The position numbers were made by a program, and so were the translations under genes. The notes beneath the pieces are model-generated. The model made no database searches and had not been told where the DNA came from. It was given only the letters and a program-made list of their open reading frames with translations. DNA of 64,000 nucleotides. Source: Cohaesibacter haloalkalitolerans (lineage in GTDB: Bacteria > Pseudomonadota > Alphaproteobacteria > Rhizobiales > Cohaesibacteraceae). The DNA lies in NCBI RefSeq assembly GCF_003574655.1, contig NZ_QNUM01000001.1, forward strand, positions 248,001 to 312,000, written 5' to 3'. Below, piece after piece: positions 1 through 64,000 of the stretch (position 1 is the first letter of the stretch; each line of letters starts with the position of its first letter).

Positions 1-1215
1 GGCCATGGAAGCATAGGACTTGCTGGCCAGTGGGAAGAAGATCGCCTTGACGATGACGGTGATCAGCAGCACGGCAATACCGAAGTTGCCGACCAGACCA
101 TAGAGTTGGTCGATGGCCCAGAACATCGGCTTGGTGATGAAGTAGAACCAGCCCCAGTCGATCATCAGGTCGAAGTTGAGAGCGCTGGTTGTGTCTTCAA
201 CCTTGCGCAGAGTTGCAACTTCCTTGGCCCCTGCGAACAGGTTGGTCTTGTAGGACACGCTGGCACCGGCGGCCACATTGACCGCATCGCCCAGATAGTC
301 GGACTGATAGGCCGGCTTGCCGGCGATTTCATTGTAGCGGAAGCTTGGCTGGAAGGTCTGGCCCTGCGGCGGAATGACGGCCGTTGCCCAGTATTTGTCG
401 GTGATGCCAACCCAGCCCTTTGCCGTCTTGGAAGGCTGCTCGATCTTCTTCTCGGCAATATCCTTGTATTTGACTTCCTGCAGGCCGTCTTCGCCATCAA
501 CGCCGATCAGGCCTTCATGCAGAATGTAGATGCCGGAGGTATTGATGGTGCCGTGACGCGAAATCAACCCGTAGGGATAAAGCGCAACCGCTGCATCGGT
601 GGTGTTTTCAACTTTCTGGTCGATGGTAAACAGATAGTTGTTATCCACAGAGACGGTCCGCACGAAGGTCAGGCCAGTGCCATTGTCCCAAGTCAGCACA
701 AGCGGCTTGTCAAGGGTCAGCTTGGCGCCTTCAGGGGCAGTCCATACGGTGTTGGCGTTTGGCAGGGCGATGTCGCCGGAGCCGGAAACCCAGCCGAACT
801 CGGCGTAATAGGGGTTCTGGGAGCCGGAAGGTGCCATCAGCGTGATGGTCGGGCTGCCCTCGTCCAGGGTTTCGCGATACTCGTTCAGATGCAGGTCATC
901 GATACGGGCGCCGGTCAGGTTGATGGAACCGGACAGCTTGGGCGTATCGATATCGATGCGAGCCGATTGGGACAGGGCTGCCTGCGGGCTGAGCGGAACG
1001 GCGCCTGCCGTCGTTGCCGCTGCGGGTGACGTGCCCGGAGCTGGTGCGGTGTTGGTCTGTTCGGTGGTTCCTGCTTGCTCTGCCTGCTGGGCTGCAAGTT
1101 GTTCCTGCCGAGCCTTCTCTGCTTCCATGCGCGGTCCGGCGACAAAATACTGCCATCCCAGCAACACAATGAAAGACAGGGCAATGGCAAGGAAGAGATT
1201 GCGATTATTTTCCAT
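1..1215 (-). CDS. yidC: Membrane protein insertase YidC (partial, C-terminus beyond left edge)
   Basis: YidC inserts and folds inner-membrane proteins, alone or with the Sec translocon. The first 405 codons are visible. They start at MENNRNLFLAIALSF with one N-terminal membrane helix (about residues 7-24), followed by a Gln/Ala/Thr/Pro-rich linker and a large periplasmic beta domain. Near the edge a second hydrophobic stretch (VLLITVIVKAIFFPLAS) matches the first conserved insertase helix. The catalytic five-helix core is mostly outside the window. The gene follows rpmH and rnpA in the same direction, the usual bacterial order. The frame is open right to base 1. Confidence 0.95.
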   Translation of the reverse strand, partial: MENNRNLFLAIALSFIVLLGWQYFVAGPRMEAEKARQEQLAAQQAEQAGTTEQTNTAPAPGTSPAAATTAGAVPLSPQAALSQSARIDIDTPKLSGSINLTGARIDDLHLNEYRETLDEGSPTITLMAPSGSQNPYYAEFGWVSGSGDIALPNANTVWTAPEGAKLTLDKPLVLTWDNGTGLTFVRTVSVDNNYLFTIDQKVENTTDAAVALYPYGLISRHGTINTSGIYILHEGLIGVDGEDGLQEVKYKDIAEKKIEQPSKTAKGWVGITDKYWATAVIPPQGQTFQPSFRYNEIAGKPAYQSDYLGDAVNVAAGASVSYKTNLFAGAKEVATLRKVEDTTSALNFDLMIDWGWFYFITKPMFWAIDQLYGLVGNFGIAVLLITVIVKAIFFPLASKSYASMA

Positions 1216-1443
1216 CGACTTTCTTCATCCCATTATTGAGTGCCGAACTTGCTTTCCGACCCGTGTGGTTAAGATCTGACAAATCCGACTTGATACACAC
1301 CCAATTGGCGGCTTGATGCTGCCGAGTCAAGTGTTTCGTTTCATTTTGAGCGCCTCGACCCGGCTACCCGGTGGCAGGGATCAGGACAATTTCGTAAGCT
1401 TGTTGATGAACTGCATCCTGACGTGACTGACGTAGACAGGAGA

Positions 1444-1887
1444 TCAGTTCCGGTCTTGCACCTCTTCATAACCCGGCTTGCCGGTTTGAGAAGGGCTTCT
1501 TGATGACTGGTCGGCCTTTACGGTTCGAATGGGCGTACGACGTCCCCTATCGGTCTTGCCAGAAGCAAGATCGCGCACACATCCCTTGAAATCTGCACAG
1601 AGAGAATCGAAAGGCAGATGCAACGCGCCTATACGCCCGATGAGAACATAGTCCCAACCGGATTGAAGAATCTCCGGCCCCAGAAGTCTCGCCACTTCGC
1701 GCAACCGGCGTTTCACCCTGTTGCGAATCACTGCGTTGCCGACCTTCTTGGTCACCGTGAAACCGACACGAGCCGGATCCTTGTCTTCTGGCACGCGCTT
1801 GATGGCCTGAAGCACAAAACCGCGACGCGAGAGTCGTCCCCCCTTGGCCGCGGCTAAGAATTCGCTGCGCTTTTTCAATCGAAGCAT
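1444..1887 (-). CDS. rnpA: Ribonuclease P protein component
   Basis: This is the small basic protein subunit of RNase P, which helps the catalytic RNA trim tRNA 5' leaders. The 147-residue product contains the family core: a FxxxxxGxRL-like start (SEFLAAAKGGRL), a VGFTVTKKVGNAV stretch, and the signature RNRVKRRLREV RNA-binding helix. The frame stays open about 190 bases further upstream, but the start at MLRLKKRSEF is preferred because GGAGGC lies just before it and the upstream extension would overlap rpmH. The C-terminal 30 residues are basic and low in complexity. It lies 131 bases downstream of rpmH and is probably cotranscribed with it. Confidence 0.95.
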   Translation of the reverse strand: MLRLKKRSEFLAAAKGGRLSRRGFVLQAIKRVPEDKDPARVGFTVTKKVGNAVIRNRVKRRLREVARLLGPEILQSGWDYVLIGRIGALHLPFDSLCADFKGCVRDLASGKTDRGRRTPIRTVKADQSSRSPSQTGKPGYEEVQDRN

Positions 1888-2017
1888 GTTGCCTCCTTGA
1901 AGCGCTTCTTGGGACAGCATCAAGAGGGAGACCCTCGCAAAATGGTTGTCCCGGACATGCAAAACCGCCAGATTTGAAGCACGACAGCTTAAATTCTGGC
2001 GGTTGATGCGATTTGCC

Positions 2018-2152
2018 TTAGGCAGAGAGACGCTTGCGTCCTTTTGCACGGCGGCGAGCCAAGACCTCACGGCCATTTTTGGTTGCCATGCGAGCCCGGA
2101 AGCCGTGGCGGCGCTTGCGCACCAGTCGGCTTGGCTGATAAGTCCGTTTCAT
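2018..2152 (-). CDS. rpmH: 50S ribosomal protein L34
   Basis: This is a 44-residue ribosomal large-subunit protein. Translation of the minus strand gives [18 protein letters not shown]..., then [20 protein letters not shown] and KRLSA, the canonical L34 sequence over its full length. The start is the only reasonable ATG and the stop is TAA. It is the first gene of the rpmH-rnpA-yidC cluster and has a well-formed promoter about 115 bases upstream. Confidence 0.97.
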
Positions 2153-2266
2153 GGGCTTTATACCGCTTGCGCGGCCCCTTATTTGATTTTCTCAAATCCT
2201 ACCAGAGCGGTAAAAAGAAGCGCCTCCAGAGAGACGCTTTCCGCTATCCTGATACACTTGGTCCGG

Positions 2267-2295
2267 CTTATACGGAGATGCGGGCTTTGAGTCAA
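2267..2295 (-). promoter_or_regulatory. Sigma70-type promoter for rpmH-rnpA-yidC
   Basis: On the minus strand, TTGACT (complement of 2290-2295) is followed after exactly 17 bases by TATAAG (complement of 2267-2272). This is a near-consensus housekeeping promoter pointing at rpmH, leaving a leader of about 105 bases. The gene-free stretch 2153-2542 holds this promoter on the minus strand; I saw no further gene in it. Confidence 0.7.
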
Positions 2296-2542
2296 TCGTC
2301 AGCAACGAAAAAACGCCAAATTTTGCCCCTGTTGCACGCAACAATCGACTCATTCACCGCAAACACCGTCGATAATCACATGATGAGGCGTTCCGGTCAC
2401 GCTGCCGTGACGCGCCATCAACCGCCGATCAAATGACGGTGAGAGGCCCCTCAAGGCGTAATTTTCAGGCTATATACGACTTATCTGGAATTTAGCCTTC
2501 AGGGCTTATCCTTCATTGTAGAGGCAGCAAGGACATGTGTTG

Positions 2543-3340
2543 ATGACCGATCAGGCCAACCAAATCAGTCAGGGATCGACTATGGCAGGCACTTTGAAAA
2601 AGTGGAGTCCGTTGCTGATTCTGCTGGCCCTGATGCTGTTCGGATTCTCGCAGGGCTGGCACCATTATTTCACCCTTGAAACGCTTGTCCGCAATCGCGA
2701 AAGGCTTTCCGGCTATGTCGCCGATCACTTCGCCCTGACGCTCATCGGCTATGGGCTGCTCTATGCGCTGGCCGTGGCGATTTCCTTTCCCGGCGCGAGC
2801 TTCCTGACGATTGTCGGCGGACTGCTGTTTGGCTGGGTGGTGGGGGGCACTGCCACGATTCTGGCGGCAACGATCGGAGCCGGAGCGGTCTTTCTTGCGG
2901 CACGCTCGGCCTTCGGTTCATCGCTCAGGGCACGGGCAGGCAGCTTTGCCGAACGGTTTGCCTCCGGCTTCCGGCAGGATGCCTTCAGCTACATGCTGTT
3001 TCTGCGGCTTGTGCCGCTGTTTCCCTTCTGGCTGGTCAACATCGTGCCCGCCCTCTTTGAGGTGCGGCTCGGAACCTATCTCGTGGCGACCCTTATCGGT
3101 ATCCTGCCCGGCACCTTCGCCTATGCACTGGTGGGTGCCGGGCTCGACAGCGTGATTGCCGCTCAGCTGGCGAGCAATCCTGCCTGTCTGGAAGACCCGG
3201 CTTGTTCCCTTTCCCTCGACACCAGCTCGGTGATCACGGGCGAACTGATCGCCGCCTTTGTCGCAATGGGGGTTGTTTCCCTGTTGCCGCCGCTCCTAAA
3301 GGCATGGCGAAGAAAACGGGGCGGTTCAGAATCCGCTTGA
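2543..3340 (+). CDS. TVP38/TMEM64 (DedA/SNARE-associated type) membrane protein
   Basis: A 265-residue inner-membrane protein with about five hydrophobic helices. The central region has the TVP38/DedA signature: SFPGASFLTIVGGLLFGW, then a Gly/Ala-rich helix (AATIGAGAVFLAAR), FLRLVPLFPFWLVN and GILPGTFAYALVGAG. The family is implicated in lipid scrambling or transport, but the substrate here is unknown. The start at 2543 has AAGGA nine bases upstream; ATG 2582 is also possible. The next gene is a flavoprotein disulfide oxidoreductase. TVP38 proteins are often encoded next to, or fused with, such flavoproteins, so a joint function is plausible. Confidence 0.85.
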   Translation: MTDQANQISQGSTMAGTLKKWSPLLILLALMLFGFSQGWHHYFTLETLVRNRERLSGYVADHFALTLIGYGLLYALAVAISFPGASFLTIVGGLLFGWVVGGTATILAATIGAGAVFLAARSAFGSSLRARAGSFAERFASGFRQDAFSYMLFLRLVPLFPFWLVNIVPALFEVRLGTYLVATLIGILPGTFAYALVGAGLDSVIAAQLASNPACLEDPACSLSLDTSSVITGELIAAFVAMGVVSLLPPLLKAWRRKRGGSESA

Positions 3341-3401
3341 GAAACCCCGTGAACAGGCGTCATAAATACTAATGCTGGCACTCATCTGATTGGAACAAGC
3401 C

Positions 3402-4871
3402 ATGAGCGAGCAATTTCGAGCCGACATCTGTATCATCGGGGCAGGGTCCGGAGGGCTGACTGTCGCGGCAGCGATGGCAGCCTTTGGCGAAACAGTTGTG
3501 TTGTTTGAAAAGGGCGACATGGGCGGTGACTGCCTGAATACCGGCTGCGTGCCCTCCAAGGCCATGATCGCTGCGGCAAAACGCGCCCAGTCCATGCGCG
3601 AAGCCAGCCGGTTCGGGGTGAGTTCTGTGGAGCCAAGAATCGACTATCAGGCCGTCCATGATCATATCCGCTCGGTCATTGCGGCCATTGCACCCAATGA
3701 TTCAGTCGAGCGCTTCGAAGCGCTGGGTGTGCGAGTCATCAAGTCTGCCGCCCGGTTCAAGGACAAGCGAACCGTGGTCAGCGCCGACGGGGAGATCGAG
3801 GTCAAGGCCCGTGCCTTCGTCATCGCCACCGGTTCTTCGCCTGCCATTCCGCCCATCAGCGGGCTCGATACTGTCGACTATCTGACCAACGAGACCTTTT
3901 TTTCTCTCACAGAGCGCCCGGACAAGCTCGTGATCATCGGCGGTGGCCCGATCGGACTGGAACTGGCGCAGGCCCAGCGACGGCTCGGAGCCGAGGTCGT
4001 CGTGCTGGAAGCCTTCTCGCTGCTATCAAGAGAAGACCCGGAACTTTCCTCACTGGTCGGCAACCGGCTGCGCCGCGAAGGGATCACCATCCACGAGGGT
4101 GCAAAGATCACCCGCATCGATCCGCCGACCAACCCGGAGGCCCATCCTCACGGCGCAAGAATCCGTTTTAGCGTGCCTCGGGAAGACGGCAAAGGCGAGA
4201 CGGACGAGGAAATCCTCGACGCCAGCCATCTGCTGGTCGCGACGGGCCGGACAGCCAATGTCGACGGGCTCGGGCTGGAGGCCGCCGGGATTGGCTATGA
4301 CAGGCGCGGAATTGCCGTCAAACCGACCCTCAGGACCAGCAACCGCCGGGTCTATGCCATCGGCGATGTAACCGGCGGCATGCAGTTCACCCATGTGGCT
4401 GGCTATCATGCCGGGTTGGTGGTGCGCAACATTCTGTTCAGGCTCGGCGCCAAGGAAGACCTCGGCATCCTGCCGCGGGTGACCTTCACCGACCCAGAAC
4501 TGGCCCATGTGGGCTTTGACGAGGGGCAGGCTCGCCAAAAATTCGGCAAGATCCGCATCTTGCGCTGGCCCTATGGCGACAACGACCGGGCACAGGCGGA
4601 GCGGCAGACCGGCGGGTTTATCAAGATCATCCTCAACAGGAAGGGTGTGGTGATCGGCGCTTCGGTGGTGGGCGCCAATGCAGGCGAGATCATCAACATG
4701 TGGGCGCTAATTGTTTCGCAGAAGATGAATATCAAAGCCGTAACGGGCTATGTCTCGCCCTATCCAACCTTCTCGGAGATCGGGCGCAGGGCCGCAATCA
4801 GCTCCTTTTCCGATCTTCCGGGTAAATCTGGCGTCCGGTCCATCATCTCGCTGCTCAAAAAATTCGGATAG
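3402..4871 (+). CDS. FAD-dependent pyridine nucleotide-disulfide oxidoreductase (MerA/Lpd-like)
   Basis: A 489-residue cytoplasmic flavoprotein of the class I disulfide reductase family. Visible features are the N-terminal FAD motif GAGSGG (residues 13-18), the redox-active pair C44/C49 in GGDCLNTGCVPSK, a second dinucleotide-binding motif GGGPIGLELA, the second FAD motif YAIGDVTGG, and the C-terminal dimerisation domain. The usual catalytic His of the HPT motif is replaced: the sequence reads SPYPTFSE, as in mercuric reductase-like members. No HMA domain or C-terminal cysteine pair is present, so true mercuric reductase activity is not supported. It lies 61 bases after the TVP38 gene, probably in the same operon. 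Confidence 0.85.
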   Translation: MSEQFRADICIIGAGSGGLTVAAAMAAFGETVVLFEKGDMGGDCLNTGCVPSKAMIAAAKRAQSMREASRFGVSSVEPRIDYQAVHDHIRSVIAAIAPNDSVERFEALGVRVIKSAARFKDKRTVVSADGEIEVKARAFVIATGSSPAIPPISGLDTVDYLTNETFFSLTERPDKLVIIGGGPIGLELAQAQRRLGAEVVVLEAFSLLSREDPELSSLVGNRLRREGITIHEGAKITRIDPPTNPEAHPHGARIRFSVPREDGKGETDEEILDASHLLVATGRTANVDGLGLEAAGIGYDRRGIAVKPTLRTSNRRVYAIGDVTGGMQFTHVAGYHAGLVVRNILFRLGAKEDLGILPRVTFTDPELAHVGFDEGQARQKFGKIRILRWPYGDNDRAQAERQTGGFIKIILNRKGVVIGASVVGANAGEIINMWALIVSQKMNIKAVTGYVSPYPTFSEIGRRAAISSFSDLPGKSGVRSIISLLKKFG

Positions 4872-4957
4872 GGGATGCAACGCGGCACATTTCGGGGTAA
4901 GACTGGCTTCTGTTGACGAAATTTGACCAGAAGCCCTAAACGACCCCAGAGCCCCCC

Positions 4958-5386
4958 ATGTCCGAGCGCATAGTCATCAAGGAAGGCCTGAGCCTCGATG
5001 CAGACGAACTGCAGGAGCGCTTCATTCGTTCGTCCGGTCCGGGCGGGCAGAATGTCAACAAGGTATCCACAGCAGTTGAATTGCGCTTCGATGTGCGCAA
5101 CTCACCGTCCCTGCCAGCTTATATCAAGGCCAATCTTCGGCGGCAGGCTGCCCATCTGATGACGCAGGAGGGCGAACTGGTGATGCAGGTGCAAACTCAT
5201 CGCACCCAGGCCAGAAATCGCGAAGAGGCCATCGAGCGTCTTGTTGCCCTGATCGAGAAAGCCGCCTATCGACCGAAACGGCGCATCGCCACCAAGCCGA
5301 CCAAGGCCAGCAAACAGCGCCGCATGGACAGCAAGACCAAGCGCGGCACGATCAAGAAGCTGAGATCCTCGAAGTCCTACGACTGA
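4958..5386 (+). CDS. arfB: Alternative ribosome-rescue factor ArfB (class I release factor-like peptidyl-tRNA hydrolase)
   Basis: ArfB releases nascent chains from ribosomes stalled on mRNAs without a stop codon. The 142-residue protein has the GGQ catalytic motif in SSGPGGQNVNKV near residue 30. It ends with the long Lys/Arg-rich tail (KPTKASKQRRMDSKTKR) that enters the empty mRNA channel. It lacks the codon-recognition domains of RF1/RF2, as expected for the family. It converges on the yifB-type gene. The 171-base spacer between them contains a short direct repeat near 5398-5422 and an inverted GCCAATG/CATTGGC pair but no T run. Confidence 0.93.
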   Translation: MSERIVIKEGLSLDADELQERFIRSSGPGGQNVNKVSTAVELRFDVRNSPSLPAYIKANLRRQAAHLMTQEGELVMQVQTHRTQARNREEAIERLVALIEKAAYRPKRRIATKPTKASKQRRMDSKTKRGTIKKLRSSKSYD

Positions 5387-5557
5387 TCGCCGACTTGCCC
5401 CCTGACTGGCCCCCCTGACTGGCCAATGATTGACCGCCTGCTGACCACCATTGGCAATTTGCAGCGACATCAGCCCACTCTCTCCACCTTCCTTCCACTC
5501 GACAAAAGCCGGGCAGCTCCCTTTCAGATTGACCTGCTCCACCTTCCTGTGCCCCTT

Positions 5558-7084
5558 TCAGGCCACCAACGATGGCGTGGCCACGCGATAACCAAGGGCT
5601 TCGGCGATTTCCTCACTGCCCGGCTGCGGACGTCCGGCAAGGTCTGCAAGGGTACGCGCCAACTTCAGCACCCTGTGATAGCCACGGGCAGACAGGGCCA
5701 TGGTCTCGGCCGCATGGGCAAGCAGAATGCGGGCGTCTCCCTTCAGCTCGCAGATCTGCTCGATCAGGCTGGCCGGGCATTGGGCATTGGTGATGATATG
5801 GCCGACCCCGAGCGCCGCGAAGCGTTCCCGCTGCACCTTCCTCGCCTGTCTGACCCGAGCGCCGACCTCGGCCGATCCCTCCTTTGCGGGTGGCAGCATC
5901 AGATCGCTGGCCGAGACCGCGGGCACTTCCACCCGAAGATCGAACCGGTCCAGCAAGGGCCCGGATATGCGCGCCTGATAGTCGGCCGCACAGTGGGCTC
6001 CGCGTTTGCAGACATAGCCCGGTTCACCGGCATGGCCACAACGGCAGGGATTCATGGCGGCAATCAGCTGAAAGCGGGCCGGATAGGTCACCCGGTGGTT
6101 GGCCCGAGCGATCACCGCCTCACCGCTTTCAATCGGTTGCCGCAAACTGTCGAGCACCTGCGGCGAGAATTCGGGCAGTTCATCCAGAAACAGGATGCCA
6201 TTGTGCGCCAGCGCCACTTCCCCCGGCTTGGCCCGCATGCCGCCACCGACCATGGCAGCCATGGAGGCGGAATGGTGAGGGTTGCGAAACGGCCGCTCGG
6301 CGGTCAACTGTCCGTTGGGCAACAGACCGGCAATGGAATGGATCATCGAGACATCCAACAGCTCGGCTGGGGTAAGCGGCGGCAGAATGGTTGGCAGGCG
6401 AGAGGCAAGCATCGACTTGCCGGAACCGGGCGGGCCGACCATCAGCATGTTGTGGCCACCGGCAGCGGTCACCTCGAGCGCCCGCTTGGCCATCTCCTGA
6501 CCCTTGATGTCCCGAAGGTCGAGAAAGGAATCACCGGGTTGGCGAATCGACGCCCTCGGGCGGGAGAGCACCTGACTGCCCTTGAAATGATTGGCCAGCG
6601 CAATGAGGCTGTCGGGGGCCAGTATGTCCATGTCCGGATCGGCCCATGCCGCTTCCGGCCCGCATGAAGCCGGGCAGATCAGCCCACGCTCCTCGATATT
6701 GGCGGCAATGGCAGCAGGCAGAACCCCGACCACGGCGGCCAGCCGACCATCCAGAGACAATTCGCCAAGCACGGTGAAGGCGTCAAGACAGTCGGCAGGA
6801 ATGGCGCCGATGGCGGCCATCAGGCCAAGGGCAATCGGCAGATCGAAGTGACTGCCCTCCTTGGGCAGGTCGGCGGGAGCCAGATTGATGGTGATGCGCT
6901 TGGGTGGCAGCGACAGGCCGGAAGCAGAAAGCGCCGCCCGTACCCGCTCACGGCTCTCACCAACCGCCTTGTCGGGCAAGCCGACAATGGTGAAGGCAGG
7001 CAAACCGGAGGCCACGTGAACCTGCACATCCACCGGCGTTGCCGCTATGCCCTGAAAGGAAACTGTCTGAACATGGGAAACCAT
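5558..7084 (-). CDS. comM: YifB/ComM-family Mg-chelatase-like AAA+ ATPase
   Basis: A 508-residue AAA+ protein. In ComM, the best-studied member, the activity is branch migration during natural transformation. Domains in order are an N-terminal Lon-protease-like fold (about 1-170, starting MVSHVQTVSFQGI), a Mg-chelatase AAA+ core with Walker A GPPGSGKSM and Walker B GILFLDELPEF, and the C-terminal Mg_chelatase_C helices (ARGYHRVLKLARTLADL). A four-cysteine patch (CRCGHAGEPGYVCKRGAHC) typical of this family is present. Its role in a bacterium of unknown competence is uncertain. It is divergent from ogt. Confidence 0.92.
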   Translation of the reverse strand: MVSHVQTVSFQGIAATPVDVQVHVASGLPAFTIVGLPDKAVGESRERVRAALSASGLSLPPKRITINLAPADLPKEGSHFDLPIALGLMAAIGAIPADCLDAFTVLGELSLDGRLAAVVGVLPAAIAANIEERGLICPASCGPEAAWADPDMDILAPDSLIALANHFKGSQVLSRPRASIRQPGDSFLDLRDIKGQEMAKRALEVTAAGGHNMLMVGPPGSGKSMLASRLPTILPPLTPAELLDVSMIHSIAGLLPNGQLTAERPFRNPHHSASMAAMVGGGMRAKPGEVALAHNGILFLDELPEFSPQVLDSLRQPIESGEAVIARANHRVTYPARFQLIAAMNPCRCGHAGEPGYVCKRGAHCAADYQARISGPLLDRFDLRVEVPAVSASDLMLPPAKEGSAEVGARVRQARKVQRERFAALGVGHIITNAQCPASLIEQICELKGDARILLAHAAETMALSARGYHRVLKLARTLADLAGRPQPGSEEIAEALGYRVATPSLVA

Positions 7085-7248
7085 GGCGAACTCGATAGTG
7101 AAAATGCATAAAACTATTTATACGTGATGAAGATGTTTCGGCAACTTTATGATGCTTTCGGTTGCACTTCAAGAACAATATGTGAACAAACGCTTTTGCT
7201 TCACAAGGAATTCAGCTACAGTGAAGGTAACCAACCAACAGGTGACAC

Positions 7249-7776
7249 GTGACCGAACAGGACATCTGCTTTTGCTACCATGAGAGCCCCATCGGGGCGC
7301 TGCTGCTTTCAGGCAGCCAGGAGTGCATCCATGCGCTGACCTTTCCAAAGGAGGGGGAACCGGCGCTGGCTAACGTGCGCTGGCGCAAGGATGCGGACGC
7401 TTTTGCCAAGGTGCGTCGCGAGCTTGATGCCTATTTCAACAAGACGCTGCAGCGTTTCACCGTTCCCTACCTGCTCAAGGGCTCTCCCTTCCAGCTTGCT
7501 GTCTGGAGGGCGCTTTGCGCCATCCCCTATGGCAGCGTGACCAACTATGGCGATATCGCCGTGCGGGTCGGCAAACCCAAGGGTGCCCAAGCGGTCGGCA
7601 TGGCCAATCATGCCAATCCGCTACCGATCATTGTCCCCTGTCACCGGGTCATCGGAGCGGACGGATCACTGGTGGGGTTCGGAGGCGGGCTGGAACTGAA
7701 GACATGGCTGCTGGCGCATGAGGGCATCACCCCGGGCAACATCTGCAGTCCGGGGCAGTTGGGTTTCGATTTCTGA
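7249..7776 (+). CDS. ogt: Methylated-DNA--protein-cysteine S-methyltransferase (Ogt type)
   Basis: A suicide repair enzyme that moves alkyl groups from O6-alkylguanine or O4-alkylthymine to its own cysteine. The 175-residue protein has the active-site motif PCHRVIG, preceded by a winged-helix segment (FQLAVWRALCAIPYG) that includes the arginine finger region. The start is a GTG with AGGTGA just upstream; no better ATG exists. It is a single-domain enzyme without the regulatory parts of Ada. A second alkyltransferase with an AraC domain is encoded near 42 kb. Confidence 0.93.
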   Translation: MTEQDICFCYHESPIGALLLSGSQECIHALTFPKEGEPALANVRWRKDADAFAKVRRELDAYFNKTLQRFTVPYLLKGSPFQLAVWRALCAIPYGSVTNYGDIAVRVGKPKGAQAVGMANHANPLPIIVPCHRVIGADGSLVGFGGGLELKTWLLAHEGITPGNICSPGQLGFDF

Positions 7777-7779
7777 AGT

Positions 7780-8313
7780 CTAGATCCAGCGGCGCACGCG
7801 GGCGCAATAGTCGGCGTAATCCGCACCGAATGCTGCCCCGAGATAGGCTTCCTCGCGGGGAATGACGAAGCGATCCAGATAGACAAACATGATGAGGAAC
7901 GCCAGCAGGAAGGGCAGGCTGTCGAACAGGATGGTGCCACCGAGCAGCATGACCACGAAGCCAACATACATGGGATTGCGACTGAAGCGAAAGGCGCCGC
8001 CGTCGACAAGGCGGGATGCGGCCACTGCCGTGTTGAGGCTGGTGCCGACCAGACGGAAATGCACAAAGCCCCACCCCATGAAGGCAAAGCCCGCCATGCC
8101 GATGAGAAACCCCGCAATGACCAGCACCACCACAGGCACTCCGACCGCAGACAATGGGCCAATGTCGAAGAAGAAAGTCCATTCGAGCGCCAGCGCACCG
8201 CCACCACACAAAACAAAGATCAGCGGCGGGATGGCAAAACGAATGCCCGGAGACGTCGGGGAGGGCGACGCCGGGAAAGCCGGGGCGTTTGGCTTTTGCT
8301 GATGTGTACGCAT
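7780..8313 (-). CDS. Isoprenylcysteine/phospholipid methyltransferase-like membrane protein
   Basis: A 177-residue protein with four to five hydrophobic helices. The second half carries the signature of the membrane methyltransferase superfamily (ICMT/PEMT): RFSRNPMYVGFVVMLLG, where RNPMY contacts S-adenosylmethionine, and the C-terminal EEAYLGAAFGADYADYCARV with conserved acidic and aromatic residues. The substrate cannot be told from sequence; bacterial members methylate lipids or isoprenoids. The first 25 residues are Pro/Ser-rich. Its stop is 4 bases from the ogt stop, so the two genes converge tightly. It follows the diheme peroxidase gene by 46 bases in the same direction and is probably cotranscribed. 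Confidence 0.8.
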   Translation of the reverse strand: MRTHQQKPNAPAFPASPSPTSPGIRFAIPPLIFVLCGGGALALEWTFFFDIGPLSAVGVPVVVLVIAGFLIGMAGFAFMGWGFVHFRLVGTSLNTAVAASRLVDGGAFRFSRNPMYVGFVVMLLGGTILFDSLPFLLAFLIMFVYLDRFVIPREEAYLGAAFGADYADYCARVRRWI

Positions 8314-8359
8314 GGTCCTTGTTTCTTTCTCGTCCCGCCCGCCGCAATGTCGGCGGAGC

Positions 8360-9562
8360 CTAGTCGTCCAGCAGATGCTCGTAACGCTGGTCGGTCAGCG
8401 TCTTGAGGAAGGCAACCAGTGCCTTGATGCGGCGGTCATCAAGGGCAGGGCCTTCGGTCAGCTTTTTCATGTCGATGGTTGCCGTCACCTCAGGCTCGCC
8501 CCATGGCTCGCCGGTTTCCGGGTTGACCGCAGCGCTTTTCGCCCTTGAATTGTATTTGTTGTAGAAGCGGATGACGGTTTCAAGATCGTTGAACACCCCA
8601 TTGTGCATATAGGGGGCGGTGACAGCTACATTGCGCAGGGTGCTGGTCTTGTATTTGCCGTCTTCGACCGGATCATCAACAGCGCCATTCTCAAGCAGGC
8701 CGTGGTCGACAAACCCCTGCCCCTTGCCATTGGCTGCCCGCAGGGCCTTGTTCACCGGCACGCCAATGTTGAAATACTGGTAGTTGGTGAAGGTTTCCTT
8801 CTCCATGCCCGGCCGCTGGCGTAGCTGGTGGCAGAGATTGCAATTGGTGAACTGCTGGGAGAAGAACAGCGTCCGCCCCAGTTCCTCGTCAGGCGTGAAC
8901 TCCACCTCGCCGCGCAGATAGCGATCATATCGGGAATCGAACGGGCTGAAGAAGTCCGTGCGCTCGAAGGCGGCAATGGCTTCGGTCATGGCACGATAGG
9001 CGCGATCTGGCTCCTCGAAGACATCCGCGCCATAGAGCAGACGGAAGCCGTTGAGATATTCCTCATTCTCCTTGAGCCGCTCGACGACCGATGCCTTGTC
9101 CGGCATGCCCATTTCGATCGGGTTGAGCGGCGGCCCGCCAGCCTGCCCTTCCAGATCGGGTTCGCGACCATCGTGAAACTGGCCACCCACGAAGTGGCCT
9201 TCCCTGTCGCGGTGGAATTTCGGGCTGAAGGCCGCATAGCTGGCGGTTGGCGCGTTGCGATCGCCAATCGAGCTGTCATCATCACCCAGCGATGCGGCGC
9301 GTCCGGCTGGACCATCGAGCCCATTGGGGCGTGGATCGGCAAAGCCGGCTTCCGGCGCATGGCAGGTGGCGCAGGCCTGATTGCGGTTTCTGGAAAGATT
9401 TTCGTCAAAAAACAGCGCAGCGCCCAGACCTTCAAGCGTCGCCTTGTCGGCGGGAAGGGTCGGCAGATCTTCTGCAACGGTCCGGGTGGCGACACCGGCA
9501 GACATCAGGGCAGAGAGGGAGACGCACAGGGCCATCCCCCGCAGCGTTACCAGTCGGGACAT
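8360..9562 (-). CDS. Diheme cytochrome c peroxidase / MauG-family protein
   Basis: A periplasmic diheme protein of 400 residues. A Sec signal peptide (MSRLVTLRGMALCVSLSALM, cut near AVAED-like TRTVAED) precedes two c-type haem motifs, CATCH near residue 65 and CNLCH in the second half. Conserved elements of the bacterial cytochrome c peroxidase family are visible: GAALFFDENLSRN, a Gly/Phe-rich GFADPRPNG, and APYMHNGVFNDLETVIRFYN near the C-terminus. Either H2O2 reduction or MauG-like protein oxidation is possible. The start at 9562 is preferred over an upstream in-frame ATG because GAGGA lies directly before it. Confidence 0.88.
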   Translation of the reverse strand: MSRLVTLRGMALCVSLSALMSAGVATRTVAEDLPTLPADKATLEGLGAALFFDENLSRNRNQACATCHAPEAGFADPRPNGLDGPAGRAASLGDDDSSIGDRNAPTASYAAFSPKFHRDREGHFVGGQFHDGREPDLEGQAGGPPLNPIEMGMPDKASVVERLKENEEYLNGFRLLYGADVFEEPDRAYRAMTEAIAAFERTDFFSPFDSRYDRYLRGEVEFTPDEELGRTLFFSQQFTNCNLCHQLRQRPGMEKETFTNYQYFNIGVPVNKALRAANGKGQGFVDHGLLENGAVDDPVEDGKYKTSTLRNVAVTAPYMHNGVFNDLETVIRFYNKYNSRAKSAAVNPETGEPWGEPEVTATIDMKKLTEGPALDDRRIKALVAFLKTLTDQRYEHLLDD

Positions 9563-9681
9563 GCTATCCTCATTCAAAGCATAGCGGCTGGCTGGTCACA
9601 CCAGGCGCAAGACAAATGCGGTCCTACAAGGTCTCTTGAACCCGTAGATACACATATGTCCTGCAACTGGTCAAGCATTGT

Positions 9682-9701
9682 CAAAAGGGGCGATTACCCC
9701 T
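9682..9701 (-). terminator. Short hairpin terminator after gshB
   Basis: On the minus strand an AGGGG/CCCCT stem with a six-base loop is followed by TTTTG, immediately downstream of the gshB stop codon. The stem is short, so the call is tentative. Confidence 0.45.
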
Positions 9702-9713
9702 CAGAACCGGATC

Positions 9714-10667
9714 CTAGGCGCGTTTGGCCTCGATATTGTCCCAGATCATGGCAGCGATATCGATGCCACTCAGTTTCTGGATGGAGCGAATGCCCGTCGG
9801 CGAGGTGACGTTGATTTCGGTGAGATAGCCACCGATGACGTCAATACCGACCAGAATGAAGCCCATCTCCTTGAGGGACGGTCCGATGCGGGCGCAGATT
9901 TCCTTTTCGCGTTCGGTCAGTTCGGTCTTGGCCGCAGCCCCACCACGCACCATGTTGGAGCGCAGGTCATCATCAGCCGGAATGCGGTTGACGGCACCGG
10001 CGGGTTCGCCATCGACCAAGAGGATACGCTTGTCACCAGCCTTGACGTCGGGCAGGAACTTCTGGGCAACCCAAGGCTCACGGAAAATGTCGCCGAAAAG
10101 TGCCACCAGTGAGCCAAAATTCTGGTCATGTTCACCAACGCGGAACACCGCTGCACCACCATGACCGTAAAGCGGCTTCATGACGATTTCGCCGTGCTTG
10201 GCCTTGAAAGCCCGCAGTTCCTGTTCCGACCGGGTGATGATGGTCGGCGGCATCAGATCGGGGAAGTGGGTGACGAAAATCTTCTCGGGGGCGTTGCGCA
10301 CGTTGGCCGGATCGTTGACCACCAGTGTCTTGGGGTGAATGCGCTCAAGCATGTGGGTGGCGGAAATATAGTTAAGGTCGAACGGCGGGTCCTGGCGCAT
10401 GTGGATGACGTCGAAATCGGCGAGATTGGTGCGGACCCCTTCGCCGAGGGTGAAGTAGTTGCTGGTGTCGTCGCGCACTTCAACCGGCTCGACCGTGGCA
10501 AAGACCTCACCATCTTCCATGGCCATCGTATCGACAGTGTAGTGGAAGATCTCATGACCGCGCTTCTGCGCTTCCAGCATCATGGCGAAGGTGGAGTCCC
10601 CCGTGATCTTGATGCTTCTGATGTGATCCATTTGAAACGCGACTTTGAGCGTGCGGGACTGAGCCAT
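9714..10667 (-). CDS. gshB: Glutathione synthetase
   Basis: Catalyses the ATP-dependent addition of glycine to gamma-glutamylcysteine, the last step of glutathione synthesis. The 317-residue protein starts [16 protein letters not shown] and shows the GshB features: [16 protein letters not shown], an ATP-grasp segment ([17 protein letters not shown]), [15 protein letters not shown], and the C-terminal [13 protein letters not shown] metal/ATP-binding motif. The frame is open 43 codons further upstream without a convincing start, so the MAQSRT methionine is used. It lies downstream of rsmI and yraN in the same direction, a grouping common in alphaproteobacteria. Confidence 0.95.
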
Positions 10668-10792
10668 GACGGATGCTCCGGCTTGTAAAGGATGGGATGG
10701 TCCGGAGCGTTGGTCCGGAAGAAAAATGTCTCCCCCTATATGTCCGCTTTGGAGCCACATTTCAAGATGCGCAGATGCAGACAGCAACCGGC

Positions 10793-11233
10793 TCAAAAGG
10801 CTTCGAAAGCGGATTCGATGTGGGACCAGTGCGGCACTGGGCCCTCCCCCTTGGCAAAGGCCATGATGTCAAAGCGATAGCTGTCGACGCTCTGGTCCTC
10901 GAACTGCGCGATATAGTGCCCGGCGGCGGCAACGATCCGGGCCTGATTGCGCGGCGTGATGGCGTAAAGGGCATCGTCCATCCGGTCGCGATATTTCACC
11001 TCCAGAAAGACCACAAGGTCATCCTTGCGGCAGACCAGATCAATTTCGCCGCCTTGAGCCTTGTAACGCCGATTGAGGATGGCAAACCCCTTGGTGCGCA
11101 TGATCCAGCCCGCCCAGCGTTCCACCCGCAGGCCCCGATCGTAACTTTCCTTGCGGTGCTGGGCTTTTCGACCCAAGCCGTCCAGCGTCTTGTCGACCTT
11201 GCCAGGTGTTGTTGGTTGGGTTGGCTCTGCCAT
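10793..11233 (-). CDS. yraN: YraN/UPF0102 family nuclease-like protein
   Basis: A 146-residue protein of the UPF0102 family, which has a restriction-endonuclease-like fold. The conserved core reads [21 protein letters not shown], with the acidic residues D and E-x-K expected for a metal-dependent nuclease centre. The N-terminal 25 residues are polar and variable. The physiological role is not established. The start is 4 bases after the rsmI stop codon, so the genes are translationally adjacent; rsmI-yraN linkage is widely conserved. Confidence 0.9.
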
Positions 11234-11237
11234 GGCA

Positions 11238-12275
11238 TCAGGTCCTGTCGCCAGTGGCCATTTCGTCCTTCAGCTCCTGGGCGCGCTTGTAGATCTCGTT
11301 CTTCTTTGCCCCAACTTTCTGGGCAATCTCGGCGGACAGGGCTTTGATATGCTCCCCGCGCTCGAGGCCGGCAAGGATCATCGCGTCGATGTCTTCCTCA
11401 TCCGGCTCCTGCTCCACGGCGGGGCCGATCAGGATGACCGCTTCGCCCTTCGGGGCGTCGGCAGTGGCATAGTGGTCGGCAAGTTCCCGCAGCGTTCCGC
11501 GATGAAACTCCTCGAATTTCTTGGTCAGTTCCCTTGCAACCACCACCTCGCGCCCCTCGCCCAGAAGCGCGGCCATGGCGGGCAGAACAGCCCCGAGCCG
11601 CCGGGGGCTTTCATAGAAAACGAGGGTTCCCGGCACATCGGCCAGATCGGCCAGTTTGCGGTCTCTGGCCCCGGCCTTCTGGGGCAGGAAGCCGGCAAAG
11701 TGAATCTGGTCGGTGGGAAGACCGCCTGCCACCAGCGCCGAGAGCATCGCCGAGGCCCCCGGGATCGGCACCACGGCGTGCCCCTCGGCCAGCATGTCGG
11801 CGACCAGCTTGTAGCCCGGGTCGGAGAGCAGCGGCGTACCGGCATCGGAAATCAGCGCCACCGACTTGCCCTCGCCGAGGGCGTTGAGCAGATAGGGGCG
11901 CTGCTTGTCGGCATTGTGTTCGTGATAGGTGATGAGGCGGGTGTGAATACCATAATGGGTCAATAGCTTGCGCGACACCCGGGTATCCTCGCAGGCGATG
12001 ATATCGCAGGCGGCCAGCACCTCCAGCGCCCGGATCGTCATGTCCTTGAGATTGCCGATCGGTGTGGCGACGATATAGAGCGCCGTGGCAAGGCCTGGTG
12101 CCGTTGCCTTGTTGCCAAGCAGGATGAAATCCCGGCGACCGTGTCCGGCTGCATCGTCCAGATCCTGCATCTCGTCCGCCTCTGGCCCGTCCTCTGGCCG
12201 GTTCTCTGGCCCGTCGGCCAGATTGTCCGCAAGCTCATGGTCAGGATCATTTTCGTCTATGCCGTTCATTCCCAC
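11238..12275 (-). CDS. rsmI: 16S rRNA (cytidine1402-2'-O)-methyltransferase RsmI
   Basis: Methylates the ribose of C1402 in the 16S rRNA decoding centre using SAM. The 345-residue protein carries the tetrapyrrole-methylase fold: ALYIVATPIGNLKDMT, CEDTRVSRKLLTHYGI, LISDAGTPLLSDPGY, and VPIPGASAMLSALVAGGLP. The C-terminal region contains the extra helical domain of RsmI (KVGAKKNEIYKRAQELKD). The first 50 residues are an unusual acidic extension encoded partly by a 12-base tandem repeat. The start may be this ATG or the second ATG two codons downstream. It is divergent from the PBP activator gene, matching the lpoA-rsmI neighbourhood of other proteobacteria. Confidence 0.94.
   Translation of the reverse strand: MGMNGIDENDPDHELADNLADGPENRPEDGPEADEMQDLDDAAGHGRRDFILLGNKATAPGLATALYIVATPIGNLKDMTIRALEVLAACDIIACEDTRVSRKLLTHYGIHTRLITYHEHNADKQRPYLLNALGEGKSVALISDAGTPLLSDPGYKLVADMLAEGHAVVPIPGASAMLSALVAGGLPTDQIHFAGFLPQKAGARDRKLADLADVPGTLVFYESPRRLGAVLPAMAALLGEGREVVVARELTKKFEEFHRGTLRELADHYATADAPKGEAVILIGPAVEQEPDEEDIDAMILAGLERGEHIKALSAEIAQKVGAKKNEIYKRAQELKDEMATGDRT
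12180..12215. repeat. Three tandem copies of a 12-base unit inside rsmI
   Basis: The unit CTCTGGCCCGTC occurs at 12180-12191 and 12204-12215, with a two-mismatch copy (CTCTGGCCGGTT) between them. Read on the coding strand it gives a four-residue repeat (DGPE, NRPE, DGPE) in the acidic N-terminal extension of RsmI. Because the unit is a multiple of three, copy-number change would keep the reading frame. Confidence 0.85.
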
Positions 12276-12714
12276 CTCGTTGTGGCCTTGTTTTCAAGCG
12301 GATCACCCAGCCCCGGCGACCCGTCTTTTGCCTTTGCTGCCCCCTGCCCTCACCCTTTGGCTGAAGCCTGAGGCAGACCCGACCCGCGCTGCCGATGATG
12401 TGCATGGTCAGGATATTTCGCGACAAATAGGCCACAGTTTTGTTGAAATGTCATACTATTCCGTGTCTGAAGTCCAACTTGCTTGTTATCGAACCATAAT
12501 TCTGACAAATCAAGAACACAAACGTGCGTCGGTGTTGAGATCATACAGAGACGCATTCGTGCATAGATAGCTCTTTACGAGCTTGTTCGAATGTGCTGCC
12601 ATAGGCCACAACCATTTCGACACGACACACAAAGCACTCACTACGGACATGCGGTCTGATTTGGAGGCCAAATTGATAGGTTTTTTTCGCTCGTCCCCCC
12701 TCGTTCGCCCGCAT
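12276..12714. other. Intergenic region between divergent rsmI and PBP-activator genes
   Basis: This 439-base stretch must hold the promoters of both flanking genes, but I could not pick out a convincing -35/-10 pair. The right part stays open in the frame of the PBP activator, with in-frame ATGs at 12583 and 12649, so some of it may be coding if translation starts earlier. Confidence 0.5.
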
Positions 12715-13947
12715 ATGCGTAGCTTGATCAAGCATGCTGTTTCAGGCACCGTCGTTGGTGTGACAGCGCTGCTCGCCGCGTGCAATCCGACCACCCTGTC
12801 CGGCCCCGGCTTTGGCACTGGCACCAACCAGCCGCTGACCATTGCCGAACCCACGGGCGAAGTGCTCGGCTCCGGCTCGGTCCGGGTTGCGCTGCTGGCT
12901 CCGATTTCTGCACAAGGCATCTTTGGCCAGTCCGGTCAGGCGCTGCGCAATGCCGCCGCCATGGCCTTGCAGGATTACAGCTCTGCCGACCTGCAGGTCA
13001 TCGTCAAGGACGTTGGCCAGAACACCAGTGAAGCCTCGCAGCAGGCCAGCAAGGCGCTTGCCGAAGGAGCCCAGCTTGTCATCGGGCCGTTGCGCTCCGA
13101 TGCGGTCAAGCGGGCGGGCATGGTGCTGAAACCGGCCGGTGTGCCGATGATCGCCTTCACGACCGATACGGGCGCAGCAGCCCAAGGCGTCTATCTCATC
13201 AACTTCTCGCCAGAGAATGATGTCGAGCGGATCATTTCCTATGCCGCATCGCAAGGCAAGCGCAGTCTTGCCGCGATTGTGCCGCAGACGCCATATGGCA
13301 ATATCGTCGAGGCGGCCCTGCGTCAGAATGCAGCCCGTTATGGCGTGCGTGTCATGACCATCGAGAATTACAAGTCCGGCAACCAGCCTGACCCGTTCGG
13401 CCTGCAAAATGCTGCCGAGCAGATTGCCAAGCTCAAAGACCAGATCGATGCCGTCTTCGTTCCGGAAGCAGCCGCAGCGGTCTCAGCGGCCCAGCTCCTT
13501 GCCGGGCAGGGCGTGCGCAACAAGTCCGTCACCTTCCTTGGTACCGGCCAGTGGGATCAGCCGACGATCACACGGGAACCGATGCTGGACGGCGCCTGGT
13601 ATCCGGCTCCGCCGCGGGTGCTGCGCAATCTTGATGGCCGCACCATCGGCTTTGACAGCTTTGCCCGGCGCTATGCTGCGCAGTTCGGCTCCGAGCCCCC
13701 GCGTGTTGCCTCGCTGGCCTATGACAGCGTGATTCTGGCCGCTGCCCTTGTGGCACAGGCTGGCGAACGGCGCTTTGCCGCAGACACCCTGACGGATCCA
13801 AACGGCTTCATCGGCTTTGGTGACGGCTTCTTCCGCTTCCGCCGGGATGGCACATCCCAGCGCAGCCTTGCCATCATGCAGATCTCCAAGGGCTCGTCCA
13901 GCATTGTCAGCGATGCACCGATGTCGGCCGCAGGCCTGCCGAAATAA
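12715..13947 (+). CDS. Penicillin-binding protein activator (LpoA-like lipoprotein)
   Basis: A lipoprotein with a periplasmic-binding-protein (Leu/Ile/Val-type) fold; the family includes LpoA, which activates class A penicillin-binding proteins. From MRSLIKHAVSG the sequence runs through a hydrophobic segment to the lipobox LLAAC, so Cys would be lipidated. It continues with VRVALLAPISAQGIFGQSGQALRNA..., the hallmark of the Peripla_BP_6 domain, and ends near 410 residues. It lacks the extra N-terminal helical TPR-like domain of E. coli LpoA. The start at 12715 gives the best signal peptide; ATG 12649 is an alternative. The divergent rsmI neighbour supports the assignment. Confidence 0.85.
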   Translation: MRSLIKHAVSGTVVGVTALLAACNPTTLSGPGFGTGTNQPLTIAEPTGEVLGSGSVRVALLAPISAQGIFGQSGQALRNAAAMALQDYSSADLQVIVKDVGQNTSEASQQASKALAEGAQLVIGPLRSDAVKRAGMVLKPAGVPMIAFTTDTGAAAQGVYLINFSPENDVERIISYAASQGKRSLAAIVPQTPYGNIVEAALRQNAARYGVRVMTIENYKSGNQPDPFGLQNAAEQIAKLKDQIDAVFVPEAAAAVSAAQLLAGQGVRNKSVTFLGTGQWDQPTITREPMLDGAWYPAPPRVLRNLDGRTIGFDSFARRYAAQFGSEPPRVASLAYDSVILAAALVAQAGERRFAADTLTDPNGFIGFGDGFFRFRRDGTSQRSLAIMQISKGSSSIVSDAPMSAAGLPK

Positions 13948-13966
13948 GACCTTCAACCGGTCAAGC

Positions 13967-13994
13967 AAAAGGGAGCCCCGGGGCTCCCTTTTTT
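13967..13994. terminator. Bidirectional rho-independent terminator
   Basis: A nine-base-pair palindrome, GGGAGCCCC/GGGGCTCCC, is flanked by AAAA on the left and TTTTTT on the right. It therefore works for the PBP activator on the plus strand and for convergent hemW on the minus strand. Confidence 0.88.
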
Positions 13995-14020
13995 ATTGCC
14001 TGTTGTTCTGGTGAGGCGCG

Positions 14021-15217
14021 CTAGCCACTGGCCAGATCGGCGACCAGTGCATTGAGCACGAGGAAACCGGCACGGGTGGCGCGGATGCGGTCGCCTTCGC
14101 GCAGCAGAAGCCCCTCCTCGACCAGTCCACCAATGCGCTTGTCGTTCAGCCTGCGCCCGGCCAGCCTTTCGTAGCGGCCAAGAGAAATGCCCTCCCGCAC
14201 ACGCAGACCCATGATGAGAAACTCGTCGCTCTGCTCTTCAAGGGTCAGGATTTCTTCCTCGATGGCGCCGGTTCCCTGCTGCTCTACGCGCTTCAACCAG
14301 CTTTCCGGATGGCGTTCGTTGCTGGTGGCCAGCCTGCCGTTGGCCAGTTGCAGCCGTCCATGGGCACCCGCCCCGACGCCGACATAGTCGCCATAGCGCC
14401 AGTAGGTCAGGTTGTGGCGGGATTCATAACCCGGCCGGGCATGATTGGAAATCTCGTAATTTGGCAATCCATGCATGGCGAGCCGCTCGTGGGTCATCTC
14501 GTAAAGCGCCACAGAGGTGTCTTCATCCGGCAGCTCGAACTTGCCGTTGCGATAGAGCGCAAAGAAGGGGGTATCCTGCTCGATGGTCAGCTGATAGAGC
14601 GACAGGTGATCGGCGGCCAGCGCTATGGCCTCATCCAGTTCCTTCGCCCAGGCCTCAGGTGTCTGGTGGGGGCGGGCATAGATGAGATCGAATGACATGC
14701 GGGCAAAATGCTGCTGCGCCAGTTTGATGGCAGCTTTCGCTTCCTCGGCGCTGTGCATCCGGCCCAGAAACCGCAGCTGGTCATCATAGAGCGACTGCAC
14801 GCCGAGCGAGACGCGATTGACCCCGGCGCTGGCATAGCCCTTGAAATGCTCCGCTTCCACCGAGGTGGGGTTGGCTTCCAGCGTGATCTCCGCGTCCGGT
14901 GCCACGGTCCACAAATTCGCGATGGTATCAAGCAGGCGCCCGACGATGGCTGGCTGCATCAGCGAAGGTGTGCCGCCGCCAAAGAACACCGATGTCACTG
15001 GCGCGTTTCGCCCTGCGCCCTTCAGCCGTGATGCATAGAGCTCAAGTTCGGAAATCATTGCGGAAGCAAAACGATCCTGATCCACCGGCTGATGGCGCAC
15101 ATGGGAGTTGAAATCGCAATAGGGGCATTTGGCCTTGCAAAAAGGCCAGTGCAGATAAATGCCAAAGCCGGGATTGTCTGGTCCCGGCTTTGCAAGTTGT
15201 TGATTGTCAGGGTGCAT
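14021..15217 (-). CDS. hemW: Radical SAM heme chaperone HemW
   Basis: HemW is a coproporphyrinogen oxidase-like radical SAM protein that binds and delivers haem rather than oxidising coproporphyrinogen. The radical SAM cluster motif CKAKCPYCDF near residue 30 has the CxxxCxxC spacing, preceded by GIYLHWPFC. The FFGGGTPSLM SAM-binding motif and the C-terminal HemN-like domain (LIMGLRVREGISL) follow. True HemN has extra N-terminal residues and a CxxxCxxCxC motif, absent here. The ATG at 15217 has GGTGAG upstream; an in-frame ATG six codons earlier has none. It sits directly downstream of rdgB. Confidence 0.92.
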   Translation of the reverse strand: MHPDNQQLAKPGPDNPGFGIYLHWPFCKAKCPYCDFNSHVRHQPVDQDRFASAMISELELYASRLKGAGRNAPVTSVFFGGGTPSLMQPAIVGRLLDTIANLWTVAPDAEITLEANPTSVEAEHFKGYASAGVNRVSLGVQSLYDDQLRFLGRMHSAEEAKAAIKLAQQHFARMSFDLIYARPHQTPEAWAKELDEAIALAADHLSLYQLTIEQDTPFFALYRNGKFELPDEDTSVALYEMTHERLAMHGLPNYEISNHARPGYESRHNLTYWRYGDYVGVGAGAHGRLQLANGRLATSNERHPESWLKRVEQQGTGAIEEEILTLEEQSDEFLIMGLRVREGISLGRYERLAGRRLNDKRIGGLVEEGLLLREGDRIRATRAGFLVLNALVADLASG

Positions 15218-15241
15218 GAGCTCACCTGTCACCATGGGCGG

Positions 15242-15883
15242 TTACCCTTCAAGGCACGCATCGGCAAACAGCTTGAAGGCGCGGGAGCGATGGGACAGGG
15301 CCGTCTGGTCGCCCGGCTTCCAGCCGTGTTTCTGGGTCGGTTCCATTTCGCCAAAGGTGATGGAATGTCCTTCCGGCTGGAACATCGGATCGTAGCCGAA
15401 GCCCTTCTCACCGCGCGGTGGCCAGACGGCCAGTCCTTCCACTTCGCCGCGGAAGAATTGGGTTTCCCCATCCGGCCAGGCAAGGCAGAGAACGGCGACA
15501 AAGCGGCAGCCGCGTTTTTCCGGCGTGGTGGCTCCAAGCGCCTGCAGCTTTTCCTCGACGTTGCGCATGGCCTGCGCGAAGTCGCGGTCCGGCCCGGCCC
15601 AACGGGCGGAATAGATACCCGGATCGCCATCCAGCGCATCGACCGCAAAACCGGAGTCATCGGCAAGCGCCGGCAGGCCCGTTGCCTTGGCCGCCGCCAT
15701 TGCCTTCAGTTCCGCATTGGCCTCGAAGGTCATACCGGTTTCTTCCGGCTCTTCCAGTTCCAGCTCGGTTGCGGTCTTGATGCTGAGACCATAATGGCCA
15801 AGCAGATCCTTGATTTCGCGGATCTTGCCCTTGTTGTGGCTGGCCACCACCAGAGGGGTGTCTGCGGTCAGTTTGTTCGCCAT
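15242..15883 (-). CDS. rdgB: XTP/dITP pyrophosphatase (Ham1/RdgB)
   Basis: Removes non-canonical purine nucleotides (XTP, dITP, ITP) from the pool. The 213-residue protein has the Ham1 N-terminal motif [27 protein letters not shown], a central [20 protein letters not shown] with the catalytic/metal acidic residues, and C-terminal [10 protein letters not shown] and LSHRSRAFK. It lies between rph and hemW in the same direction, a conserved alphaproteobacterial order (rph-rdgB-hemW). Confidence 0.96.
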
Positions 15884-15914
15884 GCGGCTTTACTCCTGAG
15901 GCTATTCTTGAAGG

Positions 15915-16640
15915 CTATTCCTGGGGCTGGGCTTCAAGCTGCTGGACAACCAGTTCGCCGATGCCCTTCTTGGCAAGCGCCATCAACTTGGCTAATTCCT
16001 CTTCGGAGAATGGTTCGCCTTCGGCGGTGCCCTGAATTTCAACGATACCGCCCTTGCCGGTCATGACGAAGTTGGAATCGGTTTCGGCATCGGAATCTTC
16101 CAGATAATCAAGGTCAAGCACCGGAGTGCCATTGTAGATGCCGCAGGAAATGGCTGCGACCTGATCCTTGATGACCTTGGCGTCAGCCGCAATCATGCCC
16201 CGGGCGCGCATCCATTCGATGCAGTCATTCAGCGCCACCCAGGCGCCGGTGATAGAGGCAGTGCGGGTGCCGCCATCGGCCTGCAACACGTCGCAGTCAA
16301 CGGTGATCTGACGCTCGCCGAGGGCTTCCAGATCGACAACTGCGCGCAGCGAGCGGCCGATCAGGCGCTGGATTTCCTGAGTGCGGCCGGACTGCTTGCC
16401 AGCGCTGGCCTCGCGGCGCATACGGTCGCCGGTGGCGCGGGGCAGCATGCCATATTCCGCCGTCACCCAACCACGGTTCTGCCCACGCAGCCAGGGCGGA
16501 ATGCGCTCTTCAAGGCTGGCGATGCACAGCACATGGGTGTCGCCGCATTTGATCAGGCAAGAGCCCTCCGCGTGTTTTGAGACATTGCGGGTCATGGTGA
16601 CGACGCGTTTCTGGTCGGGATTCCGTTTGGAAGGGCGCAT
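15915..16640 (-). CDS. rph: Ribonuclease PH
   Basis: A 3'-5' phosphorolytic exoribonuclease that trims tRNA precursors. The 241-residue protein starts [16 protein letters not shown] and shows RNase PH features: [35 protein letters not shown], and a phosphate-binding DADGGTR-like segment ([15 protein letters not shown]). The start was chosen because AGGAG lies seven bases upstream; the frame is open eight codons further without a ribosome binding site. It is divergent from hrcA, a linkage found throughout the alphaproteobacteria. Confidence 0.96.
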
Positions 16641-16935
16641 GATGCTCTCCTGCCTTGCTTTCATGAGATTAAAAATTATCTGGCGCTCAGGTCATCTGCT
16701 GCGATAAACAGCTTTTCCTGCAGGATTCCGCCCTTATATACTTTCAAGTAGGGGAAAGAATCAGCTGATACGAGCGCCCTTGTGGCGTTTCCTAAGGCTT
16801 CTTAAAAGCGGGAGGGGCAAGTGACAAGGGGCGCTTGCAGCTTTTCCTGCTTTTGGGGCATAAATAGCCAGTCTTGATGCAGCGGCCCTGTCCTTATCAC
16901 CTTGTGAACCGGACGGCCTTGATACGGGTAGTGAC

Positions 16936-18048
16936 ATGTTTGAACGTGATCGTCTCAATCAGATTCCGCCATTGATCGGAATGGATGACCGGGTGAAGGA
17001 TATTTTCCGTCACATCGTGGAATCCTATCTGTCCACTGGTGATCCGGTCGGATCGCGAAACATCTCCCGCGCCCTGCCGATTTCGCTGTCTCCCGCCTCG
17101 GTGCGCAATGTGATGTCCGATCTGGAGCAGTTGGGGCTGATCTATTCGCCCCATACCAGCGCCGGGCGGTTGCCGACGGAAATGGGCCTGCGCTTCTTCG
17201 TGGATGCCATGATGGAGTTCGGCGACCTGTCCAACGACGAGCGCAATGCCATCAAGCGCCAGATGGTTGCCTCCCATCAACCCGATGCGGGCTTTGAAAC
17301 CCTGTTGACCAAGGCCAGCCAGATGCTGTCCGGCCTTTCGTCCGGGGCAGGGCTGGTGCTGGCCAACAAGCAGGACCAGCGCCTCAAGCATGTGGAGTTT
17401 GTGCGGCTGGAAGCGACAAAGGCGCTGGTGGTCCTCGTCGATGAGGATGACAAGGTCGAGAACCGTCTGATGACCCTGCCCAAGGGCCTTCCGGCCTCGG
17501 CGCTCACCGAGGCGAGCAATTTTCTCAATGCCCATATCCGCGGCAAGACCCTTTCGGAGGCCCAGCGCGAAATCGAAACCCATCGCGGCGAGCTGCAGGC
17601 CGAACTTGACGACCTCACTGCCAGGCTGGTGGAATCCGGCGTTGCGACATGGGCAGGGGCCAGCGCCGATCATCCGCAGAGTCTGATCATCCGTGGCCGG
17701 TCGAAGCTTCTGGAAAACGTCAGCGCCCAGGAGGATCTGGAACGCATCCGGCACCTGTTTGATGATCTGGAATCCAAGAAGGATTTCATCCAGCTGCTTG
17801 AATTGGCCGAAAAGGGCGACGGCGTACGCATCTATATCGGCTCGGAGAACCAGCTGTTTTCCCTGTCCGGTTCGTCGGTCATCGTCTCGCCCTATCGCGA
17901 CGCCAACCAGAAGATTGTCGGCGTGCTCGGCGTCATCGGGCCGACGCGGCTCAACTATGCCCGCATCGTGCCGATGGTCGATTACACGGCGCGCGTGCTT
18001 AGCAGCATGTTGTCGGATCCGGCAAGACGGTTTGAAACCAACGAGTGA
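16936..18048 (+). CDS. hrcA: Heat-inducible transcription repressor HrcA
   Basis: HrcA represses groESL and sometimes dnaK by binding the CIRCE inverted repeat, with GroEL as the thermosensing partner. The 370-residue protein starts with a winged-helix domain (MDDRVKDIFRHIVESYL, then VGSRNISRALP and the recognition segment SPASVRNVMSDLEQLGLI), HTSAGRLPTEMGLRFFVD, and the GAF-like effector domain with VIGPTRLNYARIVPMVDY at the C-terminus. No CIRCE element was seen in the window; its target groE operon must be elsewhere. It precedes grpE by 156 bases. Confidence 0.96.
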   Translation: MFERDRLNQIPPLIGMDDRVKDIFRHIVESYLSTGDPVGSRNISRALPISLSPASVRNVMSDLEQLGLIYSPHTSAGRLPTEMGLRFFVDAMMEFGDLSNDERNAIKRQMVASHQPDAGFETLLTKASQMLSGLSSGAGLVLANKQDQRLKHVEFVRLEATKALVVLVDEDDKVENRLMTLPKGLPASALTEASNFLNAHIRGKTLSEAQREIETHRGELQAELDDLTARLVESGVATWAGASADHPQSLIIRGRSKLLENVSAQEDLERIRHLFDDLESKKDFIQLLELAEKGDGVRIYIGSENQLFSLSGSSVIVSPYRDANQKIVGVLGVIGPTRLNYARIVPMVDYTARVLSSMLSDPARRFETNE

Positions 18049-18100
18049 CGACACAATCGGGCCAATAATGGGGCTTTATCCAACTCTTTGCCGCAGAGCC

Positions 18101-18129
18101 CTTGATTTTTGTGCCAGAAAGCTCGATAT
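18101..18129 (+). promoter_or_regulatory. Possible RpoH-type promoter for grpE
   Basis: CTTG at 18101-18104 is followed after 18 bases by TCGATAT. This resembles the alphaproteobacterial heat-shock sigma pattern (CTTG, 17-18 bases, CYTATNT) with two mismatches in the -10 part. It lies about 75 bases before grpE. The position is sensible but the match is weak. Confidence 0.35.
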
Positions 18130-18204
18130 CCGGGGCAACCTTATGGATCGCACTGATACTGCTCATTATGACTGATGGGCAACCAAGCAAATAGAGGCTG
18201 ACAA

Positions 18205-18864
18205 ATGTCTGACGAAACCCGTAACTCCGAAGCTGTCGTAGACCCGCTTGCCGAGGCTCCGGCTGAAGAGGTTTCCCAAGCGGAGCCTTATCTCAACCCG
18301 CTGGAAGCGGCAGAGCTTCGCATCGCGGAAATGGAAAAAGAAGCGTCCGAAATGAAGGACCATCTGCTGCGCACCGTTGCCGAGATGGAAAACCTGCGTC
18401 GTCGCACCGAAAAGGAAATCAGCGACGCCAAGCAGTATTCCGTTGCCAGCTTCGCCCGCGACATGCTGGCGGTGGCCGACAACCTGCGCCGTGGTCTTGA
18501 AGTGATCCCGGACGAGGAAAAGGCCGCAGCGGAAGGCACGCTGAAGGCGCTGCTCGAAGGCACCGAGATGACCGAACGGGAAATGCTCAAGACGCTTGAG
18601 AAGCATGGCGTCAAGAAGCTCGACCCGGAAGGCGAGAAATTCGACCCGAACTATCATCAGGCAATGTTTGAAGTGCCCAACCCGAATGTTCCGAACAACA
18701 CGGTTATTCAGGTGATGCAGGCGGGCTATGTCATCGGCACCCGCGTGCTGCGCCCTGCGATGGTCGGGGTTGCCAAGGGTGGCCCGAAAATCGCGCCACA
18801 AGCCGCTGGCGACGCAGGCGGGCAGGGAACCTCCGATAGCGAAGGTCTCGACCGTAGCATCTGA
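18205..18864 (+). CDS. grpE: Nucleotide exchange factor GrpE
   Basis: GrpE speeds ADP release from DnaK. The 219-residue protein has an acidic N-terminus, a long heptad-rich helix ([20 protein letters not shown]) leading into the conserved [12 protein letters not shown], and the C-terminal beta domain with [41 protein letters not shown]. Length and motifs are typical. It sits between hrcA and a rho-independent terminator, consistent with hrcA-grpE cotranscription or an internal heat-shock promoter. Confidence 0.97.
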
Positions 18865-18933
18865 GACAGCTGTTGCTGATGCCGTTTCCCTTATCGTAAA
18901 GGGAAACCAATCCATCTTATTGGACAAGATCGT

Positions 18934-18962
18934 CGCCCGGACCATTCCGGGCGATTTTTTTC
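18934..18962 (+). terminator. Rho-independent terminator after grpE
   Basis: A CGCCCGGA/TCCGGGCG stem (18934-18941 with 18946-18953) with a four-base loop is followed by an A and eight T residues. It is 70 bases downstream of the grpE stop codon. Confidence 0.9.
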
Positions 18963-19199
18963 GCCTTTGTGGCTGCATATGAATGCGTTTATATTTCAAG
19001 GGATTGAAAAGGACATCAAGCGGCAATCCTCAATCCTTCTCTTTACGTTAGCGGAATGGTCTGCTGAGCGATTGCGGGTTCCAATCTTCCCTTTACGGAA
19101 AGTGCAAATGTCGAAAGTATGAGGCATTTTTCCAAACTGCGCTGTTTCGTCGCATAGGTTTAACACCAATAGAAACGCCAGAATGACCTTGATCAAAGT

Positions 19200-19350
19200 G
19201 CGCGCGATGTGCGCAGTCTAGATTGATTGTAACCTTGTGGTTCGGGCTTGCCAGTGCGTCTCTCTCCTCCCCTCGACGTTCCTCTGCTGGTGCTACGCCC
19301 ATGGATCACATTCTCAAGGAGGCTCCAGCTTGGGGGTCTCCTTTTTTCTT
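19200..19350 (+). ncRNA. Candidate small structured RNA with CUCCUCCCC loop and terminator
   Basis: A strong plus-strand terminator (AGGAGGCTCC/GGGGGTCTCCT with a long T-rich tail, about 19317-19350) lies in a gene-free stretch, although grpE already ends at its own terminator 370 bases earlier. Something on the plus strand must therefore start in between. Upstream of it, CCTT, GTGGTTC, GGGC and CCAG can pair with CTGG, GCCC, GGATCAC and AAGG to form one long interrupted hairpin. Its apical loop contains CTCCTCCCC, an anti-Shine-Dalgarno-like motif known from several alphaproteobacterial small RNAs. The 5' end and promoter are not defined. The rest of the gene-free interval 18963-19387 shows nothing else recognisable. 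Confidence 0.4.
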
Positions 19351-19387
19351 TTCTTTGCAATCCTCTTGAGGCGTTTGCAGCGGGCAA

Positions 19388-20320
19388 TCAGACAGCTGGA
19401 CAAACTGCCGGGCGATGATCCGCCGTTCTCAATGCCTGCAACAACCAGGCGCGCAGTTGGATTGCGGCGGGCGACCGATGGCCCCGATGCCGGATCAGAT
19501 GGTAACTCTGGCCAGTAGAGACAGGCTCTTCGGTGAGCGGTACGAGCGAATGATCGGCAAGAGACGTGGCAGCCAGCGCCAAGTGAACCATGGCGATCCC
19601 GCGGCCCTGCCGGGCAGCCTCCAGCAGCAGCCAGTGATTGGGATAGCGTGGCCCGACAGTCCAGTCGAGTGTAGCCGGCTTTGACGCCGCGCTGGTCTGC
19701 AATTGGCTCCATTGCTGCCAATCACCCTCCCAAAGGCCATCATGCAGCAGGGTGACCGCAGTCCAGTCAGCCAGCGACCGCAACCCCAGAAGATCGCGAT
19801 ATTGCTCGGTGCAGACCGGCATGATTGCGTCCTCGAACAGCAGTTCGGACAGCAAACCGCTCTTCTCGGTGGGCGTAAGGGCGATGATCAGATCGCTGTC
19901 TTGTTCCCTTTCGAAATGGCCATGCCGATTTTCGGTTTCCACATGTACCATCACGCCGGGGTTGGCGGTCTGGAATTCGGCCAGATGCGGGCCGAGCCAG
20001 CCGTCAGCAAAGGCTCTGGGTGCGGATATCGTTACGGAAACGGTCTGATCTTCCTGCGCTGCCGGGGGCAGCAGGCGGGCAATGTCGTCCAGCAGACGGG
20101 TTGCTTCGGGCAGAAGCCTTTCGGCACGGGGCGTCAGTGCCACGCCGTTGGAATGACGCTCGAACAGGGCCTCACCCAGCCAGCTTTCCATGCCTTTGAC
20201 ATGCTGGCTGACGGCGGTGGCGGTGACGTCTAGCTCTACGGCCGCCCGCGCGAATGATCCGTTTCTGGCTGCCGCTTCAAATGCCCTGAGAGCACTGAAA
20301 GGGGGGAGTTTTCTTGGCAC
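19388..20320 (-). CDS. LysR-family transcriptional regulator (GcvA-like)
   Basis: A 310-residue DNA-binding regulator. It begins with a LysR winged helix: PPFSALRAFEAAARNGSFARAAVELDVTATAVSQHVKGME, where TATAVSQHVK is the recognition helix. An effector-binding domain follows with VSVTISAPRAFADGWLGPHLAEF and a GRGIAMVHLALA stretch near the C-terminus. The pattern is closest to the GcvA/AmpR branch, but the ligand and targets are unknown. It lies downstream of putA on the same strand, separated by a terminator, so it is a separate transcription unit. The last 20 residues are less conserved. Confidence 0.88.
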   Translation of the reverse strand: MPRKLPPFSALRAFEAAARNGSFARAAVELDVTATAVSQHVKGMESWLGEALFERHSNGVALTPRAERLLPEATRLLDDIARLLPPAAQEDQTVSVTISAPRAFADGWLGPHLAEFQTANPGVMVHVETENRHGHFEREQDSDLIIALTPTEKSGLLSELLFEDAIMPVCTEQYRDLLGLRSLADWTAVTLLHDGLWEGDWQQWSQLQTSAASKPATLDWTVGPRYPNHWLLLEAARQGRGIAMVHLALAATSLADHSLVPLTEEPVSTGQSYHLIRHRGHRSPAAIQLRAWLLQALRTADHRPAVCPAV

Positions 20321-20471
20321 AATGGTCCTCGAGACTGCTGCGCTGTCCTTGTCATGCTGTCTTCCCCTGTTTTACAGGACGCAGGAGAATTCACAAGCAG
20401 GGATTGGAAACGGTTGCCCGGAAAATCTGCCGATAGCCTGAACAGAGTCTGACCAAAGACGGCCCACCCAT

Positions 20472-20508
20472 AAAAAGACCCCGAAAGCACGAGACTTCCG
20501 GGGCTTCC
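20472..20508 (-). terminator. Rho-independent terminator after putA
   Basis: On the minus strand, GAAGCCCCGGAAG pairs with CTTTCGGGGTC across a seven-base loop and is followed by TTTTTA. It is 40 bases downstream of the putA stop codon. Confidence 0.85.
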
Positions 20509-20547
20509 AGGAATAGGGGTCTTCATTCAGTCTTTGACTGTTTTTGT

Positions 20548-23500
20548 TTATTTGGCTTCGCCCTCGGCTGCGGCAAGCAATGTTGCGTTGCCACCGGCCG
20601 CGGTGGTGTCAACACAGACATGGCGTTCGAGGCTGAAGCGGAACGGATTGGCTTCCGTGATCAGAGGCAGCAGCGCCCCGTCCCGCTTGGCCAGTCCCTT
20701 GCGAACCTTGCGCAGGGTGTCGTTGTCGGCCATATAGGCGATGGCATCGACCCCTTCCAGCTTGCCCATGGCTTCCGGATCCAGAATACCTTCAAGACCG
20801 ATGACCGGCGCACCACTCTCGGAGAGTTTGCCAGCCATCACCTTGGCACCCGGACCAACGAGGACCACGCCGTTGCCAGCCACCAGAGCCGCGACGGTCT
20901 GCAGAAGCGCCATCTGTTCGGTTGCACCGGCGACCAGCACCACACCGCGCGGCGCAAAGGTCAGGCGGTTGGATTCGCCCGTCGGTCCAGACATCTCCCG
21001 CGGGCTCATGTCGCGACGCAGGAAGCTATCGAAGGATACCGGCAGGTTATAGGCGCTCTTGAGCGCGGCAAAGCGGAATTCCTTGCCCTCCCAGGCCTTG
21101 CGTCTGGTCTTGTCGGCCCGGATCTGGTGAATGGCATATTGCACCTCGGTCACCGGAGCGGCTTCCCCTTCCGGTACGGCAGGTTCCTCATGCTTGTTGG
21201 GCAGGTAGAAGCGTTCCACATAGTTTGGACCGCCCGCTTTCGGGCCGGTGCCGGAGAACCCCTCGCCACCGAATGGCTGGGAGGCAACGACGGCGCCAAT
21301 CTGGTTGCGGTTGATATAGGCGTTGCCAACCTTGATCTGGTCGATCACTTCCTGCACGCGATTGTCCATGCGGGTGTGCAGGCCGAATGTCAGGCCGAAG
21401 TCCTTGGCGTTGATGGCCGCGATGACATCATTGAGTTTGCCTGCCTTGAATTTGGCAACATGCAGAACCGGACCGAAGATTTCCTCTTCCAGTTCCTCGA
21501 TGCCGCTGAGCTCGATGATGGTCGGAGCACAGAAGACGCCTTTTTTCGGTGTGGTCAGCTGTTTGATCAGCTTGCCCTTGCCGCGCATCCTGTCGCAGTG
21601 ATTGTCGATACCGGCCTTGGCGGCTTCGTCGATCACCGGTCCGATGTCGGTCGACCAGTCCCATGGATTGCCAAGCGAAAGCTGATCGACAGCCCCCTGC
21701 AGCATGGTCATGACATGATCATAGATATCTTCCTGAACATACAGCATGCGCAGGGCGGAACAACGCTGACCTGCCGACTGGAACGCAGACGAAACGACAT
21801 CCTTGACAGCCTGTTCCGGCAGGGCCGTCGAGTCGACGATCATGGCGTTCAGACCACCGGTTTCGGCAATCAGCGGGGCGCTCGGATCGAGCGTCTCGGC
21901 CATGGCGCGGTTGATGGTCTGGGCGGTATCGGTGGAACCCGTGAAGCAGACGCCAGCGATGCGCGGATCGGAGGTGATCGGCGTACCGACAACGGAACCG
22001 CTGCCCGGCAGCAGCTGGATGGCGCCCTTTGGAACACCAGCCTCATGCATCAGCTGGACCGCGCGGAAGGCCATGATGCCGGTCGGGCCAGCTGGCTTGG
22101 CGATGACCGCATTGCCGGCAGCGAGCGCTGCGAAGATCTGGCCGGAGAAGATGGCCAGCGGGAAGTTCCATGGCGAGATGCAGGCGATGGTGCCGCGTGC
22201 CGTCCGGCCATTCCTGGCTTCCTTTTCGATCCGCTCGGCTTCGGCGGCATAGTAATAGGCAAAGTCAACCGCTTCACGCACTTCACCGATGGCGTCGGTC
22301 ATCACCTTGCCAGCCTCACGGGCGGCAATGGCGAAGAATTCCGGCGCATTGGCTTCGTAGAGCTCACCCACTTTGGTGAGAATGGCGGAGCGTTCGGCAG
22401 CCGGTTTGGCCGACCATTCGGCAAAGCCTTTTTCACTGGCAGCCAGTGCCTTTTCGACGTCGGCCGGAGCAGCCTTGACGATCGTGCCGATCTGTTCGTC
22501 ACGATCTGCCGGATTATAGACCGGAACGGCTGCTTCCTTGGATTTGTAACCGTCGATAAGCGGTGTCACCTCCCAGAGGCAGGACTTGAACTTGTTGCGC
22601 TCGGCGTCGATGGCGGCAATGGTCAGCGGATCGGTGTGATCCCAGCCGGTGGAGTTGCGACGGATGCCCTTGAAGATGTCCTTTGGCTTGGTCAGGAACG
22701 GGTTCCCGACGGCGTCGCCCAGTTCGCGCACCTTGGCAAACGGATCCCCGGCGATTTCTTCCGGCGAGATGTCGGTGTCGACGATCTGGTTGACGAAGGA
22801 GGAGTTGGAGCCGTTTTCAAGCAGGCGGCGGACCAGATAGGCCAGCAGATCGGAATGGGCACCGACCGGCGCATAGATGCGGCAGGCGACCTTTTCCTGC
22901 TTGACGAGGGTGTCATGCAGGGCATCGCCCATGCCATGCAGGCGCTGCAGCTCGTAGGAGCCCTTGCCAACGCGGGCGGAGACGGCCATTTCCATCACGG
23001 CGGTTGCCGTGTGGGCGTTGTGCGAGGCGAACTGCGGATAGATGTGGTCGGTCATGTCGAACAGACGACGGGCGTTCGACAGATAGGAAACATCGGAGTT
23101 CGCCTTGCGGGTAAAGACCGGGAAGCCTTCCAGACCCATGACCTGTGCGCGCTTGATTTCGCTGTCCCAGTAGGCGCCCTTGACGAGACGGATCGTGATC
23201 TTGCGATCGAGTTTCCTGGACAGCATGTAGAGCCAGTCGATGACGAAGGAGGCGCGATGGCCGAAAGCCTGCACGACCACGCCGAAGCCGTCCCAGCCGG
23301 CGAGGGCAGGATTGGACAGAACCGCTTCGATGACATCAAGCGACAGATCAAGGCGATCCATTTCCTCGGCGTCGATGGTGAAATTCATGTTGGCCGAGCG
23401 AGCGAGCAGGGCAAGACCGAAGGTGCGTGACACCAGTTCGGACATGACGCGGGCCTTCTTGCCTTCTTCATAGCGCGGATGCAGGGCAGAAAGCTTGACC

Positions 23501-24252
23501 GACAGGCCGGGGTTCTTGTGTACCGATGGTGACTTGCAGTAGGGGGCCAGAGTGGCGATGGCCTTGGAATAGGCCAGATGATACTTGATGCCGTCCGCTT
23601 CGGTGCGGGCTGCCTCGCCAAGCATGTCATAGGAATAGGTGAAGCCCTTGGCTTCGTAATGCTTGCCGCGCTCGATGGCCTTCTCGATGGTGGTGCCCAG
23701 CACGAACTGGCGGCCCAGCTCCTTCATGGCCTGACCGACGGCGGTGCGGATCACCGGCTCGCCAAGGCGCTTGACCATGGAGCGCATGGAGGCGGCGAGA
23801 CCTTCCTCTTCCTTTTCCTTCAGGATGCTGCCGGTCAGCATCAGGCCCCAAGTGGAGGCGTTGATGAGCGAAGAGGTGGATTGGCCCAGATGCTGGCCCC
23901 ATTCGCTGGGGGTGATCTTGTCGGAGATCAGGGCATCGATGGTCTCGGCATCCGGCACGCGCAGCAGCGCTTCGGACAGGCACATCAGCGCCACGCCCTC
24001 ACGGGTCGACAGACCATATTCGGCGAGGAAGTTTTCCATCATCGACGGCTTGGTTGTGGTGCGGATGGTACGGATGAGGTCGGCCGCGCGCTGGGAAATG
24101 CGCAGGCTCATGCGTTCATCCATGTGGGCTTCTTCAATCAACCGGCGGACGTTGCTGGCTTCATCGGCCAGATAGTGCTCGCGAATGACCTGACGCAGCT
24201 CGGATAGGCGGGCGTCCAGATCGGTGCTTGAATCAAAAGACTGCTGATCCAT
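20548..24252 (-). CDS. putA: Bifunctional proline dehydrogenase / L-glutamate gamma-semialdehyde dehydrogenase PutA (type B)
   Basis: PutA oxidises proline to glutamate in two coupled steps. The 1234-residue protein has an N-terminal arm, an FAD-dependent PRODH barrel (SVKLSALHPRYE, then RLVKGAYWDSEIKRAQ near residue 356, and FASHNAHTATAVME). The aldehyde dehydrogenase domain carries FPLAIFSGQIFAALAAGNAV and the catalytic Cys in GQRCSALR near residue 829. About 180 extra C-terminal residues match the truncated ALDH-like domain of type-B PutAs. There is no N-terminal ribbon-helix-helix DNA-binding domain, so regulation is left to the divergent Lrp-type gene. The start at 24252 has AGGAG upstream; the longer open frame crosses the divergent regulator and is unlikely. 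Confidence 0.96.
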   Translation of the reverse strand: MDQQSFDSSTDLDARLSELRQVIREHYLADEASNVRRLIEEAHMDERMSLRISQRAADLIRTIRTTTKPSMMENFLAEYGLSTREGVALMCLSEALLRVPDAETIDALISDKITPSEWGQHLGQSTSSLINASTWGLMLTGSILKEKEEEGLAASMRSMVKRLGEPVIRTAVGQAMKELGRQFVLGTTIEKAIERGKHYEAKGFTYSYDMLGEAARTEADGIKYHLAYSKAIATLAPYCKSPSVHKNPGLSVKLSALHPRYEEGKKARVMSELVSRTFGLALLARSANMNFTIDAEEMDRLDLSLDVIEAVLSNPALAGWDGFGVVVQAFGHRASFVIDWLYMLSRKLDRKITIRLVKGAYWDSEIKRAQVMGLEGFPVFTRKANSDVSYLSNARRLFDMTDHIYPQFASHNAHTATAVMEMAVSARVGKGSYELQRLHGMGDALHDTLVKQEKVACRIYAPVGAHSDLLAYLVRRLLENGSNSSFVNQIVDTDISPEEIAGDPFAKVRELGDAVGNPFLTKPKDIFKGIRRNSTGWDHTDPLTIAAIDAERNKFKSCLWEVTPLIDGYKSKEAAVPVYNPADRDEQIGTIVKAAPADVEKALAASEKGFAEWSAKPAAERSAILTKVGELYEANAPEFFAIAAREAGKVMTDAIGEVREAVDFAYYYAAEAERIEKEARNGRTARGTIACISPWNFPLAIFSGQIFAALAAGNAVIAKPAGPTGIMAFRAVQLMHEAGVPKGAIQLLPGSGSVVGTPITSDPRIAGVCFTGSTDTAQTINRAMAETLDPSAPLIAETGGLNAMIVDSTALPEQAVKDVVSSAFQSAGQRCSALRMLYVQEDIYDHVMTMLQGAVDQLSLGNPWDWSTDIGPVIDEAAKAGIDNHCDRMRGKGKLIKQLTTPKKGVFCAPTIIELSGIEELEEEIFGPVLHVAKFKAGKLNDVIAAINAKDFGLTFGLHTRMDNRVQEVIDQIKVGNAYINRNQIGAVVASQPFGGEGFSGTGPKAGGPNYVERFYLPNKHEEPAVPEGEAAPVTEVQYAIHQIRADKTRRKAWEGKEFRFAALKSAYNLPVSFDSFLRRDMSPREMSGPTGESNRLTFAPRGVVLVAGATEQMALLQTVAALVAGNGVVLVGPGAKVMAGKLSESGAPVIGLEGILDPEAMGKLEGVDAIAYMADNDTLRKVRKGLAKRDGALLPLITEANPFRFSLERHVCVDTTAAGGNATLLAAAEGEAK

Positions 24253-24484
24253 AGGGCTCTCCTGGAAAGTGAGATCCTGACGATTATGATGGGCGCTTTG
24301 ATCTGCTTTTGACGCAGTTTCATTGTCAGACGCGACAACCGGCAGGCTAGGTGATTGTGATTTATTATCGTTCAAGAATAGCTGAAATCGGCTAGGCAGA
24401 GTGACCATAGTTCTGATAGATTTAGGATATTCGCACGAATTTTTTGGCCAAATTTTTGCAAATTCTCTACGAAATGGATATCTG
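24253..24484. promoter_or_regulatory. Divergent putA/Lrp-regulator control region with AT-rich palindrome
   Basis: This 232-base spacer must carry both promoters and the operators of the Lrp-type regulator. Its right half is AT-rich and contains a perfect 10-base palindrome, TTTGGCCAAA at 24443-24452, flanked by T and A tracts. AT-flanked palindromes are typical of Lrp-family sites, so this is the best operator candidate. No clear -10/-35 pair was identified. Confidence 0.4.
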
Positions 24485-24934
24485 ATGGACAATTTGGATA
24501 AGATAGACCGAAATATCCTTGCAATTCTCGCAGATGACGGTCGCATCACCGTGACCGAGCTGGCGAAAAAGGTCGGTTTGTCCAAGACACCGTGCCAGAT
24601 CCGCATGCGCAGACTGGAGGAGGGGGGCTTCATCCGGGGCTATGGCGCCATTCTCGATCCGGAGAAGCTCGGCGAGGGCCATATCGCCTTTGTGCAGGTG
24701 ACCCTCAGCGACACCCGCTCGGAAGCGCTCAATGCCTTCAACGAGGCCACGCGCCATATCCGCGAGATCGAGCAATGCCACATGATTGCATCAAATTTCG
24801 ACTATCTCCTGAAGATCCGCACCCGCGACATGAGCAACTATCGCAAGGTGCTGGGCGAAAAGATCTCCGCTCTTCCCTATGTCTCCCACACCTCCACCTT
24901 CGTGGTGATGGAAAGCGTTAAGGATAGGGGTTAG
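24485..24934 (+). CDS. putR: Lrp/AsnC-family regulator, likely proline-responsive PutR
   Basis: A 149-residue Lrp-family protein. The N-terminal helix-turn-helix reads LDKIDRNILAILADDGRITVTELAKKVGLSKTPCQIRMRRLEE and is followed by the linking segment GFIRGYGAILDPEKLG. The C-terminal RAM effector domain contains IREIEQCHMIASNFDYLLKIRTRDM, typical of amino-acid-sensing members. It is divergent from putA, the arrangement of the proline-dependent activator PutR in Agrobacterium and Rhodobacter. The start at MDNLDKID was chosen because the domain begins there; the open frame extends 28 codons upstream without homology-like sequence. Confidence 0.88.
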   Translation: MDNLDKIDRNILAILADDGRITVTELAKKVGLSKTPCQIRMRRLEEGGFIRGYGAILDPEKLGEGHIAFVQVTLSDTRSEALNAFNEATRHIREIEQCHMIASNFDYLLKIRTRDMSNYRKVLGEKISALPYVSHTSTFVVMESVKDRG

Positions 24935-24990
24935 AAACAATTTAAGGTTGTCTTGATAGATGTAACCAAACGCATTTGTCTGGATGTTTC

Positions 24991-25661
24991 ATGGATACAC
25001 AATTTCACACTGAAAAAAGGGTCTATTTTCTTAAAAAGAAGCCTTTGATCAAAGTAATGGCATTGTTTTTGGTTTTCGCAATTGGCAGCTATTTTTTAAA
25101 AAATCGCAACCTTAATGATCCATTAGAACACTATGAGTTGTTGGTTTCTTTCTATTTTTTTCAGGACTTTCACTCCTTGCATCGTTGGTTCTCTTTTCGA
25201 CTTTCCGTAGATCTAGTCACCCAAGGCTTGAGTTCAATCAGGAAGGATTGCTATGGGTCGGGGTTCTCAAAAGCAGATTTTTTCGCTGGGAAGATACCAC
25301 GCGAGCAGTTGAACGCAGCCATAATGCAGGCAGATGGCCTGCTACATACGTCGTTCGTTATCTGAAATTCTCTCTTAATGAGCAAAGACTGGGAGCGAGA
25401 GACCGCGCCCGAAAGAAAATTGATTGGCTAATACAAACTGATGTGTTGGAGGATTCTCCTGCTATGGTGGGTTTGTTCAATCAATATCGGGATGCTCGTA
25501 TCAATGAAATCGCAAGGCATGATCCAACGCTATCCATCAAAGACAAGGAGCTTTTGCCGCGCGTAAAGCCCTTCCTCCCTTGGCCACTTGTTATTGTCGC
25601 CCTATTTGGGCCCATATTGATTATGGCATTGGCATATTTTGTCTTGATTGCCCCCAAGTAG
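24991..25661 (+). pseudogene. Frameshifted small membrane protein with PH-like domain
   Basis: Two overlapping reading frames together look like one gene. The first (from ATG 24991) encodes a basic N-terminus and a first helix IKVMALFLVFAIGSYFL, then meets a run of seven T at 25155-25161. If one T is added there, the frame continues as FFSGLSLLASLVLFSTF (second helix), then RLEFNQEGLLWVGVLKSRFFRWED, which resembles small PH-like membrane proteins, and a last helix VIVALFGPILIMALAYFV. The joined product would be about 223 residues. As given, neither frame holds the whole protein. Base composition is clearly more AT-rich than its neighbours, suggesting acquired DNA. No function is known; a sequencing error is possible. 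Confidence 0.6.
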
Positions 25662-25690
25662 CTCTGGTTGCCAGAGAGCAGGCCACCCCA

Positions 25691-26629
25691 TCACGGCACC
25701 AGAACCGACAATTCCCTGTGATGCAGTTCGATGGTGATTTCATCAGGCAGGTCATAGAGTTCGCCATCGCGGACGCATTGTGAGCCCTGCGGCTTTTCGT
25801 GCACCGTCAGCTTGACGCATTTTGCCGTCTGGATATCCAGATCGGGATTGTTCGGCGTCTGCCCGATCAGCAGGTCGGCGCCGAGCACCAGCGCCTTCTG
25901 CCAGGTGAGCTTGCCCGCCATGTAGACGCCCAGCTCACCGCCATCGAGTTTCTCGGCATAGGGCGGGGCGGTAGAGCCAAACAGATTGTTCGAAACTGAC
26001 AGGGCACTCAACTGACGCTCAATGCGCCTGCCGTCCAGTTCGATGGTTACCCCACAGGTCGGCATGTGGGCGATGGTTTCCCAGAAGGCCCGCGCGCTGG
26101 CCAGCATCTTGGTGACGCGGGATTGATAGGGAATACTGTTTCGCTTCCGTATCATTCTCGGGTGGAGGCCGACTGAAAACTGATGGACAAAGGGAGCGCC
26201 ATTGGCTGTGGCGATGTCGCTGTTCCTTATCCGGCCATTGGCAAGGGCGTTGATCGCCATCTCGACATCAAGCGGAATGCTAAGCGCCCGGGCGTAGAGA
26301 TTCATCGTGCCACCGGGCAGGACGGCCAGCGTCTTGCCGTTGCGCCATGCGGTGTCTGCAGCAGCCGAAACCGTGCCGTCGCCCCCGCCGGCCAGCAGGA
26401 TGTCGAAATCGCCCGCCTCAGTATGCTCTTTCATGCCGGCGATGAGTTCGGCCCCGCCGCCGGTGTAGACCGTCAGGTCATAGCCCTTCTGTCCAAAGGA
26501 CCTTTCCAGCATGTCCCGCACCGTGTCGAGTTCGAGCATCTGGAAAGTACCACTGCCGGTGTTGAGAAAGGCGGCCACGCGCCGGGATGGACCCGTTTCA
26601 CTCATGCACTCAATGTCTCCGTACTCCAT
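25691..26629 (-). CDS. Diacylglycerol kinase-family lipid kinase
   Basis: A 312-residue member of the DAGK catalytic superfamily. It shows AFLNTGSGTF near the N-terminus, the nucleotide-binding DILLAGGGDGTVSAAAD, and LAVLPGGTMNLYARALSIP, the characteristic GGDGT and PxGT-N motifs. The C-terminal beta-rich domain carries GVYMAGKLTWQK and an end segment with RDGELYDLPDEITIELH. The lipid substrate cannot be read from sequence (diacylglycerol, sphingoid or a related lipid). The start may be 26629 or the next in-frame ATG at 26605. It follows the gpgS-like gene with a spacing of a few bases and is likely in its operon. Confidence 0.83.
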   Translation of the reverse strand: MEYGDIECMSETGPSRRVAAFLNTGSGTFQMLELDTVRDMLERSFGQKGYDLTVYTGGGAELIAGMKEHTEAGDFDILLAGGGDGTVSAAADTAWRNGKTLAVLPGGTMNLYARALSIPLDVEMAINALANGRIRNSDIATANGAPFVHQFSVGLHPRMIRKRNSIPYQSRVTKMLASARAFWETIAHMPTCGVTIELDGRRIERQLSALSVSNNLFGSTAPPYAEKLDGGELGVYMAGKLTWQKALVLGADLLIGQTPNNPDLDIQTAKCVKLTVHEKPQGSQCVRDGELYDLPDEITIELHHRELSVLVP

Positions 26630-26643
26630 GCCCGCCTGATGGA

Positions 26644-27870
26644 TCAAACGGCGCCATAGTCTTCGTTGTCCTGCTTCACCGCATTGAAGAAATCGAGCAG
26701 CAGATCGTAATCGGCGGCGCTGACACGGCTCCAGTTGGGAATGAAGGGCACTTCCATCGGATTGTCCATATAGGCGGCACCGGCTTCGACGATGTTGGCG
26801 GCAAACAGCTCGCAGCTGCGCTCCTCTACGTGGCGATCGGTGTGCAGGCCGTTCATCATGGCGTCATTGTAATAGGTCTCGACCATGTCCAGCGACAGGC
26901 GCAGATAGGTTGCCTTGAGCGTGCGGAAGAACTCGCCCGAGAAGATCACGCCATCAATCGCCAGCTTGCGATAGAGCGCCTTGGCGATGTCGGTGGACAT
27001 GCGCGACAGGCCCGCCGAGGCGTCTTCCTCGGACAGGGGCTGGTGCTTGTGATCATAGATATCGGCGATTTCCACCTGACAGACCGCCTTGGAGGAGAAA
27101 TTGCGATGCACCTCGGACAGGACACCGATTTCCAGCCCCCAGTCGGACGGAATGCGCATATCCGGCAGCATGTAGGTGCGCATGGCAAATTCACCGGCCA
27201 GCGGATAGCGGAAGGCCTGCAGATATTCCAGATATTCGTTGTTGCCGATCAGCTTGCGCAGCGCCAGCAGCAGCGGCGTGATGAACAGCCGGGTCACGCG
27301 ACCATTGAGCTTGCCGTCGGCGATGCGAGGGTAAAAGCCCTTGCAGAACTGGTAGGAGAAGTTGGGATTGGCCACCGGATAGACCAGCCGGGCCAGCATT
27401 TCCTTGTTGTAGGTGATGATGTCGCAATCATGCAGCGCCACCACGTCGCTGTTCTTGGCCGACAGGACGTAGCCCATGCAATACCAGACATTGCGCCCCT
27501 TGCCGGGTTCGGTCGGCGCAAGGCCCAATGCCTTCAGCCGGGCGTCGACAGCCTTCAGGCGCGGGCCGTCATTCCACAGCACCACATGGTCCTGCGGCAG
27601 GCGGGCGAAATACTGCTTGGCATAGCGATACTGCGCTTCATCAGCACGATCCAGCCCGATCACGATCTGGTTGATGAATTTGGCCTTGGCCAGCTCATCA
27701 AGGATATTGGCAAGGGCAGGCTGTTCGAGCTCGGAGAACAGGGAAGGCAGAATCAGCGTGATTTTCCTGTTCTGGGCGTATTGTTCCAGAATGCGTTCCA
27801 TATTCTCCGCCGATGCGGTCGGAAAATGATGCAGGGTCGCAACCTTGCCATTCTGATGAAAATCTCCCAT
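26644..27870 (-). CDS. gpgS: Glucosyl-3-phosphoglycerate synthase-like glycosyltransferase
   Basis: A 408-residue GT-A type glycosyltransferase. After the Rossmann-like start (ITLILPSLFSELEQPAL) come INQIVIGLDRADE and the metal-binding SDVVALHDCDIITY near residue 147. Further conserved stretches are AFRYPLAGEFAMRTYMLPDMRIPSDWGLEIGVLSE (the acceptor region) and VCQVEIADIYDHKHQPLS. These match the bacterial/archaeal enzymes that move glucose from an NDP-glucose to 3-phosphoglycerate. The next gene upstream is a phosphatase of the mannosyl-3-phosphoglycerate phosphatase family, exactly the partner needed to release glucosylglycerate, a compatible solute. Donor specificity is inferred, not shown. 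Confidence 0.8.
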   Translation of the reverse strand: MGDFHQNGKVATLHHFPTASAENMERILEQYAQNRKITLILPSLFSELEQPALANILDELAKAKFINQIVIGLDRADEAQYRYAKQYFARLPQDHVVLWNDGPRLKAVDARLKALGLAPTEPGKGRNVWYCMGYVLSAKNSDVVALHDCDIITYNKEMLARLVYPVANPNFSYQFCKGFYPRIADGKLNGRVTRLFITPLLLALRKLIGNNEYLEYLQAFRYPLAGEFAMRTYMLPDMRIPSDWGLEIGVLSEVHRNFSSKAVCQVEIADIYDHKHQPLSEEDASAGLSRMSTDIAKALYRKLAIDGVIFSGEFFRTLKATYLRLSLDMVETYYNDAMMNGLHTDRHVEERSCELFAANIVEAGAAYMDNPMEVPFIPNWSRVSAADYDLLLDFFNAVKQDNEDYGAV

Positions 27871-27899
27871 GAGAGGCTCCCTTCCTTGAAAATGATCGA

Positions 27900-28703
27900 T
27901 TAAGCCAGCGATTGCAGATCGCTCGGGCCAATAAATTTCAGTATCGCTTCATTCCAGCCAACGGGGCCAGCGGCTTTGGTGCGGATGATGCGGCCGTCAT
28001 CCTCACCCGACAGATGGGGCAGGGGGCAGCCCTCAGGGTTGTCGATAATGACCCCGATATCCGCAGCTTCCAGCATTTCAATGTCATTGGCCGCATCGCC
28101 AAGCGCAATGGTCGTCACCGCACCCGGTTCCTCGGAAAGGTCCGCCATCAGCCGGGTCATCTGGTCGGCCTTGGTAGCCCCGAAAGACAGCGTGTAGTAG
28201 CGACCACCCTGTCGCGCCTTCAGGCCCCTGGTTTCAAGATAGGTCTCGAAACGCCGCTTCTCATCGATGGTGCCGGAAAAAACACCCGGTTCGGAGAAAA
28301 GACGTCGACCAGCCAGTGCGGCCTTGTCCATAGACAGGCCGGTGCGGGCTGAAATCTCTTCGATGCTCCAGTCGCCAAAACCGGCAAAGAGGCGGCGCAA
28401 TTCGGCAGGCATCCCTTGCAGGATCGCCCGAAGGCGCTGGTAATCGCTGTCGGCGCTCACAAGGCTTTCCGGGTCGGCCCCGGCAGGCAACAGCCCGGCT
28501 CCGTTCTCGACGATCGCCGGGCAATGGGCAAAGCCCAGTTCGGTGCGCAAGGGGGCAATTTCGAAGGCGGTCTTGCTGGAGGCCAGAATGAGCGGAATGG
28601 CCCGTTTGTGCAGCAGCGCCAGCGCCGGTCTGGCCGGGGCGTAGGAGTAGCTGGCGTGATCCAGCAAGGTTCCATCGAGATCGGTAAAAATGACGAAGGA
28701 CAT
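27900..28703 (-). CDS. gpgP: HAD phosphatase, glucosyl-/mannosyl-3-phosphoglycerate phosphatase family
   Basis: A 267-residue HAD-superfamily (Cof/MPGP type) hydrolase. Motif I is FTDLDGTLLDH with both catalytic aspartates, motif II is LILASSKTAFE, and motif IV is TIALGDAANDIEML. ENGAGLLPAG and GAVTTIALGDA fit the MPGP subgroup rather than general Cof proteins. With the adjacent GpgS-like enzyme it would remove the phosphate from glucosyl-3-phosphoglycerate to give glucosylglycerate, used by several marine and nitrogen-starved bacteria as an osmolyte. It is the first gene of the three-gene minus-strand group. Confidence 0.83.
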   Translation of the reverse strand: MSFVIFTDLDGTLLDHASYSYAPARPALALLHKRAIPLILASSKTAFEIAPLRTELGFAHCPAIVENGAGLLPAGADPESLVSADSDYQRLRAILQGMPAELRRLFAGFGDWSIEEISARTGLSMDKAALAGRRLFSEPGVFSGTIDEKRRFETYLETRGLKARQGGRYYTLSFGATKADQMTRLMADLSEEPGAVTTIALGDAANDIEMLEAADIGVIIDNPEGCPLPHLSGEDDGRIIRTKAAGPVGWNEAILKFIGPSDLQSLA

Positions 28704-28891
28704 ATCCTGCCTGACGGTTGGCCTGTTACGGCGCGCAAAAACATTAGTAAGTAGATAGCACTAATTCTGAATCGACACCAGACAGGCCAAAACCCAGACA
28801 GGCCAAAACCATGAACGGAAGGCGCTCCTGCGCAATCTGCAACCGCCCTGTCACCATGCCCCTGTTGTCTTGCAGCCATGGTACGGTCTGA

Positions 28892-29485
28892 TCATTGCGT
28901 GCGCGTGACCCGTCTCATGGTCAGGTTGATCCGCCCGGGTTCCTTCAGCAACAGCGAGGTTCCCGGATAGATCCTGTCGATGCCGTGGTAGGCCAGCCGG
29001 TCCTCGCCATCGAGAATGAAGAGATCGCCTGACCTGAGGGTATAACTCCTGGTGGGGTCCTTTCGTTCCCTGCCACCGAGACGAAAGCGGGCATCGTCAC
29101 CCAGCGAGACCGAGAGGATCGGCGCGTCGAAATCCTCCTCATCATTGTCCACATGCAATCCCATTCTGGCGTCCGGGCTGTAATGGTTGATGAGGCAGGC
29201 TTCAGGGGAAAGGGCATAGCCGGTCGTCTGATCCCACAGATCCAGAAGGCTTTGCGGTATCGGCGGCCATGGCTCGCCGGTGACCGGATGGGTCGGCTGG
29301 TAGCGGTAGCCGGACTTGTCCGAGACCCAGCCAAGCGGGCCGCAATTGCTCATGCGGACAGAGAAGGGCCGCCCCCAGCGCGGCATGGTTGGCGTGAAGA
29401 GGGGCGCCCTTGCGACAAGTGCGCGAATCTCGCCGACAAGGTCCTTCTGGGCCGCGTCATCCAGATAGGCTGGCAAATACTGCAT
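28892..29485 (-). CDS. alkB: Alpha-ketoglutarate-dependent DNA dioxygenase AlkB
   Basis: AlkB reverses 1-methyladenine and 3-methylcytosine damage using iron, oxygen and 2-oxoglutarate. Iron ligands are visible as HVDNDE (H-x-D) and the later AYHGIDRIYPGTS histidine, and the 2-oxoglutarate-binding pair is in RINLTMRRVTR at the C-terminus. NHYSPDARMGLHVD, ILSVSLGDDARFRLGG and GDLFILDGEDR are all standard AlkB elements. The start at 29485 (MQYLP, 197 residues) has AGGGGAG upstream. Start codons at 29512 and 29515 are possible, giving 206-207 residues. No ada gene is adjacent, unlike in E. coli. Confidence 0.92.
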   Translation of the reverse strand: MQYLPAYLDDAAQKDLVGEIRALVARAPLFTPTMPRWGRPFSVRMSNCGPLGWVSDKSGYRYQPTHPVTGEPWPPIPQSLLDLWDQTTGYALSPEACLINHYSPDARMGLHVDNDEEDFDAPILSVSLGDDARFRLGGRERKDPTRSYTLRSGDLFILDGEDRLAYHGIDRIYPGTSLLLKEPGRINLTMRRVTRTQ

Positions 29486-29744
29486 ATCCCCTTGCTCCCC
29501 TTTGATTTTCATCATTACGACCCGACCGGACGCATGCGACTCATCATGGCGTGATTCGTTCCCCGGCAGAATCACCTGATTCGCGCAGCCTTTGCCGCAA
29601 GGAATGTCAGAGATGTGGGGAATTTTTGCCTTTAACCTGACCTTAACTTGCCTGACCCTCTTTATTTTCGCGCATCACTCTTATAAGAGAGGTGCCAATT
29701 TTCAAAAAACGTCGCAAATGCATTCAAAGATGCTGGATTTGCGC

Positions 29745-29773
29745 CTTGCAGTCCGCCTAGACGGCTCCTATAT
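29745..29773 (+). promoter_or_regulatory. RpoH (heat-shock sigma32) promoter of dnaK
   Basis: CTTG at 29745-29748 is followed after exactly 18 bases by CCTATAT at 29767-29773. This matches the alphaproteobacterial RpoH consensus (CTTG, 17-18 bases, CYTATNT) with no mismatch. It sits about 120 bases before the dnaK start. The gene-free interval 29486-29896 otherwise shows only the short leader of dnaK and the alkB upstream region. Confidence 0.72.
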
Positions 29774-29896
29774 GTGCCTTGAATGTAAATCCCAACCCGC
29801 GCAACACTTGCGCATCTTCATGGGGGCTGGGCCGATATATCGGCGCTTATAACCGCTTTTGAAGGGTTTGACCGGCCTGCCGAAAGGAGAAAGAGA

Positions 29897-31816
<1,920 letters not shown>

Positions 31817-31830
31817 TCTGGGTTGAAAAG

Positions 31831-31869
31831 AACAGCACAGCTCGCCAAGGGCTGTGCTGTTCCCTTTTT
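31831..31869 (+). terminator. Rho-independent terminator after dnaK
   Basis: An 11-base-pair stem, AACAGCACAGC with GCTGTGCTGTT, and a nine-base loop is followed by CCC and five T. It lies 15 bases after dnaK and would reduce read-through into fkbM and dnaJ. Confidence 0.85.
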
Positions 31870-31925
31870 GTCAAAAGCTGAAATCCGTTTTCTGTTTTGA
31901 CCAAAGACTCGGAGAGGGCAGCATC

Positions 31926-32828
31926 ATGAGCGAACGGGAACAGCTGGAACCGGCATTTGGTACCTACACCTTGCCACGGCCCCTTGCGGCCTTGCGCAAC
32001 TTTGCCAATGATCGGGGCGCGTCCTATTACGACAAGCGGATTGCATCGCTTATTCGCAGATTGCTCTATTCCATCAGCAAGGCACCGTATGACGTTACGG
32101 TCTTCCGGAACCAGCGCGTCAGGCTTTTCCCCAAAAGCAATCGCTGCGAGAAGAGGGCCTTTGTCGGTCTGTCTTCCTGGGACGATCAGGAACGGGCAGC
32201 CATTGCCGCGGATATCGCACGGCATGACGACCACACACCGTTCGTCTTTCTTGATTGTGGCGCCAACGTCGGCCTTTACAGCCTGTTTGCGCGCGACGAG
32301 ACCCTTGCCAGAGGCAAGATTTTTCGGGGCATGGCGATAGAGCCGGACCCGATCAACCAGAAGAGACTGGCCTTCAATCTGGCCGCATCTGGTGCCCGAG
32401 AGATCATTCTGGCCCCTGTTGCGGTTGGTCGGGAGAATTCAACGGTGCAGTTTGTCAGCGCTGTCAGCAATCGCGGCGAGGCGCATGTACTTACCGGCAA
32501 GGAATCCCTGCCGGAAGGTGCTGTCGTCAGCGTGCCGATGCGTCCGCTTCTCGATCTGCTTGGCGAGCATGGCTTCGATCATATCGATGTCATGAAAATC
32601 GACGTTGAGGGCCACGAGATTCATGCTCTTGAGCCTTTCTTCAAGACGGCGCCGAGAGACCTGTGGCCGCGCAAAATTCTCATCGAGGTCGGGCGCAGTC
32701 AGGTCAGCGAAGCCCTCAAGATGTGCCTGTCGATCGGCTACAAGGTCGAAAAGGCCATTAACATAAACGCATATTTGAGCCTGGAAGCGCCTGAAACGCG
32801 GCTTGCTTCCAGCCAGCCAGGAAACTAG
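31926..32828 (+). CDS. FkbM-family SAM-dependent methyltransferase
   Basis: A 300-residue methyltransferase. The SAM-binding motif [18 protein letters not shown] lies near residue 108, and the FkbM signature [20 protein letters not shown] with the post-I acidic residues follows in the second half. Family members usually methylate sugar or polyketide hydroxyls, but the substrate here is unknown. AGAGGG precedes the ATG at 31926. It lies between dnaK and dnaJ, and its stop is only 4 bases before the dnaJ ATG, so dnaJ translation may be coupled to it. The dnaK-dnaJ pair is normally adjacent, so this looks like an insertion. Confidence 0.85.
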
Positions 32829-32832
32829 ACGC

Positions 32833-33957
32833 ATGTCCAAAGCCGATTATTACGAAACGCTAGGGGTGTCCCGTGGGGCTGACGACAAGGAATTGAAGAG
32901 CGCCTTCCGCAAGAAGGCCATGCAGTTTCACCCCGATCGCAATCCGGACAACCCGGATGCGGAAGCGCGTTTCAAGGAAGTCAACGAGGCCTATGAGGTC
33001 CTGAAGGATCGCGAGAAGCGCGCAGCCTATGATCGCTATGGCCATGCGGCCTTTGAACAGGGCGGCATGGGCCAGGGCTTTGGCAATGACTTCGGCTCCT
33101 CCATGTCCGATATCTTCGAGGATATCTTCGGCGACATGATGGGTGGAGGCAGACGGTCGCGTGGGCGCGAGCGTGGGGCCGACTTGCGCTACAACATGGA
33201 GATCACCCTTGAAGAGGCCTTTCACGGCAAGACTGCCGAGATCGAAGTGCCGACATCGGTGACCTGCAAATCCTGCTCCGGCAACGGCGCCAAACCCGGC
33301 ACCTCTCCCAAACCATGCCCGACCTGTGGCGGGATGGGCAAGGTCCGTGCGACGCAGGGCTTTTTCACCGTGGAACGCACCTGCCCGAACTGTCATGGCC
33401 GTGGGGAAATCATCGATGATCCGTGCGACAGCTGTGGCGGCGTCGGCCGGACCACGGAAAACCGTACGCTTTCGGTCAACATTCCGGCCGGGATCGAAGA
33501 CGGCACCCGCATTCGTCTGTCCGGCGAAGGCGAAGCCGGTGTCAGGGGAGGGCCTCCGGGCGACCTCTATATCTTCCTGACGCAGAAGCCGCATGATCTG
33601 TTCCAGCGGGACGGCGCCGACATCTTCTGCCGCGTGCCGATTTCCATTACCACCGCCATTCTGGGCGGCCAGTTCGAGGTTCCGACCGTTGATGGCGGCA
33701 AGACCCGTGTGCGCGTGCCGGAAGGCACCCAGAGCGGCAAACAGTTCCGTCTGCGCGGCAAGGGCATGCCGGTGCTGCGCAGCCAGCAGTATGGTGACAT
33801 GTATATTCAGGTGGAAGTCGAGACGCCGCGCAAGCTGACCAAGCGCCAGCGCGAGCTGATACAGGAATTCGATTCGCTGACTAGCGCAGACAATCATCCC
33901 GACAGCACAGGCTTCTTTGCCAAGGTGAAGGATTTCATCGAGCGCATCAGTGAATAG
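32833..33957 (+). CDS. dnaJ: Chaperone protein DnaJ (Hsp40)
   Basis: DnaK co-chaperone of 374 residues. The J domain starts [16 protein letters not shown] and has the HPD tripeptide in [15 protein letters not shown] Gly/Phe-rich linker ([15 protein letters not shown]) follows. The four CxxCxGxG zinc repeats are [27 protein letters not shown] and CDSCGGVGR, followed by the C-terminal substrate-binding domains. The start was placed at MSKADYY because it is the domain start and AGGAAA precedes it. It is followed by a strong hairpin terminator. Confidence 0.98.
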
Positions 33958-33983
33958 CCGCCATGGCAGTCCAGTCGTTTGAA

Positions 33984-34014
33984 AAGGAGATATCCAGCGG
34001 ATATCTCCTTTTTT
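33984..34014 (+). terminator. Rho-independent terminator after dnaJ
   Basis: A 12-base-pair stem, AAGGAGATATCC with GGATATCTCCTT, and an AGC loop is followed by TTTT. It closes the dnaK-fkbM-dnaJ cluster. Confidence 0.92.
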
Positions 34015-34222
34015 ATTGGACATGTCTTTGCAGCCGTTCGCTGCGGGGTCAATTCGTCAAAATTTCAATGTCTCTTGCGCAGCCGGTCTTTTCTCTGACA
34101 TAGTTAGACCTTACATGTTTATTGGCAGTTTATTTTGTCTGGTGCGAAGATGTTTCATGCACCAATTGGCCTTCCGGTCAGGTGTGCTCCCACCCCCGGA
34201 GTGATGTGATTTTGAGGATCCA

Positions 34223-34825
34223 ATGCTCAAACAATTGCGAAATCATCCTTTAAAAGACCATATTCCGGACGAAATCCGCTTTTTGCGCCAGTGGTTTGAC
34301 AATCCGATCAAGACCGGTGCGGTTGCTCCTTCGAGCCCGGCGCTGGCCCGCAAGATGGCCTCCTACATTCCCGACGACCTGCAAGGTCCGGTGTTGGAAC
34401 TCGGCCCGGGAACCGGCGTGGTCACCCATGCTGTCCTGCAGCGCGGTGTCGATCCGTCGCGGGTACTGGCCGTCGAATATTCCAGCGACTTCGTCGCGAT
34501 GCTGCGCGATCGCTTCGCCGGGGTATCGGTGATCGAGGGAGACGCCTATGATTTCGAGACGATACGGCAGAATCACATCCGCGAACCGCTGACAGCCGTC
34601 GTGTCCAGCCTGCCGCTTTTCACCAAACCCAAGCCAATGCGCAAGCGGCTCATTTCGCTCTGCCTTGATGCTCTGGCACCCGGTGCACCATTCATCCAGT
34701 TTTCCTACGCCCTCGTGCCGCCAGTGCCCGAGAAGGAAGGCAATTTCACGATCGAAACAAGCAACTGGATACTGGGGAACCTGCCACCCGCCAGAGTCTG
34801 GGTCTATCGACGCCCGGTGAATTGA
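34223..34825 (+). CDS. pmtA: Phospholipid N-methyltransferase PmtA (rhizobial type)
   Basis: A soluble SAM-dependent enzyme of 200 residues that converts phosphatidylethanolamine towards phosphatidylcholine. Key stretches are FLRQWFDNPIKTGAVAPSS, the SAM motif VLELGPGTGVVTHAVL, LAVEYSSDFVAMLRDRF and the catalytic-region VSSLPLFTKPKPMR, followed by FIQFSYALVPPVP. The position directly after dnaJ and before pyrF is the classical rhizobial arrangement. Phosphatidylcholine synthesis by this route is expected in this organism. Confidence 0.9.
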   Translation: MLKQLRNHPLKDHIPDEIRFLRQWFDNPIKTGAVAPSSPALARKMASYIPDDLQGPVLELGPGTGVVTHAVLQRGVDPSRVLAVEYSSDFVAMLRDRFAGVSVIEGDAYDFETIRQNHIREPLTAVVSSLPLFTKPKPMRKRLISLCLDALAPGAPFIQFSYALVPPVPEKEGNFTIETSNWILGNLPPARVWVYRRPVN

Positions 34826-34995
34826 GAATCCGGCCAAAAGTCAGGCTCGCCTTGCCCTTATCCTGGCAGACGCTTGCGCAACAGGTCGCAGCCTTGTTGT
34901 CACAAATCTCAAAAGAGGGATTGCACAAGACACCCGTGCAATCCTACTAATGCCTTTAGCACAACACAGCATTCCTCTTGCAAAGGCATATCATC

Positions 34996-35580
34996 ATGCA
35001 GCAAATCCGCCTTCTCTGTTTTGCCGGCTCCATCCGATCCGGCAGTCTCAACCAGCGTCTTGCCGGTGCCATGGCCAAAGAACTGAGCCTTCTGGAGATG
35101 GATGTCACTTTTCTGTCCCTGACAGACTATCCCCTGCCGCTATTCAATGCCGATGACGAGAAGGATAAGGGCCTGCCCGAGAATGCCGTCAAGCTGGCCA
35201 GAATGATCGCGGCACATGATGGCATCTTTATCGCCAGCCCGGAACACAACGGCTCCGTCACACCCTTGCTGAAAAACACGCTGGACTGGATATCCCGTGT
35301 CCCGGTGCAAGCGCGGGGGCCATTTTCCGGCCCTGTCTATGCAATCGGGGCTGCGTCACCGGGCAAACTGGGCGGCATGCGCTCGCTGGCTCATTTGCGC
35401 GATATCCTGACCGCTCTGGGCGCCCTGACCATTCCCGAGCAGATCAGCGTCAGCGCCGCTCATGAGGCCTTTGATGCCAAAGGCAGCCTGAAAGATGATC
35501 GGGATGCCGCCTTTCTGAGCGCCTGCGCGCGCAACCTCGTTCATCTGGGGCAGAGGAAAAAGCCGCTGGAATGGACCTGA
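34996..35580 (+). CDS. NADPH-dependent FMN reductase family protein
   Basis: A 194-residue flavodoxin-like reductase (chromate/quinone/azo-reductase group). The N-terminal phosphate-binding loop reads FAGSIRSGSLNQRLA, followed by PLPLFNADDE and the FMN-contacting ASPEHNGSVTPLLKNTLDW. These are the hallmarks of the FMN_red family. The physiological acceptor is unknown; quinone reduction is the most common role. The ATG at 34996 follows a weak AAAGG. It lies between pmtA and pyrF in the same direction. Confidence 0.87.
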   Translation: MQQIRLLCFAGSIRSGSLNQRLAGAMAKELSLLEMDVTFLSLTDYPLPLFNADDEKDKGLPENAVKLARMIAAHDGIFIASPEHNGSVTPLLKNTLDWISRVPVQARGPFSGPVYAIGAASPGKLGGMRSLAHLRDILTALGALTIPEQISVSAAHEAFDAKGSLKDDRDAAFLSACARNLVHLGQRKKPLEWT

Positions 35581-35668
35581 CCAAGAAAGCACGCGCCAGA
35601 TCTGGACCTTGGTCGAGTGAAGTGATAAGGCTTTGCAAATTTTTTCCGACCCCAGAGGAGTGCTGCAG

Positions 35669-36379
35669 ATGTCCCTTTCCCCTCGTGACCGCCTGATCGT
35701 TCCGCTCGATGTTCCAAGTGTCGATGATGCCCGCGCCATCATCGCAGATCTCGGAGAGACCGTTTCCTTCTACAAGATCGGATATCAGCTTGGCTATGCC
35801 GGCGGATTTGACCTTGCCCGGGAACTGATTGCCGAGGGCAAGGATGTCTTCATGGACCTGAAGCTGCTGGACATTGACAACACCATCGAAAAGGGCGTTG
35901 CCTCGATCTCGGCAATGGGTGCCAAATTCCTGACCATCCATGCCTATCCCAAGGCGATGCGGTCGGCGGTGGCTGGCAAGGGGAACAGCCGCCTCAATCT
36001 GCTGGGTGTCACGGTTCTGACCTCCATGGATGATGCCGACCTTGTGGATGCGGGCTATCGCTTTACCGCCACCGAACTGGTGGCCAAGCGCGCTGCCGAT
36101 GCCCGAGCAGCTGGCATGGACGGGATTGTCTGTTCGGCACAGGAAGCCGAAGCCATGCGCTCCATCGTCGGACCGGACATGGCCATCGTCACGCCAGGCA
36201 TCCGCCCGGACGGTAGCGATGTCGGAGACCAGAAGCGCGTCATGACCCCTAAGCGGGCAATTGCCGCCGGTGCCGACTATCTGGTGGTCGGGCGTCCGAT
36301 CCTGGCCGCCCATGACCGCAAGGCCATGGCAGCCGAGATTATCGACGACATCAGCGCCGCCCTCGCCGAACGAGCCTGA
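35669..36379 (+). CDS. pyrF: Orotidine 5'-phosphate decarboxylase
   Basis: Catalyses the last step of UMP synthesis, OMP to UMP. The 236-residue protein shows [19 protein letters not shown], the substrate-binding [10 protein letters not shown], the catalytic [14 protein letters not shown] (D-x-K-x-x-D-I-x-N-T), and the phosphate-binding VTPGIRPDG with DYLVVGRPI near the C-terminus. GAGGAG before the ATG at 35669 sets the start. The gene is followed by a perfect 13-base-pair hairpin. Confidence 0.97.
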
Positions 36380-36388
36380 GGCCAACAG

Positions 36389-36420
36389 ATCAGTGCTGCA
36401 ACTCTCTTTGCAGCACTGAT
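36389..36420. terminator. Perfect 13-base-pair hairpin between pyrF and the DUF3592 gene
   Basis: ATCAGTGCTGCAA (36389-36401) pairs exactly with TTGCAGCACTGAT (36408-36420) across a six-base loop. It lies between convergent genes. There is no T run on either strand, so it could be a stem that stabilises mRNA ends or an atypical terminator. Confidence 0.55.
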
Positions 36421-36491
36421 TGAAAGGTGCACATCGACAATCGCCAGCATTCTTGCCAAGCGGTTTCAGGCACAAAGCGGCACGCCAAATG

Positions 36492-37124
36492 TCAGGCTGG
36501 CTGTGGCACGAGCCCATTGAACTCGCCGAATCGCCAATTCCGGCGCTGTGTCTTCATCGTGCGCCAATACTGGATTTGCGCCATCATCAGGCTGATGAAC
36601 ATCAACACCAGGCCGGGTGCTATCAATGCATAGACATAGGTCAGCGGATTGGTCTTGAGAAATGATTCCGTCCGATCCTGCGGGTTGACATGGGCGAGCA
36701 CCGTCCGGCCGATAGAATAGGCGGCGATTTGCCGTTTGACCTGACCGGGCGACTTTGAGCGGATCTGCATGAGGGACAATTGATGCCCCGTCATCAGCTT
36801 CCCATTATCGACAAACTGATACTCGATTTTTGCCGTAAAGACAGGAGCCCTATCCTTGTAAGGCATCCGAACGACGTCTGCGCGGGTGATGGTCACCTCA
36901 CGCTGATCCCACCCCTTGATCGTATGAGCCGAGGAAAAATGGGCAAGACCGACAATGAACAGCATGAGGCCGATCATGATCAGGGAAAATCTGATGATGT
37001 CGAAGGACTCGATGCGCCCGGCGCTCCGTTGCCGTGAGTTGACGGCATGGGCCTTGCGATCCCTCGGGGTGGCGTGATGAATACCCTTTGAACCGGGATA
37101 GTGGTATGCGGACTGATAACGCAT
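36492..37124 (-). CDS. DUF3592 domain membrane protein
   Basis: A 210-residue protein with two predicted membrane helices, FSLIMIGLMLFIVGLAHF near residue 50 and VYALIAPGLVLMFISLMMA near residue 170. The domain between them matches DUF3592: a tryptophan-led start (GWDQREVTITRADVV), VFTAKIEYQFVDNGKLMTGHQ, and YSIGRTVLAHVNPQDRTES. The function of the family is unknown; the loop between the helices is probably extracytoplasmic. The first 40 residues are basic and would be cytoplasmic. It is transcribed against pyrF. A CtrA-like site lies about 50 bases upstream of the start. Confidence 0.78.
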   Translation of the reverse strand: MRYQSAYHYPGSKGIHHATPRDRKAHAVNSRQRSAGRIESFDIIRFSLIMIGLMLFIVGLAHFSSAHTIKGWDQREVTITRADVVRMPYKDRAPVFTAKIEYQFVDNGKLMTGHQLSLMQIRSKSPGQVKRQIAAYSIGRTVLAHVNPQDRTESFLKTNPLTYVYALIAPGLVLMFISLMMAQIQYWRTMKTQRRNWRFGEFNGLVPQPA

Positions 37125-37689
37125 GGCATTACTCTCGGCTTTAAAGAAATGATGAATTTATGAAATTATTAATTTTCCATTAAAATATTTATATCACAGC
37201 AATGAATGGAAAGGCGATTCCCCAATTGGAGTCTATCAGTATTTTTTATTAGGCTGATATGACATGGCCATGAAGCCGCCAGTCTATCTATATTTTGGCC
37301 AGTGATTGGCAGAGTCTTCCGCTGACAACTCTACTTAACCTGATGAACCACAGAGTCATCATCTCGCAGGAATGATCATTACTTTCGGAGTGCAGAGTCT
37401 TGCTGACAGAAAAGTCTTTCAGATCCAGAGAAGAACTTTCCATCCCAAGACCTGAGAGTCGGAAAGGCGCCAGAATGCCGGGCTTTGCCACTCCTTTTCT
37501 GAACTCGAGACCCATCAATTCCTTGCAAACCTGGCCGATATTGCCTTGGCGACCATGCGTCGATGCAATTGTCAATTGACCGCTGATCCACTATCATCCG
37601 CTTCAAGTCCGGCGCAGGCCCGGTCCGGTTTGAAACCGCCACCTTCGGTCGTCGGAACGCACTCCCTCTTCAAGCAGCAAGGGTTTCCC
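37125..37689. other. Gene-free AT-rich interval with one CtrA-like site
   Basis: Between the divergent DUF3592 and pyruvyltransferase genes lie 565 bases without a convincing gene. The left 130 bases are strongly AT-rich and contain TTAA-N7-TTAA at 37169-37183, a perfect CtrA-type full site, about 45 bases upstream of the DUF3592 start. A TATCAG/CTGATA inverted repeat lies near 37225-37260. The right half is of average composition and shows nothing clear. Confidence 0.5.
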
Positions 37690-38778
37690 ATGAAGATTCT
37701 GAGAGCTGTCCTCTTCAACGACACATCGGCTCTGGGGCACCACGGCTGCCGTCTGGTTTGCGAGCAGATCGGCTATTTCTGCCATCGTTACGGCATCGAG
37801 ATCGTCGCCCGCTACACCAGCGACATGACCATTGCCATCGACGCTGACAGGATCGATCTCGTCATCATCAATGGCGAGGGCAGCCTGCATGACGACAGCC
37901 CGTCGTCCTTTGCCATCGCCCGTGCCAGCCGCTGGGGCGCCGACCACAATGTTCCGGTTTTTCTCATCAACTCGCTGTTTCAAAATCTGGGTGAGACGAT
38001 CCGTTCCGATCTGGCTTCAGCGACGGCCATTTTCGTGCGCGATCAACAGAGCCTCAAGGAGGCGGAAAAGGCCGGACTTGCCGCACGCCATGTGCCTGAT
38101 CTGACCCTTTCCTTTGATCCCTCAGAGGTCGGCAGCAACGGCAAGCCAGGCAATGGCGGCGCTGTGACCTTCACCGACAGCACGCTCAAGGCCATCAGCC
38201 GCCGTCTGCGCAATCGAGCAGCGCGGCTCAAGAGTAGTCGTTTCCTGTCTCTTGCCGCGATCCCCGAGACTTTGGGGAAAGGCCCGTTTGGCAATTTCAA
38301 GCGCACCAGCCTGTTCTGGATCAAGCATCTCGTCGGCAAGGGCTCTTCGGGTGCGATCGGCAATCCCAAATATGCCTACTGCATTCCCCGCGCTGCCGAT
38401 TTTCGGGCCCTTTTCCAATCCGGCATATCGCTGCTGGTGGCTGGGCGGTTTCATGCAGTCTGTTACGCCCTGCTGTATGATGTTCCCTTCTGCGCCCTCA
38501 AGTCCAATAGTTGGAAGACTGAGGCATTGCTTGAGGAAGCCGGGCTCAGACATCGCCTGATCGACATCGACAGTCTGGAAGCAATGGACCTCGCTGCGCT
38601 CGAAACGGCTTTCGGGGCTTTTTCAGAGGAAGAACTGGCCAGCATCCAGGCATTTCGACAGTCCTGTCGCAAGAAGGCTGACGCGATGTTCGGAGAGATC
38701 AGACGGATGTGCGACGAACAGGCCGCCGAAAGAAGGGCCCTTGACGGGGCTCCCATTTTGGTCAATCCATCCCTGTAA
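37690..38778 (+). CDS. Polysaccharide pyruvyl transferase family protein
   Basis: A 362-residue protein with the pattern of polysaccharide pyruvyl transferases, which add pyruvate ketals to sugars of exopolysaccharides and wall polymers. It starts MKILRAVLFNDTSALGHHGC, with DRIDLVIINGEGSLHDDSPSS (the conserved NGEG/GxG loop), FVRDQQSLKEAEKAG, and the C-terminal SLLVAGRFHAVCYALLYDVPF, where GRFHA is the family core. The polymer modified is unknown. It precedes the ELM1-like gene by 74 bases, so the two probably work on a surface glycan. The start at 37690 coincides with the domain start. Confidence 0.83.
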   Translation: MKILRAVLFNDTSALGHHGCRLVCEQIGYFCHRYGIEIVARYTSDMTIAIDADRIDLVIINGEGSLHDDSPSSFAIARASRWGADHNVPVFLINSLFQNLGETIRSDLASATAIFVRDQQSLKEAEKAGLAARHVPDLTLSFDPSEVGSNGKPGNGGAVTFTDSTLKAISRRLRNRAARLKSSRFLSLAAIPETLGKGPFGNFKRTSLFWIKHLVGKGSSGAIGNPKYAYCIPRAADFRALFQSGISLLVAGRFHAVCYALLYDVPFCALKSNSWKTEALLEEAGLRHRLIDIDSLEAMDLAALETAFGAFSEEELASIQAFRQSCRKKADAMFGEIRRMCDEQAAERRALDGAPILVNPSL

Positions 38779-38852
38779 CGAAGCGATGCAGGCGCTTACG
38801 GCTCAAGACACCCGGTTTTGGGCACCCGTCCAGCTGGTTTTAAGGAAGTTTC

Positions 38853-39857
38853 ATGCGAATTCTTGTGTTGAGGGATGACAAGCCCGGTCACTATCACCAG
38901 AGCGAGGCCGTCGCAATGGCGCTCGGGAGATTGGGCCCGGTGGACGTGGAATGGCTGACCGTCCCCCAGCGTGGCCTGCTGCCACAGCAAACCGTGCGTG
39001 TCCTGTGCGCCAAGTCGGTACTGCCCCTGTCTTTCCTCGAATTCATTTCGCTATCGAACCGATTAAGGCCCCAACAGAAGCCAGACCTTGTCGTCTCGGC
39101 GGGCGGCCGGACACTGCCCTATCTGCTGCTGCTGGCCCGTCGCTATGGTTGCCAGAGCCTGTTTTCCGGCAGCATCCGCAACATTCCGGCTGATCGCTTT
39201 ACTGCGATCCTGCATATTTCCAAGTCCTATCTGCGCTATCCCAATGCCATCGTCACGCTGAAGCCAAGTCCGGTGGGCCGTGACACCAGCAAGGATCTCT
39301 CGCTGGGCCCAGATTTTTCAGGCTCCTATCGGGCGCTGATGGTCGGGGCGCCAACCCGGTCGCATCCGCTATCCGATGGGGACTGGACGGCGCTGCTGTC
39401 CTTCCTTGAGACCAACCTTGCCAGCCGCAACTGGGTGATTTCCAGCTCCCGCCGCACACCAGCCAGTTGGCAGAAGGATCTTGCCGACCTTGCCGCGCGT
39501 CATCCGGAACGGCTCGTTTTCCGTGACTATGCCAAAACAGGGCCGGGCGAAGCGATTTCCGTCATGCTGGACGCAGATGAGATTTTTGTCACCTCCGATT
39601 CCATCTCCATGGTCACCGAGGCCGTCGCCTGTCGCAAGCCCGTGGCCGCCCTTGTTCCTGCCGCTTCGATCCAATCGGCAGACGAGAAGGACTATTATGA
39701 GATGCTGGTTGAAAAGGGGTGGCTGACGCTCATTGACTGCTCTCGGCTTTCGCCTCCAATGGCAGCCGATGCGATCAGCTGCTTGACCCCGATGCAGGAA
39801 GACTATCTTCTGGGGCTCGGCCGCCTGCTGGCTGACAAGCTTTCCCTGTTGCCATAA
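38853..39857 (+). CDS. ELM1/GtrOC1-family putative glycosyltransferase
   Basis: A 334-residue protein of the mitochondrial-fission ELM1-like family, which has a GT-B-like fold in bacteria. Characteristic stretches are LVLRDDKPGHYHQSEAVAMAL at the N-terminus, KPDLVVSAGGRTLPYLLLLAR, and ISVMLDADEIFVTSDSISMVTEAVACRKPVAAL near the end, resembling a nucleotide-sugar site. The biochemical role of bacterial members is not established; many lie in lipopolysaccharide or capsule loci. The upstream pyruvyl transferase supports a cell-surface role. Confidence 0.8.
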   Translation: MRILVLRDDKPGHYHQSEAVAMALGRLGPVDVEWLTVPQRGLLPQQTVRVLCAKSVLPLSFLEFISLSNRLRPQQKPDLVVSAGGRTLPYLLLLARRYGCQSLFSGSIRNIPADRFTAILHISKSYLRYPNAIVTLKPSPVGRDTSKDLSLGPDFSGSYRALMVGAPTRSHPLSDGDWTALLSFLETNLASRNWVISSSRRTPASWQKDLADLAARHPERLVFRDYAKTGPGEAISVMLDADEIFVTSDSISMVTEAVACRKPVAALVPAASIQSADEKDYYEMLVEKGWLTLIDCSRLSPPMAADAISCLTPMQEDYLLGLGRLLADKLSLLP

Positions 39858-39983
39858 AATTCATGCATTCTTCGGAATAGGACCGGCAAATGAATGCATT
39901 GGACTTGCACTAAGGTCACATACCGCATAGAAGAAAGCCTGAATATTTTGCCTCCTTCTCGAAACCAAAGGTGGGATTCCGTC

Positions 39984-40796
39984 ATGACCGACATACGGCT
40001 TGTTGTTGTAGGTGCTCAGGGGCGCATGGGTCGTGCACTCATCACCGCGATTTCCGAACAACAGGGTCTGTGCGTTGCCGGTGCCGTGGAACGGGAGGGA
40101 TCCGACTGTCTGGGCATGGATGCCGGTACGCTGGCCGGTCTGCCGCCGCTTGGCGTGGCTGTCACCAGTGATCTCGGCAAGGCACTTGATACTGCCGATG
40201 GCGTGATCGATTTCACGGCTCCGAAGGCCTCGCTTGCCTTTGCCCGTATCACGGCAGCCAAAAACAAGATCCACATTGTTGGCACCACCGGCTTCACACC
40301 GGAAGAGGAAGCCGAGCTGAAAGGCATTGCCGAAGGCGGCGCCACCATGGTGCGCTCGGGCAACATGAGCCTTGGGGTCAACCTGCTCTCGAAACTGATC
40401 GAGCAGGCAGCCAAGGCGCTCGACGCCGACTTCGATCTCGAAATTCTTGAAATGCATCACAAGCACAAGGTGGACGCACCGTCCGGTACGGCCCTGTTGC
40501 TTGGCGAAGCGGCTGCGCGTGGGCGCGGCATCGATTTGCACGCCAATGCCGTCATGTCCCGCGAAGGCATGACCGGAGCCCGGGAACGGGGAAGCATCGG
40601 ATTTGCCACCTTGCGTGGCGGATCGGTCATTGGCGAGCATAGTGTGATCCTGGCAGGGGAAGGCGAGCGCATCGAGCTCACGCATAAGGCCCAGGATCGC
40701 TCCATTTTTGCCCGTGGTGCCGTGAAGGCTGCACTGTGGGCAAAAGACAAACCCGTTGGCTTTTACTCCATGATGGATGTTCTGGGACTGAATTGA
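39984..40796 (+). CDS. dapB: 4-hydroxy-tetrahydrodipicolinate reductase
   Basis: Reduces hydroxytetrahydrodipicolinate with NAD(P)H in lysine and meso-diaminopimelate synthesis. The 270-residue protein has the nucleotide-binding [45 protein letters not shown] and the catalytic-site [48 protein letters not shown] is also typical. The ATG at 39984 was chosen because the domain begins there; GGTGGG lies upstream. It is followed by gpmA with a 166-base gap, an order shared with rhizobia. Confidence 0.97.
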
Positions 40797-40962
40797 ACAG
40801 AGCCGCCGCATGGCTGGAGTTTGTTACCGCAATAAGGGCAATTCTCGCGAAATCCAGTTCGCGGGAAGTGCTGCAAACCGAATTAACACAGCGCTTTCCT
40901 GTCCGTTCTGCGGCTCAGACCAACAGTGAAGCGTTTCAATTTGCAGTGAAGGAGTGGATCCG

Positions 40963-41580
40963 ATGGAACGGACACTAGTGCTGGCACGTCATGGCCAGAG
41001 CGAATGGAACCTGAAAAACCTTTTCACCGGCTGGAAAGACCCCGACCTTACCGAGCAGGGCACGGCTGAAGCTATTGCCGCTGGCAAGAAGCTCAACGAC
41101 ATGAGCATGAAATTCGACGTCGCCTTTACGTCTGACCTGCAGCGCGCCCAGAAGACCTGCCAGCATATCCTCGATGGCGTTGGTCAGTCCGACCTGACGA
41201 CCTACCGCGATCTGGCCCTCAACGAACGCGACTATGGCGATCTGTCTGGCCTCAACAAGGACGACGCTCGCAAGAAATGGGGCGAAGAACAGGTTCACAT
41301 CTGGCGCCGGTCCTACGACGTACCTCCTCCGGGCGGCGAAAGCCTGAAGGACACCGCAGCCCGCACGCTGCCTTACTTCATCACCGACATCCTGCCACAG
41401 GTCATGGCTGGCAAGTCTGTGCTCTGCGCTGCACACGGCAACTCCCTGCGCTCCATCGTGATGGTTCTGGACCGTCTGACCAAGGAAGAAATCCTTGAAG
41501 TCAACCTGGGCACCGGTGTTCCGATCGTCTACAAATTCAATGCAGACACCACCATCGCTTCCAAGGAAATCCTTGGCTAA
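40963..41580 (+). CDS. gpmA: 2,3-bisphosphoglycerate-dependent phosphoglycerate mutase
   Basis: Interconverts 3- and 2-phosphoglycerate in glycolysis and gluconeogenesis. The 205-residue protein starts [16 protein letters not shown], with the phosphorylated histidine in the RHG motif. It continues with [32 protein letters not shown], the catalytic acid in [15 protein letters not shown], and [13 protein letters not shown] with the second histidine. GAAGGAG precedes the start. Codon use is biased towards common codons, consistent with high expression. Confidence 0.97.
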
Positions 41581-41607
41581 TCGACGCGGCGTTATTGCTG
41601 ATGATTG

Positions 41608-41634
41608 AAAGGGTGGCTTCGGCCACCCTTTTTT
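41608..41634 (+). terminator. Rho-independent terminator after gpmA
   Basis: AAAGGGTGGC (41608-41617) pairs with GCCACCCTTT (41622-41631) across a TTCG tetraloop, followed by a T run. It lies between convergent gpmA and the Ada-like gene. Confidence 0.92.
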
Positions 41635-41649
41635 GGGCCATTCGCATTG

Positions 41650-42591
41650 TCAGGCCCCACCGCTGACCTGCCCCTGTTCCCAGCCAAGAATTGCCCGTTT
41701 GCGCGTCAGGCCCCAGTGGTAGCCACAGATGGAGCCGCCCTTGCCCAACACGCGATGGCAGGGCACGACGAAGGAAATCGGGTTCTTGCCCACCGCCGTT
41801 CCGACGGCGCGGGCTGCCGTGGGCTTGCCCAGCCCTTCGGCAATATCCGAATAGGTGGTCAGGTTGCCCAGCGGGATCTTCAAGAGCATCTCCCAGACAC
41901 GAATCTCGAAGTCGGTGCCGATCAGGGTGATCCGCAAGGGCTGCTCTTCCTGCCAGGCGGAAGGATTGAAGATACGACGCGCATAGGGGCCTGTCGCCTG
42001 CTGGTCCTGTCGATAGTGCGCCCTTGGCCAGCGGGTACACATGTCGGCAAGGGCCGCCTGTTCCTCGCCGGGATCGGCAAAGGCCAAACCGGCAAGGCCG
42101 TGCTCGGTCACCATCACCAGAGCCTGACCGAAGGGGCTGGGGTGGAAGCCATAATCAATGGTCAACCCGGCGCCTTTGGCCTTGTAGGCCCCCGGTGTGA
42201 TGGCTTCATGAGTGACAAACAGATCATGCAGGCGGGAAGAACCGGACAGGCCCACTTCAAAGGCTGTTTCCATTACGGATGCGGATTGATCGAGCATCTT
42301 CTTGGCATTGTCTAGAGTGACGGCCTGAATGAAGCCCTTCGGAGACAGGCCGCCGGTCCAGCGGGTGAACAGTCGCTGGAGATGGTGGGGCGACAGGCCG
42401 ATGTGATCGGAAAGCGCCTCAAGGCTCGGCTGATCGCGCCAGTGGTCCGTCAGATATTCAATGGATCGGCGGATGGTGTCATAGTCCCTCAGCGCTTCCT
42501 GCTTTTCTTCCGTGCCGGTCAGGGCATCGGGCAGGATGGGGCAGTCGCCATCAAGCGGCAGGCTGGCTGGCAGCATCTTCTCGTGTGTCAT
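41650..42591 (-). CDS. Ada-like AraC regulator fused to O6-methylguanine-DNA methyltransferase
   Basis: A 313-residue two-domain protein. An AraC-type helix-turn-helix (SLEALSDHIGLSPHHLQRLFTRWTG, with ITPGAYKAK closing it) occupies roughly residues 40-140. The C-terminal alkyltransferase domain has FEIRVWEMLLKIPLGNLTTY and the active cysteine in PCHRVLGKGG. The N-terminal zinc domain that senses methylphosphotriesters in E. coli Ada is missing, so induction by DNA phosphate methylation as in E. coli is not expected. The window also encodes a single-domain Ogt and AlkB. Convergent with gpmA. Confidence 0.9.
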   Translation of the reverse strand: MTHEKMLPASLPLDGDCPILPDALTGTEEKQEALRDYDTIRRSIEYLTDHWRDQPSLEALSDHIGLSPHHLQRLFTRWTGGLSPKGFIQAVTLDNAKKMLDQSASVMETAFEVGLSGSSRLHDLFVTHEAITPGAYKAKGAGLTIDYGFHPSPFGQALVMVTEHGLAGLAFADPGEEQAALADMCTRWPRAHYRQDQQATGPYARRIFNPSAWQEEQPLRITLIGTDFEIRVWEMLLKIPLGNLTTYSDIAEGLGKPTAARAVGTAVGKNPISFVVPCHRVLGKGGSICGYHWGLTRKRAILGWEQGQVSGGA

Positions 42592-42804
42592 GGTTCACCC
42601 CTCTGTTCGGCCTATCCACTGGTCTGCGCTCGCTCCACATCACTGCCCCTGATGCTACAGCGTCGGCGTTGCTTCAACCACCCGAAACTTGCTTTCGCGC
42701 CTGTCATTCTTCGCAAGTTGGGCCTTGTCTCAGCCCCGGAAGAATCGGATAAAGGAACCGGGCAGGGGACCAACCGCCAGCCGAATAGCATCAAGGGGGC
42801 CATT

Positions 42805-43620
42805 GTGAAGGACAGCGAAGCAGCCAGCGCCAAGGGCAAGACAAAGAAGGCCAGCAAGGCAGCACCAGCGGGCAAGAAGCCCGTGCGCCGCCGCAAGTGG
42901 AGCAAGATGTCCAGGGAAGACATCGAAGAACTGTTTGCGCGCTTTTCCCGGCAACGCCCCAATCCGCGCGGCGAGCTCGACTATACCAGCGCCTACACCC
43001 TGCTGGTGGCTGTTGTCCTGTCGGCACAGGCCACAGACGTCGGCGTCAACAAGGCAACCGGTCCGCTGTTTGCCGTGGCTGACACCCCCGAAAAGATGGT
43101 GGCGCTGGGGCAAGAGGTGGTCGAGACCTATATCAAGACCATCGGGCTTTATCGCAACAAGGCCAAGAATGTCATCCTGCTTAGCCAAAAGCTGATTGAT
43201 GAATTCGGCGGTGTGGTTCCCGATAATCGCGAGGCGCTGGTGAGCCTGCCCGGCGTTGGGCGCAAAACCGCCAATGTGGTGCTCAATATCTTCTTTGGCC
43301 AGCCGACGATTGCCGTCGACACCCATATCTTTCGGCTTGCCAACCGGCTGGAACTTGCTCCGGGCAAGACCGTCGAGGACGTGGAACTGGCGCTGGAACA
43401 TGTCATCCCCGCGCCCTACGTCCGCCATTCCCACCATTGGCTGATCCTGCACGGTCGCTATGTCTGCAAGGCGCGCAAGCCCGACTGCCACAAATGCATC
43501 GTCGCCGACCTCTGCCGCTTCAAGGATAAAACCTATTCCGTGGCGGCGCCGATTGTCGAGCTGGATCCATATGAAAACAAGCAGAGCACACCGGACCAGA
43601 CCGGCGAATTCGGGAGTTAA
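42805..43620 (+). CDS. nth: Endonuclease III
   Basis: A DNA glycosylase/AP lyase that removes oxidised pyrimidines. The 271-residue protein has the HhH motif LVSLPGVGRKTANVVLN with the catalytic Lys, the catalytic Asp in TIAVDTHIFRLANRL, and a four-cysteine iron-sulfur loop in CKARKPDCHKCIVADLC. Start: GTG at 42805 with AAGGGGG upstream. This gives a Lys/Ala-rich N-terminal tail of about 35 residues before the core; an internal ATG at 42907 would remove it. The C-terminal 20 residues are acidic. Homologues of this tailed type are common in rhizobia. Confidence 0.94.
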   Translation: MKDSEAASAKGKTKKASKAAPAGKKPVRRRKWSKMSREDIEELFARFSRQRPNPRGELDYTSAYTLLVAVVLSAQATDVGVNKATGPLFAVADTPEKMVALGQEVVETYIKTIGLYRNKAKNVILLSQKLIDEFGGVVPDNREALVSLPGVGRKTANVVLNIFFGQPTIAVDTHIFRLANRLELAPGKTVEDVELALEHVIPAPYVRHSHHWLILHGRYVCKARKPDCHKCIVADLCRFKDKTYSVAAPIVELDPYENKQSTPDQTGEFGS

Positions 43621-43628
43621 AGACAAGA

Positions 43629-43675
43629 AAAGCCGCCTCTCGATGCCGGAATGGCATAAAGGGCGGCTTGTTTTC
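43629..43675. terminator. Bidirectional two-part hairpin terminator between nth and cysZ-like gene
   Basis: AAGCCGCC pairs with GGCGGCTT across an inner ATGCC/GGCAT stem, with TTTT on the right and AAAA on the left. It serves both convergent genes. Confidence 0.82.
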
Positions 43676-43712
43676 GTTCGGTTTTCAGGTCTTTCCCGGA
43701 TCTGTGCCGGGC

Positions 43713-44411
43713 TTATGCGGCCTGTGCTTCAAGGCGTGAGGGTTGCGAGCCCGTCACCCGCTTGTGGACATGCACCATATAGGCGGTGGCGAAAAGCGGT
43801 GTCAGCAGGTTGAGGAACGGAATGGCCACAAACAGCGCGATGATCAGACCGGACAGGAAGATCTTGGCCCCATGCCGGGCGCGCAGCTCCTTGATGTCCT
43901 GACGGGACCTGAAGCGAAAGGCAGCCTGTTCGAAATATTCCCGCCCCAGCAGATAGCCGTTGGCAACAAAGAACAGCGGCACACCAAGACCCAGAAAGGG
44001 GATCAGGATCAGCACCAGCAGGTTGACCCCGATCACCACGCCCAGAAAGCGCATCGTCTGAACGATTGCTTCCATCATCGGCATGTCGCGCCCCTTGGGC
44101 TCGTTGGGGTAGTAGGTGCTCTCAACGATATGGCTGACCTCGTCAAGAAACAAGCTGGCAACCACAGCCGAAACCGGGACGATCAGGAATCCAAGCCCGA
44201 AAAACAGACCGAGACCGGCCAGAATGCCTGCCATCGTTTCGGCCCAGCCGGGCAGGAAGGATTCCTGACTCAGCAGATATTCCAGCCCGGACTGCATTCC
44301 GATCCCGACCAGTAACAAGAGCAGCAGAGTGATGCCCAGCATCTTCCAGAGGACGGAGCGGAACGGTTTGGTGAAAAGCTGGTTGAGCGCCAGAAGGGCC
44401 GGAGACAACAT
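43713..44411 (-). CDS. EI24/CysZ-family membrane protein
   Basis: A 232-residue inner-membrane protein of the EI24 (CysZ-like) family with at least four hydrophobic segments: MLGITLLLLLLVGIGM, a second near FGLGFLIVPVSAVVASLF, a third LGVVIGVNLLVLILIPFLG and a fourth IFLSGLIIALFVAIPFLN. The family motif VPLFFVANGYLLGREYFE lies between the third and fourth. E. coli CysZ imports sulfate, but function here is only inferred. It is divergent from the adenosine kinase gene, which is a frequent rhizobial neighbour. Confidence 0.85.
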   Translation of the reverse strand: MLSPALLALNQLFTKPFRSVLWKMLGITLLLLLLVGIGMQSGLEYLLSQESFLPGWAETMAGILAGLGLFFGLGFLIVPVSAVVASLFLDEVSHIVESTYYPNEPKGRDMPMMEAIVQTMRFLGVVIGVNLLVLILIPFLGLGVPLFFVANGYLLGREYFEQAAFRFRSRQDIKELRARHGAKIFLSGLIIALFVAIPFLNLLTPLFATAYMVHVHKRVTGSQPSRLEAQAA

Positions 44412-44617
44412 GATCGGAATTCTCTTTGCACTGTTAACGGGGTGTCCCGTCTCACATAGGCGGGCATAAGCACATGTGCAAGAGGAATTGAGCGGATTTG
44501 CCGGTTGCCATGCCTTGTCGTCTCCCTATACTGCCTGCGACTTCTGGCAAACAAGATACGCCGGGGTTCCTTCGGTCCATCCCTTCGCCGAAGGAGCGTT
44601 TGCGGCGGGAGAAGAGA

Positions 44618-45616
44618 ATGACTGCACCACGTTTTGATGTTCTGGGAATTGGCAACGCCATCGTCGATGTGCTTGCACGGGTTGAAGATGACTTCCTTGT
44701 AGCCGAAGGTCTGCACAAGGGGTCGATGAATCTGATCGACACCGAGCGCGCCGAATATCTCTATGCCAAAATGGGCCCGGGCATCGAATCCTCCGGTGGC
44801 AGCGCTGGCAACACCATTTTCGGCTTGGCCAGTCTTGGCGGCAAGGCCGCCTATTTCGGCAAGGTTGCCAATGACCAGCTTGGCGAGATCTTCGCCCATG
44901 ACATGCGTTCGCTTGGTGCCCATTTCGACATCAAGCCGCTGGTCGGCGGCGATCCGACCGCCCGCTGCATGGTGCTGATCTCGCCCGACGGCGAGCGCAC
45001 CATGAACACCTATCTGGGTGCCTGCAGCGAACTGACCGAACTGGACATCGACGAAACAGTGGTCACAGATTCCGGCATTCTCTACATGGAAGGCTATTTG
45101 TGGGACAAGGAAAACGCCAAGAATGCCTTCCGCAAGGCAGCAAAGGTGGCCCATGCCGCCGGGCGCAAGGTTTCCATCACGCTGTCGGACAGTTTCTGCG
45201 TCGACCGGTTCCGGGATGAATTCCTCGAACTGATCCAGACAAAGCAGGTTGATATCGTGTTTGCCAATGAGTCCGAAGCCAAGGCGTTGTACCAGACGTC
45301 TGACCGGGCAACCGCGCTCAATGCCCTGAGGCAGGATACAGCCCTGTCTGCGGTGACCCTTGGCAAGGAAGGCTCCGTAGCCATTGCCGGCAACCAGACC
45401 CATCACGTTCCGGCCTGCTCCATCCGCGAGCTGGTTGACACGACGGGCGCTGGTGACCTCTATGCTTCCGGCTTCCTCTATGGCCTGTCACAAGACATGA
45501 GCCTTGAAAAATGCACCATGCTCGGCAATTTCTGTGCTGCTGAGGTCATCCAGCATGTGGGGCCTCGGCCTGAGCATGACCTACGGCACGCAGCAGATCA
45601 GGCTCGCCTGCTCTAG
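44618..45616 (+). CDS. Adenosine kinase (PfkB-family sugar/nucleoside kinase)
   Basis: A 332-residue PfkB-family kinase annotated in rhizobia as adenosine kinase. It starts MTAPRFDVLGIGNAIVDVL and has SSGGSAGNTIFGLASLGGKA (substrate GG motif) and the C-terminal ATP-site signature VDTTGAGDLYASGFLYGL, in which the Asp is the catalytic base. ATP plus nucleoside to AMP is the likely reaction; other sugar kinases of the family cannot be excluded. The start at 44618 has AGAAGAG upstream. It converges on coaA across a bidirectional terminator. Confidence 0.88.
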   Translation: MTAPRFDVLGIGNAIVDVLARVEDDFLVAEGLHKGSMNLIDTERAEYLYAKMGPGIESSGGSAGNTIFGLASLGGKAAYFGKVANDQLGEIFAHDMRSLGAHFDIKPLVGGDPTARCMVLISPDGERTMNTYLGACSELTELDIDETVVTDSGILYMEGYLWDKENAKNAFRKAAKVAHAAGRKVSITLSDSFCVDRFRDEFLELIQTKQVDIVFANESEAKALYQTSDRATALNALRQDTALSAVTLGKEGSVAIAGNQTHHVPACSIRELVDTTGAGDLYASGFLYGLSQDMSLEKCTMLGNFCAAEVIQHVGPRPEHDLRHAADQARLL

Positions 45617-45646
45617 TGCGGCGAGCCGAGAACCATCAAGACATGA

Positions 45647-45680
45647 AAAAAGGCGGTCCCTATGGCCGCCTTTTGTTTTG
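45647..45680. terminator. Bidirectional terminator between adenosine kinase and coaA
   Basis: AAAAGGCGG (45648-45656) pairs with CCGCCTTTT (45666-45674), giving T runs in both directions: TTTTG on the plus strand and TTTTTTC on the minus strand. It lies between the two convergent genes. Confidence 0.9.
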
Positions 45681-45703
45681 CATCCGGTCTGAGCCTTGCA
45701 GCG

Positions 45704-46657
45704 TCATAGTTTGCGCAACATCACCGTGGTGATGGCATGGCCATCTTCCTTGCGCAGAACCAGATCGGCGCGCGGCCGGGTGGGGAAAATATTCTCCCTG
45801 AGGTTGACCAGGTTGATGGAGGTCCAGAGATCATTGGCAATCTGCAGGGCTTCCTTTTCCTCAATCAGGGAATAGCGGTGGAAATAGGAGCCGGGATCGC
45901 GGAAGGCGGTTTCGCGCAGGCGCGAGAAACGCTCCAGATACCACTGGTGCAGCATGTCCTCATCGGCATCGATATAGACCGAGAAATCGAAGAAGTCGGA
46001 CACGAACGGAATGTCCTTGGCGTCCGTCGGCAGAATGCTCGTCTGCAACACATTGAGGCCTTCGAGGATCAGGATATCGGGCTGATCAACGATCTGGGCT
46101 TCGGTTGACATCACATCATAGTAGAAGTGGGAGTAGACCGGGGCGCGGACATTGCGCTTGCCCGCCTTGATGTTGGTCAGAAACTCGATCAGTGCAGTGC
46201 GGTCATAGCTCTCTGGAAAGCCCTTGCGGCGCATCAGGCCTTCGGCTTCCAGCACGGCGTTGGGCAGAAGAAAACCGTCCGTGGTGACCAGATCCACCTT
46301 GGGGCTGGCAGGCCAGCGGCTCAACAGGGTCTGCAACAGGCGCGCCGTGGTCGACTTGCCGACAGAAACAGAACCGGCAATGCCGATGATGAACGGGGTC
46401 TTCGGCTCACTGGTGCCCAGAAAATGCTGGGTGGCGTTGTTGAGACCCTTGGCGAATTCGACATAATAGCTGAGCAGTCTGGACAGCGGCAGATAGATCT
46501 CTTCCACCTCATCAAGAGAAATCGGATCGTTGAGACTCTTGATTTTCTGCAGATCGGGCGCTGTCAGCGTGAGGGGTGTATCGGCTCGCAGAGTCGCCCA
46601 TTCGTCGCTGGTAAAGACCCGGTAGGGGGACAGTTGGCGGTTTACCGTTTGCTTCAT
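45704..46657 (-). CDS. coaA: Type I pantothenate kinase
   Basis: First step of coenzyme A synthesis, phosphorylating pantothenate. The 317-residue protein has the Walker [42 protein letters not shown], and [27 protein letters not shown] is a conserved substrate-site element. GAGGAT precedes the ATG at 46657 and the frame extends 51 codons upstream without homologous sequence. It lies downstream of the his genes on the same strand with a 353-base gap. Confidence 0.96.
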
Positions 46658-47010
46658 CACATATCCTCGGAGCCTATTTGATCGACTGTCCGCCGATTTC
46701 CCGTTTCGCGCTCCTTCAACCCGCTTGGTCCTGAACTGATCCGACCCTGGCTCTTGCGCCAAACCATTGACCATGTCGGGCGCGCGCACCCTAGCGATTG
46801 AAGACTTCAAAGGGGTTGATCAAGCTCAATATCTACAGGCTTTTGCACCTGCTAACGCGAATACGCTAGCCATTCCACTAGACTTTAGAGCATTTTCGCC
46901 GAAAGTCGGGCTCGTGACGGCGCCATCTGCCAAGTCTCCCAGCCCGAAAGACGGAGCCGGAGCGGAGCTGATAGTACCGCATGCCTGTTGTCAGCAGCCC
47001 GTCGTCAGGA
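46658..47010. other. Gene-free interval between coaA and hisE
   Basis: 353 bases with no gene, hairpin terminator or convincing promoter that I could recognise. The start of coaA implies a promoter or read-through here on the minus strand. Confidence 0.4.
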
Positions 47011-47340
47011 TCAGTCAGCCGGGCGCGAGGCCTTTTCCTCAAGTCCGGTCTGGCCCGTGCGGCTTGCCAGCTCTGCCATGACATCGCTGAGTGGCACATC
47101 GCAGATCTTGAGCACGACGAGAAGATGATACAGCAGATCGGCCGTTTCGGATGTCAGCTCTTCCTTGTCCATCTTGACGGCAGCAATCACGGCTTCCACG
47201 GCTTCCTCGCCCATTTTCTGGGCGCATTTGCCAACGCCCTTGCCGATCAGCTTGCGGGTATAGGACTTCGGATCTTCGGAATCGGCACGGCTTGCGATAA
47301 TCGCCTCGAGATCATTGAGAGTGAATGGTATCACGATCAT
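47011..47340 (-). CDS. hisE: Phosphoribosyl-ATP diphosphatase
   Basis: Second step of histidine synthesis (PR-ATP to PR-AMP). A monofunctional 109-residue His[22 protein letters not shown], then [15 protein letters not shown] and [14 protein letters not shown], whose glutamate and aspartate residues form the magnesium-binding MazG-like core. The protein ends in a short polar tail. It is separate from hisI, unlike the fused E. coli gene, which is typical of alphaproteobacteria. It follows hisF in the same direction after 74 bases. Confidence 0.95.
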
Positions 47341-47414
47341 TCCCTTTCCTGCAAAGAAAGGCCGTCTCCCGTCGGAGGGACCCTGCTTGCGATTGTCGTT
47401 TGACTTGGTAGAGA

Positions 47415-48197
47415 CTATTTGTCCAGATCCATCCGCATCGGAATGCCTGCCTTGACCATATAGTCCTTGGCTTCCCTGATGGAATATTCACCAAAATGGA
47501 AAATGGAGGCAGCCAGAACCGCCGTGGCATGGCCATCGCGCACACCCTCGACCAGATGCTCAAGGGTTCCAACGCCGCCGGAGGCAATCACCGGCACGGT
47601 CAGCATATCTGCAATCTTGCGGGTCAGATCGATATCGAAACCAATCTTGGTGCCGTCCCGGTCCATCGAGGTCAGCAGGATTTCACCGGCCCCAAGATCA
47701 ACCACTTCCTGTGCATATTCGATGGCGTCAATGCCGGTTGGCGTGCGGCCACCGTGGGTGAAGATTTCCCATTTGAGCGGCTCGCCCTCCTTGCTGACGC
47801 GCTTGGCATCAACCGAGGCCACGATGCACTGGGCTCCGAATTTCTCTGACGCTTCCCTGATGAACTCCCGGCGCAACACGGCGGCGGTGTTGATCGACAC
47901 CTTGTCGGCACCGGCCTTCAACAGATCGCGGATATTGTCGGTGGTGCGGATGCCGCCACCGACGGTTACCGGCATGAAGCATTCCTCGGCGGTGCGGCGC
48001 ACCACATCCAGAATGGTACCGCGATTTTCGTGACTGGCGGTGATATCGAGGAAACAAAGCTCGTCGGCACCGGCGGCATCATAGGCCTTGGCGCTTTCCA
48101 CCGGATCCCCGGCGTCCTTCAGATCGACGAAATTGACGCCCTTGACGACGCGGCCGTCCTTGACATCAAGGCAGGGAATGACACGGGCTTTCAGCAT
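47415..48197 (-). CDS. hisF: Imidazole glycerol phosphate synthase, cyclase subunit
   Basis: Forms IGP and AICAR with HisH. The 260-residue TIM barrel starts [23 protein letters not shown] with catalytic Asp 11, and has [48 protein letters not shown] (second catalytic Asp) and VIASGGVG near the end. It overlaps the hisA stop by seven bases, so translation is likely coupled. The order hisB-DUF2628-hisH-hisA-hisF-hisE is clear. Confidence 0.98.
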
Positions 48198-48943
48198 GCT
48201 TTCTCTCCTGCGGCTTTGGCCGCGGCAATCAGGCCAAGGGCCTCACTGGGATCAAGGCGGCCATCATAGAGCGCCCGGCCCGTGATTGCCCCTTCCAGAA
48301 TGGTGCAATCGGGCTCAAGCAGCCGTTTGACATCATCGATCGATGCCAGCCCGCCAGACGCGATGACGGGAATGGAGGTTGCATTGGCCAGTTCCAGCGT
48401 CGAGGGAATATTGAGGCCCTTCAGGATGCCATCGCGGTCGATATCGGTATAGATGATGGCGGCAACACCGGCATCCTCGAACTGCTTGGCGAGATCGACG
48501 GTGGTCAGTTCGGACGTTTCGGCCCAGCCTTCAACGGCGACCTTGCCGCCCTTGGCGTCGATGCCGACGGCGACGCGGCCTGGAAACTGCTTGCAGGCTT
48601 CGCGCACCAACTGCGGGTCGCGCACGGCGATGGTGCCGAGAATCACGCGGGTGATCCCCTTTTCCAGCCAATGCTCGATTCCTTTCAGGTCGCGGATGCC
48701 GCCGCCGAGCTGCACCGGATTGGTGGTGTTCTTCAGAATACTGTCAACAGCGGCGGTGTTTTCCGACTTGCCGACAAACGCGCCATTCAGATCGACCACA
48801 TGCAGCCATTCAAAGCCCTGATCCTGAAACCGGCGGGCCTGATCGCCCGGATCATTGTTGAAAACGGTGGCCTGCTCCATGTCACCCAGCTTGAGGCGTA
48901 CGCACTGACCGTCCTTCAGATCGATAGCGGGAAAGATGATCAT
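48191..48943 (-). CDS. hisA: ProFAR isomerase HisA
   Basis: An Amadori isomerase on the histidine path. The 250-residue barrel starts [17 protein letters not shown] (catalytic Asp 8). It includes [36 protein letters not shown], and the second catalytic Asp in [17 protein letters not shown], closing with VIASGGLAS. It abuts hisH directly (the next base is the hisH stop) and overlaps hisF. Confidence 0.98.
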
Positions 48944-49594
48944 TCATGGCCTCCATTTGAGGAAATTGGAAATCAGGGCAAGGCCCAGCTTCTGGCTTTT
49001 TTCCGGGTGGAACTGGGTTCCGATGATATTGTCGCGACCAACGCAGGCCGTCACGGTTTCGGCATAGTCGGCCGTTGCCAGCACATGCGCCGGATTGGCG
49101 GCCTTCAGATGATAGGAATGCACGAAATAGGCATGCAGCCCGTCAGGTCCTGTGGGGATGCCAGCCCAGACGGGATGATCCCTTACCAGTTCCACGGTGT
49201 TCCAGCCCATGTGCGGGATCTTGAGGCTCGGATCGGACGGCTCAAGGGAAACCACGTCGCCGGGAATCCAGCCAAGTCCTTCAGTGACCTTATATTCAAG
49301 GCCGCGGCTGGCAAGCAGCTGCAACCCGACACAGATGCCGAGAAACGGCCTGCCATTGGCAATCACGGCTTCGTTGAGCGCTTCGACCATGCCATCAACC
49401 GCATCAAGACCGGCCCGACAATCCGCATAGGCACCCACGCCCGGCAACACGATATGATCTGCCAGACGAACATCTTCGGGATGGGAGGTGACCAGAACCT
49501 CGGCCTGAAGACTGCTCTCGCGAGCCGCCCGCTCAAATGCCTTGGCCGCCGAGCACAGGTTGCCCGAGCCATAATCAATGATTGCGATGCGCAT
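48944..49594 (-). CDS. hisH: Imidazole glycerol phosphate synthase, glutaminase subunit
   Basis: Supplies ammonia to HisF. The 216-residue class I glutamine amidotransferase starts [20 protein letters not shown] and has the nucleophile Cys in [22 protein letters not shown], and the His/Glu pair in [14 protein letters not shown]. The ATG overlaps the stop codon of the upstream DUF2628 gene by one base (TAATG), a sign of translational coupling. Confidence 0.97.
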
Positions 49595-50133
49595 TATTTT
49601 GTCTCCTGGGAGGGATCCGGCGTTGGGAACAACCCGATAACCGGGCCGCTTTCCATCCTGTCGGTCGGTTTCACCTTGAAGAAAGGCGAATCTTGTTTTT
49701 GCGCCAGAGGCGGTTTTACCGTGGTTTTGAGGCCAGAGGTTACCGGAGTAGCCTGTTTGGCGGCTTTCAGTCTGAAATCAACATAGCGCAATTCGCAATG
49801 ATCCCGACTTTCGGCAAACAGGGTCACGACTTCCACATAACCCTTTCTTTCCAGCTGCCAGCCGATAAGGTTCGGCGCCTCGACACTGACCCAGACACTG
49901 GTCAGCAGGCTGATCAGCATTTCCGACCACAGCGGCAGATAGCCATAAAGCGACCAGATCGGCAGCATGAACAGCACGTAGCCGAACAGCACCCACCACA
50001 GCCGCCTCACCAGCATCCAGATGACCGGCAGAAAGAAAGCCAGCGCGGAGTAGTGATTTTTCACAATCACGGCGCTTTCAATGGTCTCATCCAGTGATAG
50101 ACCGGGTTTTTCATAGATCGTGTAGGAAGCCAT
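49594..50133 (-). CDS. DUF2628 membrane protein inside the his cluster
   Basis: A 179-residue protein with an N-terminal cytosolic segment ([19 protein letters not shown]), two to three hydrophobic helices ([35 protein letters not shown]) and a soluble C-terminal half. FFLPVIWML and the pattern of small residues plus aromatic ones match the DUF2628 family, whose role is unknown. The Ser/Thr/Pro/Lys-rich C-terminus is low in complexity. Its stop codon overlaps the hisH start, and the gene lies between hisB and hisH. This position is conserved in some rhizobia. Confidence 0.75.
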
Positions 50134-50202
50134 GGTCCTGCCTCTTCAACGGGGCTTGCGAATGCCAGCGATCGAGCAGATCAACGCCGCAAGTCCGTCC
50201 AA

Positions 50203-50796
50203 TCATCCATTCAATGTTCCCTTGGTCGAGGGAACACGATCGGCCTGACGGGGATCCACCTCGACCGCCTTGCGCAGCACGCGCGCCACTGCCTTGAAGC
50301 AGCTCTCGGCGATATGGTGGTTGTTGGTACCGTAAAGATTGGCAATATGCAGGGTGATGCCGGCGTTCTGAGCGAATGCGTGGAAAAATTCCTCGAACAG
50401 CTCGGTATCAAAATCCCCGACCTTGTCGCGGCTGAAGGTCACGTCCCAGACCAGATAGGGCCGTCCGGACACGTCAACCGCAGCGCGGGTCATGGTTTCG
50501 TCCATCGGCAGATGCACATCGGCATAACGGGTGATGCCTTTCTTGTCGCCCAGCGCCTCCTTGAAGGCCTGACCGAGAGCGATGCCGATGTCTTCAGCCG
50601 TGTGATGGGCATCGATATGCAGGTCACCGTTGGCCTTGATCGTCATGTCGATCAGCGAATGGCGCGACAGTTGATCGATCATGTGATCCAGAAATCCGAC
50701 GCCGGTATCAATGGCGTAGCTGCCGGTTCCATCGAGATTGATGGAGAGCGAAATGTCGGTTTCATTGGTGGTTCTGGTGATCGATGCGGTGCGCAT
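50203..50796 (-). CDS. hisB: Imidazoleglycerol-phosphate dehydratase
   Basis: Dehydrates IGP to imidazole acetol phosphate. A monofunctional 197-residue His[18 protein letters not shown], the metal-binding repeats [15 protein letters not shown] and [19 protein letters not shown], and [12 protein letters not shown] second HHIAES element follows at [15 protein letters not shown]. It is the first gene of the minus-strand his cluster and is divergent from hslV. Confidence 0.98.
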
Positions 50797-51116
50797 GAAG
50801 GCTTTCCTTCGTTTTGTTCATTCCAACGTTATGTATCAGGGCACAGGGGACAAATCCATAGGGCAGCGCGCCCAAAATGCAATCGGAATGCATCTATATT
50901 TGCGGTTTTAGTCGCATTGTTGACGGAATGCCAACGAAAGCTGCGCTATATGGCGCAAACGGGCGCAAAAGCCTTGCATTCCGCTTTCAATAAAAGCGAG
51001 ATTGAAAATCACAGACGGATGCTTACATCTGGTTAAACCCACGCGGATTGTTGGACACTCAGTTCGCTTCCCCGCACGGCCCGATACAACGGGCAAGATG
51101 ATGGACAAATTCATTC
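50797..51116. other. Divergent hisB/hslV promoter region
   Basis: 320 gene-free bases. A CTATAT at about 50946-50951 resembles an RpoH or sigma70 -10 element facing hslV, but the nearest -35-like TTGACG is 21 bases away and no CTTG occurs at 17-18 bases, so no promoter is called. Confidence 0.4.
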
Positions 51117-51686
51117 ATGACAGATCAGTCTTCTCAAAATTCGGCTTTTCCCGGCTGGCGCGGAACCACCATCCTCACCGTTCGCAAAGGCGGCAAGGTC
51201 GTTGTTGCAGGCGACGGACAGGTCAGCCTCGGACAGACGGTGATCAAGGGCAACGCCCGCAAGGTGCGCCCTTTGGGAAAAGGCAATGTGATTGGCGGCT
51301 TCGCAGGAGCAACGGCCGATGCCTTCACGCTGTTTGAACGTCTGGAAGCCAAGCTTGAACAATATCCCGATCAGCTGACCCGCGCCTGCGTCGACATGGC
51401 CAAGGACTGGCGAACCGATCGCTACCTTCGACGTCTTGAAGCGATGATGATCGTCGCCGACAAGGAGGTTTCACTGGTGCTGACCGGTACCGGTGACGTG
51501 CTTGAACCGGAATATGGTGTCACGGCAATCGGTTCCGGTGGCAACTACGCGCTGGCGGCCGCCCGTGCCCTGATGGATACGGACATGGACGCCGAGGCCA
51601 TCGCCCGCAAGGCCATGGCCATTGCCGCGGAAATCTGCGTTTACACCAATGACCATCTGACGATTGAAGTACTGGATGCCAAATAG
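51117..51686 (+). CDS. hslV: ATP-dependent protease subunit HslV (ClpQ)
   Basis: Proteolytic subunit of the HslUV complex. The 189-residue product has a short propeptide of 16 residues ending in PGWRG, then [23 protein letters not shown], so Thr17 becomes the N-terminal nucleophile. [17 protein letters not shown] and [22 protein letters not shown] follow, as in all HslV proteins. The propeptide is longer than in E. coli but usual for alphaproteobacteria. hslU follows after 128 bases. Confidence 0.97.
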
Positions 51687-51814
51687 GGCATGCCTTTCGG
51701 CCTGATCCCGAACCTTGACCGCTGCCGTAGGGACAAGCACAAGACTGTCGGGGGCCTACTGGGCCGGAACGAAAAGGGCGCGGCTCTTGCCGCAAGCCTT
51801 CAGGAGAGACAAGA

Positions 51815-53122
51815 ATGACCGATTTTTCCCCTCGCGAGATCGTTTCCGAGCTCGACCGCTTTATTGTCGGCCAGAAAGACGCCAAGCGGGCCGTGGCGAT
51901 TGCCCTGCGCAACCGCTGGCGCCGACAGCAGCTGGACGATGATCTCAGGGAAGAAGTTCTGCCCAAGAACATCCTGATGATCGGGCCAACCGGCGTCGGC
52001 AAGACCGAGATTTCCCGCCGTCTGGCCAAACTGGCAAACGCACCCTTCATCAAGATCGAGGCGACCAAATTCACCGAAGTTGGCTATGTGGGCCGCGATG
52101 TCGACCAGATCGTGCGTGACCTGATTGAGAGCGGCATCATTCTCACGCGCGAAAAGCGACGCAAGGATGTGCAGGCCAAGGCGCACGGTGCCGCCGAGGA
52201 GCGCGTGCTTGATGCTCTGGTAGGACCGGGGGCAGGCCCTGCCACCCGTGACAGTTTCCGCAAGAAGCTGCGCGATGGCCTGCTGGATGACAAGGAAATC
52301 GAGATTGAGGTGAAAGACACCAGCTCGCCAATGTCGTCCTTTGAAATTCCCGGCATGCCCGGTGGATCAATGGGCGTGATGAATCTCTCCGACATGTTCG
52401 GCAAGGCCTTTGGCGGCCGCACCAAACAGCGCAAGGTCAACGTCAAGGATTCCTATGCCCTTCTGATCACGGAAGAATCCGACAAGCTTCTGGACGAAGA
52501 CCAAATTGTTTCGGAGGCGATATCATTGGTGGAAAACAGCGGTATTGTCTTCCTTGACGAGATCGACAAGATCTGCGCCGGCGAGGGCAGAGGCGGGGCT
52601 GATGTCTCCCGCGAAGGCGTTCAGCGCGACCTGCTGCCGCTGATCGAGGGCACTACCGTGACGACGAAATACGGTCCGGTGAAGACCGACCATATCCTGT
52701 TCATCGCTTCTGGCGCCTTCCATGTCTCCAAGCCATCTGACCTTCTGCCCGAGTTGCAGGGCCGTCTGCCGATCCGGGTAGAGCTGCGCGCGCTGACACG
52801 GGAAGACTTCAAGGCCATCCTGACCGATACGGAGGCCAATCTGCCGAAACAGTATTCGGCTCTGCTGGCCACCGAAGAGGTCACGCTGTCCTTTACCGAT
52901 GATGCGATCGAGACCATTGCCGACATCGCGGTGGAACTCAACAGCACGGTGGAGAATATCGGAGCCCGGCGTCTACAGACCGTGATGGAAAAGATCCTCG
53001 AGGATATTTCCTTCGAAGCACCGGATCGCGGTGGCGAGACAATCGAGATTACCGGTGCGTTTGTGCGCGAGAATGTTGGCGAATTGGCAAAGAATACCGA
53101 TCTCAGCCGCTATATTCTCTAA
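51815..53122 (+). CDS. hslU: ATP-dependent protease ATPase subunit HslU (ClpY)
   Basis: AAA+ unfoldase that feeds HslV. The 435-residue protein starts [20 protein letters not shown] and has Walker [38 protein letters not shown], the intermediate domain ([20 protein letters not shown]), Walker [14 protein letters not shown], and [15 protein letters not shown] with the sensor residues. It ends LSRYIL, the C-terminal tail that docks into HslV. A strong terminator follows. Confidence 0.98.
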
Positions 53123-53153
53123 GGTCCGGTCACCGGAACCAAGAACGATAAAA

Positions 53154-53188
53154 GAAAGGGCACGCCGTTTTCGGATGTGCCCTTTTTC
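53154..53188. terminator. Terminator between hslU and the XRE gene
   Basis: GAAAGGGCAC (53154-53163) pairs with GTGCCCTTTTTC across a loop that holds a minor CCG/CGG stem. A T run follows on the plus strand, with TTTCTTTT on the minus strand, so it can serve both convergent genes. Confidence 0.9.
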
Positions 53189-53231
53189 AATGCCTGAAGA
53201 TTGCGTTTGGCAGAATAATAATAACTTCGCC

Positions 53232-53633
53232 TCAGGTCTGGTCCCTGAAATCGGGCGTTCCCATGCCGCGCCCGCGCGAGGAGGCCGACCGGACCTGAAG
53301 GATCAGCGCTTCCAGCCCTTCCTTGGAAATCTGGTCGATGCGCTCGGCCAGCAGATTGGCCAGCTCGGTCGCACGGGGATCAAGACCGGCGGTGCGAATG
53401 GTTGGATTCGGATCCGAAATTTCGGCCAGCCGCTGCAGCTCTTCTGCCTCGTCCCAGATGATGTTGAAATAGGCGATGATACGCTGGATCAGGAACCAGG
53501 TCGGCTTGCCCCTCTTGCCGTGCTCAAGCGCCGAAAGATAGGCACTGGAGACATCCAGCCGATCCGCCATTTCCTTGAGTGTGATGTTCCGCTCCTTGCG
53601 CATACGCCGCAATTTTGCACCGAAGGGAGTCAT
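53232..53633 (-). CDS. XRE-family helix-turn-helix regulator
   Basis: A 133-residue DNA-binding protein. The N-terminal Cro/CI-type fold reads FGAKLRRMRKERNITLKEMADRLDVSSAYLSALEHGKRG, with VSSAYLSALEHG as the recognition part. The remaining 80 residues form a helical tail (FNIIWDEAEELQRLAEISDP, ELANLLAERIDQISKEGLEAL) probably used for dimerisation. No target is known. It is transcribed after mltA and smr in the same direction, a grouping common in rhizobia, so it may not act on phage genes. Confidence 0.88.
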   Translation of the reverse strand: MTPFGAKLRRMRKERNITLKEMADRLDVSSAYLSALEHGKRGKPTWFLIQRIIAYFNIIWDEAEELQRLAEISDPNPTIRTAGLDPRATELANLLAERIDQISKEGLEALILQVRSASSRGRGMGTPDFRDQT

Positions 53634-53691
53634 GGATCAGATCCTTGTTACCGCCAGAAATAAACTGGGAAACTGCGCGAAGGGATCGCTT

Positions 53692-54318
53692 CTACTTGAT
53701 TTTGTTACGCCTTCTGAGACGGATATGCAAGGCTCCCGCGCCGCCGAGCGTCGGGTGGGCTTCCTCGAAGCCGACGATGATGCTACGGATATCCGGCTCG
53801 GACAGCCACTTCGGGACGACCCGGCGCAGCACACCCTTTTCCTGCCCGATGGCATAGGTTTCCATCTCGCCACGGCTACCCTTGCCGGTGATGACAAGCA
53901 CATGCTTGTAATGCTGCTGATGACTGCTCTTGAGGAATCCGAACAGCGCCGTGTGAGCCTCGCGCTGGGTCATGCCGTGCAAATCCAGTCGCGCGTCGAT
54001 GGCAAGCCGCCCCTGAACAATGCGCTTTTTTTCCTTGCGATCGATACCTGCAAGAGGAGGGGTGGTTCGGCTGACCGGGATATCCCTGCCACGGATGCCT
54101 GCCTGCCTCAGGGCATCAAGTTCGGCAGCACTGGCGTGCTTTCGCTGCACCGGATGAGCAGGATCCGGGGTGTTGCCTTGATCGAGTGCTTTGGGTTCCT
54201 TCAGCGTTTCAATCAACGCCTTGAGCTCCGCAGAGCGCCCTTCCAGCGGCGTGACCGTTTCGGTCACCTTCTTCCAGAGCCGGATATCCTTGCGACTGAG
54301 GGGAGGTTTACGGGCCAA
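53692..54318 (-). CDS. Smr/MutS2-type endonuclease domain protein
   Basis: A 208-residue protein with a charged N-terminus (RKDIRLWKKVTETVTPLEG) and a C-terminal Smr domain. The domain has the core ARLDLHGMTQREAHTALFGFL, with the LDLHG motif, and HVLVITGKGSRGEM, with the TGKG motif. The Smr fold is found in nucleases and ribosome-collision factors; bacterial SmrA/SmrB cleave RNA or DNA. It starts 2 bases before the mltA stop region, so it is cotranscribed with mltA. Confidence 0.88.
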   Translation of the reverse strand: MARKPPLSRKDIRLWKKVTETVTPLEGRSAELKALIETLKEPKALDQGNTPDPAHPVQRKHASAAELDALRQAGIRGRDIPVSRTTPPLAGIDRKEKKRIVQGRLAIDARLDLHGMTQREAHTALFGFLKSSHQQHYKHVLVITGKGSRGEMETYAIGQEKGVLRRVVPKWLSEPDIRSIIVGFEEAHPTLGGAGALHIRLRRRNKIK

Positions 54319-54319
54319 T

Positions 54320-55441
54320 TCATCCTCCTCTGTTGTCAGCTACCCGGCTTGGCATCAGGCAGATAAAGCGTGTCTGTTGTTGAAGTTGTCCGGCCAGTGT
54401 CCCGGCTTCGAGACCGGTTCCGACGAACAGGTCACCACGAGCCGTGCCCTTGATGGCAGACCCCGTGTCATGGGCAAAGACCATTTGCCTGAAGGGTTTA
54501 CCCTCTCCGTCCACATCAGGCAAGAAGGTTTCCAGCCAAAATGGCAAACCGAAGGTGTGGATGTGCCGATCCACCGCGATGCTGCGCATGGGAACAAGGG
54601 GAACCCCTGCTGCGGCCTTCGGTCCGAACCGGGCGTCCTCTCCTGCCTCATCGGCTTCATGCCCTTCAGAGATGGCCTTGAAATAGATATAGGAGGGGTT
54701 TTCCCCCAACAGCCTTGTTCCTTCCCTGCCAAGCGAGCGCAGATGAGCCAGCAAACCATCCATGGTGATGTTGCTGGCGGTAAAAACACCCTGTTCAATC
54801 AGATATTTGCCAAGCGAGCGATAGGGATGGCCGGACTTGCCGTCAAAGGCAATCCGCATGGCCGCGCCATCGCCGAGGTCAAGTCTGGCCGACCCCTGGA
54901 TGTGAATGACATAGGCCTCAAGCGGGTCTTTCAACCACGCAAGCTCCAAATTTCTGCCATCCAGTGCCCCCGCCATGACTTCGGCCCGGCTGGCATGAAA
55001 GCACAAGCCGTCAGCGGTTTTGCGGGCAAAGCTGGTTTCCGGCGTAAAGCCCGCCTTTTCTGCTTCTTCAGGGGTGAGGGGAACCAGATCCTCAGGCCGC
55101 TTGTGCAGCGGGAAGGCAAAGGTCTCGTCGCGGCTGAGACGGGCTTCGAACACCGGTTCATAATAGCCCGTCAGCAGGCCCGGGCCAACAAGAGCAACCG
55201 GCCGGAAGTGGCTTTCAAAGAACAGGCGGGCCGCCTGCCGATCAAGCGCACCGGGCTGGGCCAGAGCGGCTCTGGCAATCACCAGAAGATCTTCAGCCGC
55301 CGCACTGCCAGCTCTCGAGGTTGGCGGGCGCTGCAAAAGAAAGCGGGCGGAATGACAAAAGGCGGCAAAAGCCGCCTCATGATCATGTTCATCCCATCCT
55401 GCCAGATCGGAAAAATCCAGTGGTTCAGTCTCCACGCTCAT
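54320..55441 (-). CDS. mltA: Membrane-bound lytic murein transglycosylase A
   Basis: Cleaves peptidoglycan glycan strands to form 1,6-anhydromuramic ends. The 373-residue protein has the MltA domain (ALVGPGLLTGYYEPVFEARL, DPLEAYVIHIQGSARLDL) and the 3D domain with catalytic Asp in VFAHDTGSAIKGTARGDLFVG. There is no clear signal peptide or lipobox at the N-terminus (MSVETEPLDFSDLAGWDE), unlike E. coli MltA. Export would need another route or a different start. The start overlaps the stop of the Tim44-like gene by four bases (ATGA). Confidence 0.9.
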   Translation of the reverse strand: MSVETEPLDFSDLAGWDEHDHEAAFAAFCHSARFLLQRPPTSRAGSAAAEDLLVIARAALAQPGALDRQAARLFFESHFRPVALVGPGLLTGYYEPVFEARLSRDETFAFPLHKRPEDLVPLTPEEAEKAGFTPETSFARKTADGLCFHASRAEVMAGALDGRNLELAWLKDPLEAYVIHIQGSARLDLGDGAAMRIAFDGKSGHPYRSLGKYLIEQGVFTASNITMDGLLAHLRSLGREGTRLLGENPSYIYFKAISEGHEADEAGEDARFGPKAAAGVPLVPMRSIAVDRHIHTFGLPFWLETFLPDVDGEGKPFRQMVFAHDTGSAIKGTARGDLFVGTGLEAGTLAGQLQQQTRFICLMPSRVADNRGG

Positions 55442-56169
55442 TGGGCCGATTCGGTTCCGATCAGTTTCCAGTTCGGGTTCCGGCTGCTCATGTCGCGGCT
55501 GAAGGTCCAGATATCGGTGACTTCCTCGACCGAATTCGGATCCCCTTCAATGACATGGCCGATATCGTCCTTGGTGCAGGAGGTGATGGAAGAGACAAAG
55601 CGCACGGTGATCTGTGCCTCATTGCCCGCCACTTCCGCTTCCACGATGGACGACTTGTTGATGCCGATGAAGGTGAATTCGACCCGGAGATTCTTGCTCT
55701 CCCGTTCGTCCAGCGCGCTGGTGAAGCCGGAGAACACATCGGCGGCCAGCAGCTGCTTGAGGGTTTTGCGGTCTCCCTCCGCATAGGCGGTGACAATCAT
55801 TTCATAGGCAATGCGGGCCCCGGCAACGAAGCTGTCCGGATCAAAGCTGCGATCCATGGCCATAAGCTGGGACAGTGCAGCGTTGAGCGATGAACCAGCG
55901 GGGGCAATCTTCTCGATGCGCCGGTTCTTCTCTTCCACCGTTTCCGCTTCACTCTCGGCACGGTCTGGCAAGGCAATTACATTATCCCCAACGTCATCTG
56001 CAGGGGGCGCCTTTCTCTCCTTGTCCTTTTCATGATCCGAAAACGGATCAAAAGGATCGGCTTCATTGCCTGTCCTCGTGCCAAGAACATCCTTCAAGCG
56101 CCAGAACAGGACGACGGCAATAATGAGGAAAACGACTGAAGTTAAATCGAAACCGAGGAATTGGGACAT
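55438..56169 (-). CDS. Tim44/TimA-like domain inner-membrane protein
   Basis: A 243-residue protein with one N-terminal membrane helix (LTSVVFLIIAVVLFWRLKDVLG), an acidic charged linker, and a C-terminal Tim44-like domain (FVAGARIAYEMIVTAYAEGDRKTLKQLL, then FTFIGINKSSIVEAEVAGNEAQITVRF). The family is related to mitochondrial Tim44 and in alphaproteobacteria may act near protein export or membrane assembly. It is divergent from fxsA, with mltA, smr and the XRE gene downstream. The order secB-fxsA-timA-mltA-smr is a conserved rhizobial block. Confidence 0.88.
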   Translation of the reverse strand: MSQFLGFDLTSVVFLIIAVVLFWRLKDVLGTRTGNEADPFDPFSDHEKDKERKAPPADDVGDNVIALPDRAESEAETVEEKNRRIEKIAPAGSSLNAALSQLMAMDRSFDPDSFVAGARIAYEMIVTAYAEGDRKTLKQLLAADVFSGFTSALDERESKNLRVEFTFIGINKSSIVEAEVAGNEAQITVRFVSSITSCTKDDIGHVIEGDPNSVEEVTDIWTFSRDMSSRNPNWKLIGTESAQ

Positions 56170-56315
56170 ATAGCTCGCCTTGGTCAGGTTGAATTTTGCA
56201 AAAAAGCACTGAAACTTTCACTTTTCTTTCTATATTTAAGGAAGGGCTCCTTGCAAATCCATAATGGAAAACGAAAGGAGCATAAAAAACACAATCTTTT
56301 GAGGAGACCGCATAG

Positions 56316-56885
56316 GTGACGAACAGATCGCTCTTTCCATTCCTTCCTTTTCTGCTGCTGGCAGTGCCGATCCTGGAAATTGGCGTCTTCATCCTTGTTG
56401 GCGGGCAGATCGGTGTTGTCAACACCTTGCTCGGCGTGCTCCTGACGGCGGTTATCGGCACCATTCTTCTGCGACGTCAAGGCTTTGCCTTGATCGGGCA
56501 GGCACAGCAGCAGATGAATCAGGGCAAGATTCCCGGCAAGGAAATGGCACATGGTGTCATGCTGCTGGCCGCCGGTCTGCTTTTGCTGACGCCAGGCTTT
56601 GTCACCGACACCTTCGGGTTTCTCTTGTTGGTTCCCGGCATTCGTGACGGCATTTTCCACTTTTTCAAGAGCCGGGTCACCGTTGCCGGACTGCACAGCC
56701 AGTCTTTTGGCAGCAGTGGCGGCACCTATTATGAGAGCTACAGCTATCAGTCACGCAACACGAGCCCTCGGCCTTCGAATGACGACATCATCGATCTGGA
56801 TGAGGACCAGTTTGGCGAAGTGAAAGATCACACCGTCATCGAAAATGGTAATGGGCCGGATTCCCCCTGGAACAAGTCTTCCTGA
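56316..56885 (+). CDS. fxsA: FxsA-family membrane protein
   Basis: A 189-residue inner-membrane protein. Helices are LLAVPILEIGVFILVGGQIG, VNTLLGVLLTAVIGTILL and MLLAAGLLLLTPGFVTDTFGFLLLVPGIR, all typical of FxsA, whose E. coli member suppresses phage F exclusion when overexpressed. The physiological role is unknown. The C-terminal 70 residues are polar and low in complexity. The start is a GTG at 56316 with GAGGAG upstream. It points towards secB. Confidence 0.88.
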   Translation: MTNRSLFPFLPFLLLAVPILEIGVFILVGGQIGVVNTLLGVLLTAVIGTILLRRQGFALIGQAQQQMNQGKIPGKEMAHGVMLLAAGLLLLTPGFVTDTFGFLLLVPGIRDGIFHFFKSRVTVAGLHSQSFGSSGGTYYESYSYQSRNTSPRPSNDDIIDLDEDQFGEVKDHTVIENGNGPDSPWNKSS

Positions 56886-57201
56886 CAAGCAAAGATCTCG
56901 CCCCGCAAAGATAAAGGCCGTTGCAATCAAGAGCTGCCATAGAGCCGCCAGACCAGAAACTTGGGCAAAGCGGTCAAATGCGATGGGCCCGTGGGCCTTT
57001 TCCTTGTTTCAGCCTGTTCATCATGCTACAGCGTTTCCTAGACAAGAGGATAATCAAATCGAACCCTTCTGTTGCACCCAAATGATCCAAGGGAGGCGAT
57101 CAGGCAATAGCGCCTGATCTCGACACAATTCAGGTGCCAGACTGTCGGGAGTTCCCTTTGTTGTCCCAGTTTGTTCAACCAATGAATTAGGAAACAGTTT
57201 T
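56886..57201. other. Gene-free interval between fxsA and secB with one hairpin
   Basis: The 316 bases contain no gene. A GATCAGGC/GCCTGATC hairpin (57098-57105 with 57112-57119) lies about 85 bases before secB, without a T run. It could be a regulatory leader structure; no promoter was identified. Confidence 0.45.
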
Positions 57202-57699
57202 ATGAGCGACGCACAAGAAAATGGCGCAGCTGCAGGCGGAGACCTCAAACTGCCTGGCATGAGAATTCTGGCCCAGTATATCAAGGATCTGTCATTCGAG
57301 AATCCCAATGCTCCAGATTCCCTGCGTCCCCGCGAGAAGGCTCCGGATATCAACGTTCAGATCAACGTGAACGCCACCCCGCTTTCCGAAACCGAATTTG
57401 AAGCCGAACTGACCCTGAACGCCAAGGCAACCGTCGACGATACCACCCTGTTCAACGTCGAACTGCTCTATGCCGGCATCTTCTCGGTCTCCAACGTTCC
57501 GCAGGAACAGCTGCATCCGTTCGTGATGATCGAATGCCCGCGTCTGCTGTTCCCGTTTGCCCGTCAGATCATTTCCGACGCGACCATGCGCGGCGGCTTC
57601 CCTCCGCTGAATGTGGATCCGATCGATTTTGCCCAGCTCTATCGTCAGCGGATGATGGAAATGGCCGCTCAGCAGCAGCAGACCCAGCCAACCCAATAA
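57202..57699 (+). CDS. secB: Protein-export chaperone SecB
   Basis: A tetrameric export chaperone that holds precursors unfolded and hands them to SecA. The 165-residue protein contains [43 protein letters not shown], the strongly conserved [19 protein letters not shown], and [31 protein letters not shown]. The Gln/Thr-rich C-terminus is variable. A strong terminator follows; dnaQ converges from the right. Confidence 0.98.
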
Positions 57700-57723
57700 G
57701 CTGGCTGGCAAGTGCAAGAATGA

Positions 57724-57758
57724 GAAAAGCCGACTGGATGATATCCAGTCGGCTTTTT
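57724..57758. terminator. Bidirectional terminator between secB and dnaQ
   Basis: AAAAGCCGACTGGAT (57725-57739) pairs with ATCCAGTCGGCTTTT across a three-base loop. T runs follow on both strands (TTTTTC and TTTTC). Confidence 0.93.
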
Positions 57759-57816
57759 CATTGCCGCTTCATTGCCGCCGTTAACGGCTTGTTAATCAGT
57801 TTCACGTGAATCCAGA

Positions 57817-58557
57817 TCAGCTCTCAGTCTGATCGGCTGCTTCTGGCTGCGGCATGTATTGCGCCCAGATGACGTCGCCCTTGACTTCCTTCAGAAAGGT
57901 CAGATGCGCTTCAACCTCGGCTTCGGTCAACCGGGCGGGAAGGGGCGTAGGGCGTGTTCTGGCAGGCTGGCGCGCGCCGGTGCCACCAGCAGCATTATCG
58001 GCCTCATTCTGCTGTTCGCTGGACAGCATGAAACTGGTCTGGCGCCCACCGATCAGCTCCAGATAGACGTCCGCCAGAATCTCACTATCGAGCAGAGCGC
58101 CGTGCAGGGTGCGTTTCGAGTTATCGATGCCAAAGCGGCTGCAGAGCACATCGAGGTTGTTCGGGCCAGCCGGAAATCTCTGACGCGCCATGGCCAGCGT
58201 ATCAATGACCAGTTCCTTGTCGATTATCGGGAATCCGGCTTTTTCCAGCTCCCAGTTGAGAAACTTGATGTCGAAGCTAGCATTGTGGGCGATCAGCACT
58301 GTATCTTTGATGAACTCATGGAAATCTTTGGCGATCTGAGCAAATTTCGGCTTGTCGGAGAGGAATTCCTCCGACAGGCCATGCACTCGGAAGGCCTCTT
58401 CGGGCATATCCCGCTCAGGATTGATATAGACGTGAAAATTGTTCTCCGTCGGCAGGTGATTGATCAGTTCCACGCAGCCGATTTCGACAACCCTGTCTCC
58501 CGTCATGACGTCCAGACCGGTTGTTTCGGTATCGAATACAATTTCCCTCAGGACCAT
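57817..58557 (-). CDS. dnaQ: DNA polymerase III epsilon subunit (3'-5' exonuclease)
   Basis: Proofreading exonuclease of the replicase, 246 residues. ExoI motif VFDTETTGLDVMTGDRVVEIG, ExoII HNASFDIKFLNWELE, and ExoIII with the catalytic His in HGALLDSEILADVYLEL are intact. A Glu/Pro/Arg-rich linker leads to a C-terminal segment that would bind the polymerase alpha subunit. The ATG at 58557 gives the usual MVLREIVFDTE start; the frame is open seven codons further upstream. It lies just downstream of coaE in a block running away from the proposed origin. Confidence 0.95.
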   Translation of the reverse strand: MVLREIVFDTETTGLDVMTGDRVVEIGCVELINHLPTENNFHVYINPERDMPEEAFRVHGLSEEFLSDKPKFAQIAKDFHEFIKDTVLIAHNASFDIKFLNWELEKAGFPIIDKELVIDTLAMARQRFPAGPNNLDVLCSRFGIDNSKRTLHGALLDSEILADVYLELIGGRQTSFMLSSEQQNEADNAAGGTGARQPARTRPTPLPARLTEAEVEAHLTFLKEVKGDVIWAQYMPQPEAADQTES

Positions 58558-58602
58558 TTTCAACTCTCTCGCAAACAAATCACCACAAAGGGTGACTATG
58601 AT

Positions 58603-59205
58603 CTATTCGCCTCTTTGTGCAAAGCGTCTTTTGATATCCTTGAGGATGGCATCTACCTGGGCGGCGGCGGCATCCAGACCTCTGCCGGTATCAACAATAT
58701 AGTCCGCCCGGCTGCGCTTTTCCTCATCAGGCATCTGTTTGGCCTTGATGGCCTCGAATTTCTCGACCGTCATGCCCGGCCGCGCCAGAACCCGTTGCCG
58801 CTGGGTGTCTGCATCGGCTGAGACCACCACCACGACGTCCACACGATCCTCGGCGCCGGTCTCGAACAACAACGGGATATCCAGCACCACCATTTCAATA
58901 CCATCGGCGCGGGCCTGATCGTAGAATTCCCGCTCTTGCCGTCGCACCAGCGGGTGGATGATGGTCTCAAGACGTTTCATGGCCTCGGGATTGCCGATAA
59001 CGCGGGACGAAAGCGCTGCCCGATCCACCCCCAACGGCCCTGTGGTACCGGGAAATTCCGCTTCGATCAGCGGCACGGCTGCTCCCTTGTAGAGGCGGTG
59101 GACCGTGGCATCGGCATCATGCAGCGGATAACCGCGATCTACAAACATCTGTCCGGTCGTCGTCTTGCCCATTCCGATGGAACCGGTGAGGCCGATCTTG
59201 ATCAT
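58603..59205 (-). CDS. coaE: Dephospho-CoA kinase
   Basis: Last step of coenzyme A synthesis. The 200-residue protein has the P-loop [18 protein letters not shown], the substrate region [18 protein letters not shown], and [20 protein letters not shown]. It ends with the basic KRRFAQRGE tail. The gene is 9 bases after aroE, in the aroE-coaE-dnaQ order typical of alphaproteobacteria near the replication origin. Confidence 0.97.
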
Positions 59206-59214
59206 GAGATGCTC

Positions 59215-60078
59215 CTACAAGCTCTTCAGAACCGTCTGACGCAGAAGGTCGGTGACCATTGGGCGCTTGCCAAACCAGTGCTCGAAGCCCGGAACAGCCT
59301 GATGTAACAGCATGCCAAGGCCATCGACCACCGGATTGCCGCGCATCCGGGCCTGCCGCAGGATGTCCGTTTCCAGCGGATTATAGACAATATCGGTGAC
59401 CAGCGCCGAAACGGGCAGGGCGTCAAGAGAGAGATCAAGAGGCGGTTGCCCGATCATGCCAAGGCTTGAGGTATTGACCAGACAATCAATGGAATTAAGG
59501 CTTTCAGCGCGCTTTTCCCAGTCGACCACAAGCACCCGAGCGCCCAGCCCGAGCGCGGCAAACAGCTGCGCAAGCTCTTCCGACTTCGATCTTGTTCGAT
59601 TCGCTATCGTAACGGTTTCAAAGCCCCGCTCGAGCAGCCCATTGATGACCGGACGAGCAGCCCCGCCAGCCCCGAGCACCATGGCATTTGCACCGGTTGC
59701 CCTGTCCCAACCAGGCTGCTGCTGATCGAGATTGGCCAGAAAACCATAGCCGTCGGTATTATCCGCATGCAGCTTGCCGTCTTCAAACCACAGGGTATTG
59801 GCTGCCTTGAGCTTCTGTGCGGTCGGATGGATAACGTCTACATGATCCAGCACCGCCTGTTTGTGAGGAATGGTCACGTTACCGCCGACAAAGCCCCGCG
59901 CTTTCATTTCGCTGATGAAGGCACCGAGGTTTTCCGGTTCAACGGCAATTTTCTCGTAGCTGCCGGCAAGACCATAGTGGTCAAGCCAATGGCCATGAAT
60001 AAGCGGTGATTTGGACTGTTCTATCGGCCAGCCGATGACAAAAGCCTTTGGCATTTGAGTGGGTGTTGCTTCGCTCAT
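59215..60078 (-). CDS. aroE: Shikimate dehydrogenase (NADP+)
   Basis: Reduces 3-dehydroshikimate in aromatic amino acid synthesis. The 287-residue protein has the substrate-binding VIGWPIEQSKSPLIHGHW, VTIPHKQAVLDHVD, the NADP-binding VLGAGGAARPVINGLLERG, and a C-terminal DIVYNPLETDILRQAR segment. It is 2 bases after the maf stop codon and 9 bases before coaE, so maf-aroE-coaE-dnaQ form one operon. Confidence 0.96.
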   Translation of the reverse strand: MSEATPTQMPKAFVIGWPIEQSKSPLIHGHWLDHYGLAGSYEKIAVEPENLGAFISEMKARGFVGGNVTIPHKQAVLDHVDVIHPTAQKLKAANTLWFEDGKLHADNTDGYGFLANLDQQQPGWDRATGANAMVLGAGGAARPVINGLLERGFETVTIANRTRSKSEELAQLFAALGLGARVLVVDWEKRAESLNSIDCLVNTSSLGMIGQPPLDLSLDALPVSALVTDIVYNPLETDILRQARMRGNPVVDGLGMLLHQAVPGFEHWFGKRPMVTDLLRQTVLKSL

Positions 60079-60080
60079 GA

Positions 60081-60677
60081 TCAGAATTCCAATCCCTGAT
60101 GCTGGCGCAGATAGCCAAGAAGGGGCAGAAGGGGCAGGCCGAGAATGGTGAAATAGTCACCGTCTATCTGTTCAAACAGCTGCACACCCAGCCCTTCCAG
60201 CTGGTAGCAGCCGACACTGGACCGCACCTGATCGCCCACTCTTGCCATATAGCGCCCGATCTCCTGTGGGCTCAGAGGCCGCATGGTGAGGGTGGCCGTC
60301 GAGACGTGACTCCAGAGGATTTCCCCACCCTTTGCACAGGCCACTGCCGAATGCAGCTGATGGCTTTGTCCGCAGAGTTCCAACAGTTGTCGGCGGGCGG
60401 CGTCCTCATTTTCCGGCTTGTTGAAGCGTTTATCCCCAAAGCCCAGAGTCTGGTCAGCCCCGATCACCAGCGTGTCGGGATGGCGGGTGGAAACATCCAT
60501 CGCCTTCACTTCCGCCAGCAGGGTGGCAATATCGGCGGGTGGTGCACCAGCCTCGACCAACGGCTGTTCTGCTGCCCGTTCATCCACTTCGGCAGCAAAA
60601 GTTTCAAAGGACAGTCCGGCATTGGACAGAAGAGACGCCCGTGCCTGACTTTTCGAAGCGAGAATCAATGGAATCAT
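60081..60677 (-). CDS. maf: Maf-like nucleoside triphosphate pyrophosphatase
   Basis: A 198-residue Maf protein, a house-cleaning pyrophosphatase for modified pyrimidine nucleotides (dTTP/UTP or m7GTP, depending on subtype). It starts LILASKSQARASLLSNAGL, has LVIGADQTLGFGDKRFNKP with the catalytic acidic residues, and a C-terminal CYQLEGLGVQLFEQIDGDYFTILGLPLLPLL. It is the leftmost gene of the operon that starts at the origin-side end, and its start lies at the edge of the gene-free origin candidate. Confidence 0.94.
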   Translation of the reverse strand: MIPLILASKSQARASLLSNAGLSFETFAAEVDERAAEQPLVEAGAPPADIATLLAEVKAMDVSTRHPDTLVIGADQTLGFGDKRFNKPENEDAARRQLLELCGQSHQLHSAVACAKGGEILWSHVSTATLTMRPLSPQEIGRYMARVGDQVRSSVGCYQLEGLGVQLFEQIDGDYFTILGLPLLPLLGYLRQHQGLEF

Positions 60678-60938
60678 GAAACTGGTCCAAGCTGTAAAAG
60701 GTTGGTTCGATGTTTAGAGCAACGGGCAGCGAAACGAAACGCCCTTTGTGGGTCCTTCCCCCTCAGTTTGTCCAATAGTGCCCTATCCGGAGGACAAACC
60801 CGCAGAGTTTGGCCATTTTCTTCATCAAACTGTCTTGAAACTGGCTTATTGACAGCCCGATGAGCGATTCTTCCCCAGGGGCTGTGGGCAAAGTGGGATA
60901 AACAGGCGGTTTATTCAGAGTTCACGATTTCATGCTCG

Positions 60939-61047
60939 TTAACCATTTTTTAATCCCCAAGCTCGATTGCGCAATGAGCGAGTTGTTAACACTCTGTTTA
61001 CCAAGGTTAACAAACAGTAAATACACAATTTGTTAAAAATTGCTCAA
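60939..61047. promoter_or_regulatory. Cluster of four CtrA-type binding sites
   Basis: The CtrA full site is TTAA-N7-TTAA. A perfect copy is at 60939-60953. Copies with one mismatch are at 60986-61000 (TTAA-N7-TTTA), 61007-61021 (TTAA-N7-TAAA) and 61033-61047 (TTAA-N7-TCAA). Spacing from start to start is 47, 21 and 26 bases. In Caulobacter, CtrA bound to five such sites in the origin blocks initiation. Confidence 0.6.
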
Positions 61048-61227
61048 TAGTTGTCTTCCAAACATACCCGGATTTGACCACATTGCAGGGCGCAGCTTTC
61101 TGCGGCGTGCGGGACTTGTCCCCGTAATCCCAAAAGGCTGTCTTGGAATTGGTAACCGGAAAACCACAGTTGTTCATGACGCGTTGTGGGGAATTTGTGG
61201 GCGAAAAAGAACCCCCACAATCCACGG

Positions 61228-61275
61228 CCTAAAAGAATAAACAAAAGATTAAACTAAAATATTTTATTAGGAAGT
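61228..61275. other. AT-rich block upstream of hemE
   Basis: This block is dominated by A on the plus strand and ends with TATTTTATTAGG about 50 bases before hemE. It is the most likely unwinding element if the region is the origin, and may also contain the hemE promoter. No better -10/-35 pair was seen. Confidence 0.4.
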
Positions 61276-61324
61276 TTGCTGGGAATCGTGCTCAATTCGG
61301 CCTGCAAACGGGGAGACAAATATC

Positions 61325-62356
61325 GTGATCAATCGACGCTTGATAAACGTTCTGAATGGCCAGACCGAGAAGACCCCACCCATCTGGCTGATGAGGCAGG
61401 CGGGACGGTATCTTCCCGAATATCGTGCCACCAGAGCGCAGGCAGGTGATTTTCTTTCCCTTTGCTACAATCCAGATCTGGCAACGGAAGTGACGCTGCA
61501 ACCCATTCGTCGATTTGGCTTCGATGCAGCAATTCTCTTCTCGGATATTCTTGTCATCCCTGATGGACTTGGGCGTTCGGTCAGGTTCGTTCAAGGGGAA
61601 GGCCCACAGCTTGATCCGATTTCTCCTGAAGAAATCATGGATCTTGACCCTTCCAAGGTGATTGATCATCTCTCCCCGGTATTCGAGGCGGTTGGCAAGA
61701 TCCGTCATGAGCTGCCGGAGGAAACGACTTTTCTTGGCTTCTGTGGTGCTCCCTGGACCGTTGCGACCTATATGATCGCCGGGCATGGCACTCCGGATCA
61801 GGCGCCGGCTCGTCTGTTTGCGCGCAAGCATCCCGAGGTCTTCGAGGCGTTGATCAATTGTCTCGTTGAAGCTTCGATCCTCTATCTGGTCAAGCAGTTG
61901 CAGTGCGGTGCCGATGCGGTACAGATTTTCGACAGCTGGGCTGGCGTCTTGGATGATGCGCTCTATGTGACGGCATCTCGTGATCCTATTGCCAGAATAG
62001 TGGCTGGCGTGCGGGCACAAATCCCCGATGCAAAGATCATCGGTTTCCCAAAAGGGGCTGGGATGCGGCTTGAGGATTTTGTCTCGGTGACCGGCGTCAA
62101 TGCGATCGGGCTCGACTGGACCGTGCCACTCGACTGGGCGCGGGACGCTCTTCAGCCGAAGGTGGCTTTGCAGGGCAATCTCGATCCGACCCTTCTGATG
62201 TCGGATGAACGGCATCTGGATGAGGCCATCGACCGGATCATGGCCGCATGGAGCAACGGGCCTTTCATCTTCAACCTTGGTCATGGCATTTCCCCACAGG
62301 GTGATATCAATCTGGTTCATCGTCTGATAGATCGTGTGCGGTCCTATCACGGGTAG
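61325..62356 (+). CDS. hemE: Uroporphyrinogen decarboxylase
   Basis: Removes four carboxyl groups from uroporphyrinogen III in haem synthesis. The 343-residue protein has the UROD signature PPIWLMRQAGRYLPEYRATR, AAILFSDILVIPDGLG, GFCGAPWTVATYMIAG, and the second signature GFPKGAG with a conserved C-terminal FNLGHGISPQGDINLV. The start is GTG at 61325 with GGGGAG upstream; there is no ATG nearby. Its upstream region is the origin candidate, as in Caulobacter and Sinorhizobium. Confidence 0.97.
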   Translation: MINRRLINVLNGQTEKTPPIWLMRQAGRYLPEYRATRAQAGDFLSLCYNPDLATEVTLQPIRRFGFDAAILFSDILVIPDGLGRSVRFVQGEGPQLDPISPEEIMDLDPSKVIDHLSPVFEAVGKIRHELPEETTFLGFCGAPWTVATYMIAGHGTPDQAPARLFARKHPEVFEALINCLVEASILYLVKQLQCGADAVQIFDSWAGVLDDALYVTASRDPIARIVAGVRAQIPDAKIIGFPKGAGMRLEDFVSVTGVNAIGLDWTVPLDWARDALQPKVALQGNLDPTLLMSDERHLDEAIDRIMAAWSNGPFIFNLGHGISPQGDINLVHRLIDRVRSYHG

Positions 62357-62445
62357 GGCAGTCTGGACGCAATTGCCCGATCCAAGCCATATAAGTGGCA
62401 CTTGCTGTGCGAACCGGTTTTTGATCAATACTATTGAGGACTGAA

Positions 62446-62895
62446 ATGGATTTTCTGGAATTCCTGCCTTATGAGTGGACCAAGGCGCTGCATATCATCA
62501 GCGTGATCACCTGGATGGCGGGTATCTTCTATCTGCCGCGGTTGTTCGTCTATCATGCATCGGCCGAGATCGGTTCCGATAAATCCGAGACCTTCAAGGT
62601 GATGGAGCGCAAGCTGCTCAAGGGCATCATGAATCCGTCGCTGATCGCCAGCTGGCTTTTTGGTCTGTGGTTGGCCTTTGGTCACGGCATCTGGGCGGCC
62701 GATGCCATCTGGCTGCATGTCAAGTTTCTGCTTGTCAGTCTGATGACCGCATACCATATGGTCTGCGCACGCTATGTTCGCGTTTTTGCAGCCGATCAAA
62801 ATCGCAAGAGCCATGTCTACTATCGTTATTTCAATGAAATTCCGACCTTGCTGATGCTGGCGATTGTTATTCTGGCTGTTGTTAAGCCATTTTAA
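62446..62895 (+). CDS. hemJ: Protoporphyrinogen oxidase HemJ
   Basis: HemJ oxidises protoporphyrinogen IX, using the respiratory chain. The 149-residue membrane protein has four helices, with the conserved start ALHIISVITWMAGIFYLPRLFVYH containing the haem-ligand His. Later come LIASWLFGLWLAFG, LHVKFLLVSLMTAYHMVC and FNEIPTLLMLAIVILAVVKPF with the conserved RYFNE region. It is 90 bases after hemE, so the two haem genes form a unit. Confidence 0.93.
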   Translation: MDFLEFLPYEWTKALHIISVITWMAGIFYLPRLFVYHASAEIGSDKSETFKVMERKLLKGIMNPSLIASWLFGLWLAFGHGIWAADAIWLHVKFLLVSLMTAYHMVCARYVRVFAADQNRKSHVYYRYFNEIPTLLMLAIVILAVVKPF

Positions 62896-63162
62896 TGACA
62901 GCCTAATCGGGATTCGAGACTAGCAATTGGTCTCAATTGGGGTCTTTCCATTCGCTTGTTGGCATATTTTTCGTTGATGGGGCTTGCCCAACTTTTGCGA
63001 AGCAGCTATGTTCCGCGAAATCGTTTCTAACGATGACTAACTTGGAAACGCTTTCTTTCCTCTGTTTCCAAGGCTATAGCGAGGCACAATAACAAACAAC
63101 AGTGCCTTGTTTCTTCCTACCTTTTTCCCTTGGTTGCTTATCCCTTATATGAGAGTTTCGCT

Positions 63163-64000
63163 ATGCGCGAAATGAAATTAAAAGAACTCAAACAAAAATC
63201 TCCAACAGAGCTATTGAACTTTGCTGAAGAGCTCGAGGTCGAAAATGCCAGCACGCTGCGAAAGCAGGAGCTGCTTTTTGCGATCCTCAAACAGCTAGCA
63301 GAACAGGAAACCGATATCATCGGCGAAGGTGTCGTCGAGGTATTGCAGGATGGTTTCGGTTTTCTGCGGTCACCAGATGCAAACTATCTGCCTGGCCCCG
63401 ACGATATCTATATTTCACCTTCTCAGATCCGGCGCTTTTCCTTGCGTACGGGTGATACGGTGGAAGGACATATTCGCAGCCCGAAGGAAGGCGAACGCTA
63501 TTTTGCCCTTCTGAAGGTGAATACTGTCAATTTTGAAGATCCGGACAAAGCGCGCCACAAGGTGCATTTTGATAACCTGACGCCATTGCATCCTGATGAA
63601 CGGTTCAAGCTGGAATCGACCGATCCGGAAGGCAAGGACATGTCCAGCCGTGTGATCGATCTGGTCGCTCCGCTTGGCAAAGGTCAGCGCGCCCTGATCG
63701 TTGCGCCTCCGCGTACCGGTAAAACCGTGCTGTTGCAGAATATCGCCAAGTCGATCACTGCAAACCATCCGGATAGCTGTCTCATTGTCCTTCTGATCGA
63801 CGAGCGCCCTGAAGAGGTGACCGACATGAAGCGGACGGTGAATGGCGAAGTGGTTTCCTCCACCTTCGATGAGCCGGCTTCCCGCCATGTGCAGGTTGCT
63901 GAAATGGTCATCGAAAAGGCAAAGCGCCTGGTGGAACATGGCCGTGACGTGGTTATTCTTCTTGATTCCATCACGCGTCTTGGGCGTGCCTACAACACGG
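63163..64000 (+). CDS. rho: Transcription termination factor Rho (partial, runs off the right edge)
   Basis: RNA-dependent ATPase that ends transcription. Visible are the first 279 residues: [20 protein letters not shown], the N-terminal helix bundle, the RNA-binding cold-shock-like domain ([20 protein letters not shown], then [12 protein letters not shown]), and the start of the ATPase domain with Walker [17 protein letters not shown] and [12 protein letters not shown], then the Walker B region [17 protein letters not shown] at the very edge. The remaining C-terminal third lies outside. It is 267 bases after hemJ, an interval in which I saw no gene. Confidence 0.97.

Follow-up and report, generated by a model that had tools for sequence, protein, structure and literature searches.

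Whether CtrA acts directly at the chromosomal origin of Cohaesibacter haloalkalitolerans is the question raised by a short intergenic spacer upstream of hemE. The window analysed here is a 64,000-bp stretch of contig C11 of this genome (G000:C11:248001-312000), in which the 647-bp spacer (window 60678-61324; C11:308.7-309.3 kb) is bordered on one side by a maf family gene on the minus strand (60081-60677; NCBIfam NF002690, 269.1 bits with a cut-off of 269) and on the other by hemE, encoding uroporphyrinogen decarboxylase, on the plus strand (61325-62356; NCBIfam TIGR01464, 395.9 bits). The first-pass annotation had reported one perfect and three single-mismatch copies of the CtrA-type motif TTAA-N7-TTAA within this spacer, and our pattern search returned the same four predicted boxes, all on the plus strand: the perfect box 1 (TTAACCATTTTTTAA, 60939-60953) and the single-mismatch boxes 2 (TTAACACTCTGTTTA, 60986-61000), 3 (TTAACAAACAGTAAA, 61007-61021) and 4 (TTAAAAATTGCTCAA, 61033-61047). 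Boxes 2 and 3, whose starts lie 21 bp apart, form the left and right members of a pair, and a further weak CtrA-like box with one mismatch (TAAACAAAAGATTAA, 61238-61252, plus strand) lies 87 bp before hemE.

The claim that such a cluster is unusual was borne out by several controls. Sites with at most one mismatch occur 57 times on the 852 kb of C11, with four falling within 110 bp only in the maf-hemE spacer and three at one other place, and the spacer yielded at least four within 110 bp in just 2 of 5000 dinucleotide shuffles (mean 0.53 sites). The window as a whole holds 13 such sites against 4.2 expected, a number reached in none of 100 shuffles. A functionless chance cluster in A+T-rich DNA would nevertheless draw some support from composition, as the spacer is 54% A+T and 2-kb blocks across the window range from 50 to 62% G+C, and from the genome-wide count of perfect sites, which at 58 in 5.01 Mb (one every 86 kb or so) does not exceed the 68 matches to a backwards-read control pattern; perfect sites are therefore not over-abundant in total. 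The rarity of the cluster among the shuffles argues against this explanation. On C11 the motif spacing is itself distinctive, with 11 perfect sites at spacing 7 against 0-4 at each of the spacings 2-6 and 8-14, and 10 of those 11 are intergenic by a crude ORF mask. This pattern suggests that the genome makes use of the TTAA-N7-TTAA box, although the genome-wide total of perfect sites points the other way. The other 4.16 Mb were searched for perfect single sites and for 21-bp pairs with at most two mismatches, and such pairs occur at two places in the genome, the maf-hemE spacer and one on C21. Elsewhere, overlapping CtrA-like boxes in an 11-bp register with a common TTAA-like half were observed at window positions 24931-24956 and 37158-37183 and at C11:796178-796203.

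Comparison across the genus separates the four boxes into two classes. Our genus set comprised 18 genomes, this one and 17 Cohaesibacter members, with G018 and G019, which belong to the family but not to the genus, as outgroups. The hemE of this genome shares 82% identity with three named Cohaesibacter records; the contigs of these named loci (L005-L007) recur in G001, G006 and G007, so the three are not independent of the 18. The pair at 60986 and 61007, each box with at most one mismatch, was present upstream of hemE at -308 to -355 in all 18 genomes, the box at 60986 being perfect in three and carrying one mismatch in 15, and that at 61007 being perfect in 14, with one mismatch in the window's own copy. 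By conservation of their half-site columns in the alignment, these boxes ranked fourth and seventh, respectively, of 398 placements, and the 16 half-site columns of the pair taken together ranked first of 377, a result that was the same with the 12 genomes left after removal of six close relatives. The boxes at 60939 and 61033 ranked 152nd and 186th of 398, so that neither stands out: the former is perfect in nine of the 18 genomes and has two to five mismatches in the other nine, and the latter is kept with at most one mismatch in seven. Deep conservation is thus confined to the pair, with the box at 60939 being clade-specific and that at 61033 poorly kept. Nine of the 18 have a counterpart of the weak box at 61238, located between -77 and -88 and differing from the motif at no more than one position. 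Seven genus genomes have the ppsR gene in the spacer and the other 11, this one among them, do not; the pair occurs in both groups, and all nine genomes with box 60939 are without ppsR in the spacer. In G018 and G019 the pair was not found, and single perfect boxes lie instead at -373 and -310. Retention of the pair throughout the genus already contradicts a chance origin of the cluster, which we consider scarcely credible.

The genome also encodes the expected factor. A single close CtrA orthologue was identified, with 81% identity over 227 residues to a Caulobacter query sequence, and in the alignment its DNA-binding half is almost unchanged relative to that query. Within the 700 bp upstream of ctrA, no TTAA-N7-TTAA site with at most one mismatch was found. 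More regulators of this type are encoded, the next best being 40% identical to the CtrA query, and one of these response regulators of the same subfamily could in principle use the boxes in place of CtrA. Given that just one protein is close to the query, with a near-identical DNA-binding half, and that the box fits the CtrA consensus TTAA-N7-TTAAC derived from ChIP-seq in Hyphomonas (PMC7200025), we judge use by such a regulator to be very unlikely.

Several lines of evidence place these boxes at a probable origin of replication. The flanking genes hemE, maf, aroE, coaE, dnaQ, secB and hemJ were all confirmed with NCBIfam. Next to the spacer the GC skew of C11 rises from roughly -0.01 to roughly +0.07, and in a one-step fit the break falls at 313 kb, with a bootstrap interval of 310-316 kb and the spacer just left of it; sampled stretches of a single-contig relative (G011) likewise switch GC skew at hemE. 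A check proposed in the first-pass annotation was whether the cumulative GC-skew minimum falls here; the minimum of C11 is at 236 kb, 72 kb away, because the left arm is almost flat, and this speaks against an exact match. Scanning C11 with what we take to be the parS consensus, at up to three mismatches, gave nine parS-like sites, eight of them between 305 and 321 kb and four clustered at C11:314085-314213, about 5 kb from the spacer; a stricter pattern with two free positions had no match genome-wide. The downstream cluster is present also in three named Cohaesibacter loci. Another parS-like site within the window (AGTTTCACGTGAATCC, 57798-57813, plus strand, at most three mismatches to the same presumed consensus) lies 2 bp from a further predicted perfect CtrA box between secB and dnaQ (57781-57795, plus strand), and in one named locus (L005) a parS-like site at 1554 occurs without an adjoining CtrA box. 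Together, gene order, the nearby skew step, the parS-like cluster and the conserved DnaA-like boxes described below indicate that the maf-hemE spacer is probably the chromosomal origin.

The two arms of C11 differ in strand asymmetry, the leading-lagging gap in GC3 skew being 0.23 on the hemE side and 0.01 on the other. This comparison took C11 to the left and right of 309 kb, with window 1-61000 in the left arm, along with L154-L173 and L254-L293. The weaker other arm was seen also in the samples of G011, G010, G008 and G015, and not in the family outgroup G018.

Candidate DnaA-like boxes lie on either side of the conserved pair, each departing from the full-strength TTDTCCACA. To the left, a GANTC (CcrM-type) site, GATTC at 60866-60870 on the plus strand, is invariant in the 18-genome alignment and is followed by TCTTCCCCA (60869-60877, plus strand, two mismatches), which in the alignment takes the form TC-N-TC-(C/A)(C/A)CA, and by the partly conserved TTGCCCACA (60883-60891, minus strand, one mismatch). 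The right half of CtrA box 1 overlaps TAATCCCCA (60951-60959, plus strand, two mismatches), whose core (A/G)TC(C/A)(C/A)CA is found in the 18 genomes. To the right, the partly conserved TTGACCACA (61074-61082, plus strand, one mismatch) is followed by TTGTCCCCG (61116-61124, plus strand, two mismatches), within which TTGTCCCC at 61116-61123 has each column at least 88% conserved. Beyond these, a nested inverted repeat of DnaA-like boxes occupies 61184-61226, with TGTGGG at 61185 and 61196 facing CCCACAA and CAATCCAC (61218-61225); it contains conserved runs in the 18-genome alignment, gives an alifold energy of -10.85 kcal/mol, compared with an average close to 0 after column shuffling, and is predicted to form a hairpin in every one of the 18 genomes, with energies between -8.8 and -23.0 kcal/mol. 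An A+T-rich tract (61227-61275, plus strand) lies between this repeat and hemE and is a candidate unwinding region. The final 645 bp preceding hemE contained no full-strength TTDTCCACA box in all 18 genus genomes, whereas 117 other spacers averaged 1.06; the role proposed for DnaA in the gating model therefore depends on degenerate boxes. DnaA boxes of reduced affinity have been described at the Caulobacter origin (PMC4468827). An anticorrelation of strong DnaA boxes with CtrA boxes, considered at one stage, amounted to a Spearman coefficient of -0.37 over the 117 spacers and -0.0004 in 40 family-spread genomes, and is therefore treated as phylogenetic confounding.

The same elements bear on the main rival explanation, in which the boxes belong to a CtrA-controlled promoter, such that CtrA switches a spacer transcript on or off, either a CcnA-like small RNA or a hemE leader, and would affect replication only indirectly, if at all. 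The CcnA RNA itself has been described at the Caulobacter origin (PMC8959179), and passages of PMC2877005 deal with promoters. Downstream of the pair, the conserved TTGTCCCC, the conserved inverted repeat and the weak CtrA-like box at 61238 could all be accommodated by such a promoter, as could the roughly constant distance from the pair to hemE in the genus; more generally, the box spacing and its conservation also fit transcriptional CtrA sites, which counts against a replication-gating model. A search of 60600-61400 gave no Rfam match up to E = 1, however, and the 90 bp after the pair (61022-61112) show no conserved fold (alifold 0.00), while the inverted repeat, being built of DnaA-like boxes, fits an origin equally well. 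We regard a primarily transcriptional role as rather unlikely; it is compatible with direct gating.

The reading we prefer, and which we consider likely, is that the spacer is the origin, that its CtrA sites are real and that phosphorylated CtrA on the pair holds back DnaA, as in Caulobacter. In this model CtrA~P would occupy the 21-bp pair, a separation of about two helical turns, probably as side-by-side dimers in the middle of the origin, and once bound would prevent DnaA assembly at the weak DnaA-like boxes that flank it. Dephosphorylation or degradation of CtrA would then release the origin. In the window's clade the added box at 60939 directly overlaps a DnaA-like box. We infer binding, DnaA exclusion and the effect on timing from features that are read from the sequence, namely the boxes, their conservation, the DnaA-like neighbours, the origin context and the DNA-binding half of CtrA. 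The presence of a conserved pair at a probable origin suggests that CtrA directly decides when replication may start. What had first been proposed, CtrA-type boxes at a hemE-side origin, is thus upheld by conservation, the CtrA orthologue, gene order, the parS-like cluster and the skew step, but not for every box, given the clade-specific 60939 and the poorly conserved 61033, and not by the position of the skew minimum. Speaking further against gating are the absence of the pair from both family outgroups, the lack of a box upstream of ctrA, the 72-kb displacement of that minimum and the place of the spacer just outside the bootstrap interval of the skew step. PMC4468827 offers a precedent in the view that CtrA keeps DnaA off the Caulobacter origin, but on the other side weakening of all five boxes there caused only a mild cell-cycle perturbation in constant laboratory culture, though it rendered strains sensitive to antibiotic pulses.

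The wider distribution of the boxes provides a framework for considering when such control arose. A pattern search allowing up to two mismatches in 249 genomes of the order Hyphomicrobiales, in which listed pair places were compared with hemE places, located the 21-bp pair at hemE in all 10 genus members sampled and also in a second family (f25), where 8 of 10 genomes had it and the two others (G140 and G236) did not; per-genome pair totals are uninformative because the reversed control was often equally or more frequent, and only place informs. For single boxes we used 40 genomes from 22 families, chosen before the spacers were seen from 245 with a hemE match. Twelve of these loci had hemE starts set from places in the hemE search, and for three of the 40, as for three of the 40 class loci considered below, 600 bp was used as the spacer since there was no ppsR or maf neighbour. 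Perfect spacing-7 boxes numbered 23, in 20 of the 40 spacers and 12 of the 22 families, against 0-2 of 40 at spacings 2-6 and 8-14, an order-wide excess that also speaks against a chance cluster. In two families the box lies near hemE (-26 and -65), and therefore not all boxes need be one element. A set of 77 named loci, drawn largely from Rhizobiaceae and neighbouring groups and possibly overlapping with the 40-genome sample, included eight with a perfect box against 0-5 at other spacings, a slight excess. In most of the Hyphomicrobiales loci examined, ppsR (DUF299) borders the hemE spacer. One record titled Bacillus subtilis strain SK6B4 (L023) carries an alphaproteobacterial hemE locus (60% identity, with ppsR and maf upstream) and is probably misnamed or contaminated.

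Outside the order, 113 genomes had a match; the class sample took 40 of these, largely the highest-listed ones, and 37 of the 40 had a ppsR or maf neighbour. A perfect box was present in 2 of these 37 syntenic hemE spacers, against 0-2 at other spacings, and in none of the three remaining spacers. With 20 of 40 in the order and 2 of 37 elsewhere in the class, the box therefore looks like a feature of Hyphomicrobiales, and the sampled distribution suggests a gain separate from that in Caulobacter; either one gain with losses or several gains may account for it. A tentative proposal, to which we give slightly less than even credence, is that Hyphomicrobiales acquired direct CtrA control of the origin early and independently of Caulobacter, that many of their families have it, and that it disappeared or became weaker in the lineage comprising Rhizobium, Mesorhizobium, Brucella and Sinorhizobium. 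In the open-access literature we found nothing combining Cohaesibacter and CtrA, and among the matches listed, judged by titles and the starts of abstracts, none on CtrA boxes in Hyphomicrobiales origins.

The origin of Sinorhizobium meliloti adjoins hemE. This species belongs to the same order as Cohaesibacter and differs in that, as reported in PMC4433202, its origin is without CtrA motifs and is not bound by CtrA. In Caulobacter, Cori is flanked by hemE and COG1806/ppsR and contains five CtrA sites (PMC1914354). The Cohaesibacter spacer resembles it in being on the hemE side, in carrying several TTAA-N7-TTAA boxes, which here adjoin or overlap degenerate DnaA-like boxes, and in belonging to a genome that encodes CtrA; compared by description, it is unlike Cori in its four listed boxes, in a conserved core formed by the 21-bp pair, in its maf neighbour and in the absence of ppsR from the spacer. 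In Hyphomonas neptunium a CtrA ChIP-seq signal adjoins the origin with the motif TTAA-N7-TTAAC (PMC7200025), and the G preceding each of the four listed Cohaesibacter boxes gives GTTAA, which is TTAAC read on the opposite strand; the one origin-adjacent site described there is ChIP-bound, whereas the Cohaesibacter boxes are sequence predictions. In Rickettsia, Wolbachia and relatives, the predicted origins usually fall in intergenic regions beside hemE and carry predicted CtrA, DnaA and IHF sites (PMC1914354); these organisms are intracellular, their CtrA boxes number zero to seven, and all are predictions. Against this background, the genus-wide pair, its occurrence in a second family and the perfect boxes in half of the 40 order spacers make a testable case of direct control within the order of S. 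meliloti, and Hyphomicrobiales offer a natural comparison of lineages with and without direct CtrA control of the origin.
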